The notes below the pieces were generated by a model that saw only the letters and a list, made by a program, of their open reading frames with translations, was not told the DNA's origin and ran no database searches. From assembly GCA_000381605.1 (NCBI GenBank), contig KB906759.1, positions 62,001 through 126,000 on the forward strand: 64,000 nt of DNA, written 5' to 3'. The position numbers were made by a program, and so were the translations under genes. The DNA is from Acidobacteriaceae bacterium KBS 89 (lineage in GTDB: Bacteria; Acidobacteriota; Terriglobia; Terriglobales; Acidobacteriaceae). Positions 1-64,000 of this stretch are shown piece after piece (position 1 is the first letter of the stretch; every line of letters begins with the position of its first letter).

Positions 1-266
1 TCTTCGGGAATATCGATCGCCGTGAGGCCGAGATCTGCAGCCTCCTTAAGGAGGCGCTTGGTCACAGCAAAGTCCTTTGCTTCGATCTGGTCGGACGCAG
101 GGATGATCTCGTTGATGGCGAAGTTCGCTGTAGTCTCGGCGATCTGCTTCTGCTCATCGGTGAAATCTTCGGGGAAGAAGCAGTCAGCTGCGGCGGGGTC
201 AGTGATGAGGAAGCTGCCTCCGGGGGTGCGCTTCGTGTCGGCGATTGGTGCAGTCATTGTGGCCAT
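1..266 (-). CDS. fadE: acyl-CoA dehydrogenase, N-terminal part (cut by window edge)
   Basis: Only the first 88 codons lie in the window; the gene runs off the left edge on the minus strand. The visible protein has the N-terminal signature of the large acyl-CoA dehydrogenases that accompany FadN/FadA: a GGSFLI stretch, then TPEDF-like PEDFTDEQ, then a helix ending in LGLTAIDIPEE. These FAD enzymes carry out the first dehydrogenation of fatty acyl-CoA. The ATG at 266 is chosen because GAAGGAG lies 7 bases upstream; an in-frame ATG three codons later is less well placed. It is the last visible gene of a four-gene minus-strand unit (hydratase/dehydrogenase, thiolase, small membrane protein, dehydrogenase), the same gene order as Bacillus fadN-fadA-fadE apart from the extra gene. 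Exact chain-length specificity cannot be read. Confidence 0.85.
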   Translation of the reverse strand, partial: MATMTAPIADTKRTPGGSFLITDPAAADCFFPEDFTDEQKQIAETTANFAINEIIPASDQIEAKDFAVTKRLLKEAADLGLTAIDIPE

Positions 267-297
267 CGTGGTGCTCCTTCGAAAAAAAATGCTGCGT

Positions 298-735
298 TTA
301 GTTCAACTCTGGAATTATTTGATCAGGTTGAGAGGCTTTCCATCGAACCACAAACTGCTTGCCTTTCCAGCGAGCTATTTGGCTCTTGTCTGGACTAGCT
401 CCTGGCATATGCTCGATCCTGATCCATCGCCTTTGTTCGGAGCCACCCGCGTCATAGTGCGCCAATACCTCCACCTGATAGAGCATCGCACCCCCGAACT
501 GACCGTTGACTTGGGAAACAGCAACTGGTCGAACATCTTCAATCGTCGCTGTCGCGCTTTGCCAATTGTTCTCGATCTCCCGCTGGCGTCTATGTTGGAA
601 AAACAAAACCATTACCACAAAAATGACAATCAGCGCCAAATAGACGCCCATTATCGACAGCGTCCTTCGATCGTTCCGGCTCTTCGGAAGTACCTTTGCC
701 ACAGCCTCGTTGTTCGGAATGGAGTACCTTCGCAT
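298..735 (-). CDS. small single-span membrane protein, DUF3592-like, inside beta-oxidation operon
   Basis: A 145-residue protein with a short basic cytoplasmic N-terminus, one strongly hydrophobic segment at about residues 29-46, a basic stop (FFQHRRQRE), and a ~95-residue soluble domain with the character of DUF3592: beta-rich, with VEVLAHYDAGG and a closing FVVRW motif. It starts three bases after the thiolase stop codon (TAA ATC ATG on the minus strand), so translation is probably coupled, and it ends 31 bases before the acyl-CoA dehydrogenase start. No enzymatic motif is visible. Position in the operon suggests a link to fatty-acid use or membrane state, but that is inference only. Function unknown. 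Confidence 0.7.
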   Translation of the reverse strand: MRRYSIPNNEAVAKVLPKSRNDRRTLSIMGVYLALIVIFVVMVLFFQHRRQREIENNWQSATATIEDVRPVAVSQVNGQFGGAMLYQVEVLAHYDAGGSEQRRWIRIEHMPGASPDKSQIARWKGKQFVVRWKASQPDQIIPELN

Positions 736-738
736 GAT

Positions 739-1920
739 TTAGCTCGTGGCCTCATAAATCCCAGCGGCTCCCATCCCTCCACCCACACACATCGTAACAA
801 TGCCATACTTAGCCTTACGTCGCGGCATCTCACGCAGCAGTGTCGCGGTCAGCTTGGCTCCGGTGCAGCCGAGAGGATGACCGAGAGCAATCGCACCGCC
901 GTTGACATTCACTTTAGCCGGATCCATGCCAAGCACCTTCAACACCGCGAGCGATTGCGCAGCAAAAGCCTCATTCAACTCGAAGAGATCAATATCTTCA
1001 AGCGAAAGTCCAGCCATCTTCAACACCTTCGGAATGGCGTGAATGGGACCAATCCCCATCTCTTCGGGATCGCAGCCTGCATAAGCGAAGGCGACAAACT
1101 TCGCCATCGCAGGAATACCCAGTTGCGCGGCGCGCTCAGCCGACATAACAACAGCAGCAGCCGCCCCGTCCGACGTTTGGCTGGAATTACCGGCCGTCAC
1201 CGTTCCCTTGGCATGGAAGACAGGCTTCAACTTAGCCAAAGCGTCAAGCGAAGTATCGACCCGTGGTCCCTCGTCCTGCTTGAACGTCGCTTCAACAGGC
1301 TTAGCTTTGCCCTTTCCATTCGGAGTCGTACTTGTAACTGTTATCGGAACGATCTCGTCCTCGAATCTTCCCGAGGAAATCGCGGCGAGCGCCTTCTGGT
1401 GGCTCTCATAAGAGAACTGATCCATCTGCTCGCGAGTAATCCCATAGTGTGTCGCGACGCGTTCTGCCGTCAGCCCCATCGACATGTAAGAGCCGGGATA
1501 GTTATCGACCAGCCACGGATTGACCGAAATCTTATTTCCCCCAAATGGCACATACGACATACTCTCTGTGCCCCCGGCGACGATGACCTCCGCCCCTCCA
1601 CCACGAATCCGGTCCACGGCAAGCGCGATCGATTGCAGCCCCGAAGCACAGTATCGATTTATGGTCATGCCGGAGACCGTAATCGGCAGACCGGCGCGAA
1701 AACTCGCAACGCGGGCGACGTTCATTCCCTGCTCTGCCTCAGGCATGGCGCAGCCCAGAATCACATCCTCAATCTCCGACTTGTCAAGCTGCGGAACACG
1801 ATCCAGCGCGCCATTGATAGCAAAGGCCGCGAGATCGTCGGGGCGTGTCGTGCGAAGCGTACCGCGCGGAGCCTTGCCTACAGCAGTGCGAACGGCAGAT
1901 GCGATGATGACGTCTTTCAT
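739..1920 (-). CDS. fadA: acetyl-CoA acyltransferase (3-ketoacyl-CoA thiolase)
   Basis: A full-length 393-residue thiolase. The acylated nucleophile is Cys91 in [10 protein letters not shown]; the general-base region [10 protein letters not shown] and the second catalytic cysteine in [10 protein letters not shown] near the C-terminus are both present. It cleaves 3-ketoacyl-CoA with CoA to give acetyl-CoA and a shortened acyl-CoA, the last step of each beta-oxidation turn, in the cytoplasm. The start ATG at 1920 has AGGAG just upstream, and this ribosome site overlaps the TAG stop of the preceding fadN-type gene (gap 9 bases), so the genes are co-translated. Biosynthetic acetoacetyl-CoA thiolase is an alternative by sequence alone, but operon context makes the degradative role much more likely. 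Confidence 0.95.
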
Positions 1921-1929
1921 ATCTGACTC

Positions 1930-4419
1930 CTAGTTCCTCAACGGCTTTCCCGTCTTCAACGTAAACGCAATTCGCTCCTGCGTCTTCTTCTCTCCGCAGA
2001 GGCTGAGGAACGCCTCGCGTTCGAGATCGAGCAGATATTGCTCAGTTACCGGCGTACCGGGAGTTACCTTGCCCCCACAAAGTGCGTACGCCACCCAGTT
2101 GGCGATCTTCACGTCGTGGTCGGAGATATACTGCCCTTCGCGCATCGTCCACACGGCAAGCTTCAACGTCGCGAGCACACTCTCTCCTGGCGCGGGAATG
2201 GCGGTGAGCGGCGTCGGCGCGCTATAACCCGCGTCAACGATGGCTCGGGCCCGGGTCTTCGCATCGGTCAGCAATCGCTCGCGATTCGTCGTAATACTGT
2301 CGGATGCTCTGAAGAAGCCCATCGAACGTGCCTCAGCGGCAGAGGTCGAAACCTTCGCCATCGCAATCGTCTCGAAGTTCTTCTTCAACGCCTCGAAGAT
2401 CTCAACGCCTTCGCCGCGCGCGTCCGGACGAATGCTTGAGCCCGCTTCGACGCTGCGGATTGTCATCTCCTTGCAGCCACCGCCCCCCGGAATCAGGCCG
2501 ACACCGGCTTCGACGAGGCCCATATAAAGCTCAGCGTGCGGCTGGCGCGCCGCCGCATGAAGCGAAATCTCCACGCCGCCACCGAGACACATGCCGTAGG
2601 GCGCAACGACCACAGGTCGCGGACAGAACTTGATCGCCTGCGTCATGTTCTGGAATGCGCGTACGGCCATCTCGACCTCATCCCACTCCTCTTCCTGGAT
2701 GCCGAGCAACAATTGCATGAGATTGGCCCCCACGGAGAAGTTGACCGAATCCCCCGTGATGACGAACGCCTCAAAGTTGCTGGCAATCTCGCCCGAAGGC
2801 TTCAGCGTCTGCGTAATCAGATTAACGATGTCGTCGCCGAGCGCGTTCATTTTGGAGTGCAGTTCAATCGCCGCAACCCCGTCGCCAAGGTCGATAACAG
2901 AGGCGCCCGGGTTGTTCTTCACAACACCCTTCGCCTTTTTGATCACGGCCAACGAGGTAACTCCCTCCGCCGTAATGACCGGCTGATATTCGCCAGTAAC
3001 GAGATCGAAGAAGAGACGGCCCGAGGGGACAGAGGCATCGTCCTTGTACCAGGTGGGATTCGCATCACCATTCCTTTCGGCGTAGGCCAGCAGCTTTTGG
3101 ACGTTGGCCGAAACGGGCAAGCCGGCAGCACGGATCTTATCCATGGTCGCGCGAACGCCCGCAGCATCAAACATCTCGAACGGCCCAAGTTCCCAGTTGT
3201 ACCCAGCCTTCATAGCCCGATCGATCTCAACGAGATTGCCAGCAATCTCGGGCACGCGGTTGGCACTGTAGGTAAAGAGCTCCGTGAGGAACGGCCAGTA
3301 GAAAGCTGCGGCCTTGTCCTTGCCGGCATCGCCGTGGAGAAGTTGCGCAATACGAGCATGCGCGGCCTCCACGTTCTTCGCCATCTCGATCGCCGGAAAT
3401 TTAGGCCGCGTGCTCGGCTTGTAATCGAGCGTCTGCCAGTCGAGAACGTGGCGCAAGTCGCGGCCTTCGGCGTCCTTGCCCTCCTTCTTGTAGAAGCCCT
3501 GTTTCGCCTTGTCACCCAGCCATTTGTTCTCGAGCATCTTGTCGATAAACGGTGCAAGGGCCACTTCTGCGCGCTCGTCCTTGATTTGCGCAGCCTGCGC
3601 CGAAAAATTCTTCGCCACGTGCGCCATCACATCGACACCAACCATGTCGCCGAGGCGAAAAGTTCCCGTCTTCGGCCAGCCGATCGCAGCGCCGGTCAGC
3701 GTGTCGATCTCTTCGATTGAAAGCCCCTGCTGCTGCATCAGACGAATAGCGTTGCTCATCGAAAAAGTGCCGATGCGATTCGCGATAAAGTTGGGAGTAT
3801 CGTGCGCGTGGACGATAGCCTTGCCCAACCGCAAATCGCAGAAGTGCTCGACGGCGGCGATATCTGCGGGATCCGAATCTGGAGTCGCAATAATCTCAAG
3901 CAATCTCATATACCGCGGCGGATTGAAGAAGTGGGTGCCGAACCAGTGGCGGCGCAGCTGCATCGGCATATCTTTGACGATCTCGTGGATGGGCAGGCCG
4001 CTGGTGTTACTGGTAATGATGGAGTCGGCGTGACGATGCTGCAGCACCTTATTGAGCAGCGCTCGCTTGATCTCCAGGTTCTCGGCAACCACCTCGATGA
4101 TCCAGTCGCAGCCGGCGATCAAGGCGAGGTCATCGTCAAAGTTGCCGATCGTGATGAGGCGCGCGCTATCGGGCGAATAGAAGGCAGCAGGCTTTGACTT
4201 CTTCAGGCTGTCAAGCGCAGCAATGACGATCTTGTTCCGCTCCTGCTTCGGCGCGTTAACGTCGGTGGCCGGAGGGACAATGTCCAACATCACCACAGGA
4301 AGGCCTGCGTTGGTGATATGCGCGGCGATGCGCGAGCCCATCGTGCCGGCTCCGAGAACGGCCACCTTGCTGATCTGTCTGTGCTTGGTCGAGGGTGCGG
4401 CAGTTGTACTGGACGGCAT
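1930..4419 (-). CDS. fadN: 3-hydroxyacyl-CoA dehydrogenase / enoyl-CoA hydratase fusion
   Basis: An 829-residue bifunctional beta-oxidation enzyme with the dehydrogenase first and the hydratase last, i.e. the FadN order rather than the reverse order of E. coli FadB. The NAD-binding Rossmann loop GAGTMG is at residues 23-28, TSNTSG and HFFNPPRYM follow in the dehydrogenase domain, and a second dehydrogenase C-terminal repeat precedes the crotonase-like domain (about residues 500-720), which has the oxyanion segment MCLGGGVE and the loop GLIPGGGG. It hydrates enoyl-CoA and oxidises the 3-hydroxyacyl-CoA. It is the first gene of the fadN-fadA-membrane protein-fadE unit. The leader carries a clear promoter with an embedded palindrome (4458-4487), so the operon is probably repressed by a TetR-family acyl-CoA sensor encoded elsewhere. 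Confidence 0.93.
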   Translation of the reverse strand: MPSSTTAAPSTKHRQISKVAVLGAGTMGSRIAAHITNAGLPVVMLDIVPPATDVNAPKQERNKIVIAALDSLKKSKPAAFYSPDSARLITIGNFDDDLALIAGCDWIIEVVAENLEIKRALLNKVLQHRHADSIITSNTSGLPIHEIVKDMPMQLRRHWFGTHFFNPPRYMRLLEIIATPDSDPADIAAVEHFCDLRLGKAIVHAHDTPNFIANRIGTFSMSNAIRLMQQQGLSIEEIDTLTGAAIGWPKTGTFRLGDMVGVDVMAHVAKNFSAQAAQIKDERAEVALAPFIDKMLENKWLGDKAKQGFYKKEGKDAEGRDLRHVLDWQTLDYKPSTRPKFPAIEMAKNVEAAHARIAQLLHGDAGKDKAAAFYWPFLTELFTYSANRVPEIAGNLVEIDRAMKAGYNWELGPFEMFDAAGVRATMDKIRAAGLPVSANVQKLLAYAERNGDANPTWYKDDASVPSGRLFFDLVTGEYQPVITAEGVTSLAVIKKAKGVVKNNPGASVIDLGDGVAAIELHSKMNALGDDIVNLITQTLKPSGEIASNFEAFVITGDSVNFSVGANLMQLLLGIQEEEWDEVEMAVRAFQNMTQAIKFCPRPVVVAPYGMCLGGGVEISLHAAARQPHAELYMGLVEAGVGLIPGGGGCKEMTIRSVEAGSSIRPDARGEGVEIFEALKKNFETIAMAKVSTSAAEARSMGFFRASDSITTNRERLLTDAKTRARAIVDAGYSAPTPLTAIPAPGESVLATLKLAVWTMREGQYISDHDVKIANWVAYALCGGKVTPGTPVTEQYLLDLEREAFLSLCGEKKTQERIAFTLKTGKPLRN

Positions 4420-4457
4420 CTTGCGGGCTCCGCGGGCGATTTACCCGAACGATGCGA

Positions 4458-4487
4458 AGCATACTGAATGACCATTCAGTCCGTCAA
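4458..4487 (-). promoter_or_regulatory. sigma70-type promoter with embedded TetR/FadR-type operator
   Basis: Reading the minus strand, TTGACG (4482-4487) and TATGCT (4458-4463) are separated by 18 bases. The spacer and the first -10 base hold a perfect palindrome, ACTGAATG-AC-CATTCAGT at 4463-4480. The half-site TGAATG is the one known from TetR-type FadR operators of beta-oxidation genes in Bacillus, there with a wider spacing. Placement inside the promoter means a bound repressor would block RNA polymerase. It lies 39-68 bases upstream of the fadN-type start. Confidence 0.8.
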
Positions 4488-4607
4488 GTAGCAATGCACA
4501 TTGATCCGCCAAGCGCCTGATTCTAAGTCCATAACTGTTGGGGACCGCATAGACTGGGTATCATTGGCGAAGCGAAATTTGTACGAATTAAAGAGGCGGT
4601 CTGATCG

Positions 4608-5819
4608 ATGGGGTTCACGACGCGGCGGGAGTTTTTCGCATTGGCAGCTGGAACGACAGGCTGCCTGGCTCTTGAGTCTGCCTGGGCGAAGGACGCAACC
4701 ACGCCCTATGATCTTGTAGCAGAGACAGACCGCAAGCGGATTCTCGCCGCCGCGAATCGATACGTCTCGGAGCAGCCGATCACTGTCACCGCCGCACATA
4801 GCCAACGAAGTAAGGGCGGAGTGCACGACTACTTCTCCGAGGGCGATTACTGGTGGCCCGACGAGAAGAACTCGAACGGACCCTACATACGGCGCGACGG
4901 ATTTTCCAACCCAGCCAACTTCGACGAACACCGAAAGGCTATGGTGCGGCTCAGCCTCATCGTTCCGGCGCTCGCAGCGGCGTGGGAGCTGACCGGAGAG
5001 AAGAAGTACGCTGATCACGCGGGAAAGCATCTGCGTGCGTGGTTCGTCGATCCCGCAACGAAGATGAATCCGGACCTCGAATACGCACAGGCGATCTTCA
5101 ATTTGAACAATGGTCGCGGCATCGGGATCATCGACACGCTGCATCTAGTCGAGCCCGCTCGCGCAGCAACCGTCCTTGCGAACGGCGGCGTGCTCGAAGG
5201 CGCCGTGGAAATCAAGCACTGGTTCTCCGATTATCTGGAGTGGATGCGGACCTCGAAGAACGGCCAGGAAGAGCGCGATGCGAAAAACAACCACGGAAGC
5301 TGCTGGGTTATGCAGGCGGCCGAATTCGCGTGCTTTACCGGAGACACAGAAGTGATGACATGGTGCCGCGAACGCTTCAAGTCAACTCTGATACCCGATC
5401 AAGTGGCTCCGGATGGCAGTCTTCCGCTCGAACTGGCCCGCACCAAGCCCTACAGCTATTGCCTCTTCGATCTCGATGTAATGGTCACAATCTGCCAGTC
5501 CCTTTCGTCCCCAAGCGACAACCTGTGGACATTCGCCACACCTGACGGCCGTGGCATGCGCAGCCTCGCGGCCTTTATGTATCCCTTCATCAAGAAAAAG
5601 AGCGCCTGGCCCTACAAGCATGACGTAGAGCACTTCGACGACTTCCCCGTCCGGCAACCAAGTCTGCTCTTTGCTGGAGTCGCCTATGGACAAAACGACT
5701 ACGTCGCCCTATGGAAGACGCTGAATCCCGACCCAGTCGTGCCCGAGGTGATTCGAAACTTCCCGGTCCGCCAACCATTGCTGTGGATGGCGAAGCCGGG
5801 AGCCTCTAAGAAGGGTTAG
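4608..5819 (+). CDS. exported alginate-lyase-family polysaccharide lyase
   Basis: A 403-residue protein with a twin-arginine type leader (TTRREFFALAAG followed by a hydrophobic stretch, cleavage near AWAKD). The mature part matches the alginate_lyase (PF05426) alpha/alpha-barrel family: YWWPDEKN near the N-terminus, NLNNGRGIGIIDT, and the NNHGSCW segment that holds the catalytic Asn/His of these lyases. Such enzymes split mannuronan or glucuronan by beta-elimination and leave an unsaturated uronic acid at the new end. Its stop codon overlaps the stop of the GH105 gene on the other strand by four bases. GH105/GH88 enzymes remove unsaturated uronyl ends, so the two products should act in sequence. 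The true substrate (alginate, glucuronan or another uronan) cannot be read from sequence. Confidence 0.82.
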   Translation: MGFTTRREFFALAAGTTGCLALESAWAKDATTPYDLVAETDRKRILAAANRYVSEQPITVTAAHSQRSKGGVHDYFSEGDYWWPDEKNSNGPYIRRDGFSNPANFDEHRKAMVRLSLIVPALAAAWELTGEKKYADHAGKHLRAWFVDPATKMNPDLEYAQAIFNLNNGRGIGIIDTLHLVEPARAATVLANGGVLEGAVEIKHWFSDYLEWMRTSKNGQEERDAKNNHGSCWVMQAAEFACFTGDTEVMTWCRERFKSTLIPDQVAPDGSLPLELARTKPYSYCLFDLDVMVTICQSLSSPSDNLWTFATPDGRGMRSLAAFMYPFIKKKSAWPYKHDVEHFDDFPVRQPSLLFAGVAYGQNDYVALWKTLNPDPVVPEVIRNFPVRQPLLWMAKPGASKKG

Positions 5820-7006
5820 TGCTTTGCTGCAGCGAGCCGGTGCATCTCCGAGCCTGCAAGAAGGAACCCGCCAACTCCATAGACATAGCTCGCCGACGGT
5901 TTGAACTTACCAGGCTGGCCGTCGATGGGCTGGATCGAGCCGAGCCTGCCATCCGCATAGATGTGCGTGAGCATTCCCTTCCACGATTTCTCAACGACTG
6001 GCAGATACGTTTTCCTATCGAGGATCTTCTCGTTGATCCCATAAGCAATCCCAAACGTGAAGAACGCCGAGCCCGAGACCTCAGGCAGATCGTAAGCATC
6101 AGGATCAAGCAGCCCCGAACGCCACAGCCCGTCTGCACCTTGAATCTTCGCGATCTCAGCCGCCATCTCACGAAGCTGCGCAACGTACTTCGGGCGCGAG
6201 GGATAGTCCTTCGGCAAAATCTGAAGCACATTGACCAGCGCGCCCATCACCCAGCCGTTACCCCGTGACCAGAAGATCGGTTTGCCGTTCGCCTGCTTCT
6301 GCGTAAAGTAGCGGCTGTCGCGGAAGTAGAGATGGTTCTCCTGGTTGTATAGGCTGGCCGAGGTGAGCCACCACTCGTGGTCCATGTAGTCGAGATACTT
6401 CTTGTCATTCGTGATCTCATACATGCGCAGCAGCACGGGCGGCGACATGAACAGCGCATCACACCACCACCAGAGCAGCTTGTCCGGATCGTCGGGACGA
6501 ACGATCAGCCGATCCATCGTGGCTTTCGTGTCTGCCATTCGCACCGGCTTCTTGTCTTCAAGGTAAAGATCGAGATAAGCCTGTCCGAAAGCCTGATCGT
6601 CCGCATGGGGAAAACGGTTGCTGATCAGCGTCCAGTCGGATCGTTCCGCGAAGTGAAGCACAGCATCGTGATACTTCGAATCGCCCGTAGTCTTCGAAGC
6701 TGCGAGCAGGCCATCGTAGAGTGCAGCGAAGGTCCACTGCCTGTTAAAGTTTGGCTCGGCGACCTTCACCTGCCAGTCGCCAACCTTCTTCATCGCAGCG
6801 TCGATTGCCCTCGGCTTTAGATCAGCCGAGAGATCCGTTGCAAGCGGTCCAGGATCGTCTGGCGCATCGCCAACATGTTCACGCTCTACCGGCGAGGGCG
6901 CAGCAGCCGGTGCAGTCTGCGCATAAGAACTGAGACACATTGCACTGAGAGACAAGCCCAATGCAATGCTTCGAAACGACACTGTATTTAAAAAAAGCAC
7001 TATCAT
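5816..7006 (-). CDS. GH105 unsaturated uronyl hydrolase, exported
   Basis: A 396-residue protein with a hydrophobic signal peptide (cleavage near SSYAQ), a short proline-rich linker, then an alpha6/alpha6-barrel of the GH105 (YteR/YesR) family. Recognisable segments are RFPHADDQAFGQAYLDLY, LLWWWCDALFMSPP and FWSRGNGWVMGAL, which carry the catalytic Asp and substrate-binding aromatic residues, and SGSAFFTFGIAYG. Members hydrate and release unsaturated galacturonyl or glucuronyl residues from oligosaccharides made by polysaccharide lyases. AAAGGA precedes the ATG at 7006. It begins 18 bases after the ROK regulator gene on the same strand, so the two are probably one transcript, and it meets the lyase gene tail to tail. 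Confidence 0.88.
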   Translation of the reverse strand: MIVLFLNTVSFRSIALGLSLSAMCLSSYAQTAPAAAPSPVEREHVGDAPDDPGPLATDLSADLKPRAIDAAMKKVGDWQVKVAEPNFNRQWTFAALYDGLLAASKTTGDSKYHDAVLHFAERSDWTLISNRFPHADDQAFGQAYLDLYLEDKKPVRMADTKATMDRLIVRPDDPDKLLWWWCDALFMSPPVLLRMYEITNDKKYLDYMDHEWWLTSASLYNQENHLYFRDSRYFTQKQANGKPIFWSRGNGWVMGALVNVLQILPKDYPSRPKYVAQLREMAAEIAKIQGADGLWRSGLLDPDAYDLPEVSGSAFFTFGIAYGINEKILDRKTYLPVVEKSWKGMLTHIYADGRLGSIQPIDGQPGKFKPSASYVYGVGGFLLAGSEMHRLAAAKH

Positions 7007-7024
7007 ATTCCTTTTCTTTGTTTT

Positions 7025-8197
7025 TTAGACCAGACTTCCGTTCATCACCAACGCAACCGCACTGCGCAGCCGCGCGGTGTTGCCTTCAAAAGAAGGCCGC
7101 AATCTCGGCTCCTTGGAGAGAGCGTTAAGTTTGAGTTCGGCTTCAACGACTGGTCCGAACATGTACCAAGCGGTTGTAATATCGCCAACAATCACGATCT
7201 CGCTTGGAGCCAGTGCCGACGAGATCATGCGCAGACCTCGGCCCAGGAAAGAAGACATCTTTTCAAGAGCCTTTATGGCATAAACATCGTCAGCCTGGGC
7301 CATCTTGACCAGCGCAGCAAAACTCTGCGGCGGAGCGATCCCGCTCAGCTCCTGGTAGTACCGAAGCCCCGCGCGATTTGAACTGACCGTCTCCCAACAG
7401 CCGCGACCGCCGCAGCCGCAGAGCGGACCATCAGTGTCCATTTGCACATGGCCAAACTCTCCAGCCATACCATTGGCGCCGCGAAGCAGCTGCCCATTAG
7501 CGAAGATCCCGGTCCCAATTCCTTCGGAGACGTTAACGACAACCAGATCATGCAAGCCATCGCTATCGCCGAACCAGACTTCCGAGAGCGCGCAGGCATT
7601 GGCGACGTTGTCCATCTCGACGTGCAGGCCTGTGGCACGTTGAATCCGAGACTTGATACTCGAGACCGGCCATTTGAGGTTCGGCGCGAAGATAAGTTTC
7701 TCAAGCAGCGGGTCCGCGCGCCCTGGAAGACTGATGCCGATGCCATCGAACGATTTGTCACTGTGGGCGGCGATCAGCTTGCGAATCGACGCGATGATGG
7801 CCTGGATAGCCTTGTTCGGATCCTCGGCCAGCGCAACGACATTCTGGGCGACGATCTTGCCGCCGAGGTCCGTGACAGCTACCGTAGTCTGCGACGGATG
7901 AATATCAAGCGCGATCACCGCACGTTGGTGGTTCAACTCCAAAAACGTCGGCCTGCGTCCGCGCGGTGGTCTTCCAGTTGAACCCTCGAGTATCCATTTC
8001 TCTTTGATCAGATCTTCAACGATCAGCGAAACCGTACTCCGCTGCAGCCCGGACACGCGTGCGAGGTCGGCGCGCGACAGTGGCTGACGCGTTCGCACCA
8101 GATTGAAGACCAGGTTCCGGTTGATCTGGCGCGGCGTCTTGTTCGACGCGCTCTGCCGTCGAGTAAATGTAAACCGGGACGGTTGGGGTGTAGACAT
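7025..8197 (-). CDS. ROK-family transcriptional regulator
   Basis: A 390-residue NagC/XylR-type protein. Residues about 20-80 form a winged helix-turn-helix (LSRADLARVSGLQRSTVS) and the rest is the ROK sugar-kinase fold. The ROK zinc site is intact in CGCGGRGCWE (around residue 260) following GEFGHVQMD. The kinase-like glycine loop and GIGTGIFANG are also present, but as a regulator it should bind a sugar rather than phosphorylate it. It lies directly upstream of the GH105 gene (18-base gap), so it most likely controls the lyase/GH105 set in response to a uronic-acid derived sugar. Alternative: a ROK regulator of a distant locus. Confidence 0.9.
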   Translation of the reverse strand: MSTPQPSRFTFTRRQSASNKTPRQINRNLVFNLVRTRQPLSRADLARVSGLQRSTVSLIVEDLIKEKWILEGSTGRPPRGRRPTFLELNHQRAVIALDIHPSQTTVAVTDLGGKIVAQNVVALAEDPNKAIQAIIASIRKLIAAHSDKSFDGIGISLPGRADPLLEKLIFAPNLKWPVSSIKSRIQRATGLHVEMDNVANACALSEVWFGDSDGLHDLVVVNVSEGIGTGIFANGQLLRGANGMAGEFGHVQMDTDGPLCGCGGRGCWETVSSNRAGLRYYQELSGIAPPQSFAALVKMAQADDVYAIKALEKMSSFLGRGLRMISSALAPSEIVIVGDITTAWYMFGPVVEAELKLNALSKEPRLRPSFEGNTARLRSAVALVMNGSLV

Positions 8198-8301
8198 GAT
8201 TTAGCTTTCCGGTCTCATAAAATTAGTGCAGTGGTGCGATAAATCGATTGGCTTTCAAAAACCGCCGTAACGTTCAGGTTGTCAGTTGAACAAACGCTTG
8301 C

Positions 8302-8330
8302 TTGACATCTTGGATGACGAGTCTTTATAT
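8302..8330 (+). promoter_or_regulatory. strong consensus-like plus-strand promoter
   Basis: TTGACA (8302-8307), a 17-base spacer, then TTATAT (8325-8330). It lies in the 394-bp gap between the ROK gene and the lysozyme gene and points towards the lysozyme, whose start is about 260 bases away. The long leader (8337-8591) holds no recognisable gene. Confidence 0.6.
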
Positions 8331-8591
8331 CACTGGAGTCAAGGCATTTTGTAGATACTTTGAATTATTGTTTTGGAACTGGTCTTAACACGCCCCGGAT
8401 TTGGGTTCGGTGTTCAAGCACTTCACCACTTCCCTAGGTGTCGAAAACCGCCTTCCAGACCGTCGCCTAATCGGTTTGGAATGATTCGCTGAACAAACCA
8501 TCTCGCAATCCGTGCACGACATTAGTTCGAGTGTGCCTGCGCAAATCGAGCGTTGGAAACGTGGGAGCGGGCGTGCTAGGCTGGCGCTATC

Positions 8592-9233
8592 GTGGCGACC
8601 TATCTAGAGCAATCGCTATCAAAGTTGAAAGAGTTTGAGGGTTGCGTGCCGTGGATGTATCGCGACACGGTCGGTAAAGTCACCGTCGGCGTTGGTCTGA
8701 TGCTGCCCGACGTCAAAGCGGCCCAGGAACTCCCGTTTATCATGGGCACTCGTCCAGCCACTCCCCAGGAGATCGCCGCAGAGTTTGCACGTATCGACGG
8801 ACTTCCTCTTGGCCGCCCCTCCTCGTTCTACAAAGCTCCCGCCTCGCTCGAACTGACCCAGCAAACCATCGATGCAAAACTCAGCTCTTTACTGCAAGGC
8901 TTCGAGACAGACCTGAGGATTCAGTTCCCCCGCTACGACCTCCTCCCCGACGCCATAAAGATGGCGCTGCTCGACCTGATCTACAACCTCGGCCCCGCAG
9001 GTCTGTTCCACGGATTTCCTCACCTCGTCGCGGCAGTCGAGGCAGGAGCGTGGGCCCAGGCGGCCGAACACTGCATGCGTCGAGGGCCCAGTGCCGCCCG
9101 TAACAACTGGACCCGGCAGCAATTCCTGAGCGCCGTCGTAGACACCATCAAGGCCGAGACCGAAGGTTGGTTGAACCGGATTTGGGGCCGCATACGTCAT
9201 ATACTGAGCGGCATCTTAGGCCAACGCCGCTAG
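8592..9233 (+). CDS. GH24 (T4-type) lysozyme-like protein
   Basis: A 213-residue protein with GTG start. Its first 31 residues carry the exact GH24 active-site spacing Glu-x8-Asp-x5-Thr: Glu16 in FEGCVPWMY, Asp25 and Thr31 in RDTVGKVTVGVG. The later DLIYNLGP segment and the ARRNNWTR-like RNNWTRQQF stretch also fit phage-type lysozymes, which cut the MurNAc-GlcNAc bond of peptidoglycan. No signal peptide is visible, so export would need a holin-like or other route. No other phage genes surround it; the neighbours are a sugar regulator and M16 peptidases. The extra ~40 residues compared with T4 lysozyme include a charged insertion after the active site. It could be a domesticated phage lysozyme or an effector-like muramidase. 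Confidence 0.82.
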   Translation: MATYLEQSLSKLKEFEGCVPWMYRDTVGKVTVGVGLMLPDVKAAQELPFIMGTRPATPQEIAAEFARIDGLPLGRPSSFYKAPASLELTQQTIDAKLSSLLQGFETDLRIQFPRYDLLPDAIKMALLDLIYNLGPAGLFHGFPHLVAAVEAGAWAQAAEHCMRRGPSAARNNWTRQQFLSAVVDTIKAETEGWLNRIWGRIRHILSGILGQRR

Positions 9234-9293
9234 AGACCGGTTCCGCGCTTCGGTATAGTTAGTTTCTTGGCTGAAAACTTCTGGAGGACCTTG

Positions 9294-10859
9294 GTGCAAG
9301 TAAAAAGTAGAGTTGCCGCAGTAGTTCTCTGTGTCATTGCCTTTGGTTGGATGGCGAAGGCGCAGGACCTCGCAAGCTTTGAAAAACGCACCACTGTAAA
9401 AGTGCTGCCAAACGGCCTGACCCTGATCGTCTGCGAGCGCCCCGAAGCCCCCGTCTTCAGCTTCTACACACTCGTGGACGCAGGTTCCGCGGACGATCCG
9501 CAGGGGGCCAGCGGCCTCGCCCACATGTTCGAACACATGGCCTTCAAGGGCACCACCGAGATCGGCACAACCAACTATCCCGCCGAAAAGATCGCCCTCG
9601 CCAAAGTCGAAGTTGCCTATGCGGCCTACGACGCCGAATACCGCAAGCGCGTCGGACAAGACCCCGCAAAACTCGGCGAGTTGCTCAAAACCTTCCAGGC
9701 CGCTCAGGCCGCCGCACAGAAATACGTCATCCCAAATCAGTTCTCCGTAATCGCGGAAGAGAACGGTGCAGTCGGAATCAACGCATCGACCGCCGAAGAC
9801 TCCACGCAGTACTTCTGGAGCATGCCATCCAACCGCCTCGAACTCTGGGCCTACCTCGAAAGTCAGCGCATCGGCCACCCCGTCGAGCGTGAGTTCTACA
9901 AGGAGCGCAACGTCGTCCAGGAGGAGCGCCGTATGCGCGTCGACTCCGACCCCGTCGGCCGCATGATCGAGCAGTTCCTGGCCACAGCCTACGTGTCGCA
10001 CCCTTACCGTCGGCCCGGCGTCGGCTGGGAGAGTGAGATCAGCCAGGTCTCCGCCACCGAGGCCACCACATTCCACGAGAAATACTACGTTCCCTCGAAC
10101 ATCGTGATCGCCGTCGTAGGCGACCTGAAAGCGGCCGAGGCCATGCCCATCCTCGAGCGCTACTTCGCGCCAATCCCCGCCGGCCCGCTGCCCGAGCCGA
10201 TGACCACCATCGAACCCCCTCAGGTTGCAGAAAAATCCGTCGTCATCCGCGAGGCCACCCAGCCCTTTTATATCGAGGGCTACCATCGCCCCGATTATCG
10301 CGACCCCGACGACTCCGTCTACGACGCAATCGTCGACATCTTCTCCAACGGCCGCACCGCCCGCCTCTATCGCAGCCTCGTGCGCGACCAATCCATCGCC
10401 GCCGAAGCTCAGGGCTTCAGCGGCTTTCCAGGATACAAATACCCCGGCCTATTCGCCGTCTACGCCGTTCCCCTGCCCGGCCACACACCCGACCAGATGC
10501 GACAGTCGATCCACAAAGAGTTGGATCGCATGAAGACCGAGGACGTCTCCGATGAAGAACTCGAGCGCTTCAAAACCCGAGCCCGCGCCGACCTCCTTCG
10601 CGGCCTCGGCAACAACGAAGGCCTCGCGCACCAACTCGCCGAATACCAGACGCGCTTCGGCGACTGGAGACAGCTTTTTCGCCAGCTAAGCAAAATCGAT
10701 GCGGTCAACAAAGCCGACGTGAAGCGCGTAGCCAACAAGATCTTCGTCGACAGCAACCGGACCAGCGCCCAAATTGACTTTGTCCCACCGAAAAAACCGG
10801 CCCCGGGATCTGCCACACTGACAACGCCTGCAGCACCGTACGAGGGAGGTACGAAATGA
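9294..10859 (+). CDS. M16 zinc peptidase, catalytic subunit (exported)
   Basis: About 521 residues. The inverted zinc motif HxxEH is intact in HMFEHMAF, with the distal glutamate region in NVVQEERRMRVD, so this is a catalytically competent M16B (insulinase/pitrilysin-type) peptidase. A signal peptide runs from the start to AKAQ. GTG at 9294 is chosen because GGAGG sits six bases upstream; TTG at 9291 is a close alternative and a TTG at 9267 lacks a ribosome site. The gene overlaps the next M16 gene by four bases (ATGA), as is typical of bacterial M16B pairs in which one subunit carries zinc and the other shapes the chamber. Likely a periplasmic oligopeptidase. Confidence 0.92.
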   Translation: MQVKSRVAAVVLCVIAFGWMAKAQDLASFEKRTTVKVLPNGLTLIVCERPEAPVFSFYTLVDAGSADDPQGASGLAHMFEHMAFKGTTEIGTTNYPAEKIALAKVEVAYAAYDAEYRKRVGQDPAKLGELLKTFQAAQAAAQKYVIPNQFSVIAEENGAVGINASTAEDSTQYFWSMPSNRLELWAYLESQRIGHPVEREFYKERNVVQEERRMRVDSDPVGRMIEQFLATAYVSHPYRRPGVGWESEISQVSATEATTFHEKYYVPSNIVIAVVGDLKAAEAMPILERYFAPIPAGPLPEPMTTIEPPQVAEKSVVIREATQPFYIEGYHRPDYRDPDDSVYDAIVDIFSNGRTARLYRSLVRDQSIAAEAQGFSGFPGYKYPGLFAVYAVPLPGHTPDQMRQSIHKELDRMKTEDVSDEELERFKTRARADLLRGLGNNEGLAHQLAEYQTRFGDWRQLFRQLSKIDAVNKADVKRVANKIFVDSNRTSAQIDFVPPKKPAPGSATLTTPAAPYEGGTK

Positions 10860-12352
10860 ACAAGCCTTCGACGATGCGTCTCGCAGTTGCCCTGTTCCCC
10901 ACCCTGCTGGCCACAATCAGCGTCGCCCAAACCGCACCCGCCGCGCCGCCGGCTACAACAAAGCCCGCCGCGGCCACGCCGCCCTGGAAGAAAATTCCAA
11001 TCCCTCCGCTCCACGCATTCAAGCCCGTCCAACCAAAGCGAATCGAACTCGCAAACGGTCTCGTCATCTTTCTGCAGGAAGACCATGAGCTGCCCTTCAT
11101 CAACGGCTCCATCCTCATTCGAGGCGGCAGTCGCGACGAGCCAGATGCAAAGATCGGCCTCGTCTCCCTCTACGGCGAAACCTGGCGAACCAGCGGCACA
11201 GCCACCATCGACGGCGATAAGCTCGACGACAAACTTGAAGCGAAAGCAGCCTCCATCGAGACCTCCGGCGGAACCGCCTCGACCTCAGTCAACTGGTCGA
11301 GCCTGAAAGGTGACTTCGATACCGTCTTCGCCCAGACGCTCGATCTCCTGCTCCATCCCATCTTCAAGGCCGAAAAGCTCCAGTTGGCAAAGGGTCAGGT
11401 AGAAACGAGCATCTCGCGTCGCAACGACGATCCCAGCGGTATCGCAACGCGCGAGGCAATCAAACTCGCCTACGGCCCCCACAATCCCTATGCCCATCAG
11501 GTCGAGTACGCAACCGTCGAATCAGTCACACTCGACGACCTAAAGGCATGGCACGACAAGACTGTCGTTCCCAACAACATTATCGTCGCCGTCTCCGGCG
11601 ACTTCGACAGCGCAACCATGGAAGCAAAGCTTCGCGCAGCCTTCGAATCACTGCCTCGCGGCGAAAAGTTCGAATCCGTCAAAGCCACCTTCACCGACCC
11701 GAAACAGACCGTCAATTTCGTCGAGAAGTCAGACGTCAACCAGTCGAACGTGTTGATAGTCGGCCTTGGCACCGAGCGCAGCAACCCCGACTACTACGCG
11801 CTCAGCGTCATGAACGAAATCTTCTCCGGCGGATTCGGATCGCGCGTCGTCCAGAACGTCCGCACAAAACTCGGCCTCGCCTACAGTGTCAGTGGCAGCT
11901 TCAGCGCGTCCTATGATCACCCTGGAATCTTCTACGTCATAGCCGCAACCAAGAGCGCCTCCACCGTCGCCGCCACGCAGGCAATGCTCGCAGAGGTAGG
12001 CCGCCTCAAAACCGAGCCTCCCACCCCCGCCGAGCTGAGCAAGGCGAAAGACCAGGTCCTGAACTCATTCATCTTTCACTACGACTCACCCGACAAGACG
12101 CTAAACGAGCAGGTCGTCCTTGCCTTCTACGGCTACCCCGCCGACACGCTCGAAAAATACAAGGCGGGCATCGAAAAGGTGACCGCAGCAGACGTCACGC
12201 GTGTGGCCAACAAGTACATCGACGTCTCGAAGCTCGCGATCATTGTGGTCGGCAACGAAGCGCAGATCACCCCAAAGCTGGACACCTTGGGCAAGGTAAC
12301 TAACATCGATGTCTCGATTCCACCCCCGCCAAAGGGCAAACCCGCCGAATAG
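10856..12352 (+). CDS. M16 peptidase-like, non-catalytic partner subunit
   Basis: A 498-residue M16 homologue with a signal peptide (cleavage near ISVAQ) and an Ala/Pro-rich linker. At the position of HxxEH it has YGETW, so the zinc ligands are missing. The C-terminal substrate-binding half is well kept (IFSGGFGSRV..LAYSVSG). This is the usual arrangement of the second subunit in heterodimeric M16B enzymes: no chemistry of its own, but needed for substrate binding. The four-base overlap with the catalytic gene supports fixed stoichiometry. No terminator is obvious within the 27 bases before the next convergent gene. Confidence 0.9.
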   Translation: MNKPSTMRLAVALFPTLLATISVAQTAPAAPPATTKPAAATPPWKKIPIPPLHAFKPVQPKRIELANGLVIFLQEDHELPFINGSILIRGGSRDEPDAKIGLVSLYGETWRTSGTATIDGDKLDDKLEAKAASIETSGGTASTSVNWSSLKGDFDTVFAQTLDLLLHPIFKAEKLQLAKGQVETSISRRNDDPSGIATREAIKLAYGPHNPYAHQVEYATVESVTLDDLKAWHDKTVVPNNIIVAVSGDFDSATMEAKLRAAFESLPRGEKFESVKATFTDPKQTVNFVEKSDVNQSNVLIVGLGTERSNPDYYALSVMNEIFSGGFGSRVVQNVRTKLGLAYSVSGSFSASYDHPGIFYVIAATKSASTVAATQAMLAEVGRLKTEPPTPAELSKAKDQVLNSFIFHYDSPDKTLNEQVVLAFYGYPADTLEKYKAGIEKVTAADVTRVANKYIDVSKLAIIVVGNEAQITPKLDTLGKVTNIDVSIPPPPKGKPAE

Positions 12353-12379
12353 CGTCGGTAAAAAATCCCGCAAACCGTA

Positions 12380-13440
12380 CTACCGGTGCGGTGGGTGCGG
12401 CGCAGTCGGAGCAGGACCTCGTTTGACAATCACTGCTGTGCGTTCGTGCGTCATGCGGATGCGGGATCCCATCGGGTCGGGACCATGCCCGCAAGTCCTG
12501 ACCCGCAGCTGGAGCCAGTCGACCTGATCCTGACCGGTGATCATCCACGCCGTGGCATTGGTTGCATGATGGGTCTGGTCTATGTAGTAGGCGGCATTCA
12601 TATCAAGGTCGGCGGCATCGGCATCCATCAGCACGCAACTGCTATCGGCAGGCGCCGAAGTCCCGCTTAGCGGCGCGCAAAAATCTTCATCATGTTCCAG
12701 CATGATCTTCTTGTTGGAGCCGGTGATGAAATATCGCGTCGTAAGCGGCGGAACTCTCGACTCCTCCGACCACTGCACCAGGTCCTCAGCGAACGCCGGC
12801 GGTAGCTGGCTCAGCTTGAGGTAATCTTCCTTCAACACCTGCCTCGAGAAGATATTTACCGACGGCGTCGTTCGCCATTCGTCGGATGAAAATAAAACCC
12901 ACCCAGCTCAACGCCCTCCTGCATATCGATCCACAGGAACCCCCGCCCCGAGAGGTACGGTCCATTCAGGCCCGACATCGTCATATATCGCCCATCGCGG
13001 ATTTGAACCTGCAGCGGCGAACCCTTGAAGACAAGGTCCAGCGCATCCATCAACGGCATATCCGAGCCGTAGTGAAACATGCAATCGGGGACGAAGCTCT
13101 TCATCAATTTGCGGAACTGTTTGTCTCGAATGACATCTTTCGCCGCCACGTCGGTAAATTGACTCAAAAATGCAATCTGATCGCGTGGCATCCGCTTCTG
13201 AATGGCGTTGTCGTAGTTAGAATCGGACGGCTGCGGTTGTTGGGCCTGCGGCGTCTGAGCCTGGGCCTGTTTCCGCGACTCCGGGGTGCGAGGCGGCGGT
13301 GGTCCAGTTTCCTGCGCATTCGCGAATCCATACCCCACAGCACTGGGAAGCAGTAACGCCACGGGCAATAAAAACATCATGGCGAATCCCCGAACTGACG
13401 TAACCCTGAATTCGCTCAACAAGGGGCGGAAGAACGACAT
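12380..13440 (-). pseudogene. secreted acidobacterial protein broken by a single frameshift
   Basis: Two adjacent reading frames on the minus strand look like one protein. The first part (13440 to ~12870) has a signal peptide, a Pro/Gln-rich linker and a domain ending in LGGFYFHPTNGE. The frame then reads four arginines and stops at 12856. Adding one C after the GAA codon near 12873 restores ...NGEPTPSVNIFSRQV and joins directly to the second part (to 12380), which has TTRYFITGSNKKIMLEH and DQTHHATNATAWMI and ends at a stop. The join would give about 350 residues. Either the gene is a recent pseudogene or the assembly lost one base. Function unknown; the family appears to be secreted. Confidence 0.7.
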
Positions 13441-13458
13441 GTAAGTGAAACCTCCTCT

Positions 13459-14103
13459 TTGGCTCTGGTTCGCTCGAATTGTACTGCCATCCTCAACAAC
13501 TCAGGACCTGGTTGCTCAAAATGTGGCAGCACAGCCGCGAATAGTGACCCGCCGCCCGCAACACATTTCGCCAGCGATAAACTAGGAAGCCCCGCCGTTG
13601 AACCCGACTACGCCGCGATCATCGACCTCGTCAACCTGGCCTTCCGGGGCACGGGTCCTTCGGCGAGCTGGAACATAGAGGCCGATATCATCGCCGGTCA
13701 GCGCCTGAACGATTCCCTCCTACGAGAGGACCTCGCCGCCAAGCCCGAAGCACATCTGCTCACCTGGCGCGACGCCCCCAACGGACCACTCCTCGGTACA
13801 GTCTGGCTGGATCCCGGCAAGGACGGCGCATGGCATCTCGGACTTCTCAGCGTCCGCCCCGACCTGCAAAACAGGCAACTCGGTCGCACCCTCCTCGCCG
13901 CTGCAGAAACCTTCGCGAAGGAACGTGGCGCGCTTCGGATACGCATGACCGTCATTCAGGTGCGGGACAGCCTTATCGCCTGGTACAAGCGACGAGGCTA
14001 CGCGCCAACTGGCGAGACCAAGCCCTTCCCCTACGGCGACGACCGCTTCGGCAAGCCGCTCCGCGACGATCTTCACTTCGTGGTGCTGGAGAAAACCCTC
14101 TAG
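13459..14103 (+). CDS. GNAT-family acetyltransferase (start uncertain)
   Basis: The clear part runs from about 13600: DYAAIIDLVNLAFRG at the start of the fold, LGTVWLDP, then the acetyl-CoA loop region LLSVRPDLQNRQLGRTLL (Q/RxxGxG/A type), and the closing WYKRRGYAPTGE. So it is a GCN5-type acetyltransferase of about 165 residues acting on a small molecule or protein amine. The frame opens at a TTG (13459) without a ribosome site, and no ATG or GTG lies in frame before the domain. The first ~45 residues do not look like protein, and the divergent neighbour begins only 18 bases away. The N-terminus may have been lost or shifted. Confidence 0.7.
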   Translation: MALVRSNCTAILNNSGPGCSKCGSTAANSDPPPATHFASDKLGSPAVEPDYAAIIDLVNLAFRGTGPSASWNIEADIIAGQRLNDSLLREDLAAKPEAHLLTWRDAPNGPLLGTVWLDPGKDGAWHLGLLSVRPDLQNRQLGRTLLAAAETFAKERGALRIRMTVIQVRDSLIAWYKRRGYAPTGETKPFPYGDDRFGKPLRDDLHFVVLEKTL

Positions 14104-14155
14104 CCGCCCCGGCAAACCAGCGCTCCAAAGCGCGGCTGATTTAGAATCGGGAGCC

Positions 14156-14626
14156 ATGAAGATTCCTCGTCAACTCCATCTGCATCTGTTTCTTGCCGGC
14201 GCAACACTCACCGGCCTCCTCTCTGCCTCGCTCTACGCTGCGACACCGGAAGAGCAGGCCGTCCTTGCTCCCATACAGGCAATGTTTGACGGCATGACGA
14301 AACGCAGCGCCGCAGCTATCAAAGAACCAACTCTGCCCGGCGGCACCATGGTCCTCATGCGCGACGGCAAGGCCACCCAGATGACCTTCGACGCCTTCGC
14401 CGAACGGGTCGGCAGACCCGGCACTACGCACATCGAAGAGCGCATACACGATCCGCTGGTGCGCATCGACAACGACCTCGCCGTAGTCTGGGCCCCGTTC
14501 GACTTTCTGGTCGACGGCAAGGTCGATCACTGCGGAACAGATCTCTTCAATCTCGTCCGTCAGGACGGAAAATGGGTGATTGCCAGCGTCGCCGACACCG
14601 GACATAAGGATTGCGCAGCAAAGTAG
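14156..14626 (+). CDS. secreted NTF2-like protein
   Basis: A 156-residue protein with a signal peptide (cleavage near SLYAA), then a small alpha+beta domain of the SnoaL/NTF2-like (lumazine-binding-like) kind: EEQAVLAPIQAMFDGM, a central ERIHDPLVRIDNDLAVVWAP and a closing GTDLFNLVRQDGKWVI. Two cysteines (in DHCGTDL and KDCAAK) could form a disulfide in the periplasm. Many members are catalytically silent ligand binders; no active-site assignment is possible. It stands alone, with the repeated RNA-like elements starting 22 bases downstream. Confidence 0.8.
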   Translation: MKIPRQLHLHLFLAGATLTGLLSASLYAATPEEQAVLAPIQAMFDGMTKRSAAAIKEPTLPGGTMVLMRDGKATQMTFDAFAERVGRPGTTHIEERIHDPLVRIDNDLAVVWAPFDFLVDGKVDHCGTDLFNLVRQDGKWVIASVADTGHKDCAAK

Positions 14627-14647
14627 CCTCGAACCCCCTGGATTGAA

Positions 14648-15092
14648 TGTCATCTTCTAACTTCGAGCGCTGCCGGAGTTAGCCAACGAATGGCTCCGCA
14701 GTGAAAGTTCAATCCCCCGAACCGACAGCAAATTTCCACAGTATTGGCTGGATTTGCACAAAAAAATACGTGCTTTCGCTGATGTTTTTAGGTAGATCGC
14801 GAGTATCTTTCAACTCAACGGAGGAGAAATCTTCCAGTAGGAGAGAGTAGACAAAGGCCATCACGAGAACCGGCAACGGAACTCACGAAGCAATCGGGAA
14901 ACTGGCTGATTCGGTATGGCACAAGAAAGCTCTCGCAGTGAAAGTAAGGACGGGAAAGTACGGAAAACGCGGGCTCTGCTCGTAGTTCCGAACAATTCTG
15001 AAGTTGCAAGTAGCTGTGATCTGGGCGCCGTACCAGGTCTTCGAAAAATCGGAAAGCTAGGGGCGAGGTCTCGAAAGAGAAATCGCCCCTTC
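14648..15092. repeat. direct repeat copy 1 (~445 bp)
   Basis: Begins at TGTCATCTTCTAA and ends after a GC-rich hairpin. The same element recurs at 15380-15823 with roughly 85-90 % identity by eye over its 3' two thirds and less over the 5' third. No terminal inverted repeats, target duplication or transposase are visible. Confidence 0.9.
14820..15092 (+). ncRNA. putative structured non-coding RNA, copy 1
   Basis: The best-conserved part of the repeat folds into several helices that are kept in both copies. A 6-bp stem with GAAA loop lies at 14820-14835, a 7-bp long-range helix joins CGGAACT (14877-14883) to AGTTCCG (14984-14990), a 7-bp hairpin spans 15018-15039, and a terminator-like GGGGCGA/TCGCCCC hairpin with inner TCTC-GAAA-GAGA spans 15060-15089. 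A possible peptide frame exists, but differences between copies mostly change amino acids while helices survive. No known RNA family was recognised. Ends are estimates. Confidence 0.55.
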
Positions 15093-15379
15093 CTATTGGT
15101 ACAGATCGAACGCACACGTAGCCTCGCAGCCAACGCTTCAGCCGGATTGTTAAAACAAACAACCTATGGCAGACGAGTGGACGTTACACTGTTGGCATCC
15201 GGCCCGCACGATTCTTCACCTTTGTCGTTGCACCACATTCCTGCAATCTCATCGCATCGCGCGAAACGCCCGACCAGCATCGACACTGCTTTTCGATGAT
15301 CTGGTTCAAAGTTGATCCCTCGTCAGCCGCTCTGCAGCGAACCCAATCTGACCGAACACTCTCGCGGTCCGAAAAGCTG

Positions 15380-15823
15380 TGTCATCTTCTAAACTCGAGC
15401 GCTGCACAAGTTAGCCAACGAACGGTTCCGTAGTGAAAGTGCAACCACCAAACAGAGCGCCAATTTCCACAATATTGGCCCGATTTGCACAAAAATATAG
15501 CTCTCGTAGCCGATGTTTTTTGAGTAAATCACGAGTATCTTTCAATTCAACGGAGGAGAAATCTTCCAGTAGGAGAGAGTAGACAAGGGCCGTCACGAGA
15601 GCCGGCAACGGAACTCACGAAGCACTCGGGAAACTGGCTGCTTCGGCATGGTGCAAGAAAGCTCTTACAGTGAATGTGATAACGGGAAAGTAAGGAGAAC
15701 GCGGGCTCTGCTCGTAGTTCCGAACAATCCTGAAGTTGCGAGTAGCTGTGATCTGGGCACCGTACCAGGTCTTCGAAAAATCGGAAAGCATGGGGCGAGA
15801 TCTCGAAAGAGAAATCGCCCCTT
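15380..15823. repeat. direct repeat copy 2 (~445 bp)
   Basis: Second copy of the element at 14648-15092, same orientation, separated by 287 bp of unrelated sequence (15093-15379) in which no gene was recognised. Confidence 0.9.
15552..15823 (+). ncRNA. putative structured non-coding RNA, copy 2
   Basis: Equivalent helices are at 15552-15567 (GAAA-capped stem), 15609-15615 with 15716-15722 (CGGAACT/AGTTCCG), 15750-15771 (7-bp hairpin; the loop differs by one base from copy 1), and 15792-15821 (terminal GC hairpin; the inner mismatch differs). Differences fall mainly in loops or between helices. The terminal hairpin is followed by TTCGCTATT rather than a clean T-run. Confidence 0.55.
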
Positions 15824-15916
15824 CGCTATTGTGCCCAACAATGTCGTGGCACAGCCCACACGAAACGCCTCGCGACCACAATCGCCCTCCAATACCTTAA
15901 ACCCACGTAACAAGCC

Positions 15917-16402
15917 TTAGACTCTCGTCTCCCAGTCATCGGCGGCTTGGGTCCCACCTGAGACACTGACGATTTCAATCTTCTGGAAGGTGAACGAAAT
16001 CTCCTGCAAGTCACGGGGATCGACGGAACCTGCGGGTTGATTATCAGGCAGTGTCTCCCGGACCACGGAGATCGATGCGTTGGTCAGCTTCACCGTGTGG
16101 TGCAGAACCTGCGCTCCCGAAATATTTGCAACGAAGAACTCGAAGAGAACCGTGGGCAGACTCTCGTTCGTATAAATTGCCTGATAGAACTGCGGGGACG
16201 AGGCGCCCCACTCTTTACTGAAGACAACAGGCTGATGCTGCCGCTTTCCTGTGGGGAGGCCGCTAGTGCCGTCTCGCGGAGAAAGGACGCCATAGCTGAA
16301 CGACACTCCTTGAATCTTGCCTTCGTGGCTCTTCTGGGTAGACTCGCCTTTGAAGTCTCCCTGTTTCGCTCCGGTAACGGTGACAAAAAATTGCGTGACC
16401 AT
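15917..16402 (-). CDS. hcp: Hcp-type type VI secretion tube protein (orphan)
   Basis: A 161-residue protein of the Hcp/TssD family. It has the family's small beta-barrel pattern: FFVTVTGAKQGDFKGES at the start, then GKIQGVSFSYGV, TGKRQHQPVVFSKEWG with a substrate-loop SSPQFYQAI, and the C-terminal ISFTFQKIEIV strand. Hcp hexamers form the inner tube of type VI secretion and are also exported. AGGAG precedes the ATG at 16402. No other type VI gene (sheath, VgrG, ClpV) is in the window, so this is an orphan copy that may serve a distant T6SS, carry a cargo, or be a remnant. Its neighbours are the RNA-like repeats and a sensor kinase. Confidence 0.85.
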   Translation of the reverse strand: MVTQFFVTVTGAKQGDFKGESTQKSHEGKIQGVSFSYGVLSPRDGTSGLPTGKRQHQPVVFSKEWGASSPQFYQAIYTNESLPTVLFEFFVANISGAQVLHHTVKLTNASISVVRETLPDNQPAGSVDPRDLQEISFTFQKIEIVSVSGGTQAADDWETRV

Positions 16403-16504
16403 AGTGGGCTCCTCTCACTTTCCAGCATCCGCTTCAATCGATACCTCTTCCATTGGCCAACCTCCATCGACCTCTGCGGGAAGTAGATCGGTTAGGGCGG
16501 AGAA

Positions 16505-17974
16505 CTAGATTATCGCGATCGGCAGCGTGATTCGAAACTCCGTCCGGCCGGGCTGCGATTCGAAGTCGATCCTGCCGTCATTGTGGCGCACCAGACGCCG
16601 GGCGATGTCGAGCCCGAGTCCGGTCCCGTGGCCCAGGGGTTTAGTTGTAAAGAACGGATCGAAGATGCGGTCGCGAACCTCCGCCGGAATGCCGGGCCCG
16701 TCATCGACGATTCGCACCACGACTCCTTGGCTCTCGCGCATCGCAAGCACGTCCACCCGACCTCCATTCGCCACGGCGTCTAAGGCATTGTCGATCAGGT
16801 TTCCCCATACCTGGTTCAATTCGCCGGCAAAGCCGCGCACCTTGGGAAGTCCAGCCTCCAGTTCCAACGTCACTGCCACTGACTTCTCATGGGCCTTCGA
16901 CTTAAGCACGGCAACAGTGTTGCCCAGGCCCAGCCCCAGATCTACTGGCTCGGCCACGTTCGCCTGGTCCATGTGCGTAAATCCCTTCACCGCAGTCACA
17001 AGACCCGAGATGCGCATCGCGGAATCCTGAATCCTCGAAGTCAGGTTTCGCACAGCACAACCTGCGGCTGTCCACTGCACCACCGCGTTCAGTGCCGGCG
17101 GCTCAACTGCAGCAGCAAGTAGGTCCAGCGCCTCAAATGTCACCTCGGTGTCGGCAAGGATCTGTGCGCACGCCGTATCTAGACCGTGCGTGGCAAGCCA
17201 CTCTGCAATTGCCTCTTCGCGATCGCACTGTTCGAGAGGTGACCGCACCCCCTGATTCTGTTTCGCCATACAAGACCTACGAGCCGCATCTACGGCGGCT
17301 ATTTGCGCATCGCTAAGGGCCGCCGCTGCCAGATCGCGCGTAGCCTCTTCTGAGTCTTCAAGCCGATCCTCGAGCATCGCCGAGCAACGCTCAATCGCGG
17401 AGGCTGGATTATTCAGTTCGTGAGCCAGACCCGCCGACAGTTTACCTAGCGAGATCATCTTTTCGTTTTGCAATTCACCTGAGGTAAACAGCCGGGCGCG
17501 GTCAATCATCGTATGGACCAGGATCGAAGTGACCTCGAAACATTCTCGCGTCATCGCCCTGAAATGAGCGCAGGGAATCGAGAGAATCTCCACCGGTTCC
17601 ATGGCAATCACATCTCCTGGCGGAGTCACCATCCGCGAATACGGCAACATGCCGCCAACATCACCCTCGCGCCACTCAACGAACTTGCTCGGCCCGGCGC
17701 CACGATCGACGAACAAAGCCGTTCGGCCGGAAAGGAGGATATGAAGGGCCTCCACCGGGCGGCCCTTTGTACTCAACACTTCTCCGGTATTCAGCTTTCG
17801 AATGGCCCCATGTGCTATTAGCCACTCCAACTCCGTCGCCGGCACTGCGCCTAGAGCTTTGTGTTCCGTCAGCCGATCGATGAGATCTCGTGCTATCACA
17901 GGCGTGACCTCCCAATCTGACGCAAAACTGTCGCCTAACAACATATCAGATGAAAAATCGCCGCGTGCCTGCAT
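16505..17974 (-). CDS. sensor histidine kinase with cyclic-nucleotide-binding-type input domain
   Basis: A 489-residue soluble kinase without membrane segments. Residues about 35-150 form a cNMP-binding/CRP-like beta-roll (LNTGEVLSTKGRPVEALHIL, WREGDVGGML). The dimerisation helix carries the phospho-accepting His in SAGLAHELNNPASA near residue 185. An unusually long helical stretch of about 110 residues follows before the ATPase domain, which has N-box NQVWGNLIDNALDAV, G1 DDGPGIP, F-box FDPFFTTK and G2 GTGLGLDIARR. It should autophosphorylate in response to a nucleotide or redox-type ligand. No response regulator is adjacent, so its partner lies elsewhere. Similar proteins are annotated as cNMP-binding ATPases in Acidobacteriota. 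Confidence 0.9.
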   Translation of the reverse strand: MQARGDFSSDMLLGDSFASDWEVTPVIARDLIDRLTEHKALGAVPATELEWLIAHGAIRKLNTGEVLSTKGRPVEALHILLSGRTALFVDRGAGPSKFVEWREGDVGGMLPYSRMVTPPGDVIAMEPVEILSIPCAHFRAMTRECFEVTSILVHTMIDRARLFTSGELQNEKMISLGKLSAGLAHELNNPASAIERCSAMLEDRLEDSEEATRDLAAAALSDAQIAAVDAARRSCMAKQNQGVRSPLEQCDREEAIAEWLATHGLDTACAQILADTEVTFEALDLLAAAVEPPALNAVVQWTAAGCAVRNLTSRIQDSAMRISGLVTAVKGFTHMDQANVAEPVDLGLGLGNTVAVLKSKAHEKSVAVTLELEAGLPKVRGFAGELNQVWGNLIDNALDAVANGGRVDVLAMRESQGVVVRIVDDGPGIPAEVRDRIFDPFFTTKPLGHGTGLGLDIARRLVRHNDGRIDFESQPGRTEFRITLPIAII

Positions 17975-18175
17975 CTCCTTTCCGCCAGTTGTCGTTGGTC
18001 ACCGAAGAGATATTCGCTGCGGTCACCATGTTTTGATAGTTTGACCGTCTGACATTAAAGAGATTTTGCTCGGCTGGTATAGAGATGATGGCGCTTTTCG
18101 TAACCTAACGATCTTGTTGACAGCAGGTATTGCTCTCATGCCCATGCGGCGTCCGTTTCGATGGACGTCAAATAA

Positions 18176-18434
18176 TGGACTGTTGATGATTCGCAGGCGA
18201 CGACCGCCGGCGCGTTCGAGGAACACCTCGGCAGGCCGTCAATCATCAACAACGCGGTATAGCGATGCTCACGGTGTCAGCATTCAAAATGGATCAATGG
18301 AAGCGGACGTGATGCCATCGCATCCCGGTTCCGGCTTTGTCGGTCTCGCGTTCCGCATGCAATCCACGAAGAAGTACGAACTGATCTACATCCGCAATGG
18401 ATTTGGAAAGCAACCTGACGCATATCTGCCTTGA
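18176..18434 (+). pseudogene. remnant of a secreted jelly-roll (DUF1080/LamG-like) domain
   Basis: Two frames together give one recognisable beta-sandwich start. The first reads WTVDDSQATTAGAFEEHLGRPSIINNAV and then stops near 18258. Shifting frame gives HGVSIQNGSMEADV followed by GFVGLAFRMQSTKKYELIYIR, which stops at 18432-18434. The pattern (EEHLGRP ... IQNGSMEADV ... FVGLAFR) is that of glycan-binding or keto-disaccharide-hydrolase-like domains. Only about 85 codons remain, there is no start codon with a ribosome site, and the rest of the 17975-18919 gap holds nothing else I can identify. Confidence 0.45.
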
Positions 18435-18919
18435 AAAGGGCGGCAACGAACTTATTCGCAATGAAAGAGTACAACGGCGGCTGGGGCTTCCAAACGGCAT
18501 TGAAGTAGTTTTCTGTTTTTAGTGATCAATTGCGACGTATCGCGAACATTCAGACGTGCGAAGAGCGCCCAGAGACATCTAAAATCTCAGTTGGCGCGAA
18601 ATTGCCCTTCGCGAGGATTGTGCGGCGCGGGCCAGGGCTTCCGATCTCTTATCTCAAAAGCGAGGCATGAGGGCCAGCCGGCAAGATGGGAATTTCGACT
18701 AGGAAGAATTACTCGATCTGTGGAGATAATTGCGCGCGGCGCCGATTGGAGCTACGCCCATCGCACGCGGCCCAACCTCAATCGGTTTTAAGTCAACGCT
18801 TTGGGTGAATCTGCGCGGAGGTCCCTCGTTTGGCACGACAGTTGCGAAACATTCGAAACCTCGTGGCCGCGTCGCCGACGTGCACATGAGGAACCATGGG
18901 AACAAGTGGAGGATATTTC

Positions 18920-19738
18920 ATGAAAACAGGCACAATGCTCGTGACTTCCCTATTCGCCTTAACAAGCTTCCCCCTCCTGGCCCAGCAGCCACCCCCGGCC
19001 AGCCAACCGAACAGACCCACCCAACAGAATCCTCCGGGCGCCGAGACGGCTTCGCCGAACAGCCAGGCTAGTCCCGAAGCACCCGCCGTTGAATTGAGTT
19101 CAGTCAACGGCGAACTTGTGAGCAAGCTGGACTCAAAGACCGCCAAGACTGGCGACAGCGTGGTACTGCAAACCAAGGCTTCAGTAAAGACTGCCGACGG
19201 AACCGAGATTCCAAAGGGGTCAAAGCTGGTGGGCCACGTGCTCGATGCGAAGGCGAGCGGGGCGGGCGAGAATTCCCAAGTGGCGCTCCAGTTTGACCAC
19301 ATCGAGCTAAAGAGTGGTCAGAGCGTGCCGATTCAATCGCAGATTCAGTCGATCGCTCCAGCGGGCGGCGCGGCACCGGCCAGCCCTTCCGGCGCCATGA
19401 GCGGCCCTCCGGCGGGCGGATCTTCTAACCCCGGCACAAGTGGCACGAATGCCGGCAGCGCGGCAAGTGGCGTACCGCAAAACACAAGTGCAGGCTCCGG
19501 GGCTGCGGCAGAAAACACTGCGCCCGCGGCTGGGACCGTCGTCGCCAGAACCGGCAACATAGCCATCGCTACTACGTCGGTTCCCGGCGTGCTGCTGGCA
19601 AACAATACGCCGGGGCAACAAGATCCCAGAATGGCTCAGGCTTCCAGCATCCTGCTCGGCGCCAAGCAAGATATCCACTTGGACGGCGGCACGCAGATGG
19701 TGCTTGGCGTTGCTGCCACACGCGGAGGAACACAGTAA
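18920..19738 (+). CDS. secreted Pro/Ala/Gly-rich acidobacterial protein
   Basis: A 272-residue exported protein. The ATG at 18920 has GGAGG seven bases upstream. After a signal peptide (cleavage near PLLAQ) come a Pro/Gln-rich linker, a folded region of about 90 residues (ELVSKLDSKTAKTGDSVVLQ, ADGTEIPKGSKLVGHV, then LQFDHIELKSGQSVPIQ), a Gly/Ser/Ala low-complexity stretch, and a closing segment ending in LDGGTQMVLGV. The folded part has the look of secreted acidobacterial domains found in proteins that handle stored or coated surfaces, but no enzymatic motif is visible. Function unknown. A similar domain pattern is seen in the gene at 50486-51364. Confidence 0.75.
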   Translation: MKTGTMLVTSLFALTSFPLLAQQPPPASQPNRPTQQNPPGAETASPNSQASPEAPAVELSSVNGELVSKLDSKTAKTGDSVVLQTKASVKTADGTEIPKGSKLVGHVLDAKASGAGENSQVALQFDHIELKSGQSVPIQSQIQSIAPAGGAAPASPSGAMSGPPAGGSSNPGTSGTNAGSAASGVPQNTSAGSGAAAENTAPAAGTVVARTGNIAIATTSVPGVLLANNTPGQQDPRMAQASSILLGAKQDIHLDGGTQMVLGVAATRGGTQ

Positions 19739-19840
19739 ATCCGCATCGATTGTGGCAATGAGACTTTTTTGCCTGGAGTGAAGAAAACGAAACGTGGCGG
19801 AAAGAGTCGAGCTCGATGAGCGAAGGCGCCGCCTTTTCTT

Positions 19841-19995
19841 CTTACCGACCATACGCTCAAAGCCGCGGGCGCGAAAGTTGCCGAAAACCCGCTTTTGGTG
19901 ATCAGACGGTCAAGCTCGCCGTAAGTTTCCGAGGAGCCGATTTCACGATACCGATGCAAGATCCTATGTACTTCTACCCTAATCCACGTCGATAA
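19841..19995 (+). pseudogene. frameshifted C-terminal scrap of an unidentified protein
   Basis: In the gap between two convergent genes, one frame reads LTDHTLKAAGAKVAENPLLV and another then reads DQTVKLAVSFRGADFTIP followed by MQDPMYFYPNPRR and a stop at 19993-19995. Joined by one shift near 19900 they look like a natural protein end with hydrophobic periodicity. There is no start codon. Family not recognised. Confidence 0.35.
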
Positions 19996-20004
19996 CGCGC
20001 TCGC

Positions 20005-21177
20005 TCACGAACTAATCGTCTCACCGACATGAACATGCACGCCGTCCTCTGAAGTGGCTTCGACAGACGTCAGAAGCACCCTGGTGCAGTTTCGTCCAGC
20101 CCGTTTAGCGTTGTAGAGAGCCATGTCCGCCCGCGCGAGCATCGACACCGCAGTCTTGCACGGCCTTGCAAAGGTGAGCCCGATGCTCAGCGTAATCGGA
20201 AGCGGCAATCTCGGAACCGTAAGTCCCCTCACCGCATGTTCTATTCGTTCCGCAATACGCAGCGCGTCTTCGTAGGAAGTCTGCGAAAACACCAACAAAA
20301 ACTCGTCGCCTCCGTAGCGCCCGAAAAAATCATACGAGCGAAGCCGCGAGGAGATGACCTCGACAACCTGCTTCAGCGCAGCATCCCCTGCAGCATGGCC
20401 CGCCGTGTCGTTAATCTGTTTGAAGTGGTCGATGTCGATCAGCGCCACAGCAAGCTCATAACCGTTTCGCTCCGCACGAACCAACTCAAGTGCAAGCCGC
20501 TGATCATCAACAATCGCGACCAGTTCACTGCTCAGCATTAGCAGAAAGAACAATCCGATAATGCAGATGAACAGAAGGTTCACCACCAGCGACGGCGTCT
20601 GAAATCGGCTGGTCTGCATGAAATCGTACGGAGGGCCATGCAGAAAAGTCGCGATCGCCCGGACCGCACCAAATAGCGCGTAGGCCGCCATCAGCGCCGC
20701 GAAGACATTCAGGATCGACCGCTGTCTGGCTTGGCGGAACAACTCCACCGCAATCAGCCCGCGCGAAACCAATAGCACGAACGACACGATGACGATTCGC
20801 GGAGCGACCCAGTCCTCCACTGCGCTGAGGTACGTCAGCAGCATAAGCGCGACAACGCACATAATCGAAAGGAAACGAGTCGTCCGTGGACTACGAAAGA
20901 AAAGCAGTATCCCGCGATAGAACAGCACAAATGCCGAGAAGATCAGGGAATGCTCCACAACGACAGCAACAGAATTCGGGACGCCACCTCGTAGAACAAT
21001 CACGATGCATCCCAGAAAGCCCGAAAAAAATCCCAGCGCGAACGACCCGGTGCCAGGCAGATGACGATACATCCGCCTCATTCCCAAAAAGGCGATCGAG
21101 TAAACCATCGTCAGCAGAATCTGACACGCGAAGAGCGTTCTGTTGTCCATCCACGAAAGCCACATAATCTTGTACAA
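20005..21177 (-). CDS. membrane-bound diguanylate cyclase (GGDEF)
   Basis: A 390-residue protein with six or seven hydrophobic segments in the first ~215 residues (for example ILLTMVYSIAFLGM and FALGFFSGFLGCIVIVL), followed by a complete GGDEF domain. The catalytic loop RYGGDEFLLVF is intact near residue 290, with DIDHFKQINDTAGHAAGD before it and the FSIGLT-like LSIGLTFARP after it. It should make cyclic di-GMP from GTP. The usual inhibitory RxxD site upstream of GGDEF is not obvious. The N-terminal membrane part resembles 7TM-type sensors and may read a membrane signal. It stands alone and converges on the gene at 18920-19738. Confidence 0.92.
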   Translation of the reverse strand: MYKIMWLSWMDNRTLFACQILLTMVYSIAFLGMRRMYRHLPGTGSFALGFFSGFLGCIVIVLRGGVPNSVAVVVEHSLIFSAFVLFYRGILLFFRSPRTTRFLSIMCVVALMLLTYLSAVEDWVAPRIVIVSFVLLVSRGLIAVELFRQARQRSILNVFAALMAAYALFGAVRAIATFLHGPPYDFMQTSRFQTPSLVVNLLFICIIGLFFLLMLSSELVAIVDDQRLALELVRAERNGYELAVALIDIDHFKQINDTAGHAAGDAALKQVVEVISSRLRSYDFFGRYGGDEFLLVFSQTSYEDALRIAERIEHAVRGLTVPRLPLPITLSIGLTFARPCKTAVSMLARADMALYNAKRAGRNCTRVLLTSVEATSEDGVHVHVGETISS

Positions 21178-22089
21178 AGCCCAATACGGCGGTGAAGCGG
21201 GTTACACGGACACGAGTTGAGCATTGTGGCGCGTCCGGAAATCCCGCTCTCACATCGCTTGGAAACATGCTGGTTCAGTGGTTCTAGCTGCTTATATTGA
21301 TCGGCAATCAGCAAGAAACCAAGAGGAGGAGACAACAATTTGAACAATGGAGATCGACGAGAGCGCGTCGGGGCCAAAACAATAAAATTAATCTTTGAGA
21401 CTAGGCGTCCGACCCGGAACAGATTTCAACTCCGTGCACGCTGTTCTGGCAGGTTCGCAATATCGGGAACAGGCGCAGAGATTGCGAAAGAATTTCTCTC
21501 GATATGACGCATTGACCGAAATCGCCCGGAGCGTCAACACCTTGACTCTAAATTCGCCAACACTCGTACTGAGTACGAAATCATATGTCTTAGCTGCAAC
21601 TCCACCTAGCGGTTCGAGCCGGGGATGTGGCCTCGCGACTGGAGATTGCAAAGTCATGATGGTCCCTCCAAGTTCCTATTTCGAATCGATTCGGGAAAGT
21701 CATCCACCTCAAGGATGCGAAGGCGCTCTCAATTGTCGAGGGAGAGCAGAGGAATGAACGTCGAACTGATCATTCCTCTGAAGCACCTGCATCAAATAGC
21801 TGGTGTGGTCCTTGCAACGAGTAGTGGGCACTTCGAGGTTTCGTCCAGTGCAGGCTGCTTCAACTGCGCCTCTTCTGACCGCCGCTCGGAAACTCAAATA
21901 TTCGTAGATCTGGCGTTTCTGGATCCTGATCGTCAAAATCGGAGGTGGATCACAGCGACCTCAAGTACTTCTTCGACGTGGTAGGCACCGTGCCAAGTTT
22001 GCAGCGGTGGTCCAGATCAGAATGGGTCGCGAATGGCACAGAGCAGTTCGAAATGGAATTCCGAGAAATGGGGCGTGTAAAGTCCCCAA
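21178..22089. other. gene-poor interval
   Basis: About 0.9 kb between the diguanylate cyclase start and the end of the GH106 gene. Short frames exist on both strands, but none shows a recognisable domain together with a ribosome site. The A/G-rich AGGAGGAG near 21323 is followed by only a 12-codon frame. I see no RNA fold or repeat that stands out. Confidence 0.5.
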
Positions 22090-25000
22090 TTATTGGGGGC
22101 GAATTGCGATCAGGCGAACATCGCCGAACAGTCCAGATTCGGAAAGAATCTGGGCTCTCCCGGTCCCTCCCCCGGTGCCAGGCCTACCAGGGAGTATGCC
22201 GGAGGGCGACAGAACCCGTTGACCCTCCGGCAGGGTACGGTCACCGATCTGACGATTTGTCCACTCGTTGGTGACAGCGATCTCGATTCTGTTGAGACCG
22301 GGATGGAGTTCGTTAGTGACTTCGAGTCGATAAGGTGGCGCCCAACTGATACCGACCGGCCTTCCATTCACCTTGACTTCGGCGATGTCGCAGACTTTTC
22401 CGAGGTCGAGCCAAACGCGCTGGCCTGGACGAAACCATGTCGCAGATGCCTGAATCGTCTTGGTGTAGGTGGCGGTACCGGAGAAATACTTCACGCCGGG
22501 ATTTGTGCTGTCAGTCCAGGAGATCAGCTTCGGCATTGTGACGCCTGGTGGTGCGCCCCAATGGGTCGGAAAATTGACCATCCAGGAGCCGTTGAGGGCC
22601 GTGAGGGTTGTCTCCGTGACAGCAGAAGCGGTACGAAAGGAATTAGGGGCGGCGTTGCGAAAGACGACGAAGACCGATTCGCGTTCGGCCAGGTGTAGTG
22701 GAACGGTGCTGAAGCCGGACTGGGCGACATAGGCCGCCGGTTGCAGGCCAGGCTGGCGATTCCCAGTACGCTCCTCGAGGCGAGCGACGCTTGTGTAAGC
22801 GGTCGCGCTACCTGGCTTGTTCCCGGTCATTGTGCCATCCATGGGACGCCAAATTTGAACATCCTTTCCTGCCACACGGAAGCGAGCTTCGATGTTTTGC
22901 GGCATGTCGGACTGATTGGCGAGGAAGTAAATCTCGGCATCAGGCGTATGGCGGTGAGCCCAGACAGGTGGATTGTCGAGCGAATTGCCAGAAGCAAGGT
23001 CGGGTGAGACTTTGAGACGATTGAGTATCTCCTCGATCGAGAGACCGGAGTAGGTCATGCCCTTGCCGAAGGCATGCTGGTTCAACGTGACACCATCCAT
23101 GTCTCCCCATAGGTCGGTAGCGAGCGAGTGAACGTCGGTGTCTGCGTCCGGATAATGCAAGAGGCTTGGCGAAGACGTGGGACGCGGGCCGGTGATGGTT
23201 GCGCCGGCAGCGACAAGCTCGAGCAACTTGTGCAGGACCTCCGGGGTCATTTGAGTGGTCGGTGGGAGAACGAGGAGTCGATAGGTCATGCCTTTAGGAA
23301 GATCGTGGCTGCCATCGACATGAATGCTCCCGTCCGGCGCGACACTGGTGTGGTGGAGAAGGATGTCCGTATTGAGGTAGTCATAGTCATAGCCAGGCGG
23401 AGGTGCGGGTTGCAGTCCGCTTCCCCAGAAAGGCATGGTGGATGGCGCGCCTTCAGGTAGCAGATAGGCAATATCCGCCACTGGACTACCTTGCTGAAGC
23501 AAGTACGAAACACGAGCGACATAAGTCATGAAGGGCCGCGCCTGTTCGGCCCAGGTAATGTTGCGATTGATGTGAGTCCCTACCATAGTGTTGCCGGGTT
23601 TGGCATCAAGTGGTTGCTGCGCGGATGTATGGAAGACGAGGCGATTGACTCCCTGGGCAAACCAGTAGTCCGCAATTTTTTTTAGCGTGTACGGCGACTC
23701 GTAGCCGCCGCCAGTAAAAGACTCCGTGGCGACGATGGGTTTGCCGTAGATATGAGCGGCAGAGGCCGCGCCGCGCACATCGACGTAGTACATCGATTCG
23801 GGGTGTAATGCGTGGACCCAGAACTCGGCCATGGGAATGTCGACCTTGCTCTTGTTGAAGAGAGTGTCTTCGGGAATCTCGAGAGCAACGCCGGAGGCCT
23901 CGGAGTATGCCTCCATCCCCTTTTTATGAAGTTCGCTGTCCATCGTGCCGTAAAAGTTTTCCGCGAACATGTCTGCAAGGGTGCGGCGGAAGTCCCAGAG
24001 AAAACGGTCGCTGATGTCGGCGCTTCCGACGACTCTCCCGGCGAGGATGGGCAGGTAGGGTGTGGGGTCGTAGCCCCGCCGGCGTTGGAATTCGGCGATC
24101 ATCTCGTCGGTCCAGTTCTGCATTCCTGCTTCCCAGCTATCCATGGTCATGTAGTGCGTGGTGGATCCCAGTAAGTCGCCGAGATGCTGTTGCAGCGGGT
24201 CGATGTAGCCGTTGAAGTATCTCTGAACATACTTGGCGCTGAGCTTATCGACCTCATAACCGCTGCCCGCTGGAACCGAAGGCCGATTCTTTGCACCGGT
24301 AAGGGAGTAGCCCATGCGCAGAACAGTCCACTTGCCTTGCGGTACATCCCAGTGAAGTGTGCCGTCTTTGTCAAATTTGCGGGTGAGATTGATGACTTCG
24401 TTGCGGGATATCTCCGCGACAGCGGGAGCGGTAGGCGTCGGGACGACATCGTATACGTCCATCAGGCTGCCGAAGGCGCCCTTGTCCTCCCATCGATTTA
24501 CGCGAGCATCGGAGTAGAAGATTGCTTCGGTGAGTGTGAAGGAAGGGGCTGCGACGACTGGTGCTCCATGGATCACAGCGGCTGGGGTGAGGCCTGCACC
24601 ATCAAGTTCAATGCGAAAGAACTTTGCCGTGACGGCAGGGAAAGCAAAGGTACGAATGGATGCACCATGGTATCCCTGCGGGCCGGGCAGGTCGACGATC
24701 GTGCGGAAGGTGACGCCATCTTCACTTGCGAGAACACGGCCGACGGGAATTCTCCCTCCGCTACCGAACGACAGTGCTCTCGCGGTATATGGCTGGGCAA
24801 ACTCAAACTGCAACCATGCGGGAGAGCCGTCTTTCGGCGCGGGGATCGTGACCGATGTGGTGAGGCTTCCGTCGAGCAGAGCCGTGCCGTCAATGGGCCC
24901 GTTGCTCGTGGTGATCGCGGGGTGCATTGAGGCCATGGAGACAGCATCGTCGGGCGTGCGGTAGGCGACGATGGCAGAGTCGGCATAGAAGTGAGGCGCG

Positions 25001-25533
25001 TCCGGACGGGAACCGGCACTCGAATCCCGCACAGGACCTTCGTTCGAGGGCGGTTGAGCAAGCTTTTCCGAGTACTGGAGAGGACCGGTAATTTCGGTCT
25101 CGCTCCACACAAGCTTCTTCATCGCCATCTCTGGAGTGACCCACGGTCCTCCGGCTTCGCTCCATCCGGCACAACTGAAGATCGACATCTCCAGGCCAAG
25201 CCGTTTCGCCTCCTCGGCGGAGTGAACGACTGCGTGATACCACTCGGGCGTACCGAAGTTGATCTTCGGCTCAACGATCTGGCCGCTACCGGCAGCGACG
25301 TCAACAAGTTGAAATCCGCCGATGCCGGAGCGTTTCATCCACTCGAGATCTTTGGTGATCCCCGCTTCGGTGACGTTGCCGTTCGTCCAGTGCCACCAAG
25401 TGCGAGGTTTCGCGGAGTCAGGAGGGTTGATAAATCCGTCGGACAACGAGTCGCGGTTGCTCTGGGCAAAAACCACACTTGCAGTCATCAACCCAATTGC
25501 TAGTACTGACGCCCTTCGCATCCTCGTCATCAT
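22090..25533 (-). CDS. GH106-type alpha-L-rhamnosidase, exported
   Basis: A protein of about 1147 residues with a signal peptide (cleavage near SVVFAQ). The start of the mature chain, PPDSAKPRTWWHWTNGNVT, and GITKDLEWMKRSGIGGFQ are typical of GH106. A large (beta/alpha)8-barrel region follows (DSWEAGMQNWTDEM, EFQRRRGYDPTPYLP, TESFTGGG), and the C-terminus is a beta-sandwich (WLDLGKVCDIAEVKVNG). These enzymes release terminal rhamnose from rhamnogalacturonan or other rhamnosides with inversion. The ATG at 25533 overlaps the stop of the upstream CE15 gene by four bases (ATGA), and GGAG precedes it; the next in-frame ATG (25530) is equally possible. Expected site: periplasm or outside. Confidence 0.88.
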   Translation of the reverse strand: MMTRMRRASVLAIGLMTASVVFAQSNRDSLSDGFINPPDSAKPRTWWHWTNGNVTEAGITKDLEWMKRSGIGGFQLVDVAAGSGQIVEPKINFGTPEWYHAVVHSAEEAKRLGLEMSIFSCAGWSEAGGPWVTPEMAMKKLVWSETEITGPLQYSEKLAQPPSNEGPVRDSSAGSRPDAPHFYADSAIVAYRTPDDAVSMASMHPAITTSNGPIDGTALLDGSLTTSVTIPAPKDGSPAWLQFEFAQPYTARALSFGSGGRIPVGRVLASEDGVTFRTIVDLPGPQGYHGASIRTFAFPAVTAKFFRIELDGAGLTPAAVIHGAPVVAAPSFTLTEAIFYSDARVNRWEDKGAFGSLMDVYDVVPTPTAPAVAEISRNEVINLTRKFDKDGTLHWDVPQGKWTVLRMGYSLTGAKNRPSVPAGSGYEVDKLSAKYVQRYFNGYIDPLQQHLGDLLGSTTHYMTMDSWEAGMQNWTDEMIAEFQRRRGYDPTPYLPILAGRVVGSADISDRFLWDFRRTLADMFAENFYGTMDSELHKKGMEAYSEASGVALEIPEDTLFNKSKVDIPMAEFWVHALHPESMYYVDVRGAASAAHIYGKPIVATESFTGGGYESPYTLKKIADYWFAQGVNRLVFHTSAQQPLDAKPGNTMVGTHINRNITWAEQARPFMTYVARVSYLLQQGSPVADIAYLLPEGAPSTMPFWGSGLQPAPPPGYDYDYLNTDILLHHTSVAPDGSIHVDGSHDLPKGMTYRLLVLPPTTQMTPEVLHKLLELVAAGATITGPRPTSSPSLLHYPDADTDVHSLATDLWGDMDGVTLNQHAFGKGMTYSGLSIEEILNRLKVSPDLASGNSLDNPPVWAHRHTPDAEIYFLANQSDMPQNIEARFRVAGKDVQIWRPMDGTMTGNKPGSATAYTSVARLEERTGNRQPGLQPAAYVAQSGFSTVPLHLAERESVFVVFRNAAPNSFRTASAVTETTLTALNGSWMVNFPTHWGAPPGVTMPKLISWTDSTNPGVKYFSGTATYTKTIQASATWFRPGQRVWLDLGKVCDIAEVKVNGRPVGISWAPPYRLEVTNELHPGLNRIEIAVTNEWTNRQIGDRTLPEGQRVLSPSGILPGRPGTGGGTGRAQILSESGLFGDVRLIAIRPQ

Positions 25534-26906
25534 TGCTCCGGGTGGAGGGTCTTCTTGAGAAAGTCGATGTAGATGGCCCAATCCGAAGGCACCATGCCGT
25601 GGCCACCCTCGTGCATGTAATAGCTGAGGTCACTGAAGATGGGTCGCTTGGCCTCGGGCCAGACATCCGTGCCCAAATCTTTTTTGCCAAGTAGCTTATA
25701 GACCGGGCCAGCGGCGACTGCAGCTAAAAATTCGCCTTTGGGATCGGACCAGTTGTCGGTGCTGCCGGTCTGAAGGAGCAGAGGGCGGGGAGCGATCAGC
25801 GCTATTAGCAGATTGGCGTCCATTGGTGCCTTATCCGGGAAGCCGCCGTACTTCGCGTAGTTTGTTGCAAACTGATAGGGATATCTGCTGGGTGCGGTGA
25901 GGTGCGCGATCGTCTCTCCATAGTTGCGATGACTGAGAGCGGCACCTCCTTCGCCCGAACAGCTTGCGATCACAGCGGCGAAGCGCTGGTCGTGTGCCCC
26001 GGCCCACATAACGGTCTTCCCGAGGCGAGAAACGCCGTGGATAGCCACGCGCTTTGCATCGATGCTCTTATCGGTTTCGAAGTAGTCTTCGACACGGCTC
26101 ATGCCCCAGGCCCAGGCTGCGATTGAACCCCAGTCATCCGGAGCCCGATCTGTCTGTCCCGGCTTTAGGTAGCGAGCACGAATGCCGTTGGGAAAACCGG
26201 CAAGATAGTCGGGATCGATGTCGCCGTAGTAATAGGTCGCCACACCAAAGCCGGCATCGAGCAAGTCCTCGGCGTTGATGCGGCCAAATCCACGGCCCGC
26301 CGGCGGCGTTATCCGGGTATTGGTCTTAGGGTCCCAGATCGTCTCGGGCTTGATTCCGGGATCATCTACTGCGTTCTGCACGGCACCAAAATTGATACTG
26401 AAAAACATCGGCGCTGGCTTGCTGGCTGCTGCAGGGAGATAGATGAGCAGATCGATCGACGGTCCGGCTTTGTCCTTGGTGAGATAGATCGTGACCTGTT
26501 TGCGAATCGCTTTGCCGTTGAGTGCCGGGGTCCCCTTGTCGACGATTTCGAAGCTCTCATCCGGAGGCCTGCTCGGCGCTCGACCATATTGCTGGGTCTC
26601 GAACATCTCGACAATCTCCGGACGGCGTTTGGAGTACCAGGCCCGGGCGTCGCTGACGGGCTTGCCATTGTTAAGCCTGAGAGGGTCGGGCAATGAATAG
26701 TTTCCGACCTTCGCCTCGTCGTAGTTGACGGGAATGCCAGCGACGACATCGGGAGAAGGCTTCGGTGTCGGGGGTGGCGCCTGCGCCTGCAATGTCAGCG
26801 TGGGGGTGATAAAAAACAACGCCAGGAGCGGCTCTCTGAGGGGCATGGGAAGTTGCCTCAATGGTGCTGTAGAGATACGTTTCATCAGGGAAATAAGTTG
26901 CCACAC
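25530..26906 (-). CDS. CE15 glucuronoyl esterase-like, exported
   Basis: A 458-residue alpha/beta hydrolase. It has an N-terminal export signal (start may be the second ATG, at MKRIST) and a Pro-rich linker. The CE15 hallmarks are visible: nucleophile elbow GVSRLGKTVMWAGAHDQRF around residue 292 (the second position is Val where fungal enzymes have Cys), SGEGGAALSHRNYGE carrying the acidic residue region, DNWSDPKGEF, and the catalytic His in MHEGGHGMV near residue 434. CE15 enzymes cleave esters of 4-O-methyl-glucuronic acid that link xylan to lignin, or related uronate esters. It is the first gene of a two-gene operon with the GH106 rhamnosidase. Confidence 0.85.
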   Translation of the reverse strand: MWQLISLMKRISTAPLRQLPMPLREPLLALFFITPTLTLQAQAPPPTPKPSPDVVAGIPVNYDEAKVGNYSLPDPLRLNNGKPVSDARAWYSKRRPEIVEMFETQQYGRAPSRPPDESFEIVDKGTPALNGKAIRKQVTIYLTKDKAGPSIDLLIYLPAAASKPAPMFFSINFGAVQNAVDDPGIKPETIWDPKTNTRITPPAGRGFGRINAEDLLDAGFGVATYYYGDIDPDYLAGFPNGIRARYLKPGQTDRAPDDWGSIAAWAWGMSRVEDYFETDKSIDAKRVAIHGVSRLGKTVMWAGAHDQRFAAVIASCSGEGGAALSHRNYGETIAHLTAPSRYPYQFATNYAKYGGFPDKAPMDANLLIALIAPRPLLLQTGSTDNWSDPKGEFLAAVAAGPVYKLLGKKDLGTDVWPEAKRPIFSDLSYYMHEGGHGMVPSDWAIYIDFLKKTLHPEQ

Positions 26907-26944
26907 GAAACATTAGAGTTGTCCTGGTGTCTTGTCAAGATGTT

Positions 26945-27145
26945 CGACTTCGAAGCATAGCGAATCCCGCCCCTCACATCGTTTCTCAACGGCTTCGACG
27001 ACACCTCAATGAAGCGGGCGTAGGTATCCTCGGTGAAATCTTCGACGCGGAGCCACCCTTCTCTCCCCGTGGCTGCATCCCTCAAGCCTGGAGTGTCGCC
27101 GAAGTGCTCCGCCGCAATTTACTTCTTCAGCGGGACCATACATAA
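26945..27145 (+). pseudogene. C-terminal remnant of glycogen debranching enzyme
   Basis: The frame reads HLNEAGVGILGEIFDAEP followed by PFSPRGCIPQAWSVAEVLRR and stops at 27145. This is the conserved end of amylo-alpha-1,6-glucosidase/debranching enzymes (SEIFDGDAPHTPRGC..AQAWSVAEVLR pattern). Only about 60 codons remain and nothing upstream continues it; the CE15 gene begins on the other strand at 26906. The truncation marks the left side of the island-like block that follows. Confidence 0.65.
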
Positions 27146-27290
27146 GGCATACGCGCTCAAGCATTGAACCTGAGAAGCACACGAGTACTGACCTGCTTAA
27201 GAACCTTTCGCCAGACAGTTTCGTACTGCAGGATTGGATGCCCAAGCCGGATGAACGCTCATGCAAATACGAGCCTCGAGGTCGGGGTGC

Positions 27291-27356
27291 GTTTGCAGCC
27301 CCTTTTATCTCCGCAAAAAGGTGCGCAATGGTGTCAAAAGTGCACCTCTTATCTCT
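27291..27356. repeat. left member of a degenerate boundary repeat
   Basis: Contains TTTGCAGCCCCT, then AAAAGTG, then CCTCTTATCTC. The same three blocks in the same order occur at 34461-34503, beside the integrase remnant. Spacing between blocks differs. Confidence 0.4.
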
Positions 27357-27475
27357 CGTCGCCAACGTCACGAGTTGCTGCTTCATCGCATAAAATTCGA
27401 TTACTAGGAAAAACGGCTAAAAGAGCAACCCACTTAGACGTGGTAGGCGTCCGACACTTTCGGAGCGCGAGAATT

Positions 27476-28240
27476 ATGGGCCTACGAAAAAATAAATCAT
27501 GGTTAGGCAACTTATTTATGGTTCTACTTCAGCTGGGATTAACTGCCGGTGCGTACCCACAGAACGCTCCATCTCCCACATCTTCTGAACTGCCGGACTC
27601 TCCTGGCGCACTCCCCAGCGAGCGAATTCCCGAAACAACAACCGGGTCAGTAATTTCGACTGAACCAAACAGGCGATTAAAAAAATATAGTCTAGTGATA
27701 TCACCTGATGAGCTTGCGGGTCCCCTTACTACTGGTGACAAGCTCAAACTCTCAGTAATAAGCCGAATAACTTTGAGCGAAGCTGGAACGACACTATTTT
27801 ATGCGGGTATTAGTCAGCTGGGTGACACGCGACCGCATTACGGGACGGACAGTGGAGCATTCGGTCAACGTCTAGGCGCATTTGCGATCAAGCAAACTAC
27901 TCAATCTATTTTCGCCTATGGAATTTATGCGTCCCTCTTCCACGACGACCCCCGCTATTACATTATGGGCCGCAGAGAGAGTATTAAACGGCGAGCAATC
28001 TACTCAGCGACGCGGTTGTTGATTACGCGCAAAGACAATGGTTCAGCTGCATTCAATTGGCCCAGGTTGGCCGGGATTGCCAGCGCAACCGCGCTGACCA
28101 ATGCGTACTACCCTGTTGAGGACCGCGGCGTGGGGAACACGTTCATAGGGTTTGCAAACTCACTCGGAACGTCTGTTCTGAATAACGAAATTCACGAGTT
28201 CATCGGGGACGCTTTTCAGCTTGTTCGACACAAGAAGTAG
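27476..28240 (+). CDS. secreted acidobacterial protein (DDPRYY family)
   Basis: A 254-residue protein. The ATG at 27476 begins a basic then hydrophobic export signal (LFMVLLQLGLTAGAYPQ). The mature part carries the pattern I know from a widespread, uncharacterised Acidobacteriota family: GAFGQRLGAFAI, a central LFHDDPRYYIMG, a basic RRAIYSATRLLITRKDNG, and NAYYPVEDRGVGNTF near the end. Alternating hydrophobic stretches suggest an outer-membrane or membrane-associated fold. Function unknown. It is the first intact gene after the left boundary repeat and is followed at 170 bases by the ABC exporter. Confidence 0.7.
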   Translation: MGLRKNKSWLGNLFMVLLQLGLTAGAYPQNAPSPTSSELPDSPGALPSERIPETTTGSVISTEPNRRLKKYSLVISPDELAGPLTTGDKLKLSVISRITLSEAGTTLFYAGISQLGDTRPHYGTDSGAFGQRLGAFAIKQTTQSIFAYGIYASLFHDDPRYYIMGRRESIKRRAIYSATRLLITRKDNGSAAFNWPRLAGIASATALTNAYYPVEDRGVGNTFIGFANSLGTSVLNNEIHEFIGDAFQLVRHKK

Positions 28241-28412
28241 CCCATCGTTCGACGGTGTTTCCGGCCATGCGTTGTTCACTGCATTACATAGGGGCCATGC
28301 TTCCCCCAAAAAGCCATCTAGCTCGGGTAATTGACGTCCTGGGAACATCGGTAACAACCTGCGCGAAGTCCCGCGAGTGGGCGTTCTGGTGCCTATTTGC
28401 ATCCAAGTTGAC

Positions 28413-30236
28413 ATGGCTTCAGATTCGAACCGAATCCAGCGCGGTCTAACCATTGTTCAGTTGTTGAAACCGCACCGGCGATCGCTTTGGCTGGGACTGC
28501 TTGCAATCTGCGGCGAGAGCATAGCGGACCTTCTTGAGCCATGGCCGCTGAAGATTGTTCTCGATAACGTAATTGCGCACAAAGTGTCGCATGGATGGTT
28601 GTTTGCAGTTATTCGTCGAACAGTGGGGACGGCGCCGCATCAGATACTAATCTTTGCTTGTGTGTCGGTCGGATTGATCACTCTTCTGAATGCCGTCTGT
28701 ACCTACTATGAAAAATTCATTACGACCAGCGTAGGCCAATGGGTGACTCACGATCTTCGCCGAACGCTTTATTCGCATGTTCAGAGGCTGTCGCTCGCCT
28801 ATCACGACCAGAAGAAGACGGGAGATCTTATCAGCCGCGTAACGAGTGATATTGATTCGGTCCAAACATTCATCGTTTCTGGCCTTCTAAGTATTCTCGT
28901 CGACGTAATTACGCTCGCCGGAATGATCGGCGTGATGTTCTACGTCAACTGGCGCTTCACACTTGTTGCGCTCGCAGTCGTGCCTATTCTCTTTGCAATT
29001 GTTTATAGCTACACAAGGCGAGTTAAAAAAGCATCACGTGAAGTTCGCAAGCATGAAGGCAAGTTGTTATCGGTCGTCCAGGAAGTACTCGGTTCTATTC
29101 GGGTGGTGAAGGCCTTTGCGCGCGAGAATTATGAGGTTCAGCGGCTGGAAGGGGAGAGCCTCGAAACCGTCGAGGCAGCGCTAAAGGCGCGGGCACTGAA
29201 AGCGCGGCTTGTTCCTATCGTCAATGTGGTTACGGCCGGGGGCGTTTGCGCTGTCCTATACTTCGGCGGTAATAGCGCCCTTCGCAACGGTCTTACGGCG
29301 GGTTCAATCGTCCTCTTTCTCAGTTACATCTCCAAGATGTACAAACCCATGCAGGACATCTCGAAGATCATGGACTCCTATTCGAAAGCCGATGTGGGCT
29401 ATGAAAGAATTCAGGAGATAATCAGCGTAAAGGATCAAATGCGCGATGCTCCCGACGCGGGACGCGCTCCGGCGTTCAAAGGCCGCATCGACTTCGATAA
29501 CGTAGATTTCTCTTACGACGAGCAACCTATTCTTCGTGACGTAACTCTCCACATCGAAGCTGGAACCTCCGTGGCGCTGGTGGGACCGACGGGATCGGGA
29601 AAAACCACCATCGCCAATTTGATCGCGCGTTTCTATGACCCCACCGCAGGAACGATCAAGATTGATGGAATCGATGTACGCACGTTGACGCAGAAATCGC
29701 TTCGCGATCAGATGAGTTTTGTATTGCAGGATACAGTTTTGTTCAGCGGCTCGATCTGGGACAATATTGCGTACGGCAAGCCTGAGGCGTCACATCTCGA
29801 GATCGCGAAAGCAGCCGAAATGGCAAACGCTTTGGAGTTCATTGAAAAATTGCCCGGAAGATTCGGCGCGGAGATAGGCGAACGTGGGGTCACCCTGTCC
29901 GGCGGACAGCGGCAGCGTATCGCAATCGCGCGGGCCATCATCCGCAATAGTCCGATCCTTATTCTTGATGAACCAAGCTCTGGCCTGGACGCCTCCTCCG
30001 AGCAACTGGTCTTCGAGGCCATGGACAGGCTCATGAAAGGGAGAACATCGCTGGTAATCGCTCATCGTCTATCGACGATTCGCAATGCAGCCTGCATTTA
30101 CGTCGTGAAGGACGGTCAAATCGTCGAAAGCGGAGTTCACGACGAACTACTCTCCAAGGAAGATGGTATCTATCGTCAACTGCATGACATTCAGTTCAAC
30201 ACCGATGAAGCTGCCGCCATGCAAGTGGCTGTCTAG
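28413..30236 (+). CDS. ABC exporter, fused membrane and ATPase domains (MsbA type)
   Basis: About 607 residues. Six membrane spans fill residues ~20-310 (for example ILFACVSVGLITLLNAV and FTLVALAVVPILFAIVY). A complete nucleotide-binding domain follows: Walker A GPTGSGKTT near 390, Q-loop FVLQDTVLF, signature LSGGQRQRIAIA near 495, Walker B ILILDEPSSGLD near 514 and the switch His in VIAHRLST. It is a homodimeric exporter of the MsbA/lipid or peptide type. ATG 28413 is favoured; a GTG at 28377 in the same frame is possible, and neither has a strong ribosome site. Cargo is unknown. Its neighbours (secreted kinase-like protein, phospholipase D-like enzyme, phosphatase) make a lipid or lipid-linked substrate plausible but unproven. 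Confidence 0.9.
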   Translation: MASDSNRIQRGLTIVQLLKPHRRSLWLGLLAICGESIADLLEPWPLKIVLDNVIAHKVSHGWLFAVIRRTVGTAPHQILIFACVSVGLITLLNAVCTYYEKFITTSVGQWVTHDLRRTLYSHVQRLSLAYHDQKKTGDLISRVTSDIDSVQTFIVSGLLSILVDVITLAGMIGVMFYVNWRFTLVALAVVPILFAIVYSYTRRVKKASREVRKHEGKLLSVVQEVLGSIRVVKAFARENYEVQRLEGESLETVEAALKARALKARLVPIVNVVTAGGVCAVLYFGGNSALRNGLTAGSIVLFLSYISKMYKPMQDISKIMDSYSKADVGYERIQEIISVKDQMRDAPDAGRAPAFKGRIDFDNVDFSYDEQPILRDVTLHIEAGTSVALVGPTGSGKTTIANLIARFYDPTAGTIKIDGIDVRTLTQKSLRDQMSFVLQDTVLFSGSIWDNIAYGKPEASHLEIAKAAEMANALEFIEKLPGRFGAEIGERGVTLSGGQRQRIAIARAIIRNSPILILDEPSSGLDASSEQLVFEAMDRLMKGRTSLVIAHRLSTIRNAACIYVVKDGQIVESGVHDELLSKEDGIYRQLHDIQFNTDEAAAMQVAV

Positions 30237-30246
30237 CTGTTGCGAG

Positions 30247-31350
30247 TCATAAATTCTTCAATTCGATAATTCGGTTCTCAAGATAAGTGACATAGATCGC
30301 GATTTCATCCGGCGGAAAATTGCCCGCACGAAAAGCATCCACGAGCTGTTCATGCGTCAGTTGACCAAGAAGGGATCCGATCCAGCGGACATCTTCCAGG
30401 GGAATATTCTTGCCTATCCAGTTTAGGCCGCTGCGTTTGGCATAGGGAACAATCCCAAACCCGGCAGTCTCCGCTAGCAGGGCGGTGGGCGCCGAAGGGG
30501 TGGCAAAATCGACCTCGGTATCTGTACTTCGAGTGATAAACTTCGAGTCTTTGAAACTCTCCACGTTGCCTTTTGATTGACCTCGTGTCCAACTCAATTT
30601 ATTCGTCCCGAAGGCGGCACCAATATCACTCACGATAAATAGTTGCCTCCCGGTCTTCTCGTCCTGATACACCGCATTGTTGACATCTTTTAGATCCCAA
30701 TTGTTGATAACCGCCATAGCAACGCGCAAACCGTTTAGCTCTCGCGTTCCCGTAAATGGATTATTCTTCCACTCCCAGATACCCATCTTCTCCTGTCCGG
30801 CCGGTTTGCGCGAAAAGCGGGCGTTCGCGACTAAATCCCCCTTCATGTCTCCCGGTTTGCGCTTCATCTTTAGATCCCGCACCTCGGCATCGGGTACCAG
30901 ATAGTCGTCGTTAACAAAGTAGCCGATAGCCCACAGCAGTCGGGAGGCGACGACCTCAGGCCGCGATTCTTCTCCGAGTTTTACTCGCCATTTCTTATCG
31001 CCTCCATCGCGAGTGTCAAACTTGGGATTTGTTCCGCTGCGATCTTCCGTCAAAAATACAAAAGGTGGCTTTGGCTGACCTTTTTCTCCTCCATGACCAT
31101 AGAAGAGATCGCGTCTGGCGATGTCCCCTGGATCCTCCCAAAGCACCGGATGATCCACCTGATCAGTGGCCAACGGTTTGTCATTGTCCTCATGGCCACT
31201 CTTGGCCTCGGCTGATTGGTCTTGGTGGGACGATGCGATCACGCGTGATTGCATCGAGCCGTCGTAAGGTTGTGTGGCCTGACCCCAAATAATCGATGTA
31301 GCAAAGACACTCGCTAACGCGGCCGCAGTGAAGCTTATTTTTCGATTCAT
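30247..31350 (-). CDS. secreted protein with kinase-like motifs, function unknown
   Basis: A 367-residue protein with a clean signal peptide (MNRKISFTAAALASVFATS, cleavage near IIWGQ). The mature region holds motifs in the order expected of a divergent kinase fold: a lysine strand KWRVKLGEES followed by helix PEVVASRLLWAIGYF, then INNWDLKDVNNAVY (resembling a catalytic loop with Asp and Asn), then FIVSDIGAAFG (resembling a metal-binding DFG). The C-terminus is helical (VRWIGSLLGQLTHEQLVDAF). I know related proteins from Acidobacteriota only as hypothetical. Comparison with FAM20/HipA/PI-kinase-like folds is my inference. It is transcribed against its neighbours, ending 10 bases from the ABC exporter. 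Confidence 0.6.
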   Translation of the reverse strand: MNRKISFTAAALASVFATSIIWGQATQPYDGSMQSRVIASSHQDQSAEAKSGHEDNDKPLATDQVDHPVLWEDPGDIARRDLFYGHGGEKGQPKPPFVFLTEDRSGTNPKFDTRDGGDKKWRVKLGEESRPEVVASRLLWAIGYFVNDDYLVPDAEVRDLKMKRKPGDMKGDLVANARFSRKPAGQEKMGIWEWKNNPFTGTRELNGLRVAMAVINNWDLKDVNNAVYQDEKTGRQLFIVSDIGAAFGTNKLSWTRGQSKGNVESFKDSKFITRSTDTEVDFATPSAPTALLAETAGFGIVPYAKRSGLNWIGKNIPLEDVRWIGSLLGQLTHEQLVDAFRAGNFPPDEIAIYVTYLENRIIELKNL

Positions 31351-31528
31351 TTATCTTCCTCCCCCGCTCTTCGTGGGACATGCCCTGCAGCGCTACCTGG
31401 TAGCTTCTTACTTAGAAGCACATTCGAGGGATTTTGCTACTCCGACACTTACAAAAACATCCGAATTGAAGAATTTGGCATCTTTCCTTATGGGTCCTAG
31501 GTTCGGCCCTCGTGGGAAAGGACTGTTT

Positions 31529-32635
31529 GTGAAACTATTTATTCAACCCGACGATGGGATTGAACCACTCCTGCAAGCAATAGCTGCGGCGAAGAAAAGC
31601 ATCCGCATTTTGATCTTTCGTATCGACCGCAGCGAAATAGAAAAAGCACTCATGGATGCGGTGGAGCGCGGGGTATCGGTGCAGGCCCTGATTGCCTTTA
31701 CAAACCGTGGCGGCGAGAAGAACCTTCGACGTTTTGAGATGAGGCTTCTGGAAAAGGGGATAACCGTTACCCGCACCGCGGCTGATCTGGTTCGCTACCA
31801 CGGCAAGATGCTGATCATCGACGGAAAAGAGCTCTACATTTTGGCATTCAACTATAGCCATTTAGATGTTCAGCTAAGCCGTTCGTTCGGAGTCAGCACT
31901 ACTGAGCGCAACGTTGTAAAGGAAGCGATCAAGCTTTTCGATTGTGATGTGAAAAGGATACCTTATAGCGCGGGCTGTAATGATTTGGTTGTTAGTCCAG
32001 TCAACGCGCGAAGGGAGTTAGTGAAATTTATCTCAGGCGCGAAGAAACAGATATTGATGTATGAAATGAAGATTAGTGATCGCGAGTTTTTGAAGTTATT
32101 GCATGAAAAGATTTCTCAGGGTGTGGACGTTCGAGTCATTGGGCAGACGTCTGCGCGAGGGAATTCGCTATCGGCAAGAAAACTGCCAATCCGCCTGCAC
32201 GCTCGCGCGATCATACGCGATAAAAAATCAGCATTCCTTGGAAGTCAAAGTTTACGTAGAGTTGAACTCGAGGTGCGCCGCGAAATTGGGATCATTTTTT
32301 CCGATCAGCACGTTGTGAAGCAGATGATATCCGTCTTCGACAAAGATTGGCGTAGCGCGGTGCCTGCCGTTGCATCGACATTATCCGTGCTCGATGCGCC
32401 CGCGAATAAGGTTGCGAAAGTTGTTGCCAAACGCATCAATGTCGATACGAAAGTGGAACAGGTTCTCGACAAAGTACTGGATTCCGACAGCGAGGTAGCT
32501 TTCGAACCGAAGGAGATTGTAGAGAATGTGCGGGAAGCATTTCGCGAAGAGGTGCATGACGCAGTCGTGCACGCGATCAAAGAGCTCAGCGGCGAAGCGG
32601 CACATTCAAAGAGCGCCGCTACTGCGAAACCGTAG
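31529..32635 (+). CDS. phospholipase D-like protein
   Basis: About 368 residues. GTG at 31529 is preferred because AAAGGA sits six bases upstream; an upstream frame extends to 31328 but would overlap the divergent signal-peptide gene. The first PLD half carries an intact HKD motif, YHGKMLIID, near residue 91. The second half has HARAIIRDKKSAFLGSQ near residue 223, where the HxK lysine is Arg, so the second motif is degenerate. No export signal is seen with this start. After the PLD core comes a charged helical tail of ~90 residues. Such proteins act as phosphodiesterases on lipids or nucleic acids. It is followed by two secreted-protein genes in the same direction. Confidence 0.8.
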   Translation: MKLFIQPDDGIEPLLQAIAAAKKSIRILIFRIDRSEIEKALMDAVERGVSVQALIAFTNRGGEKNLRRFEMRLLEKGITVTRTAADLVRYHGKMLIIDGKELYILAFNYSHLDVQLSRSFGVSTTERNVVKEAIKLFDCDVKRIPYSAGCNDLVVSPVNARRELVKFISGAKKQILMYEMKISDREFLKLLHEKISQGVDVRVIGQTSARGNSLSARKLPIRLHARAIIRDKKSAFLGSQSLRRVELEVRREIGIIFSDQHVVKQMISVFDKDWRSAVPAVASTLSVLDAPANKVAKVVAKRINVDTKVEQVLDKVLDSDSEVAFEPKEIVENVREAFREEVHDAVVHAIKELSGEAAHSKSAATAKP

Positions 32636-32665
32636 GAGTACGCGGGCGGAGAAAGAGATGCGAAA

Positions 32666-33274
32666 ATGGATTACCCTAGAATCACATCGCGTATCGCAGC
32701 TCTCACACTGACGTTTGTGGGTCTGACCAGTGGAATCGGGCAGGTAGCAGATCCGGTTGCCAAGGCGACCACGTCGGTCCAGGACCAACATACGATTGAA
32801 GAGTTTGAGCGTAGCGCGAAGGCCTATCTGGCTATCCAACACAATGCCCCTTCGAACGCGCACCTGAAACGCACTACCGACGTTGAGGACATAGAGAAGC
32901 GCCGGCAAGAACTAAAGAAGATTATTCGAGAGGCACGACCCGACGCAAAACAAGGGGACATTTTCACCCAGCCCTTAGCTGCCCTCATTCGCAAGCTGCT
33001 TGCTGATGCAATGAGCGGGCCAGATGGCGCGACGCTGCGACAAAGTCTGCAACATGCGGAGCCCGTTGCAGCCGCACAGGCCATGAAAATCTTGGTAAAT
33101 CGCGACTATCCAAATCTGCATGGCCAACCGCTGCAATCGGCGCCGGGTAGTTTCCTTCAGCACTTGCCCGTATTGCCAAAGGGTTTGGAATACCGCATGG
33201 TCGGGAGCACCCTGGTTTTGAGGGATACCGAAGCAAACATCGTGGCCGACTACCTCCCCAATGCTCTTCGATAA
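32666..33274 (+). CDS. secreted acidobacterial hypothetical protein
   Basis: A 202-residue protein with an N-terminal export signal (cleavage near GIGQV). The mature part is mostly helical: TIEEFERSAKAYLAIQ, IEKRRQELKKIIREARPDAK, then QGDIFTQPLAALIRKLL. The C-terminus contains LQHLPVLPKGLEYR, SLVLRDTEAN-like TLVLRDTEANIVADYL. The EFE..KAY..IQ / ARP.AKQGDIF / LP.LPKGLEYR pattern is one I associate with a recurrent uncharacterised acidobacterial family. Its end overlaps the phosphatase gene start by 14 bases, implying co-expression. Function unknown. Confidence 0.75.
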   Translation: MDYPRITSRIAALTLTFVGLTSGIGQVADPVAKATTSVQDQHTIEEFERSAKAYLAIQHNAPSNAHLKRTTDVEDIEKRRQELKKIIREARPDAKQGDIFTQPLAALIRKLLADAMSGPDGATLRQSLQHAEPVAAAQAMKILVNRDYPNLHGQPLQSAPGSFLQHLPVLPKGLEYRMVGSTLVLRDTEANIVADYLPNALR

Positions 33275-34208
33275 GGATAAAACGCACTTGAGCATCAATT
33301 CATTGCCTATTGCAGCACTCACCCTCGCACTGGTGATGGCGACCTCGCTGACCGGTGATCAGAAAGCTGCAAGCTCGTCAGTAGATACGCCGCCTCCGGT
33401 GACATTGCCGCTGAAGGAAGGATCGATACGATTTGCTGTGATCGGTGATAACGGAACTGGTCAGCCACCAGAATTTGAAGTGGCCAATCAGATGGAGCGG
33501 TTCCGTAAGGTTGTGAAGTACGACTTCGTCACGATGAATGGGGACAATATTTACGGCGGACACAATGCCAGGGATTTCCAAATGAAGTTCGAAGAACCTT
33601 ACAAGCCCCTGCTTGATGCCAACGTTAAATTCTATGCATCCCTGGGAAACCACGACGATCCAGACATTGAACGAAACTACAAGCTCTATAACATGGGCGG
33701 TGAACGATATTACAGCTTCAAAAAGGGTGATGCGGAATTTTTTGCGCTCGACAGCAACTACATGGACCCGCAGCAGCTCACTTGGATCGAAGGCAAACTG
33801 AGAAATTCAACCGCCAAGTGGAAGATCTGCTTTTTCCATCATCCGCTGTTCACTAGCGCAAAGTATCATGGGGCTGACCTCGACTTGAGAAAGCAGCTCA
33901 TGCCTCTTTTTCTCAAATACAATGTGAATCTTGTACTGAGTGGTCATGAACACGTCTATGAACGGCTTAAACCCCAGAGTGGCCTATACTTGTTTGTTCT
34001 CGGAAACTCCGGCGAGTTGAGATATCACAATCTTCACAAGGAAGGTGACAAAGAGCGCGATATTGATGATGTCGGTTTTGATACGGATCGCGATTTCATG
34101 CTGATGGAGATCTCGGGTGATCGACTGTACTTTGAAACGGTGTCGCGGACGGGCGCAGTGATTGATTCGGGCGCCCTCGACCGCCAGGTTCCACCCAAAC
34201 CGCAGTGA
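33261..34208 (+). CDS. secreted metallophosphoesterase (calcineurin-like)
   Basis: A 315-residue protein with an export signal (IAALTLALVMATSLTGD) and a complete binuclear metallophosphatase motif set: FAVIGDNG, MNGDNIYG, SLGNHDDPD, CFFHHPLF and LSGHEHVYERL. This matches the purple-acid-phosphatase/calcineurin superfamily; the substrate may be a phosphomonoester or a cyclic nucleotide. It overlaps the upstream hypothetical gene by 14 bases, so the two are one unit. Together with the kinase-like and PLD genes it gives this block a phosphate-chemistry theme outside the cytoplasm. No terminator is obvious downstream. Confidence 0.9.
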   Translation: MLFDKDKTHLSINSLPIAALTLALVMATSLTGDQKAASSSVDTPPPVTLPLKEGSIRFAVIGDNGTGQPPEFEVANQMERFRKVVKYDFVTMNGDNIYGGHNARDFQMKFEEPYKPLLDANVKFYASLGNHDDPDIERNYKLYNMGGERYYSFKKGDAEFFALDSNYMDPQQLTWIEGKLRNSTAKWKICFFHHPLFTSAKYHGADLDLRKQLMPLFLKYNVNLVLSGHEHVYERLKPQSGLYLFVLGNSGELRYHNLHKEGDKERDIDDVGFDTDRDFMLMEISGDRLYFETVSRTGAVIDSGALDRQVPPKPQ

Positions 34209-34460
34209 TTGTGAGACGGTCAGTGGAGCTCTAACGCCGAACGAACTCCAGCGGCGCCAACGAAGTAAACGGCACTTATGTCAGCAAGGGGCAGCCCATA
34301 TAGTCACGGGTAGCTCGCAATGGTTCTATTCCAATCCGAAACATCCAAATAGCCGGCCAGCACCGGGCATTCCTTGCTCAAAATCGGCGAGGGGGCGAGG
34401 TGTGATGCGTATTGCGTGCGATCCGGAAGGACTTCATAGCCTCTGAGCCGCTGGTTGCGT

Positions 34461-34503
34461 TTTGCAGCCCCTCTCTTGGTAAAAGTGTGTCCCCTCTTAT
34501 CTC
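34461..34503. repeat. right member of a degenerate boundary repeat
   Basis: Holds TTTGCAGCCCCT (34461-34472), AAAAGTG (34481-34487) and CCTCTTATCTC (34493-34503), the same ordered blocks as at 27291-27356. It lies 64 bases before the integrase remnant. Confidence 0.4.
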
Positions 34504-34567
34504 GCTTAGAGGGTAAATGCCAGGACTCCCCACTCAGAGGCGGAAGGGACTTCCCTCCCCTGCACCC

Positions 34568-34709
34568 CTAGGTTGGCTCGCTTTTCGACACTCCTTTGTG
34601 GGCGGTCGATGAAACAGGAGCCAACCGCGGAAAATGCAAAAAACGGCCTCATTCGTCACGCCAACATCCCTACGACCATGAACACTTATGGACGAGCAGC
34701 GATGACACC
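34568..34709 (+). pseudogene. C-terminal remnant of a tyrosine integrase
   Basis: Read across three frames: LGWLAFRHSF, then VDETGANRGK, then LIRHANIPTTMNTYGRAAM. These are the consecutive catalytic C-terminal blocks of phage-type tyrosine recombinases (xFRHsf ... lmRHaxixTTMxxYg with the catalytic Tyr). At least two frameshifts separate them and the rest of the enzyme is absent. It marks past integration at this place. Confidence 0.65.
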
Positions 34710-34879
34710 CGGTCTTCCGGGCAGTTGCTACCGACAAGTTTCCAGAGGAGGCCGGGATCACCCGCTACGGGCAACCAGAAGAGATCGCCGAGCTTCTAGG
34801 ATTCATGGTCTCTCCGGCCGCGAAATGGATGACGGGTACATCGGTCCGTATGGACGGTGGCGAGATGAAGGCTATTTAG
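34706..34879 (+). pseudogene. C-terminal fragment of an SDR oxidoreductase
   Basis: The frame reads ITRYGQPEEIAELLGFMV, SPAAKWMTGTSVRMDGG and EMKAI then stop (34877-34879). This is the typical end of classical short-chain dehydrogenases (RxGxPEEIA..v.fL.S..a.w.TG....DGG). No Rossmann start or catalytic Tyr-Lys lies upstream on this strand. The N-terminal half of an SDR lies head-on, on the minus strand, just to the right. Confidence 0.65.
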
Positions 34880-35713
34880 AGCACGAGGCCGACTCAAGTC
34901 GAGCGCAAGGGGAAGCGGTTCGGTTCCCATCTTCTGCACCTCAGTGGCAACCTCCGCAAGCTCTTTCGCATTCCGTGCCGCCAACACAACGGCCGAGAAG
35001 TCGCGAGCTAAACGGATAGCAGTGGAACGTCCGATGCCCTGGCTAGCTCCGGTCACAATTGCGACGGAATTCTTCATAATGTTTCTCCATTCCTGCGATG
35101 TCGTGCAGATTGGTTTTGAGCGTACCGATTTATGAAGGAAATCAGGTATGCGCGGGCTTAGATAAATGAGCAGGACGCAACAGACCAGAGCGAGCCCGCT
35201 CATAGGCGACCAATAAGAGACGGCGGTCGCGGCACTGAACATGCCGAGTGCCAGATAGGATCGAATCCTAGCGATTCGAAGCAGGCGAGGAGTGATATCC
35301 CTGTCACTTGCCTGTGAAAGTGCTGCTCGTTCGAAAGCGATATAGGCTGTCTCTACCAAGACAAAAACCAACGCATAGACAAAGACGGGTGCGGCAGCCA
35401 GTTTGGTTGCGGCCATCCAGACCGTAGTCGCCGGCACAAGTGAAACCATAAAAAGATGGGCGAAGTTCCACCAAATGAGCTGAGGTGTTGCCTCATGGGC
35501 AAATCGCAAAAGGTGATGATGGTTCACCCAGATGATCGCTACGAATAAATAGCTGATCGCGTAGCTCAGAGCAGTGGGCCACAGCGGGAGGAGTGCCTTC
35601 AGCGTTGACTCGGCTGGCCGTTTGAGATCCAGCACCATGATGGTAATGATGACGGCAAACACCCCATCAGAAAATGTCACCAGCCGTTCGGGTGTGGTCT
35701 TCTTTGTGGACAT
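34796..35713 (-). CDS. TMEM175-type potassium channel read through into an SDR stump
   Basis: A 305-codon frame made of two parts. Residues 1-~205 are a TMEM175/DUF1211 channel subunit: the filter-helix signature ERLVTFSDGVFAVIITI near the start, then further membrane spans (IWVNHHHLLRFAHE, FAHLFMVSLVPATTVW, VYALVFVLVETAY, MSGLALVCCVLLIYL). The frame then runs without a stop through a GGAG ribosome site and an ATG at 35077 into the first ~70 residues of an SDR (VAIVTGASQGIGRSTA with the TGxxxGIG loop), after which sequence similarity ends near 34885. The channel half looks functional. The extension is probably either tolerated or the sign of a lost channel stop codon. Confidence 0.75.
   Translation of the reverse strand: MSTKKTTPERLVTFSDGVFAVIITIMVLDLKRPAESTLKALLPLWPTALSYAISYLFVAIIWVNHHHLLRFAHEATPQLIWWNFAHLFMVSLVPATTVWMAATKLAAAPVFVYALVFVLVETAYIAFERAALSQASDRDITPRLLRIARIRSYLALGMFSAATAVSYWSPMSGLALVCCVLLIYLSPRIPDFLHKSVRSKPICTTSQEWRNIMKNSVAIVTGASQGIGRSTAIRLARDFSAVVLAARNAKELAEVATEVQKMGTEPLPLALDLSRPRALNSLHLATVHTDRCTRHPFRGRRDHES
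34885..35077 (-). pseudogene. N-terminal stump of an SDR oxidoreductase
   Basis: ATG 35077 with GGAG ten bases upstream opens VAIVTGASQGIGRS, AARNAKELAEVATEVQ and PLALDLS. The NAD(P)-binding half is cut after about 65 codons; the following codons read through inverted sequence of the SDR tail at 34706-34879. The central part with the catalytic Ser-Tyr-Lys is missing. Confidence 0.65.
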
Positions 35714-35743
35714 GGCTCCTCCCTGTAGCTTGCGTTACGGCCC

Positions 35744-36286
35744 TTAGAGCTTCGCGACCATCTTTCCATTCGCCTCGTTAGCTTCCATCACACGATGCGC
35801 CTCTCGAATGTCTTCGAAGCGAAATACTCGCGAGGGCTTCGCCTGGAATTTGCCTTGCTCCACCTTCCTCGCAATCTCCTGAAGCGGAACATCCGAAAGA
35901 GGAAAGCTGGGTGTCCCAAACACGAAGGAGGCAAAAAAAGTCAAATAGACACCGCTGGGCATTTGCAATAACGGATTAAAGTCCGCGATGGGAGCCAGTC
36001 CCCCGAACCATCCGGCAAGACAGGCTCGCCCGCCGCGACGCAGTATCCGAAGCGAATCGAGAATTGTGCTGTTGCCAACGAGGTCGAGAACTGCATCGAT
36101 CTGTTTGGCTTCAGCGATGCGAGTCGAGAGTTCCGGTCCTTCCAACTCCACCCGATGTGCGCCAAGATTGATTCCAAATGCCTTGATCTGGATGACAACT
36201 TTGCCTGGTTCCGGCTCTGGTTCAGGAATTTCCTTGATCACCAAACTATCCAGACCTCCGAAGTGATCGAGTACGATGGCGCGCGT
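35744..36286 (-). pseudogene. quinone-oxidoreductase-like MDR enzyme, start lost and core deleted
   Basis: The visible frame gives the first ~30 residues of a medium-chain dehydrogenase (IVLDHFGGLDSLVIKEIPEP up to AFGIN) joined directly to the middle of its Rossmann domain (LGAHRVELEGPE, AVLDLVGNSTILDSLRILRRGG) and a normal C-terminus (FRFEDIREAHRVMEANEANGKMV). About 135 residues of the catalytic domain and the nucleotide loop are missing in frame. The codon where the start should be (36284-36286) reads ACG, although GGAG remains eight bases upstream; the next usable start is a GTG at 36244. About 181 codons versus ~320 in the family. Probably dead. Confidence 0.65.
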
Positions 36287-36323
36287 TACAATTTCTCCTT
36301 TTTCGAAAATTCAAAGTTCTGTA

Positions 36324-37019
36324 TTACGAAAGCGTTGCTTTGGCCGCTTCAAGGATGACCTCCACAACCTTGTCTGGCGCGGTGAGCAACGGCGTGTGAT
36401 CGACTACGAACGACCTCACTGTAGCCTTCATACGTTCTGCCATGAAGCGCTGCGTTTTGGGATTGATCATTCGATCCTCTTCCGCGACGAGATACCACGC
36501 TGGCTTTGATTTCCAGGCGGGTGCAGGGGCCGGTTCCTGAATGCACTTAACCGAAATCGGACGCTGCACAACTTTGGATAACGAAATCTGCTCGGCGGTG
36601 GCATTCTGGGCGAAAGCATTTGCGAACCCCTCATCCGGCATCCAGATAAAGCCGTCGGCATCGGGCGCAAGTTGCGGCGCCTTTGAATGGGTTTCATGTT
36701 TGTAAAAGACCTGAGCGACCTGCTCTCCTTCGTCAGGCGCAAGAGCGGCGATATAAACCAAAGCCTTCACGCGCTCCTCGTTCGCGGTGGCAATGACCGC
36801 ACCAGCGTATGCATGCCCTGCGACGATCAATGGACCTTGAGTTCGTGCAATCGTTCGCTTTAGAGCGGCTGCATCGTCGCTTAGAGATGTAAGGGGAATC
36901 GGCGCTGCGATCACATTCAAGCCCCAGTCCTCAAGAGGCCGCACTACTCGCTGCCAGCTCGAACCATCAGCCCACGCTCCGTGGACCACTACTACTGTGG
37001 CGTTTTCTGAAAAACGCAT
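36324..37019 (-). CDS. alpha/beta hydrolase family protein, nucleophile replaced
   Basis: A 231-residue protein of the esterase-like PF12697 group (VVVVHGAWADGSSWQRV oxyanion region, a lid, and a C-terminal VVDHTPLLTAPDKVV with the catalytic His and nearby Asp). The nucleophile elbow reads GHAYAGAVI, so Ala stands where GHSYGG-type enzymes have Ser. Related hydrolases with GHAYAG do occur, so loss of classic esterase activity, not loss of function, is the inference. ATG at 37019 is favoured because AAGGA lies eight bases upstream; the frame extends to 37046. It is downstream of the epoxide-hydrolase-like gene in the same direction, 60 bases apart. Confidence 0.78.
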   Translation of the reverse strand: MRFSENATVVVVHGAWADGSSWQRVVRPLEDWGLNVIAAPIPLTSLSDDAAALKRTIARTQGPLIVAGHAYAGAVIATANEERVKALVYIAALAPDEGEQVAQVFYKHETHSKAPQLAPDADGFIWMPDEGFANAFAQNATAEQISLSKVVQRPISVKCIQEPAPAPAWKSKPAWYLVAEEDRMINPKTQRFMAERMKATVRSFVVDHTPLLTAPDKVVEVILEAAKATLS

Positions 37020-37079
37020 AATACTCATCCTTTCAGGTAGGTTCAAAGTGGAAGATACGAAAAGAATGCTTTTCTGCTG

Positions 37080-37928
37080 TCAGGCAGAGAACTTTACAAT
37101 TTGCTGGGCAATGAATTCGCACGAATCCTCAAGCGCAAAGTGACCGGTATCGAGGAGGTGCAGCTCAGCTTTTGGAATATCTCGCAAGTAGGCTCGCGCG
37201 CCCTCGACAGTGAAGAAGGGGTCGTTCTTTCCCCACACGATCAGAGTCTTCGGCTGCTTGCTGCGAAAGAAGTTATGCCATCCGTCGTAGAGCGCGAGAT
37301 TCGACTGATAGTTGTGAAGCAGGTTAAGTTGGATGGCATCGTTGCCTGGGCGATCAAGGAAGAACTGATCCATGGTGTATGAGTCCGGACTAATGCGCGA
37401 AACATCCTTCGTCCCATGCGTGTACTGGAAAATGGTTGTTTCTTTCTTGAGCAGGTCGCGCACCGGCTTCTCGGTTGTTGGATTCCGATTTGCCCAGAAC
37501 GGCTTCATTGGGTCGAAGGCCGCGCCGATACCCTCAACATAGGCATTCCCGTTCTGCACCACGATGCCTTCGATCGCGTCCGGTTGCTTGGAGGCAATGC
37601 GATAGCCCACTGGGGCGCCGTAGTCCTGCACGTAGATGCTGAACCTCTTTAGGCCGAGAATACCGAAGAGCAACTCCTCAACGTGAGAGGCCAGATTGTC
37701 GAAGGTGTAGTCGAATCTGCTTGCATCCGGAGCATCGCTGTAGCCAAAACCAACATAATCCGGTGCAATCACGTGAAATTTGCCCGCGAGCTGCGGGATC
37801 AGGTCGCGGAACATATGCGACGAACTAGGGAAGCCGTGGAGCAGTACGATGGTTGGAGAAACTTTTGAACCTGCTTCGCGATAGAAAACCTTGAGCCCGC
37901 GAACGGTCGCGTGTTGAAACGTTGTCAT
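37080..37928 (-). CDS. alpha/beta hydrolase, haloalkane dehalogenase/epoxide hydrolase type
   Basis: A 282-residue hydrolase. HGFPSSSHMFRDLIP gives the oxyanion motif, the nucleophile elbow YVQDYGAPVGYR has Asp as nucleophile (as in dehalogenases and epoxide hydrolases, not esterases), LIVWGKNDPFF supplies the acidic residue and LLDTGHFALED the catalytic His. It should form an ester intermediate with an alkyl halide, epoxide or similar xenobiotic-like substrate. ATG 37928 with GGAAAGGA close upstream is the start; the frame extends further but lacks a ribosome site. A CGNR regulator gene diverges 119 bases away and the gap holds an inverted repeat, so the regulator probably controls this gene. 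Confidence 0.87.
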   Translation of the reverse strand: MTTFQHATVRGLKVFYREAGSKVSPTIVLLHGFPSSSHMFRDLIPQLAGKFHVIAPDYVGFGYSDAPDASRFDYTFDNLASHVEELLFGILGLKRFSIYVQDYGAPVGYRIASKQPDAIEGIVVQNGNAYVEGIGAAFDPMKPFWANRNPTTEKPVRDLLKKETTIFQYTHGTKDVSRISPDSYTMDQFFLDRPGNDAIQLNLLHNYQSNLALYDGWHNFFRSKQPKTLIVWGKNDPFFTVEGARAYLRDIPKAELHLLDTGHFALEDSCEFIAQQIVKFSA

Positions 37929-37982
37929 AGTGATTTCCTTTCCTGGTGGCATAAGGTTCCCGTTACACAAGTGAGATTGTGC

Positions 37983-38012
37983 AACACCTATAAAAGATGC
38001 ATTAAAGGTGTT
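37983..38012. promoter_or_regulatory. inverted repeat between divergent genes (candidate operator)
   Basis: AACACCT (37983-37989) and AGGTGTT (38006-38012) are exact inverted arms with a 16-base A/T-rich spacer. The site lies midway between the hydrolase start (37928) and the CGNR regulator start (38048). Confidence 0.5.
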
Positions 38013-38047
38013 CAAATTAATTTCGCAGTATCTTGTAGAGGGGACTC

Positions 38048-38686
38048 ATGCGTATTGCTTCTCGAGAGGTGAACGAATGGATCGATGGGTTTCTATTCGT
38101 GGCGAACAAGCCAATCCTGGATTTGTTGAATACAAAGCCTGTTCTTGAAAATGGGCCGACGGAGCTCCTTCCGGATGTTCGCGCGCTTGAAAGGTGGTTG
38201 ATCGCGTCGGGTATGGTGGCCTCGCGAACGGCTAAAGATACGGTCCGGGGCTGGCGCCAAGCTCCTGAGGCGGCTACCTTTCTGGGTCAGCTGATTGCAT
38301 TTAGAGAGAGATTGAGGGAGGCCGTCGTGCGGATGGAGAACGGATCATCGCCGACCGATGCTTTCCTGGCCGAAGTAACCTCTCTGTTGCTTCAATATCC
38401 TCGTCGCACTTCCCTTCACAAGCGAGACGGAAAGGTGATTCAGGAGACGTTGTTTGAGCCGCGTCAGCCCGCCGACCTCTGGGCGCCGATCATCGATGCC
38501 ACCGCAGATCTTCTGGCCGGCGCGCAGTCGTCGCGCATTCGCAAATGTGAATCATGTGTCCTTCACTTCTTCGACACGAGCAAGAAAGGCTCACGTAGGT
38601 GGTGCAGCATGAATATCTGTGGTAACAAGCTCAAGGTGGCTGCGTACCAGAGAAGAAAGCGTGGAGACCATGCCACCACGAAGTAA
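38048..38686 (+). CDS. CGNR zinc-finger transcriptional regulator
   Basis: A 212-residue protein of the ABATE-CGNR family. The N-terminal ~140 residues are a helical ligand-binding (ABATE) domain (PILDLLNTKPVLENG, IAFRERLREAV). The C-terminus is the treble-clef CGNR zinc finger: CESCVLHFFDTSKKGSRRWC, then SMNICGNKLKVAAYQRRKR, with all four cysteines present (the family's CGNR is here CGNK). Such regulators are typically encoded next to and divergent from the enzyme genes they control, as here with the dehalogenase-like hydrolase. Effector unknown. Confidence 0.9.
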   Translation: MRIASREVNEWIDGFLFVANKPILDLLNTKPVLENGPTELLPDVRALERWLIASGMVASRTAKDTVRGWRQAPEAATFLGQLIAFRERLREAVVRMENGSSPTDAFLAEVTSLLLQYPRRTSLHKRDGKVIQETLFEPRQPADLWAPIIDATADLLAGAQSSRIRKCESCVLHFFDTSKKGSRRWCSMNICGNKLKVAAYQRRKRGDHATTK

Positions 38687-38698
38687 CTTTGACGGGCC

Positions 38699-40450
38699 TC
38701 ACAGATCGATGACGACGTCGCGAATCGGTTGCGAACAGCAAACGAGGAGGTTGCCGTCGGCGGGCTTGTCAAGTGGCTCGGGTCCGTAGACGACCGTCCC
38801 CGAAATCAAGCCGCTCTCACAGCTGTGGCAAACACCCGTCCGGCACGACCAACGAACCGGGACGTCGCACGCCTCGGCCAGTTCCAAAATGCTCTGGTAG
38901 GCCGACGCGCTCCAGTGCGCGGCGATGCCACTGCGCGCGAACGATACCAGCGGACCGGTGTTAGCGTCGTCCTTAGGCAGATGCGGAGCTCGCGTCATTG
39001 CGCCGACGATACCAGGCGTCATCGACTCGCTGCCGTTGAAGATTTCGACGTGAATTCGCTCCCGAGCGACTCCCGAGGTTGCGAGGGCCTCTTTCATGTC
39101 TGCCATGAAGCGATTTGGCCCGCAGAGGTAGACATCAGCATCTCGTGGGACGCCGGCCTCGTCAAAAACCGATCGCGACAGGTGACCGATCGCGTCAAAA
39201 TCCTCGCCAATTTTGTCGCCTGAGCCGGGCCTGCTGTAACAAACGTAGCTGCGGCCGTGCGTGAGCGCCAGCATGAGGCGGTGAACTTCAGCGGCGAAGG
39301 GGTAATGCTCCCGATCGCGAGCTGCATACAACCACAAGACCTGCCGTGTCGAGCGCTCCGCTTCCAGCGAATACAGCATCGCCAGAACCGGCGTCGCCCC
39401 GATTCCCGCGCTGAGCAGCACCACCGGCCGCTCTCCGGACTGCAGAATGAAGCTTCCGCGCGGCGAGCTGACGTCGAGAGCGTCGCCCACCCGAACATGC
39501 TCCCGCAGGTAAGTTCCGGCCACCCCATCCGGTTCAATCTTCACGCTGATTCGATAGCGCTCCGTCGAGGCGGGACCCGAAAGCGAGTAGCTGCGAAAGA
39601 GCGGCGGACCGCCTGCGACTGGTTGAAGACGCACGACCACGTACTGGCCGGGCATCGCTGTTGGCAGCGGCTGATCGTTCGGGCTCTGCATCGTAAGCGA
39701 GAGGACGTCCGCAGACTCCTGATCGATCGCCGTCACTTGATGCGACCGAAATTCTGGTGAAGCCGGATGCGCAGCCGCTTCCGGCACTAGCCCCGCATTA
39801 CCGCTCATTGGGCTCTGCAGTAACGCCTCAAACGACGAGCGCCATCCGGGCGAAAGCGCCTCGATCTGCAAGGCGTGCTCCAGTCGATCGCGCGCATGAT
39901 CGGACGAATAGAGGAGCGCGTTGATCTCTGCGACGGTCATTCGCTCGTTACCCTCTCCCACCTTCACGATTTCATCGCCAGGGCCGACCTCGCCTTCCTG
40001 CAGCACGCGCAAGTAGAACCCTGGCCGTCCGCTCGATGTCAGCAATGCCGGCATCCGGGGTTCCTTCATCCGAATGCCAACGCGATAGCAGGTAACGCGG
40101 GGTTGCGTTACCTCGAACAGCGCGCTGCCGATCTGATAGCGGTCGCCGATGCACACCACATCGTCGGGCAACCCTTCGACGGTGAGGTTCTCTCCGAATT
40201 GTCCGTGGATGAAGTCGGACCGCCCTAGTTGCTCCTGCCAGTAACGATACGATTCGATCTGGTAGACGAAGACAGCACGCTGCTCTCCCCCGTGCCCAGC
40301 CAGGTCACCTTGACCATCTCCGTCCAGATTCAACCGGCCGACTCTACAGCGACCAGGTATTGGGTCCTTCCAGATCGCGGTGTGCACGGTGCGGCCCTTC
40401 CACTCGATGTCGCGTGGAAGTCCAACATTTACCGATAGTAGTCGAGCCAT
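38699..40450 (-). CDS. MOSC - ferredoxin reductase - [2Fe-2S] fusion oxidoreductase
   Basis: A 583-residue three-part enzyme. Residues ~1-165 are a MOSC domain (DGQGDLAGHGGEQRAVFVY, GQFGENLTVEGL, TCYRVG with the conserved Cys), followed by a 3-alpha linker (~170-215). Residues ~235-480 are a flavin reductase of the FNR family (LFRSYSLSG for FAD, LLSAGIGATPVLAML for NAD(P)H, VYLCGPNRFM). Residues ~500-583 are a plant-type ferredoxin domain with the cluster cysteines in CRTGVCHSC and LLVCCSQP. Electrons should pass NAD(P)H to FAD to [2Fe-2S] to a molybdenum or sulfur acceptor held by the MOSC part. Related to YiiM plus a reductase, here in one chain. Substrate may be N-hydroxylated compounds. 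Confidence 0.9.
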   Translation of the reverse strand: MARLLSVNVGLPRDIEWKGRTVHTAIWKDPIPGRCRVGRLNLDGDGQGDLAGHGGEQRAVFVYQIESYRYWQEQLGRSDFIHGQFGENLTVEGLPDDVVCIGDRYQIGSALFEVTQPRVTCYRVGIRMKEPRMPALLTSSGRPGFYLRVLQEGEVGPGDEIVKVGEGNERMTVAEINALLYSSDHARDRLEHALQIEALSPGWRSSFEALLQSPMSGNAGLVPEAAAHPASPEFRSHQVTAIDQESADVLSLTMQSPNDQPLPTAMPGQYVVVRLQPVAGGPPLFRSYSLSGPASTERYRISVKIEPDGVAGTYLREHVRVGDALDVSSPRGSFILQSGERPVVLLSAGIGATPVLAMLYSLEAERSTRQVLWLYAARDREHYPFAAEVHRLMLALTHGRSYVCYSRPGSGDKIGEDFDAIGHLSRSVFDEAGVPRDADVYLCGPNRFMADMKEALATSGVARERIHVEIFNGSESMTPGIVGAMTRAPHLPKDDANTGPLVSFARSGIAAHWSASAYQSILELAEACDVPVRWSCRTGVCHSCESGLISGTVVYGPEPLDKPADGNLLVCCSQPIRDVVIDL

Positions 40451-40471
40451 GTCGCTCTTTTAGCGGGACTC

Positions 40472-40958
40472 CTAGCCGTTGTCAAGCGGGAGCGCCTCGG
40501 CTACAGTGAGGTCGCGGTCTGGGCCGTGGGGAATCACTGTTTGACCCGGCTCAAGATGGAGTGGGGTGCCATCGAGTTGTACCGAAACGATGTCTGGCTC
40601 GAACGACATCATCCCCAAAATACGGCCGACCTGAGGAGGGGCTGGAAACATTTGACTGGCAAGTGCAGCATCGTGGCCCGGATTACCGTGGCACATTGAA
40701 CAGTGCTGCCGATAGATGCCCGCGCCCGAATACCTCTTCACTGAGAGCAAAGGGAGGGTTTTGATTCTCACGACCGGTACGTGCTCTAACCGCCGTCCTG
40801 ACCATTGGTTTTTCAAAGGGAAAAGCTGGATCCGCAACCGCAACCGGAACAGGACCAAACCTCAGATAAACATAGGCACTGATGATGAATACGATGAGCA
40901 AGATTGCAATGCCGAGAAGCACCTTGCCGTACCGTATGCCGGAGATATTCTGAACCAT
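40472..40958 (-). pseudogene. membrane-anchored cytochrome c, frameshifted
   Basis: The minus-strand frame starting at 40958 gives a signal anchor (VLLGIAILLIVFIISAYVYL), PAFPFEKPMV and PFALSEEVF, then derails and stops at 40683. A second frame takes over at the same place with SGAGIYRQHCSMCHGNPG, i.e. the CxxCH haem motif with correct preceding residues, and ends at 40472. One shift near 40720-40735 joins them into a small c-type cytochrome of the ~160-residue class often found in Acidobacteriota. The part after FPAPPQ (to 40472) does not look like the usual Met-ligand region, so the 3' end may also be replaced. It is 21 bases upstream of the MOSC fusion gene. Confidence 0.55.
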
Positions 40959-41499
40959 ATGAAACCCCTTCTACAGTTGCAACAGTCTGTAAACCACGTT
41001 ACTTAATCGGCCTGCAAGGCTGTCAGTCACCATTCAAATTGATATCTACTTGCCTTTGTGCGAGCCGCCTTTCCCTTAAGGATAAGAACAATGCCCCCCA
41101 AAATTGTCATGGAGATGTAATTCATATCCGCACCTTATTCGCGTGTCTTAAGATCTTCGTCGTGATCGCAGATTTCGCGTTGGATTGGCCTCGGCGACGA
41201 GCACTGTAGCCTTCACGTTTCCGGCTAGGAAGTGACCGATAAACATTCCTTTGTGTTCTCCGCAGGCAGTCTAGAAGTCCTTACCATCGGTCCCGATAAA
41301 AGTGGCTCGAAAAGTAGCCGTCCTGAACACGTTCACTTGAAGCCGCCGCCATTCCAGTTCCGGATTTGCGTGAACTGCTCAATGGTCAATTCGGCCCTGT
41401 GCCAGGCGTCGGGACCAATCCCACTTGGAAGGGGCCGATTCTTTCCCTCATCGTCGGAGAAATTCCATCACTGCCCTGGATTCGGTACTCTAGTTGTCC
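40959..41499. other. 540-bp gap with one coding-like scrap
   Basis: Mostly featureless. On the minus strand 41333-41467 stays open and reads DDEGKNRPLPSGIGPDAW, then HRAELTIEQFTQIRNWNGGG and a stop, with natural-looking composition but no start codon. Family not recognised; possibly a gene tail left by deletion. Confidence 0.3.
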
Positions 41500-42615
41500 A
41501 TGCCTGTCTTCGATTACGACTCGATAAAACGAGGGATCGCGATCATCGCGGCATTGGGCATGCTCCTCCCCCTGAACTCGTTGGCCCAGATCATCGACTA
41601 TCACCAGCATTTATACAGCCCGCAGGCGGGCGTACGATCATCTCCGGGGTCGAAGGGCATCGATGCCGATTACCTCGTTGCACAACTCGATGGCGCCGGA
41701 ATCAGCCGAGCTGTCGTACTGTCGGTCGCGTACAGCTTCTCAAATCCAAATAAGGCGGCAGTTCCGAATGAATACGCGCACGTGATGGATGAAAACAACT
41801 GGACCAGCGCTCAAGTCGCCAAATACCCTCAACGGTTGCTTGGCTTTTGCAGCGTCAATCCACTCCGTCCATACGCACTTCAAGAGATCGCACGTTGTGC
41901 GAGAGACCCGAACCTTCGCACCGGACTGAAGCTGCACTTCGGCAACTCCGACGTGAATGTCGACAATCCAGATCATCTCGCACGAGTGCGTCGGGTTTTC
42001 CGTGCCGCCAACGAGCATCACATGTCGATCGTGGTGCACATGCACGCCAACATCGATCACCATCGGCCATACGGAGCAAAAGAGGCCCGCATCTTTCTGG
42101 AACAGCTACTCCCTGAGGCTCCCGACGTGGTAGTGCAGATCGCGCATTTGGCCGGAGGTGGAGGTTACGACGACCCGGAAACCGACGCCGCCCTTGCGGT
42201 ATTTGTAAAAGCAATCGAGCGAAAAGATCCTCGAATGAAAAATGTCTATTTCGATGTCTGTGGGATCGCTATACCTGGCATGTGGGAGAACAAATCCGAC
42301 CTGCTCGTAACCCGCATTCGCCAGATCGGGACCAGCCGGCTGGTTTACGGGAGCGACGCCGCGACGATAGATAACAGACCGAAGGACGCGCTGAAGCAAT
42401 GGCACAGTCTGCCGTTGACCCAGGAGGAGTTCAGGGCCATCGACAGCAATGTCGCGCCGTACGTTCGTAATTGGGTTTCGGCAGGGAAACGCAACGCTAA
42501 GCGGTCTGGCCAAAAGCTCGCGCCAAACCGGGGAACATCGACTGAGGGGCATATTTGCAAGCAATCGCCGGATCACACTTTTAAATCTCAGCGATGGCGG
42601 CAATTGAAACCTTGA
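41500..42615 (+). CDS. exported amidohydrolase-2 family protein (ACMSD-related fold)
   Basis: A 371-residue protein with a signal peptide (IAIIAALGMLLPLNSLAQ). The mature start IIDYHQHLYSP holds the HxH metal site of the amidohydrolase superfamily (PF04909). VVVHMHANIDHH and VVQIAHLAGGGG supply the later histidines and RLVYGSDAATID the metal/base Asp. The family includes ACMSD, uracil-like decarboxylases and hydrolases. A cytoplasmic ACMSD role would fit the nearby kyn genes, but the export signal argues for a periplasmic hydrolase or decarboxylase. The last ~30 residues look unstructured and overlap the convergent RidA gene by 35 bases, so the C-terminus may have been extended by loss of the original stop. 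Confidence 0.78.
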   Translation: MPVFDYDSIKRGIAIIAALGMLLPLNSLAQIIDYHQHLYSPQAGVRSSPGSKGIDADYLVAQLDGAGISRAVVLSVAYSFSNPNKAAVPNEYAHVMDENNWTSAQVAKYPQRLLGFCSVNPLRPYALQEIARCARDPNLRTGLKLHFGNSDVNVDNPDHLARVRRVFRAANEHHMSIVVHMHANIDHHRPYGAKEARIFLEQLLPEAPDVVVQIAHLAGGGGYDDPETDAALAVFVKAIERKDPRMKNVYFDVCGIAIPGMWENKSDLLVTRIRQIGTSRLVYGSDAATIDNRPKDALKQWHSLPLTQEEFRAIDSNVAPYVRNWVSAGKRNAKRSGQKLAPNRGTSTEGHICKQSPDHTFKSQRWRQLKP

Positions 42616-42961
42616 GGCCCGGAATGCGTGCCGGAAGCTTGGCCCCTTGGCGCGCAGGTGGATTCGTGGGAAACCATCGCATCCACTCCTCATTCATGCC
42701 CGCAAAATCGTCCTCGTCCGCCAGAATGACCGTGGCGCTGGCGATTTTTTCCATTGACGTTCCAGCCGCCTCTAAAATGGCGGCAATGTTGGTCAGGCAT
42801 TGCTGTGTCTGCTCTTGAACAGTAGTTCCCTTGATTTGACCTGTCTCGGGGTCTATCGGCGCTGTGCCCGAAACGAAGACGAGACCTGCTGCCTTGACAG
42901 CTTGACTATACGACGGCGACGGCATTGCCGCCTTGGATGTGAAGACGATTTGTCGCGTCAT
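42581..42961 (-). CDS. RidA/YjgF-family imine deaminase
   Basis: A 126-residue trimeric-fold protein of the RidA family: YSQAVKAAGLVFVSGTAP at the start, QTQQCLTNIAAILEAAG in the helix, SATVILADEDDFAGMNE, and a closing PARQGAKLPARIPGLKVSI. The position of the conserved RidA arginine (xxPARxxxxV) is kept, but the chain reads QGAKL rather than the usual TAV/ACV sequence, as in the Rid subgroups outside RidA proper. Members hydrolyse reactive 2-aminoacrylate imines, or 2-aminomuconate in kynurenine/anthranilate degradation clusters. Its nearness to kynA-kynU makes the second role worth considering. Confidence 0.85.
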   Translation of the reverse strand: MTRQIVFTSKAAMPSPSYSQAVKAAGLVFVSGTAPIDPETGQIKGTTVQEQTQQCLTNIAAILEAAGTSMEKIASATVILADEDDFAGMNEEWMRWFPTNPPARQGAKLPARIPGLKVSIAAIAEI

Positions 42962-43317
42962 AATGGACTCCTATGAACATGCACTAAAAGGTGCTAACGT
43001 GCGGCGTTTGCAGCAAGGACAATCGCGCATCGGTACGATCTAAATTGCTCGTGTGCCTCAGAATACTATTTCCCACGCAGGGCGGATACCGATGCAATTC
43101 TGGCGAACATCGCCAAATACGCTCATTGGCGGTTGGCAGATCCCGAGCCGGGCGCTGGCCATAGCCCAGCACTCCAGAAATAACGAGTGGCGGGCAAACC
43201 GCACCTTGGTCGTTGGCGGCTGATCGCAGGTAAATGTGGACCTGTGCTTCGCTCTGCATCAAGAGTTGACGGTGGATCTAGGCCATCGTCACCACCATAT
43301 GCCCTTCGGAACCTATA
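42962..43317. other. intergenic gap upstream of kynA
   Basis: About 355 bp between the RidA start (minus) and kynA start (plus). It should hold the divergent promoters of both genes. No repeat, hairpin or reading frame with supporting features was seen. Confidence 0.5.
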
Positions 43318-44187
43318 ATGCGAGAGATGTCTTCGTCAGAAAAGAATCAGCGATCTCTGGAAGCTGGCATCGTTACCGATTTCAAGGATCGGATGAGCTA
43401 TGCAGGCTATCTCTGCCTTGATGGCCTGCTATCGCAACAGCAACCCCTCTCCCAGCCACCGCACCATGATGAAATGCTGTTCATCATTCAGCACCAAGTC
43501 GCGGAACTCTGGATCAAGCAACTGATTCACGAGTTGGAGGCAGCGATCCGTCATGTGCAGCAGGACCAGCTCGATCCCTGTTTCAAGATTCTGTCGCGTG
43601 CCAAGCTCATCCAGATGCAGCTCTTTGACCAATGGGCGGTATTAGAAACGCTCACTCCATCGGAATACATGGAATTTCGTGGAGTGCTTGGTCATGCCTC
43701 CGGCTTTCAGTCATATCAGTACCGCAAGCTTGAGTTTCTGTTAGGGAATAAGAATCAGGATGCGCTCAAAGTGTTTGCCCATCAGCCGGAGATCCATGAG
43801 GATTTGCAGCGGGCGCTTGAGTCCCCCAGCCTGTATGACGAATTTCTACGGCATCTCAAGCGACGCGGCCTTGCTGTTCCTGAAGTGTGCGTCGAACGCA
43901 ATTGGTCCGAGCCTCATCAGAAGAACGATGAACTTACAGAGGTCTTTCGACAGATCTACGAGCATCCACGCGAGCATTGGGACGCATATGAGATGTGCGA
44001 AAAGCTGGTTGATGTAGAAGAATACTTTCAGCTCTGGCGCTTTCGCCACATGAAGACCGTCGAGCGCATCATTGGCTTCCGCCCCGGCACCGGAGGTTCA
44101 TCGGGTGTTGGCTTTCTGCGCCAAGCACTGGAATTGACTTTTTTTCCTGAGCTCTTCGCGGTCCGCACAGGATTGAAGCAGCGATGA
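43318..44187 (+). CDS. kynA: tryptophan 2,3-dioxygenase
   Basis: A 289-residue haem dioxygenase with the full family pattern: [33 protein letters not shown], the [18 protein letters not shown] block with substrate-binding Tyr and Arg, and [19 protein letters not shown] carrying the proximal haem His (near residue 243) and the flexible loop that closes over tryptophan. It opens the indole ring to N-formylkynurenine. It overlaps the kynureninase gene by four bases (ATGA), so the two are translated together. The second ATG (43327) is an alternative start. No formamidase gene (kynB) is seen nearby. Confidence 0.96.
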
Positions 44188-45413
44188 ACACCCCGGCGGG
44201 AGGGAGCCCTACGATAGACAGAGCCGTTGCACAACTCGGTTCTGGTCCGCTTACAGAAGAATCTGTGCAACAGCACATTGCGCCGTTGTTTTCCCGCGTG
44301 TTGGCCAGTGATCGCGTCTACCTCGCCAACCACTCTTTAGGTCGTCCACTCGACGCGATGGCAGAAGACGTGCGCGAAGCGACTTCGTTGTGGGAGACAA
44401 AGCTCGGTGATGCCTGGGATGCTTGGCTAGCCGAACAGGAGGCCTTTCGCTCTCGTATTGCTCAACTCATCCGTGCTCCGCGTGTTGATTGCATTGTGCC
44501 GAAGACATCCGCCGGACAGGGCCTGCGCGCTGTGTTGAATGCGCTGCCCGGAACCCCGCGTGTCTTGAGCACGCGCGGAGAATTCGACTCCATCGACCTG
44601 CTGTTGAAACAGTATGCGACCCTTGGACGCATAGAACTGAGTTGGGTTGAAGTCGATGCTGAGGGCCTATTTACGGTGCCGGCGATAATCCGTCATCTAC
44701 GACAGGAGATTGATCTCGTCGTGATCTCTCAGGTCATGTTCATGAACGCACAAACAGTACATAATCTGGAACAGCTCGCCGACGCGTGCCACAGTGTTGG
44801 CGCAAAGCTGTTGGTCGATTCCTATCATGCTGTAGGCGTCTTTCCCGTGGATGTCGTCGGCATGCGCGCTGATTTCGCCATCGGCGGCAGTTATAAATAT
44901 CTTCGTGGTGGCCCCGGCGCATGTTTTCTCTACCTGTCACCTGAAATTCTTAGCAGCGGACTGCGCCCACTCGATACAGGTTGGTTCGCGCGAGAAGACA
45001 CGTTTGGTTATGAGCGCCACGAACCGCCGCTGCTGCGTGCAGGTGGCGACGCCTTTCTCGAATCGACGCCTCCTGTGCTTACCTACTATCAGGCACGTAG
45101 TGGGCAACAGTTTACGTTGGCCATCACGGTGGAACGCCTGCGCGAATATGGACAAAAACAACTCAGCCAGTTGAAACTTTATCTTGCTGATGCTGGAATC
45201 AAGGCAATTGGAGGCGATGACAACCACGGTGCTTTTCTCTGTGTTCGTCATACGAATGCCAGCGATCTTGCCAAACGAATGGCCGCTAGTAATGTCATCG
45301 CTGACTCTCGCGGTGAATGGCTGCGTCTTTGCCCCGATTGCCTCACACGAGAGGATGAGCTGCGAACAGCGGCTTCTGCCTTACACAGAGCAGTGGAGCA
45401 AATGCATTCTTGA
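44184..45413 (+). CDS. kynU: kynureninase-type PLP enzyme
   Basis: A 409-residue class V aminotransferase-fold enzyme. [12 protein letters not shown] matches the kynureninase N-terminal pattern, [15 protein letters not shown] contains the PLP-ring Asp and His, and [18 protein letters not shown] has the Schiff-base lysine near residue 237. It should split kynurenine into anthranilate and alanine. The four-base overlap with kynA supports this assignment over other class V enzymes such as cysteine desulfurases. Together the pair turns tryptophan into anthranilate once a formamidase, absent here, removes the formyl group. Confidence 0.92.
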
Positions 45414-45448
45414 GTACCGCCAAGCTCGGTAAAACGCTTCCGGCCAGT

Positions 45449-45482
45449 GGCTCTCTCAATAAGCTGAGCGGTGGAGAGAGCC
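45449..45482 (+). terminator. hairpin after kynU (candidate terminator or attenuator)
   Basis: GGCTCTCTC (45449-45457) pairs exactly with GAGAGAGCC (45474-45482) around a 16-base loop. It lies between the kynU stop and the next ATG pair at 45515. There is no T-run directly after it, so it may be an attenuator or mRNA-stabilising stem instead. Confidence 0.45.
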
Positions 45483-45514
45483 AACTCTCATGTTTTTTCA
45501 AGGCATCATACCTA

Positions 45515-47434
45515 ATGATGCTCGCACGCTTGGCCATGGCTCTGCTCTTCGTTGTCGTTGCCTCGCCTGCCCAGGTCATCACCGTCTCTCCCGACGGCCC
45601 CATCAGAACCCTGACAGAAGCCCGTGATGCAGCCCGCGCACAGCGTCGCTCCGGCATCACTGGCCCCATCACCATTACGGTTCGCGCTGGAACGTATTTT
45701 CTTCCTGAGACACTGGTCCTTGGTTCGGAGGACAGCGACACCATCTGGGAGGCAGCTCACGGCGAGCACCCTGTCGTTAGCGGCGGCCGGATCATCTCCG
45801 GCTGGACCAGGACCTCCGGTGCGGCATGGACAACGAACGCTCCAGGCCCTTACTTCAACCAACTATTTATCAACGGCAGGCGCGCTGCTCGCACACGTAC
45901 CCCGAAGGATGGCTTCTTCCACTTCGAGGGAGGCGGAGCCCCCAACAGACCTCTTCAGTTACATTTTCACGGCAACGACATCCAACAGGAGTGGGTCAAC
46001 CAACCAGACGTGGAACTCGTAGGCTTCATGGCCTGGGGTGATTTCCGCACTCCCATCACGCGCGTCGATCAACAGGGCCATCTGGCCGAACTCGGTCCCA
46101 CCCAGTCTTTTGCCAACGAAGAGAATGCTCGCTATTTTGTTGAGAACGTGCCCGGTGCCCTCGATATTCCGGGTGAGTGGTATCTTGACCGGTCCACGCA
46201 AAAAGTCTCCTATATTCCCCTTCCAGGGGAGAACATGAAGCAAGCCAGGGTAATTGCGGCGGGACTGGAGCGTTTGGTCCTTGTGCAGGGGAAGCCGGAA
46301 ACGGGGGAGCTTGTGCGCAATGTCGTCTTCCGTGGCCTGACGTTCGAGCACGCGGACTGGAATGTGGGACCGCAAGGTTACTTTGACCCCCAGGCTGCCA
46401 TCATCGCTTCCACCGCGGTGGAGGCAGTTGGAGCTGTCAACTTCCTCGTGGAACGATGTACGTTCGCTCACTCTGGTGGATATGCGCTCGAACTAGGGCG
46501 GGGTTCGCAACACAACCAGGTGCTCGCAAACGAGTTTTACGATCTGGGAGCCGGTGGAGTCAAAGTAGGAGAACCAGATCTAAGGGAGAATCCCGCGGAA
46601 CAGAACTATGACAATGTCATTGCCGACAACCAAATCCACGATCTCGGCCTTGTGTATGCAGCCGGTGTCGGGATCTGGGTATTGCAGAGCGGAAGCAATC
46701 AGATCCTTCATAACCATGTGCACGATCTTTACTACACCGCCATCTCTGTGGGGTGGACCTGGGGATACGGGAAAAATCAATCCAGTGGGAATTTGATCGC
46801 GTTCAACGACCTCCACTCAATCGGCAAGAACATGCTCAGCGATATGGGCGGAATCTATACCCTTGGCGTCCAACCTGGGACGGTCATTCAAAATAACGTG
46901 ATCCATGATGTCTCGTCGTACACCTACGGAGGGTGGGGAATCTATCTGGACGAAGGGTCAAGCGATATTCTGGCCGAGAGCAACATTGTCTACGATTGCA
47001 AGAGCGCGGGCTTTCACCAGCATTATGGCCGCGACAATTTCCTGCGGAACAATATCTTCGCGTTCAATCACGAACACGAACTGATGCGCACACGGTCCGA
47101 GCAGCACGTCTCATTCACTCTTGAAAACAACATCGTCTACTTTGACCAGGGCGATCTCCTCGGGGCCAATTGGGCGGATGGAACCTTCAGGATGCGGGCA
47201 AATCTGTACTACAACGCACGCAGCAACGATGTCTATTTCCTGGACAAGTCCTTCGCCGCCTGGCAGGCCACAGGCCAGGACCAGGGTTCCCTCATTGCAG
47301 ATCCTCTCTTCGTCAACGCAGGAAAACTCGACTTTCGCCTGCAACCAAAATCGCCCGCGCTGCAGTTGGGCTTCCATCCGATCGATATGACAACAGTCGG
47401 CCCCAGGAGGCCTGCAGGTGCAGACATGTGGTAA
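45515..47434 (+). CDS. exported right-handed parallel beta-helix protein (carbohydrate-active type)
   Basis: About 639 residues. The signal peptide MLARLAMALLFVVVASPAQ follows ATG 45515, preferred because the region before it contains a strong hairpin; the frame extends upstream to 45410. The mature protein begins ITVSPDGPIRTLTEARDAAR, the usual opening of secreted beta-helix enzymes, and has a jelly-roll-like insert before many helix turns with Asn ladders (NQVLANEFYDLGAGGVKVG, NQILHNHVHDLYYTAISVG, ESNIVYDCKSAGFH). Relatives include pectate lyase-like and GH120-like proteins. Which bond it cuts cannot be told. It is on the same strand as kynAU but probably unrelated in function. Confidence 0.82.
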   Translation: MMLARLAMALLFVVVASPAQVITVSPDGPIRTLTEARDAARAQRRSGITGPITITVRAGTYFLPETLVLGSEDSDTIWEAAHGEHPVVSGGRIISGWTRTSGAAWTTNAPGPYFNQLFINGRRAARTRTPKDGFFHFEGGGAPNRPLQLHFHGNDIQQEWVNQPDVELVGFMAWGDFRTPITRVDQQGHLAELGPTQSFANEENARYFVENVPGALDIPGEWYLDRSTQKVSYIPLPGENMKQARVIAAGLERLVLVQGKPETGELVRNVVFRGLTFEHADWNVGPQGYFDPQAAIIASTAVEAVGAVNFLVERCTFAHSGGYALELGRGSQHNQVLANEFYDLGAGGVKVGEPDLRENPAEQNYDNVIADNQIHDLGLVYAAGVGIWVLQSGSNQILHNHVHDLYYTAISVGWTWGYGKNQSSGNLIAFNDLHSIGKNMLSDMGGIYTLGVQPGTVIQNNVIHDVSSYTYGGWGIYLDEGSSDILAESNIVYDCKSAGFHQHYGRDNFLRNNIFAFNHEHELMRTRSEQHVSFTLENNIVYFDQGDLLGANWADGTFRMRANLYYNARSNDVYFLDKSFAAWQATGQDQGSLIADPLFVNAGKLDFRLQPKSPALQLGFHPIDMTTVGPRRPAGADMW

Positions 47435-47570
47435 ATGCCGGGCTCATAAAAAGCGACGTTGCAGTAGGTTTACGCGAAATTGCCTACGCGGGTTCGGAAG
47501 TTGCGCCCTGTCAGTTACGAGATAAGCGTTCCTCATGACCATTTACGGACCGCAACCTTTCAGAGACCCC

Positions 47571-47602
47571 GTTACCACTAACCGGGTATTATTTGTGGTA
47601 AC
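47571..47602. promoter_or_regulatory. perfect 8-bp inverted repeat in convergent gap
   Basis: GTTACCAC (47571-47578) and GTGGTAAC (47595-47602), 16 bases apart. It sits between the convergent ends of the beta-helix gene and the permease gene. It could be a weak terminator stem or a binding site; a TTGTGG-16-TATGAT promoter-like pair overlaps it on the plus strand. Confidence 0.35.
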
Positions 47603-47668
47603 TGGAAAATACCGTATGATTTGCGATCTCGCTGCCAGCTCTTGCAGGATGGCCGGGTTTTGAAGAGA

Positions 47669-50218
47669 TCAGTCTGTCCGCAGCGCCTGCATTGGCTCTA
47701 CATTAGAAGCTCTTCGCGCCGGCAACGCACTGGCAACGACCGCGCTGAGCGCAAGCACCGCGCAGGCCACGACCAACGTCGACACGTTATACCCCTTCAC
47801 CTCGTAGAGCTGCGACTGGAGATAGTGCCCCGCCAGGAGCGCCGCTGGCACACCAAGCAGCAGCCCAATCGCCGTCTGCACTACGGCGCCACGAAGCACT
47901 AGCCGCATCACGCTGCAGCGGTCCGCTCCCAGCGCCATCCTAAGCCCGATCTCCGGGATGCGCCGGGCAACCCCATACGCCGTCACTCCATACACCCCCA
48001 CCGACGCCAGCAGCAGCGCCAGCGCGCCGAAGATCGTCGTTAGTCTCACCACCAGCCTCTGCTGCGTAAAGTAACTGCTCACTTGGTCGTCGTACGTCGT
48101 CAACCTCCGGATCGTGATGTCGGGATTGATCTGCTGCAGCGCTAACCGCACCTCGGCCGTTGCCGCTGCCGGGTCTCCCTGGTAACGGACGATCAGGTTT
48201 GACGCATAGTGTTTGAACCTCTCATTCTTATTCGCCTGCTCTTTCAGACTCGGTACGGCTGGGATCGCATCGAAGTTCGTCGCCTGCGCCATCGGTGTGA
48301 AGAACATTGGCCGCGTCTGTTGGCTGGGATCGCCATATTTGCTGTCGTCAACCACACCAACGATCTCGTACTCGCCCGGCATACTCCCGTCCGGCCCGAA
48401 GCGCATCCCGATCGGCTCCTTGGCATCCAGAAACCTCTTCACAAACGTCTGGTTCACCACGGCGACATGCGTGCTCGTGGCCGAGTCGCGCTCCGTGAAC
48501 GTGCGCCCCATCAGAACTCGCGTTCCCACGGCGTCAAAGAACCTGGGGCTTACCGCGCTGTAGCTTGCATACTTCGGCACATTCAGATCGCCGCCCTCGA
48601 TCGCGATGGCGGTATTCCAGTTGTTGAACGACATCGGCCCGTAGGTCGCATATGTCGCGTCATGCAGTCCGGGAATCGCGGCAAAGGTCTGGTCGATCTG
48701 CCGGTACAGCGCGTCAAGCTGTTCATACTTGTAGCCCGCCGCCTGGAGATCGATAAAGGCGATGAGCCTCCCCTGCGTCTGAAAATGGAAGTCCTGCTTC
48801 TCCAGCCTCTGCAGGCTGACGATCAACAGCCCCGCCGTGCTCAACAGAGCGACCGAGAGTGCAGCCTGCAGGATGACCAACCCCCGCTGCAGCAAACTCG
48901 CCCCGCCGACGCTGCGGTTCGCGCTACGCAGAGCATCCGCCGGGTCGGTGCGCGAGGCAATCCACGCCGGGGCAATCCCGAAAAGGATTCCCGCGACCGC
49001 TGAAACCGCCAGCGCGAATCCGAGCACCGGCAGCGAAGGGCTTGCGCTCAATGGATCGATCGTCACGCCCCGCATTGCCAGTGCCAGCATCCCTTTCACG
49101 CCCGCATACGCCACGATCAGTGCCAGCCCACCCCCGAGCAGCGACAACACCAGCGACTCGACCAGCATCTCCCGCACCAGACGCGAGCGCGACGCCCCAA
49201 GCGCTGTGCGAACGTTCAGCTCCTGCTGCCGCGCCACGCCGCGCACCAGCATCAGGTTCGCCAGGTTCGCACACGCAATCAGCAAAACGAACCCGGCGAT
49301 CATCTGTAGCATCGTTAGACTCTTCTCATACTGGTTGCGCAGGTCGTTGATCCCATCACTCGCGGGAGCAAGCTCCGTCGTCTGCTTCGCGATCTCCGTC
49401 TCAGTGTCGTACGTTGCGGCGCCGCGGTTCGCGCGTATCCATTGCATCAGCTCCACCTTGATCGCGCTCTCCACTGCAGGAACCGTCTTCGGATCGCGGA
49501 CGCGCACGAGGATGTCCAGCCAGTGCGACTGCGGCAGCTTCATCAGCTTACGGTCCGGATTCAGGACCGGCTCCTGCGCCAGCGTGAGCCACACACCTGC
49601 CGGGTCCGCCGTGTTGCGATCGCCAAGAAAATCCGCCGCGCTGATGCCCACGACGGTTACCGGAGTGCCCGTCAGCATGACCGTCTCGCCCACTAGCCCC
49701 GGATCTCCATGAAACTTCGTCTGCCAGATGGCGTGACTGATCACCGCTACCGCCGGCGCACCTTCCCGGTCATCCTCCGGACGCAGCAGCCGTCCTGCAA
49801 ACGGTCTCACCCCCAGCACTGAAAAATAGTTCCCCGAGACTACGCGCACATCCACCGGCTGCCCCGCCGAGTCCCCTTTGCGCCGCGCGCTCGTCCTGAT
49901 CACCCCGGCCTGGGTCGCGGCCATGCCGTCCGTCCCCGGCGTCTGGTCGCGCAGGTGGCGATAAAGGTCATACGAGAAGATGTACCAGTTGCCAAGCAGG
50001 CCGCCTTCAACGCAGCAGCCGGTCTTCTTGCCTACCTTGTAGAGCTGCTCCGGGTGCTCGACTGGCATAGACCGCAGCAGCACCTGGTACGACAGCGTGA
50101 AGATCGCCGTCGTCGCGCCGATTCCAAGCGCCAGCGTCAGCAGCGCCGTCGTCGCAAATCCAGGCGCGCGCCTCAGCCTTCTGAATCCATACCGCACATC
50201 CTGCAGGATCGATCCCAT
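47669..50218 (-). CDS. MacB/FtsX-type ABC permease of the long acidobacterial class (ADOP type)
   Basis: About 849 residues with the architecture of the duplicated MacB-like permeases that are abundant in Acidobacteriota. It opens with DVRYGFRRLRRAPGFA and a first span (TALLTLALGIGATTAIF), then a large periplasmic MacB_PCD domain (VRVVSGNYFSVLGVRPFAGR), a cluster of three spans with an FtsX domain (LLIACANLANLMLVRG, QELNVRTALGASRSRLVREM), a second span plus periplasmic domain (RFFDAVGTRVLMGRTF) and a final FtsX domain (RIPEIGLRMALGADRCSVMRLVL). ATG 50218 has GAGGTGA upstream; the longer frame to 50338 has none. No ATPase or membrane-fusion gene is adjacent. Probably exports or senses a peptide or other toxic compound. 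Confidence 0.9.
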   Translation of the reverse strand: MGSILQDVRYGFRRLRRAPGFATTALLTLALGIGATTAIFTLSYQVLLRSMPVEHPEQLYKVGKKTGCCVEGGLLGNWYIFSYDLYRHLRDQTPGTDGMAATQAGVIRTSARRKGDSAGQPVDVRVVSGNYFSVLGVRPFAGRLLRPEDDREGAPAVAVISHAIWQTKFHGDPGLVGETVMLTGTPVTVVGISAADFLGDRNTADPAGVWLTLAQEPVLNPDRKLMKLPQSHWLDILVRVRDPKTVPAVESAIKVELMQWIRANRGAATYDTETEIAKQTTELAPASDGINDLRNQYEKSLTMLQMIAGFVLLIACANLANLMLVRGVARQQELNVRTALGASRSRLVREMLVESLVLSLLGGGLALIVAYAGVKGMLALAMRGVTIDPLSASPSLPVLGFALAVSAVAGILFGIAPAWIASRTDPADALRSANRSVGGASLLQRGLVILQAALSVALLSTAGLLIVSLQRLEKQDFHFQTQGRLIAFIDLQAAGYKYEQLDALYRQIDQTFAAIPGLHDATYATYGPMSFNNWNTAIAIEGGDLNVPKYASYSAVSPRFFDAVGTRVLMGRTFTERDSATSTHVAVVNQTFVKRFLDAKEPIGMRFGPDGSMPGEYEIVGVVDDSKYGDPSQQTRPMFFTPMAQATNFDAIPAVPSLKEQANKNERFKHYASNLIVRYQGDPAAATAEVRLALQQINPDITIRRLTTYDDQVSSYFTQQRLVVRLTTIFGALALLLASVGVYGVTAYGVARRIPEIGLRMALGADRCSVMRLVLRGAVVQTAIGLLLGVPAALLAGHYLQSQLYEVKGYNVSTLVVACAVLALSAVVASALPARRASNVEPMQALRTD

Positions 50219-50485
50219 TGCGTCACCTCGGGCGGATTTTGGCGTTGATGATATGCCATCGCAGCCACTTAGAAGGCACATCACATGCCAAATCTCGCCA
50301 CGTTGCTGTAGTAGTAGAACCAGCAGCTTAGGGTCCACGCCACACCCAGCGGAGTACGACGCATGTCCAATTTCAAACTGAACCGTCCACTATCGAACGG
50401 CACCTTTCTGGATATCCGGTGCCGGTTCGCGCTCGGAGGTACCTTGCTGTTTTGGAATTCTGGTAGATAATCGGCCGTTCGGAAA

Positions 50486-51364
50486 CTATCCCGACGTGCC
50501 CGTGAAGAGGTCGGCCGCAGGATCCGTCAAGCGGTTGCACTGGGCAGTCGCATGGGGGTTGTTTGCGAACCGATCGGGGTAGGTTGCGGCCAGAAATTCT
50601 TGCCAGTGTCTCTCAACTAAAGCCTGGCTATCGGAGGTTTTGAATACAACCTCGACGTAGTAGGAGGAGATGGGAAGGGCGCGAGGTGTGTCGCTCGCAC
50701 GGCAGAGATACGCAATTTTTGGCTCCTGCTGGGATGCGGCCATGGATTCAGCAGGCGACAAGCCGGGCTCCGTGCCAATGAGCGCCGCAGGTCCGTCACG
50801 GGGATTGACCGCGACCGCCCGGGCGGCCGTGGTGCTTCCGATTAGAACAAAGCGAAGCTCCGTGGCGGGTGGCAGCAGAAGCCGCTGGTTTGATGTAGGT
50901 GCGGTGGCGAGCCCGAGGATTCCGCGAGGCGGGCTGGCTTTACTGCCCTGCTCCGTAGCGATGACGGAGCCCGCGCCCGAGAACACCTGGAACTTTCGGC
51001 CTTTAACGGTCAATCCCGTGAGCTGTGTAAGCCAGCCTGTATTGTTGTTGAGCAGAACAACGGTTGCTCGGGAACCCGGCGCAATCGCCTGGCCATCAAT
51101 GATGTTGACTGACGCGGAATATTGTCTACCAAGTGAGGCATGGTCAGAGTCGATGGGGTCAGCCAGCGTTACGGACACGACCGTGCCGGCGGGTAGAGCT
51201 ATTTCAGATCCGGAAGTGGGCTGCGGCAGCATCTTGGGCGACGCTGTGGACAAACTAAATGCACCTGTTTGTCCTTTTTCTGTGTCCAGCCGCACCATCC
51301 GGAATACGCGATTCGAGACAAGAATCGTGCACAAGAGACAAAACCCAAGGGTAAGGAACTTCAT
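50486..51364 (-). CDS. secreted/anchored acidobacterial protein with beta-rich domain
   Basis: About 292 residues from ATG 51364 (GGGGTGG upstream), with a hydrophobic N-terminus (FLTLGFCLLCTILVSN). A beta-rich region follows: ALPAGTVVSVTLADPIDS, YSASVNIIDGQAIAPGSRAT, LTGLTVKGRKFQVFSG and LLLPPATELRFVL. This resembles the surface or pilus-type TrbI-like folds seen in Acidobacteriota and the domain in the gene at 18920-19738. The C-terminus has a helical SSYYVEVVFKTSDSQALVERHWQEFL. No catalytic motif. Upstream (51422-51431) is the palindrome GAGTATACTC, a possible operator. Confidence 0.65.
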   Translation of the reverse strand: MKFLTLGFCLLCTILVSNRVFRMVRLDTEKGQTGAFSLSTASPKMLPQPTSGSEIALPAGTVVSVTLADPIDSDHASLGRQYSASVNIIDGQAIAPGSRATVVLLNNNTGWLTQLTGLTVKGRKFQVFSGAGSVIATEQGSKASPPRGILGLATAPTSNQRLLLPPATELRFVLIGSTTAARAVAVNPRDGPAALIGTEPGLSPAESMAASQQEPKIAYLCRASDTPRALPISSYYVEVVFKTSDSQALVERHWQEFLAATYPDRFANNPHATAQCNRLTDPAADLFTGTSG

Positions 51365-51639
51365 AACCACCCCCGCCAGGGATCGTTCGAGCCCGGGGAG
51401 TGCATCCCTGGAATGAGTGCTGAGTATACTCCCGAACGCCACGGAGGAGTATCAGTGATTTTGGCAAGCAGAGGGGGCTGGTCAAGACCACTCATCCTAA
51501 ATACGCGGGTAGGCGGCACGAGCCCTAGGCAACAGCATATCGAACTGCCCGAAAATTCGGGTTTTGAGCAAGTTCACCGGGTCAGCGAGTTCGGCGGGTT
51601 GAACTTAGTCAAAACCCCGTTAATGAGATGGTCCGCCGC

Positions 51640-51999
51640 TTGAGCTCCACAGTGAAGTGGGAGCTCCAAGGTGTCTATGACAAAGTAAAAAACCAGTCTC
51701 CTTCTAGAGACGGACCGCCCCGGTGTACTTCGTCAGGCGATACAGGTGGTCCGCAAGGGAGGAACGCTTTCCATTCCGGGTGTCTATGGGGGCTGCTCGA
51801 TAAAGTGCCATTTGGTGCCGCGTTCGGAAAGGGCATCACGATGAAGATGGGTCAGACCAACATGCATAACTACATGAAGCCTCTACTCAAACGAATCGAG
51901 CAAGGCCAGATCGATCCGAGCTATCTCATCTCTCAACGCATCACGCTCGAGGAAGCACCTGAGATGTATAAGATATGGCGCGATAAAAGGATAATGTAA
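51640..51999 (+). pseudogene. C-terminal remnant of zinc-dependent alcohol dehydrogenase
   Basis: Read in two frames: one gives [20 protein letters not shown] and [10 protein letters not shown], then the next gives [34 protein letters not shown] and ITLEEAPEMYKIWRDKR, ending at 51999. This is the end of the formaldehyde-dehydrogenase-like MDR family (GxVYGGFLDK.P.GA...KG...K.GQTH.H.Y.KPLLERI). A frameshift lies near 51795, a further shift near 51700, and the N-terminal zinc-binding domain is missing. It contributes nothing functional. Confidence 0.65.
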
Positions 52000-52174
52000 C
52001 AAAGATCGTCATCGATCCCTGGGCCGACCGGCTATCTGCATAGCCGGCAGTTCGGCGCGACCGCTACTACCACTCGCTCGCAAACCCTCTGGCTGGTGGA
52101 TGGGATGCCGATATGCGAGGAGGCTGGTGGCCAGAGGGGAGGGTCTGTCGGGTCGAAGGGATAATCTGCAGCTC

Positions 52175-53740
52175 CTAGAGGGCAATCCTTATGACCATCC
52201 CCACCGAACCTTGAAGCCCGATAAAGTTGTTGACTCGCTCTCCATCGCGGTGACTATTGGTAGTAGCGAGAACGATCCCGGCCTCCGTCGCCGCTTGAAC
52301 TGGACTCTGGCCGAAATTTAAAAGAACCAAAAAACGTTCGTTTTCGGCAACTCGCTCGTAGCTCAGAAGATTGCCGGAGGCCGTGACGGAACGCATCCCT
52401 CCACTTGCCAGGACAGGATGTGCCCGCCTGAGAGCAATCAATCGGCGATAGAGATTTAAGATGGATGTTTCGTCCCTTTCCATAATTTCAACATTCACTA
52501 CTTGATGATCGTCCCCGATAGGCAGCCAAGGCCGACCACGCGTGAAACCAGCCATCTCAGAACAGTCCCATGGCATAGGAGTACGTTCTGGATCTCGCCC
52601 CATCCCAATTCCGGGCTGATTTTTTTCTGCGGGATCTAGTACATCTTCTGGAGGAATCGAAACATTGGTCATGCCGAGCTCTTCGCCGTAGTAGATCGTC
52701 AAGGTTCCCGGAAGCGTGAGCAGGAGCATAGCCGCTATGGGCGTTTGCAGAACGCCGACTCGGCTCGCAATGCGAGCATTGTCATGATTCCCTAATACCC
52801 AGTTCGGCCACGCTCCCGACGGCAACACTCCCATGTATTCGGAGATAATCTCGGCAACCGTATGCGCGTCCCATGCACTCTGGAGCAAAAAGAAGTTGAA
52901 AGGCAGATTTGCGCCTTTCAACTCCTGTCCGTAATAGGCCATCAGATCCGTCAAGGGAAGGTATATCTCACCTATTAGAACGCGTTCGGGATAGCTGTCG
53001 ATAATGGCCCGCATCTCTGCTACAACAGCGTGCACCTCGGGACGATTGGAGTTGTACACCGGCAGAAAACTGTTGCCGGAAGATTGTCCCAGTCTGTATT
53101 GAGGATTCGGCGGGTTGTCGTGAAAAAGATTGTCTTTGATGATCAGCCACATGACATCGACACGAAACCCGTCCACACCTTTGTCCAGCCAGAACCGTAG
53201 CACGTCGTACATGGCTGTCCGAACTTCGGGGTTGCGCCAGTTCAGGTCTGGTTGCTCTTTCAAAAAGGAGTGATAGTAGTACTGGTTCGTCCGTTCATCC
53301 CACTCCCAACCCGGACCACCAAAATTGCTCATCCAATTATTCGGTTCTCCGCGCCAGAGATACCAATCTCGTTTGGGATTTTCGCACGAAGATCTGCTCT
53401 CGATAAACCAGGGATGTTGGTCCGAGGAATGGTTCGGAACGAAATCGAGAATCACCTTCAGACCTCTAAGGTGAGCTTCTTCGAGAAGACGATCGAAATC
53501 CTGCATGGTCCCAAAGATTGGATCGATGCCGCAATAATCAGCGACGTCATATCCGAAATCAGCCATCGGAGATCGATAGATTGGCGCTACCCAAATCGCG
53601 TCGACCCCGAGCTTCACCAGATAGTCGAGTCGCTGGATGATGCCGGCCAAATCCCCTATGCCGTCTCCGTTGCTGTCCTGAAACGAACGTGGATAAATCT
53701 CGTAGATCACTGCGGACTGCCACCAAGCGAGATTCAGCAT
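52175..53740 (-). CDS. GH13 alpha-glucosidase (oligo-1,6-glucosidase type)
   Basis: A 521-residue GH13 enzyme. It starts WWQSAVIYEIYPRSFQDSNG and has all four conserved regions: LDFVPNHSSD, GFRVDVMWL with the nucleophile Asp (near 195), LIGEIYLP with the acid Glu, and VLGNHDNARI with the transition-state Asp. LPGTLTIYYGEELGM and a C-terminal beta-domain follow. Expected action: release of glucose from alpha-1,4 or alpha-1,6 glucosides in the cytoplasm (no signal peptide). It diverges from the trehalose-synthase-like gene with only 45 bases between starts, so they share a promoter region and probably a maltose/glycogen/trehalose role. Confidence 0.92.
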   Translation of the reverse strand: MLNLAWWQSAVIYEIYPRSFQDSNGDGIGDLAGIIQRLDYLVKLGVDAIWVAPIYRSPMADFGYDVADYCGIDPIFGTMQDFDRLLEEAHLRGLKVILDFVPNHSSDQHPWFIESRSSCENPKRDWYLWRGEPNNWMSNFGGPGWEWDERTNQYYYHSFLKEQPDLNWRNPEVRTAMYDVLRFWLDKGVDGFRVDVMWLIIKDNLFHDNPPNPQYRLGQSSGNSFLPVYNSNRPEVHAVVAEMRAIIDSYPERVLIGEIYLPLTDLMAYYGQELKGANLPFNFFLLQSAWDAHTVAEIISEYMGVLPSGAWPNWVLGNHDNARIASRVGVLQTPIAAMLLLTLPGTLTIYYGEELGMTNVSIPPEDVLDPAEKNQPGIGMGRDPERTPMPWDCSEMAGFTRGRPWLPIGDDHQVVNVEIMERDETSILNLYRRLIALRRAHPVLASGGMRSVTASGNLLSYERVAENERFLVLLNFGQSPVQAATEAGIVLATTNSHRDGERVNNFIGLQGSVGMVIRIAL

Positions 53741-53785
53741 CTAACTTGCTCCCGGAAAGAATCTCGAAACTGAAAGATTGCCTGC

Positions 53786-55447
53786 ATGATCAATGACCTC
53801 TGGTACAAGAACGCAGTCATTTATTGCCTCTCAGTCGCAACTTATATGGATGCAAATGGAGACGGTTGCGGCGATTTTCAAGGATTGATGCGACGCCTGG
53901 ATTACCTGCAGGGATTGGGAGTCACCGCGATTTGGCTGATGCCCTTTCAGCCCTCTCCGTGCAAGGACGACGGCTATGATGTCGCAGACTACTACGGCGT
54001 CAACCCTCGGTATGGGACCTTAGGCGACTTTGTCGAGTTCACTCGTGGTTGCAAACAACGTGGATTGCGTGTCCTGATCGACCTGGTGGTCAACCACACC
54101 TCCAACGAACATCCATGGTTCCAGGCTGCACGTCGGGATCCGCAGTCCAAATACCGTGACTGGTATGTGTGGTCTAAGAAGAAGCCGAAGAATGCAGCCT
54201 CAGGAGTAGTGTTCCCCGGGGTACAGAAGTCAACGTGGGATTACGATAATGTTGCCAGAGCCTATTACTTCCATCGCTTTTACGATTTCCAACCGGACCT
54301 CAATACCTCCAATCCTGAAGTTCAGACTGAGATCCTCAAGATTATGGGCTTCTGGCTGCAACTTGGAGTCTCCGGTTTTCGCATGGATGCTGTTCCATTT
54401 GTCATTTCGAAAAAGGGCCCAAAGGTAGCGAAAGCTGAAGAGCAATACGATATGCTGCGGACCTTCAGTCAGTTTTTGACCTGGAGAGAAGGAGAAGCAA
54501 TCATCCTTGCCGAAGCAAACGTGCTTCCAGGTACCGACATGAAATACTTCGGCTCCGCAGGTGAGCGCATGCAGATGATGTTCAATTTTGAGGTGAACCA
54601 GCATCTCTTCTATGCGCTTGCTACGAGCGATTCTCGACCACTTGTTAAGGCGATGCGGTGGACGAAATCAAGGCCAGCCACAGCGCAGTGGGGACAATTT
54701 CTCAGAAATCACGATGAACTTGACCTGGGCCGTTTGGAAGCCAAGCAAAGGAAGACGGTCTTTAGCAAGTTTGGTCCCGATCCGAACATGCAGTTGTATC
54801 ACCGTGGCATTCGGCGTCGATTGGCACCGATGCTCCAAGGTGATCGTCGACGGCTTGAGCTTGCCTATAGTCTGATGATGACCTTACCCGGCACACCCGT
54901 GATTCGTTATGGCGACGAGATTGGCATGGGCGACAATCTCGCTCTGCCCGAACGAAATTGTGCCCGGACGCCTATGCAATGGTCAACAGAGCCGCAGGCA
55001 GGTTTTACGAAGAGCGATCATCCAGTGCTGCCTATCATCAGCGACGGCCCGTATGGTTTTCAACATGTCAACGTCGCTGATCAGCGTCGAAATCCGAACT
55101 CACTTCTCAACTGGATGGAACGCATTATCCGCATGCGCAAAGAAGTTCCTGAGATTGGCTGGGGAGACTTTACTTTTCTGTCGGTAGGGACTTCAGAGGT
55201 CTTAGCCATGCAGTACAGTTGGCGTAATAACTCCGTACTATGTGTACACAATCTTAGTGGCGAGCCGCGAGAAATTCGATTCTCGGTCCAAGGCGAAGAG
55301 AAACAGTGCACGCTGGCGAATCTCTTGTCCAGTGATCACAGTCAACCTAATCCAGAGGGCCGACACTTTATGTTGCTTGAGCCATACGGCTATCGTTGGT
55401 TTAGGGTTTGCGGCTTGGACTACCTGCTCAAGCGATCAAACGTTTGA
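53786..55447 (+). CDS. GH13 trehalose-synthase-like enzyme
   Basis: A 553-residue GH13 protein. It opens WYKNAVIYCLSVATYMDANG and has LIDLVVNHTSNEHPWFQ, GFRMDAVPF (nucleophile Asp near 200), ILAEANVLPG (acid Glu near 243) and FLRNHDELDLGRL (third Asp near 309), the last being typical of trehalose synthase (maltose alpha-glucosyltransferase, GH13_16/33). The C-terminal beta-domain is present. No fused maltokinase is seen. Likely interconverts maltose and trehalose or a related disaccharide in the cytoplasm. Divergent from the alpha-glucosidase gene. A sucrose- or amylosucrase-type specificity cannot be excluded. Confidence 0.88.
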   Translation: MINDLWYKNAVIYCLSVATYMDANGDGCGDFQGLMRRLDYLQGLGVTAIWLMPFQPSPCKDDGYDVADYYGVNPRYGTLGDFVEFTRGCKQRGLRVLIDLVVNHTSNEHPWFQAARRDPQSKYRDWYVWSKKKPKNAASGVVFPGVQKSTWDYDNVARAYYFHRFYDFQPDLNTSNPEVQTEILKIMGFWLQLGVSGFRMDAVPFVISKKGPKVAKAEEQYDMLRTFSQFLTWREGEAIILAEANVLPGTDMKYFGSAGERMQMMFNFEVNQHLFYALATSDSRPLVKAMRWTKSRPATAQWGQFLRNHDELDLGRLEAKQRKTVFSKFGPDPNMQLYHRGIRRRLAPMLQGDRRRLELAYSLMMTLPGTPVIRYGDEIGMGDNLALPERNCARTPMQWSTEPQAGFTKSDHPVLPIISDGPYGFQHVNVADQRRNPNSLLNWMERIIRMRKEVPEIGWGDFTFLSVGTSEVLAMQYSWRNNSVLCVHNLSGEPREIRFSVQGEEKQCTLANLLSSDHSQPNPEGRHFMLLEPYGYRWFRVCGLDYLLKRSNV

Positions 55448-55703
55448 AGGCGCATTTTAACGACTTAGGCGTCTGTGACGTTGTCATTTCAGCTTCGCAA
55501 ATGTAACGCGATGCTCATACGTGCCAATACCGTTGAGTGCTATTCCGCATCACACACTATGCAATTGGAGTTTGAAGCGTTTGAGCCAAAATCTGGGGAT
55601 GTCGGAAACAATCGTCTTGAGCATCAACACTAAGTATCCGTAAATGATGCTGCGTGAGATGGTTGGAGATCCGCAACTCTGAATAGTGTCGATTGGAGGC
55701 GTC

Positions 55704-58223
55704 GTGAGTATTGTGAGCGAAGCTCGCGAAAAATTGAAAACGTCAGATAGCTCGCTCTTGCCTGCCATACTCGTCATGGCGACTTTGTACTTCGGTCGGG
55801 AGGTTTTTGTTCCTCTAGCTCTCGCCGCGCTTCTCTCTTTTCTTTTAGTTCCCGTGTCCACTTTATTGGAGCGATGGGGTATGCGCCGGACCCCTGCAGG
55901 CCTTCTCGTTGTCTTTCTGTCTGTGGTCGCTGTCACTGCGTTGAGTTGGATCATGCTCGGACAGATATACAACTTGGCCGTCGAGCTTCCGCAATACAAG
56001 CAGAACATCAACCGGAAGATAGAGTCCCTGCATCTTCACTCCGCTGGGAGACTTAGCAATACACTGGCGATGCTCACGGAGGAAACCAAGCAACTTAGAG
56101 GGGATGCTCCTTCAACGACGACGACTGTGCTCCCCAACGCGCCCACACCACATATTAGGAGCAGATCGAAAACCGCGTCTGAACCCAACAAAGACCAGCT
56201 TTCCGGGCAAACCGACCAGCCTGTAACGGTGAGAGTCGAGCAGCCCGAGGAGTCGGTCGCCACTCTCGCTAATCGCACGATAGTTCCCCTTATTCATCCG
56301 CTGACCACTACCTTTGTCGTTGTAGTCTTCCTGGCGTTCATGCTGGTGGGGCGCGAAGACTTGCGGGACCGTGGTATTCGACTGGTAGGCAGAGGACGCA
56401 TGCAGGTCACCACATCGGCCATGGAGGACGCCGGCCGCCGCGTCGGCCGCTATCTTCGGATGCAGCTTATTGTCAACGTCGTCTTTGGATTCATTGCGGG
56501 ATTCGGCCTTTGGTTGATAGGTGTTCCCAATCCAGTTTTGTGGGGTCTCCTGATCTGTTTGCTTCGCTTCGTGCCCTACATCGGTATTTTTCTGGCCGCC
56601 GCAGGCCCGCTCTTCCTTTCCATAGCGGTTTCGGCCCATTGGGGCGTTCTCCTCTGGACCGCTCTTCTATTCCTCGTTCTCGAGTTGATTACGGGAAATG
56701 TCGTTGAGCCTCTGCTCTACAGTTCCTCAACCGGTTTGTCCCCTATTGCCGTACTAATTGCTGCCATTTTCTGGACGCTTCTTTGGGGATTTCCTGGCCT
56801 CCTCCTCTCCACACCACTCACTGTCTGCCTCGTCGTTATTGGCCGCCAAGCCCCGCACCTTCAATATCTGGACGTTCTGTTCGGCGACGAGACCGCACTT
56901 CCGCCCCCTGAACGGTTCTACCAACGCCTCCTCTCTTCCAACAACCACGAAGCCCGAGCCCTGTTGGACGGCCTCTTCGCCGCCAAATCGAAAGAACAGG
57001 TCTATGACTCCGTTGTGGTCCCAGTCCTGACTCTCATCGAAGAATCCCGCCATGCCGAGGAACTGACACCCAACCGTGCCGAAGAGGTGCTCCTCGCAGT
57101 CGAAGAACTCGCTGAAGACGTTGCCAGCCATCACAAGGTTCCCGAAGAATCCCCCCGCAGGCCACAAACGGTCGTCATGTGCATTCCCGCTCGCGACTTC
57201 GCAGATGAGGTCGCCTGTCAGCTTGCCAGTCACGTTCTGAGCCCTACGTGCACCGTTCGCGTCATCTCCGCTGACACATCCACTTCCGACCTGCTGCAAA
57301 CAATCGACAACTTTCGTCCCGATGCCATCTGCGTCGTCGGGATTCCGCCTCAGTCACTCCGCCACATTCGTTTGCGTTGTCATCAGATTCGAGCTCGGTT
57401 CCCCGAAGCGGTAGTCTTCGCCTGCCTCCTCTGTGAACAGTGCGACCTGTCGAATATTCGCAGCCGTGTCCCGACCGAAGACGCCCAGCATGTGGTCTGC
57501 TCTCTCCAACTCATGGAGGAATATCTCACAACACTTCTTTATCCCGCTGAGGTCCCCGGAGAGCCCGTTGAGGAGTCTGACGATGTTGCTGGCCAAGCTC
57601 AAGAAGATCTGGCCTCATCTCTCCTCGAAACGCAGCGTTTGGATGTTCTTGACGAATCCGAAGAGGGAGCTTTCCAGCGACTCGCCTCTAATCTAGCGCG
57701 CTCCTTTGATGCCCCTATCGCGCTCGTGACGGCAGCTCCACACCAAAGGCAAATATGGGAGGCTCAGTGTGGCTTGTCGGACGATGCGCTTTCTTTCGCG
57801 GACGCGATGCATGATCCTTCTGGATTGACTCGCATGGTCTCATCCGAACCCGTGCTCATTATCCCGGACACTGCCGAAGATCCCCTTTCGGCGGACGAGC
57901 CGTTCCTCCGCGAACGCGGTATACGTTTCTACGCGGCCGTACCCCTCAAGTCTCACGATGGTAACGTAATGGGTTCACTATGTGTCCTTGACACTCGCCC
58001 CCGCCAAATCACCGAAAAACAGAAGGAGATGCTCCATTGGATCGCCGAGGTAGTCACCACTGCCATCGAACTAAGAAACGCTACGCCGCCACCCGAACCA
58101 GACGCCGGACACCAACTGGAAGCGCTAGCTCCTCGAAAGTCGGGTTTGCTGCAAGTTCCCCCGCCGAGCACGGCCACCGCTCCGCCGAACGCCGGAGCAA
58201 AGCCCGAAGGGCGAAGCGACTGA
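55704..58223 (+). CDS. AI-2E-family membrane protein fused to B12-binding-like and GAF-like domains
   Basis: About 839 residues. GTG 55704 has GGAGG four bases upstream. Residues ~15-390 form an AI-2E/PerM-type transporter with spans such as ILVMATLYFGREVFVPLALAALL and VNVVFGFIAGFGLWLIGVP, and a polar insert of ~90 residues (a Thr/Pro-rich linker) between spans 3 and 4. The cytoplasmic tail has an alpha/beta region of ~130 residues (TVVMCIPARDFADEVACQLA, TIDNFRPDAICVVGIPP) with the look of a cobalamin-binding/Rossmann-type fold but no DxHxxG motif. A GAF-like domain follows (VPLKSHDGNVMGSLCVLDTR, QKEMLHWIAEVVTTAIEL). It may sense a ligand and gate transport. Substrate unknown. Confidence 0.8.
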   Translation: MSIVSEAREKLKTSDSSLLPAILVMATLYFGREVFVPLALAALLSFLLVPVSTLLERWGMRRTPAGLLVVFLSVVAVTALSWIMLGQIYNLAVELPQYKQNINRKIESLHLHSAGRLSNTLAMLTEETKQLRGDAPSTTTTVLPNAPTPHIRSRSKTASEPNKDQLSGQTDQPVTVRVEQPEESVATLANRTIVPLIHPLTTTFVVVVFLAFMLVGREDLRDRGIRLVGRGRMQVTTSAMEDAGRRVGRYLRMQLIVNVVFGFIAGFGLWLIGVPNPVLWGLLICLLRFVPYIGIFLAAAGPLFLSIAVSAHWGVLLWTALLFLVLELITGNVVEPLLYSSSTGLSPIAVLIAAIFWTLLWGFPGLLLSTPLTVCLVVIGRQAPHLQYLDVLFGDETALPPPERFYQRLLSSNNHEARALLDGLFAAKSKEQVYDSVVVPVLTLIEESRHAEELTPNRAEEVLLAVEELAEDVASHHKVPEESPRRPQTVVMCIPARDFADEVACQLASHVLSPTCTVRVISADTSTSDLLQTIDNFRPDAICVVGIPPQSLRHIRLRCHQIRARFPEAVVFACLLCEQCDLSNIRSRVPTEDAQHVVCSLQLMEEYLTTLLYPAEVPGEPVEESDDVAGQAQEDLASSLLETQRLDVLDESEEGAFQRLASNLARSFDAPIALVTAAPHQRQIWEAQCGLSDDALSFADAMHDPSGLTRMVSSEPVLIIPDTAEDPLSADEPFLRERGIRFYAAVPLKSHDGNVMGSLCVLDTRPRQITEKQKEMLHWIAEVVTTAIELRNATPPPEPDAGHQLEALAPRKSGLLQVPPPSTATAPPNAGAKPEGRSD

Positions 58224-58385
58224 TCTATCGGCTCTGTTTTTCCGGTTGCATTTTTCTTTTGCCAATTTCTGCCCGAAAATCGCATGTCAAGTCCATAAAC
58301 CATTTAACTCATTGATCCCAATCAAGTTACAGTTGGCGTATTAGTTCCCTCCAAACCGATATACTTGATATATAGAGATCAAAGG

Positions 58386-58416
58386 AAAGCCCCGCAGCGA
58401 CGGGGCTTTGTCTTTT
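58386..58416 (+). terminator. rho-independent terminator
   Basis: AAAGCCCCG (58386-58394), loop CAGCGA, CGGGGCTTT (58401-58409), then GTCTTTT. A textbook stem and T-run, 163 bases after the AI-2E fusion gene. The rest of 58224-58824 holds no gene; it includes a run of nine G at 58533-58541 followed by a C-rich stretch. Confidence 0.85.
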
Positions 58417-58824
58417 AGGCTGCTAACCCCTTTCGATGCAATATTTTGGACGCAACCCTCTTGTTATGACTATTTTACAGCCCTCGGTGTCGCGTAAACC
58501 AATGAATGTAAACGACTTACGCGCGGGCAATAGGGGGGGGGAGACCCCTCCCAAAAACAGACCTTCCTCCCCGCGTGGAAGGCAAGTCATCAATTGAGCG
58601 AGGTTTTAGTTCAGAGATCAGCACTCATCCCGAAGCCTCGTCTGCAGCGGGCGAGACACTTATCGCCGCACGAGACAGCCTTGTCATAGGCAACCCTGAT
58701 CCGCACAACGCGGTCATGTCGAATCAGCCGCGGTACGACTTCGACTTCGCAGTCGACTGGCCGTGCTTTAGCTTTTTCGAACGGTTCGGCGACAGCGAAT
58801 GCGTGCAAGTTACAATTCCCCATC

Positions 58825-61059
58825 ATGAACAGAATTGCAGTTGGTCTCATCATGCTGATGGTGGGTCCGTTCTCAAGTCTAGCCGCCCAAAATGATGCCA
58901 CGTCGTATGTGAATACGTTGATTGGCACACAACGTAGTGCTCTCGGGTACGGCGGCACCATGCCTTTTGTGACGACGCCTTTCGGCATGACGAGTTGGAC
59001 GCCGCAGACGCGACAGAACAAGATTAGCGTCACGTCGTACAACTACGATGACACGACGATCTCGGGATTCATCGGCACCCATCAGCCTGCGATCTGGATG
59101 GGAGATTACGGCTACGTGACGGTCATCCCGCAGGTCGGCGAACTGCGTACCACGCCAGAGTCTCGCAAACTTCCTTACAGCCACGGCTCTGAGAAAGCGA
59201 GGCCGAACTACTACGGTGTTTCGCTGGATGCGGGAGCGGACGGAACGATCCAGGCAGAGATGACAGCCACTGAGCGATGCTCGATGTTGCGGTTCACTTT
59301 TCCGAAGACCGCGGATGCCCGCGTCATCGTCGAAGCATCGCGGCCTGGAATCGCAGGGATGGCGTCGGTCAATCCTGAAACGCTGGAGATTACAGGCTAT
59401 AACCCACATCGGATGGATGCGCATCTCGGACCTTTTGCGCTGCCGAAGTTCAAAGGCTACTTTGTGGTCCAGTTCCAGCAGACGCCCGTGGACATGAAGA
59501 CGTACGGCATGGACGACGCCGAAGCAGAGTTGAGCCGCGGGGCATACGCGGAGTTCAAACCCGGACAGACAATCCAGGTGCGTGTGGGTACATCGTTCAT
59601 TAGCATCGAGCAAGCCCGCGCGAATCTCCAACGCGAAATAACCGGATGGGATTTCCAAGTCGTACAGGAAAACCTCCGCGCGAAGTGGAGCGAGAAGTTA
59701 TCGCGAATTCAGATCGGCGGAGCGACGGATGAGGAAAAGACGCGGCTCTACACGGCGGTCTATCACACGCTGCTGTATCCGCGAATCTTCTCTGAATATG
59801 GCCACTACTACAGCGCCTTTGACGACACCATTCACACGGGAGAGAGCTATACCGCTTATTCGATCTGGGACACTTTTCGCGCAGAGAACAGCATGCTGAC
59901 GCTGCTAGCTCCAGAGCGAATTGACGGAATGATCACGGCTCTCCTGCAGAATTTCAAGGAAGGCGGCTGGATGCCCAAGTGGCCAAATCCGAGCTACACC
60001 AACATTATGATTGCAACGCATGCCGACTCGCTTGTTGCCGAAGCTTTCAGGAAAGGGTTCAAGGGCTTCGATCGACAGGTGGCGTGGCAGGCCGTCTATA
60101 AGGACGCCATGACACCGCCGGATGGAGATACGACTCGTCGATGGCTGGACCGCGAAGAGCACACGCCGTACGAAGCTCGCGCCGGCCTCACCTACTACAA
60201 GCAGCTTGGCTATATCCCAACGGACAAGACCGACGAGGCGGCCTCGCGAACCCTGGAGGACAGCTACGACGATTGGTGTGTTGCCCAAATTGCCAAAGCT
60301 CTCGGACGAACGGAGGATTACCGCTTCTTCCTGAAACGATCGTTGAACGACCGCAATCTCTACAATCCTGCCATTGGACTGATGAACGGCAGGACGTCGG
60401 ATGGGAATTGGGCGCCGATCGGTGGTTCGAGGGATAACAGTGGAAACCGGTCTGTATCGGGCTGGACAGAAGGTGATGCCTGGGTCTATACGTGGTCGCC
60501 ATTTCATGACCAGGCTGGATTACTGCAGTTGATGGGCGGAGCAGAGGCCTATGACGCCAAGCTTGACCAGCACTTCAGCGGCGGACACAACGTGCACAGC
60601 AACGAACCCAGTCACCACTACGGCTATCTGTTCGACTTTGGCGGGCAGCCGTGGAAGACTCAGGCAATGGTGCGCAAGATTGCTGCGAAGGAATATCAGG
60701 CGGGCCCGGGTGGTCTGGATGGGGATGACGATTGCGGCCAGATGTCGGCGTGGCTTCTGTTTACCGCAATGGGTTTCTATCCCGTCAACCCGGCAAGCGG
60801 TGAGTACATGATCGGAAGTCCGATGTACCCGCAGATCTCGCTTAGCCTGGCGAACGGAAAGACATTCCGCGTGGAGGCGAGCAACAATTCAGCGGAGAAT
60901 GTCTACATTCAATCGGCGACGCTTAACGGTAAACCGCTGGACATTCCGGTCATCACGTGGGAGCAGATCCAGGCTGGAGGAACCCTGCACTTCGTCATGA
61001 GTCAGAAGCCGGCGGAATGGGGCAGTAAGTGGAGGCCTGCCCTTATTTCGAGTAACTAA
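58825..61059 (+). CDS. GH92 alpha-mannosidase, exported
   Basis: A 744-residue GH92 enzyme with a signal peptide (VGLIMLMVGPFSSLAAQ). It begins with the N-terminal beta-sandwich start YVNTLIGTQ and PFVTTPFGMTSWTPQTR, and the (alpha/alpha)6 domain contains YSIWDTFRAENSMLTLL, GGWMPKWPNPSYTNIM, VSGWTEGDAWVYTWSPFHD and GGLDGDDDCGQMSAW with the acidic pair used in calcium-dependent, inverting cleavage. Members hydrolyse alpha-1,2-, 1,3- or 1,4-mannosides, e.g. yeast mannan or N-glycans. It stands alone between the AI-2E gene and korA; no SusC/D neighbours are visible. Lipobox not seen. Confidence 0.93.
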   Translation: MNRIAVGLIMLMVGPFSSLAAQNDATSYVNTLIGTQRSALGYGGTMPFVTTPFGMTSWTPQTRQNKISVTSYNYDDTTISGFIGTHQPAIWMGDYGYVTVIPQVGELRTTPESRKLPYSHGSEKARPNYYGVSLDAGADGTIQAEMTATERCSMLRFTFPKTADARVIVEASRPGIAGMASVNPETLEITGYNPHRMDAHLGPFALPKFKGYFVVQFQQTPVDMKTYGMDDAEAELSRGAYAEFKPGQTIQVRVGTSFISIEQARANLQREITGWDFQVVQENLRAKWSEKLSRIQIGGATDEEKTRLYTAVYHTLLYPRIFSEYGHYYSAFDDTIHTGESYTAYSIWDTFRAENSMLTLLAPERIDGMITALLQNFKEGGWMPKWPNPSYTNIMIATHADSLVAEAFRKGFKGFDRQVAWQAVYKDAMTPPDGDTTRRWLDREEHTPYEARAGLTYYKQLGYIPTDKTDEAASRTLEDSYDDWCVAQIAKALGRTEDYRFFLKRSLNDRNLYNPAIGLMNGRTSDGNWAPIGGSRDNSGNRSVSGWTEGDAWVYTWSPFHDQAGLLQLMGGAEAYDAKLDQHFSGGHNVHSNEPSHHYGYLFDFGGQPWKTQAMVRKIAAKEYQAGPGGLDGDDDCGQMSAWLLFTAMGFYPVNPASGEYMIGSPMYPQISLSLANGKTFRVEASNNSAENVYIQSATLNGKPLDIPVITWEQIQAGGTLHFVMSQKPAEWGSKWRPALISSN

Positions 61060-61716
61060 CAGAGACCTAAATTGATGCCATCACCAGTTATCACAATCGT
61101 TGGTCGCGAGGTAGTCGCCCATTTCCGACGTCGATGATAGTGGCATGGATGTGACAAGAGAATTGGCCTCGGTAGAGTCTTGGCAGTTAGCGTCCGCTAG
61201 GATTCCGTGCATGATGGAAAATAACGATTAGATCGGTCTCATTTCCATTTCTCATACCTCGCCTTGCTCCAACCGGAGTCGCCATGCGTCTGACCTGCAC
61301 CGGGAAACTGATCCAAAATTCGCCTGGAGAACCGTTCGAAAGGTCATCACGAACAACTCCCAGATCGTCAGCCTCCGGGCTATTGAAATCGCCAGCGCAA
61401 ATGCCCAAAATTTAGGATTCGCCTCGGTCGCTCCCCGCCACGAATGCTCCTCCACGATTCCACCCGGAGTTTCTCGCAACTAATATCGCAGCATCTCGTG
61501 ATCTCAAGCTGGTGAATTGTCCTCCCTAAAACAGGCGTCTTTCCAGCCCGAAGGCATTAACAGGAGAAATGGCAGAGCTGACGATCCTCTGGGTGGTCAA
61601 TGATCAAAACCAGCAAGTACTTGCCTAGGTGCCGAACCCGCCGTAGAATCCGATGGCTCGATATTTCGCTGGTGCCTGGGCGTTGAAAATCCACGGGCCA
61701 GTTTGGGGAGACGTCT
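61060..61716. other. intergenic gap upstream of korA
   Basis: About 650 bp without a recognisable gene. A 19-codon frame with AGGAG begins at ATG 61569 and could be a leader peptide, but nothing supports expression. Overlapping short minus-strand frames in 61187-61479 show no domain. The korA promoter should lie here. Confidence 0.45.
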
Positions 61717-63495
61717 ATGAGGCAGTCCTTCAGTGTAGGTATCGGAGGCGCCGCCGGTCAGGGTGTAGCTACCCCCGGCGATATTTTCGCGAAGATCTTT
61801 AGCCGTCGCGGGCTGCATCTCAATGCCTACAACGCCTATCAGTCCATCATTCGCGGAGGCCACACCTTCCTGACGGTTAGGACGGGGCCGGACAAGATCG
61901 CTACTACCGACGGTCGACTTGATCTGCTGGTTCCACTCAACCAGGACACGATGGACAGGCACATGCGACTGCTGTCTGCTGGCAGTGCCTGCCTCTATAA
62001 TGCCGACCTGATCAAGCCGGGGAACCCAGCCGATGGAGTACAGCTTTGTCCCATCCCGGTTTCAAAGCTGGCCGATATCAGTCGTAACAAGGTCGCCCAA
62101 AACACCCTTGCGATTGGCGCAGGCTTGAGCATGATGGGAGTCGGATTTCCCGCTCTAGAAAGCGTGCTCGAAGAGCAGTTCCGAAAGAAAGAAAAGGCGG
62201 TGGTAGACGAAAACATTAGCCTGGCACGGTCCGGGTATGACTACGCCACCCAGAACTTCAAACCCTTTGCCTGGCCTCTACCCATGACGGATGACCGCTA
62301 CGCGGTGCTGAGTGGCAACGCGGCTATGGCAATGGGTGGCGCAGCCGCGGGCGTCAAATTCTACACCGCATACCCGATGAGTCCTTCCACGGGCGTTCTG
62401 CATTGGATGGCAGATCACGCGCGCAAAGCTGAGATCATGGTCCGCCAAGTCGAGGATGAGATTGGTGTAATCAATATGGCGATTGGCGCCGCGCACGCCG
62501 GCGTCCGTGCTATGTGTGCAACGTCTGGCGGCGGTTTCGCGCTGATGAGCGAGGGCCTTGGCCTTTCGGCCCAGGCAGAGATCCCTATCGTAGTGATTGA
62601 TTGCCAGCGCGCCGGTCCGTCAACCGGCGTTCCTACCAAAACCGAACAGGGCGATCTCTGGCAGATGCTGGGAGCGGCATTTGGCGACTATCCCAGGGTC
62701 ATCGCTGCTCCGCTCGACATCGCTGACTGCTTCAAGCTCATCCCTGAGATCTTCAACGTAGCCGACCGCTTCCAGTGTCCGGGAATCGTGCTCTGCGATC
62801 TGCTTCTTGCCGAAGGACGGCTAAGTGTTGATCCCAAAGATCTCGACTTCCATCCCGTCATCGATCGCGGTGAACTGATCACTTCAAATGGGTCCGGGGA
62901 ACACGAAGCCTACAAGCGATACAAAATCACTGACAGCGGTGTTTCCCCCCGAGTCATTCCGGGTGTGCCTGGCCACACTCATACTGTCTCGAGCGACGAG
63001 CACGATGAAGATGGTGTGCTGATCAGCGACGAATACACGAACTCGGTCAAGCGTCGCGCAATGATGGAAAAGCGGATGCGCAAGATGGAAGGAATTGCGG
63101 CCTCGATCCCACCTCCACAACTACTGGGTCCGGCAAACGCCGACGTTACACTGATCGGCTGGGGCTCGACCTACGGGGTTATTGACGAGGCCTGCGAGCT
63201 TTTGCGTGAGGCGGGAATCTCCGTAAATCATCTGCCTATACGCTGGCTCGTCCCCTTGCATGGGGACGCGATCCTCGAGTTATTGCGTGGTGCGCGACAC
63301 ACGATCATTGTCGAGAACAACTACAGTGGGCAGTTCGCCCGTTATCTACGGAGTGAAACCAGTTTCGTCCCCAACGGAAACATTCGCAAGTATGACGGCG
63401 AACCTTTTCTGCCTCATCACATCGTAGAAGCAGTGAAGGAGCAGCTTGCAGGCAAGACTAATCTCTCCGTACCGGCCCACGAAATCATGGTTTAG
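61717..63495 (+). CDS. korA: 2-oxoacid:ferredoxin oxidoreductase, fused gamma-alpha subunit
   Basis: A 592-residue subunit. The first ~190 residues are the gamma (CoA/2-oxoacid-binding) domain: GIGGAAGQGVATPGDIFAKI and YQSIIRGGHTFLTV. The rest is the alpha (pyrimidine-binding) domain: AMAMGGAAAGVKFYTAYPMSP, VRQVEDEIGVINMAIGAAHAG, ATSGGGFALMSEGLGLS and RAGPSTGVPTKTEQGD. With the beta subunit encoded next (78-base gap), the complex decarboxylates 2-oxoglutarate (or another 2-oxoacid) and reduces ferredoxin. This can run in the reverse, CO2-fixing direction, but in an aerobic-type acidobacterium it more likely works oxidatively. KorC/D-type ferredoxin subunits are not present here. Confidence 0.95.
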   Translation: MRQSFSVGIGGAAGQGVATPGDIFAKIFSRRGLHLNAYNAYQSIIRGGHTFLTVRTGPDKIATTDGRLDLLVPLNQDTMDRHMRLLSAGSACLYNADLIKPGNPADGVQLCPIPVSKLADISRNKVAQNTLAIGAGLSMMGVGFPALESVLEEQFRKKEKAVVDENISLARSGYDYATQNFKPFAWPLPMTDDRYAVLSGNAAMAMGGAAAGVKFYTAYPMSPSTGVLHWMADHARKAEIMVRQVEDEIGVINMAIGAAHAGVRAMCATSGGGFALMSEGLGLSAQAEIPIVVIDCQRAGPSTGVPTKTEQGDLWQMLGAAFGDYPRVIAAPLDIADCFKLIPEIFNVADRFQCPGIVLCDLLLAEGRLSVDPKDLDFHPVIDRGELITSNGSGEHEAYKRYKITDSGVSPRVIPGVPGHTHTVSSDEHDEDGVLISDEYTNSVKRRAMMEKRMRKMEGIAASIPPPQLLGPANADVTLIGWGSTYGVIDEACELLREAGISVNHLPIRWLVPLHGDAILELLRGARHTIIVENNYSGQFARYLRSETSFVPNGNIRKYDGEPFLPHHIVEAVKEQLAGKTNLSVPAHEIMV

Positions 63496-63573
63496 GCACC
63501 GCGCTGGAAGTGAGTTGAACGGTATGAGCTTGATACAAAACTAAATAGTCTCTCGTTTCAAGGAGAACCCATA

Positions 63574-64000
63574 ATGGCGACCGAAGTAGTGAATCCGCAA
63601 GCGATAGTGATGGCTGACTTCAAAGGGAAGGTCGACCCCGACTGGTGTCCTGGTTGCGGTGACTTCGGAGTGTTGGCCGCTGTGCAAAAGGCCCTGGTTG
63701 AGTTGCAGATTCCGAAGCATGAAGTGGCCACAATCAGCGGCATTGGTTGTTCGTCGAATTTTCCGGGCTTTATCGACACGTACGGAATGCACACGCTCCA
63801 CGGCCGATCTCTCCCCGTAGCCACGGGAATGAAGATGGCGAACCACGCTATGACGGTGCTCGTCACGGGTGGTGACGGAGACGGCTTCGGCATTGGCTGC
63901 GGCCACTTCGTGCATGCCACGCGTCGTAACGTCGACCTGCTCTACCTCGTAATGGACAACCAGATCTATGGACTGACTACCGGCCAAACTTCGCCTACCA
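63574..64000 (+). CDS. korB: 2-oxoacid:ferredoxin oxidoreductase beta subunit, 5' part
   Basis: The gene is cut by the right edge after about 142 codons. AAGGAG lies eight bases before the ATG at 63574. It shows the beta-subunit pattern: DWCPGCGDFGVLAAVQKAL (cluster cysteines), TISGIGCSSNFPGF (further cysteine), TYGMHTLHGRSLPVATGMK, and the thiamine-diphosphate loop GGDGDGFGIG followed by DNQIYGLTTGQTSPT. The subunit holds TPP and a 4Fe-4S cluster and works with korA. The 78-base spacing and shared orientation indicate one operon. Confidence 0.95.
   Translation, partial: MATEVVNPQAIVMADFKGKVDPDWCPGCGDFGVLAAVQKALVELQIPKHEVATISGIGCSSNFPGFIDTYGMHTLHGRSLPVATGMKMANHAMTVLVTGGDGDGFGIGCGHFVHATRRNVDLLYLVMDNQIYGLTTGQTSPT

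Follow-up and report, generated by a model that had tools for sequence, protein, structure and literature searches.

A candidate stand-alone structured RNA family without an Rfam match, present as a tandem pair in Acidobacteriaceae bacterium KBS 89 and most likely induced by a dedicated activator

What is encoded by two similar repeats that lie head to tail in the genome of a soil-phylum bacterium? The repeats sit in a 64,000-nucleotide stretch of DNA from Acidobacteriaceae bacterium KBS 89, the whole of which is called the window here, and a sequence-only reading had taken each ~445-bp copy for an unrecognised structured RNA. Acidobacteria are abundant in soils, and to our knowledge few of their non-coding RNAs have been described. 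Our search of open-licence publications on RNAs of Acidobacteria, Acidobacteriaceae, Edaphobacter, Granulicella and Terriglobus found no description of the RNA treated below, which we call RNA-A.

The tandem pair in the window

By blastn, positions 14648 to ~15098 and 15380–15831 are direct copies with 88% identity over query positions 1–451; they start 731–732 bp apart and leave a gap of ~287 bp, as the sequence-only reading had described. The pair would have arisen by tandem duplication of a ~732-bp unit. Identity between the copies is 91% in the 300-nt 3′ part, 76% in a 76-nt middle part and 84% in the 70-nt 5′ part, the flank of the tandem duplication (14648–14717, + strand, repeated at 15380–15449). 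Covariance model R1, described below, matches the 3′ part on the + strand at 14816–15096 (model positions 1–284, 269.8 bits) and at 15548–15828 (268.2 bits), and the two tools together, blastn and R1, find these two copies only in the 6.0-Mb KBS 89 genome. The RNA body thus looks to be ~281 nt long in each copy, and the ~170 bp before it look like promoter and repeated flank. The idea that the ~445-bp element is a structured RNA therefore appears to stand for its 3′ ~281 nt and to fall for the upstream part, which holds paired repeats and a putative promoter. Within the flank, a 37-nt part (14659–14694) matches G016:C8:49029–49065 at 86%, on a contig other than the one that carries the RNA copy of that genome.

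Folding is more stable in each copy than in any of 200 dinucleotide shuffles (z = −5.94 for copy 1 and −4.11 for copy 2). Their RNA bodies differ at 26 places, 17 in unpaired and 9 in paired columns even though paired columns are the commoner (158 vs 124), which agrees with the earlier remark that differences lie mostly in loops. Four of the nine paired-column differences keep a standard pair in both copies, one is paired only in copy 2, two only in copy 1 and two in neither (one of them against a gap). No compensatory double change was found between the two window copies alone among these 26 differences, and it is the wider family that supplies the compensatory evidence.

Homologues and the consensus fold

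Matches to the repeat were found by blastn at E ≤ 0.01 in 19 of 62 genomes of the genus and 49 of 300 genomes of the bacterial family, some of them marginal, and nhmmer over the fetched loci yielded 43 full-length copies. Alignment A1 comprises 38 of these, omitting L006 (near-identical to L005), L017 (which has an insertion) and the divergent L018, L019 and L025, and R1 was built from it. With R1 the RNA was found in 24 of the 62 genus genomes at E ≤ 0.001, counting one 30-nt match and one short 45.9-bit match, and in 62 of the 300 family genomes, in 14 of 79 genera, at E ≤ 1e-8; the homologues that the sequence-only reading proposed to look for do exist. Distribution is patchy even inside the genus (24/62). 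In a 396-genome sample of the phylum, searched under the stricter filter settings applied to large sets, R1 matches above 40 bits occur only within the same bacterial family; matches of ~25–27 bits in other families of the phylum were taken as noise. An exact-pattern scan of named genomes returned 21 loci, all from Acidobacteria or genera thereof, and the RNA is present in named strains of Edaphobacter, Granulicella and Silvibacterium.

The A1 consensus contains 79 pairs in 12 helices, with 89.1% of cells paired, and 49 of the 79 pairs have changes on both sides. Double-change cells number 203; shuffles gave 71.7, and the slid controls never more than 91. Stricter evaluation used a home-made, phylogeny-aware covariation test, R-scape-like but not R-scape, in which substitutions are re-dealt along the tree. 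It was applied to a set of 63 copies, obtained from 71 model matches after removal of identical or <240-nt ones; the 65 source loci were hand-chosen and some overlap. When these copies were aligned with MAFFT without structural constraint, only two column pairs reached E < 0.05, and both are pairs of the structure. In the model-fitted alignment, which leans to the structure, the ten strongest covarying column pairs all belong to the structure, of whose 79 pairs 11 reach E < 0.05. An APC-corrected G-test on 38 sequences was noisy, with structure pairs making up 3 of the top 20, including the top two. The base pairs thus covary across homologues, both in the 49 doubly changed pairs and in the pairs that survive the strict test, and by this measure RNA-A appears to be a structured non-coding RNA family.

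The predicted fold, conserved among the homologues, has a hairpin with a GNRA loop at its 5′ end, a multi-branched core from which one long arm and two further GNRA-capped arms extend, a covarying ATCTGG/CCAGAT hairpin and a GNRA-capped terminal hairpin. Four hairpin loops conform to GNRA in 38/38, 37/38, 34/35 and 34/38 copies. The GAAA-capped stem of the sequence-only reading is the 5′ hairpin P1 (14820–14835, + strand, in copy 1); it is real and kept across the RNA family, with 99.6% of cells paired and the 38/38 loop. Equally sound is the GC-rich terminal hairpin, likewise kept across the family (92.4% of cells paired), which is terminator-like at 15060–15089 in copy 1 and 15792–15821 in copy 2, both on the + strand. 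The stretch that follows is poor in U in copy 1 (TTCCTATT) and reads TTCGCTATTGT in copy 2, and in many copies the U-tract 3′ of this hairpin is broken up (TTTCGCTTT). One proposed element was lost: the long-range 7-bp helix CGGAACT/AGTTCCG has only 67.6% of its cells paired across the family and two of its seven base pairs mostly disrupted, and the consensus assigns these bases to a GCAA-capped hairpin and a further arm.

In the predicted core two helices claim the same bases. The UUC at columns 251–253 pairs either in helix 11 (UUC/GGA; 85.7% paired) or with columns 26–29 (96.7%), and this second helix, 26–29/250–253, would make the core a closed four-way junction. A1 columns 26–29, 250–255 and 262–266 (within window 14816–15096) thus hold mutually exclusive pairings that are both well conserved. 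These could be a conformational switch, or one of the helices could be miscalled.

No Rfam family accounts for the RNA. Rfam 15 cmscan of the window copies (E ≤ 10) and of eight homologous loci (E ≤ 1) gave only chance-level matches, to one snoRNA and one lncRNA model, and none to Acido-1, Acido-Lenti-1 or HEARO, which fits the label "unrecognised". Table 1 of PMC2864571 marks Acido-1 (RF01686) and Acido-Lenti-1 (RF01687) 'y' for RNA and 'n' for cis-regulatory. The likeness is that these too are candidate structured RNAs of Acidobacteria marked non-cis-regulatory; the difference is that the RNA-A copies give no cmscan match to them. The large ornate bacterial RNAs OLE, ROOL and GOLLD, of which raiA is another, resemble RNA-A as stand-alone structured RNAs, but RNA-A has no Rfam match, measures ~285 nt and is without a known partner. 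According to PMC12286853, GOLLD, ROOL and OLE form homo-oligomers.

The control region and its candidate regulators

An observation new to this analysis is that two putative control sites, conserved and regularly spaced, precede most RNA copies. The pair ATTTCCACA-N11-ATTTSCACA, scored at 15 or more of 18 letters, lies upstream of the promoter in 53 of the 63 distinct full-length copies, with a start-to-start spacing of 20 bp in 49, 19 bp in 3 and 21 bp in 1. Box 2 lies 54–57 positions from the RNA in 44 of the boxed copies, 45–46 (one helical turn less) in 8 and 26 in 1, and a TANNNT ends 6–7 positions ahead of the RNA 5′ end in 44 of the 53. In the window, all on the + strand, the activator-like boxes of copy 1 are ATTTCCACA at 14732–14740 and, 20 bp on, ATTTGCACA at 14752–14760, followed by a presumed −10 element, TATCTT, at 14804–14809 with a weak −35; in copy 2 the same boxes occupy 15463–15471 (ATTTCCACA) and 15483–15491 (ATTTGCACA), and the presumed −10 element TATCTT occupies 15536–15541. 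The putative promoter region is thus kept at a fixed distance from the RNA.

The pair is also specific. It occurs twice in the 6-Mb KBS 89 genome, both times at the RNA copies. Exact pairs number 9 in the 62 genus genomes (in 5 of them), all 9 just upstream of an R1 match, and 26 in the 300 family genomes, all 26 sitting 45–59 nt before an R1 match; at other RNA copies the pairs are imperfect. Allowing one mismatch gave 24 pairs in the 300 genomes, 12 at the RNA and 12 elsewhere, the latter number being near a rough chance estimate. Of the off-RNA pairs, one (L163) led to a second RNA, described below, and the other 11 were given a model search and a look at their letters, six of these 11 an Rfam scan as well; folding of L165 gave no signal. 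Every exact pair in the sampled genomes thus belongs to a copy of this RNA, which points to a signal of its own and offers a way to find the regulator.

A different putative promoter precedes the RNA in a divergent subset. The pattern GRCAAC-N18-SYCYHA ends 6–7 positions before the RNA in 8 copies (L018, L019, L025, L041, L044, L050, L113 and L122), and resembles ECF-sigma promoters. It was defined after the sequences had been viewed, and its background is 22 matches in 2.16 Mb (both strands of partly overlapping fetched loci), the 8 included. Promoter types divide the 63 copies into 53 with the box pair, 8 with the ECF-like pattern, none with both and 2 with neither. Because two unlike promoter types both end 6–7 positions before it, the RNA start is placed at about CAACGG (14816/15548), and we infer that transcription starts there and ends after the terminal hairpin. 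A generic scan of the window copies reported no sigma-70 promoter and no forward-strand terminator, and the terminal hairpins were not flagged; transcription of the RNA is inferred from the conserved promoter and terminator-like features.

These arrangements suggest a mechanism. In most copies an activator would bind the two direct repeats 20 bp, or two helical turns, apart, and so bring RNA polymerase to a promoter whose −35 is weak; in the divergent subset an ECF-type sigma factor would drive the same RNA. An activator-dependent promoter is very probable on these grounds, and RNA-A is probably induced by a dedicated activator. Such a layout, with two direct repeats facing the same side of the helix at a constant distance from the promoter, is VirR-like. 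VirR is a LytTR-type response regulator, and the promoters that it controls include that of the VR-RNA gene. In the passages of PMC2838878 that deal with them, VirR boxes are paired direct repeats on one helix face in a fixed place, with repeats separated by 7–8 nt. The VirR-box promoters of Clostridium perfringens therefore share with the RNA-A candidate boxes the site geometry of a response regulator; they differ in the gap, 7–8 nt vs 11 here, and in phylum, and a LytTR protein is here no more than a candidate regulator. LytTR genes are present in 12 of 12 RNA-bearing and 12 of 12 RNA-lacking genomes. The top-scoring LytTR group (≥89 bits) occurs in 8 of the 12 RNA-bearing vs 1 of the 12 RNA-lacking genomes, but G001 and G046 carry the RNA with one LytTR gene only. 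Candidate LytTR genes lie at G000:C6:164768 and C4:263517.

The boxes could instead be DnaA boxes, in which case the locus would titrate DnaA or tie the RNA to replication, with no response regulator involved. The DnaA-box consensus is TTWTNCACA, to which the boxes conform save at position 1, and some copies have TTATCCACA or TTATTCACA. Against this reading, the box pair is absent elsewhere in the genome, the 6 kb around dnaA contain no T[GTA][AT][TC]NCACA (a wider form finds one ATTTTCACA in 4.4 kb), and a constant distance to the −10 element is typical of an activator site. We consider the explanation improbable, DnaA being the less likely binder of these sites.

Genomic context and a second RNA

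The surroundings of RNA-A vary. In the window its neighbours are an acetyltransferase, a lumazine-binding-like protein, an Hcp-like protein and a histidine kinase. Across 21 contexts, with a simple home-made ORF caller, no protein cluster recurs in more than 4, and among 108 neighbouring proteins the commonest Pfam family, within the 25 commonest of 209 families, is found in 4. Neighbours thus differ among copies, as had been put forward for checking, and since none recurs in more than 4 of the 21 contexts the RNA probably acts in trans, a mode of action that we regard as very likely. An Hcp-like gene (T6SS tube family; 15917–16402, − strand) adjoins copy 2. Three genomes of the same genus have two M16 peptidase genes side by side upstream of the RNA (window 9267–12352; L060, L066), a sign of descent in place.

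Patchy presence, tandem copies and varied genomic places, together with more than one R1 match in 26 of the 62 RNA-bearing genomes (some overlapping or partial), are what would be expected if RNA-A belonged to a mobile or selfish element, such as an IscB/TnpB-like guide RNA or a MITE-like repeat, spreading between genomes. Several observations make this quite unlikely. Conservation, judged by eye, extends from the boxes to the terminal hairpin and no further; 14000–16500 contains no inverted repeat of ≥16 nt; no transposase or nuclease is found among the 25 commonest Pfam families of the neighbouring proteins; the limit of 4 in 21 contexts applies to neighbours of every kind; and neither HEARO nor any other Rfam family was matched. 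Phage and plasmid records gave no blastn match and viral contigs no match to one exact pattern, and an origin from phage or plasmid was rejected on this basis.

A cis-acting leader, riboswitch or attenuator, for the next gene is more improbable still. Leaders commonly consist of a structured RNA with a terminator-like hairpin after it, and some downstream ORFs begin nearby, but the next gene in the window, the Hcp-like one, is on the opposite strand, no conserved co-directional downstream gene emerged from the contexts, and at three loci (the window, L060 and L071) head-to-tail copies ~140–440 bp apart leave little space for a gene; with no protein cluster in more than 4 of the 21 contexts and the commonest Pfam family in 4 of the 108 proteins, the leader was rejected. 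Least tenable, to the point of being practically dismissed, is a gene for a short peptide, or an mRNA with a dual function: copy 1 overlaps an antisense ORF of 115 aa and a sense one of 127 aa, and antisense frames are open in 21–32% of 38 copies, but sense frames have ~2 stops per copy and are open in only 5–8%, gap lengths are mostly not multiples of three and the antisense ORF clusters in just 3 of 21 contexts (cluster c3), so that a coding gene was rejected and the earlier argument against coding is borne out.

With homologues in 62 of 300 genomes, covarying pairs, no Rfam match and coding unlikely, the proposal of an unrecognised structured RNA is upheld, and that each copy is a real non-coding RNA gene is close to certain in our judgement. 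RNA-A is most likely a stand-alone structured RNA family, represented here by a tandem pair and induced by a dedicated activator. On this view the cell would make the RNA in response to a signal or stress, and its probable role is that of a regulatory RNA or a protein scaffold; the view of it as a response-induced regulator or scaffold we favour with some reserve. The reading as a whole, in which each copy would be an independent ~285-nt trans-acting structured non-coding RNA gene under activator or ECF control and an output of signal response, we hold with moderate confidence.

The one-mismatch pair at L163:2001–2325 (G072:C13) consists of RNA-A-type boxes that precede an unrelated ~255-nt RNA gene, RNA-B, also found at loci L175–L194. 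By blastn RNA-B is present in 104 of the 300 family genomes and 38 of the 79 genera, some matches being weak. It has a covarying structure of its own, with 97.3% of cells paired and 23 pairs with double changes; this fold rests on 20 true copies, 22 of the 42 matches being reverse-strand or partial. RNA-B yielded no Rfam match and no R1 match (best 1.5 bits). In 16 of the 20 best loci a box WTTKCACM (at least 7 of 8 letters) precedes the RNA by 44–46 nt, counted to where the conserved RNA begins and not to a mapped transcript start; 14% of shuffled RNA-B upstream regions reach 7/8 anywhere in 40–60. The box thus sits at the short distance of RNA-A, and the RNA-B promoter is a strong TTGACA. 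RNA-B is like RNA-A in its stand-alone layout, GNRA loops, upstream TTKCAC-type box and frequent occurrence as two copies per genome, and unlike it in sequence and predicted fold. Tandem RNA-B pairs ~425 bp apart occur at G115:C11:28838–29518 and G212:C7:6278–6958; RNA-A is likewise found in tandem.

The two RNAs seldom meet. With 62 and 104 carriers they are found together in 1 of 300 genomes vs 21.5 expected, the shared genome (G195) being a 630-contig draft with a partial RNA-B match; at the level of genera, 14 and 38 of 79 overlap in 2 vs 6.7 expected, or in 1 after three weak-match RNA-B genera are dropped, and all these counts are weakened by shared ancestry. TTKCAC-type boxes at equal distance and the single shared genome in 300 are the grounds for a tentative and rather doubtful further reading, that one regulatory circuit may drive either of two unrelated RNAs, RNA-A in some genera and RNA-B in others. 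If true, the activator would have kept its place while its RNA output was swapped for a non-homologous one doing the same job. The complementary RNA-B family poses the question of whether, under a common control, one RNA can take the place of another that is unrelated to it. For RNA-A itself, the family is well supported, its fold, start, end and control region are predicted, and since named strains carry it, it is directly testable.
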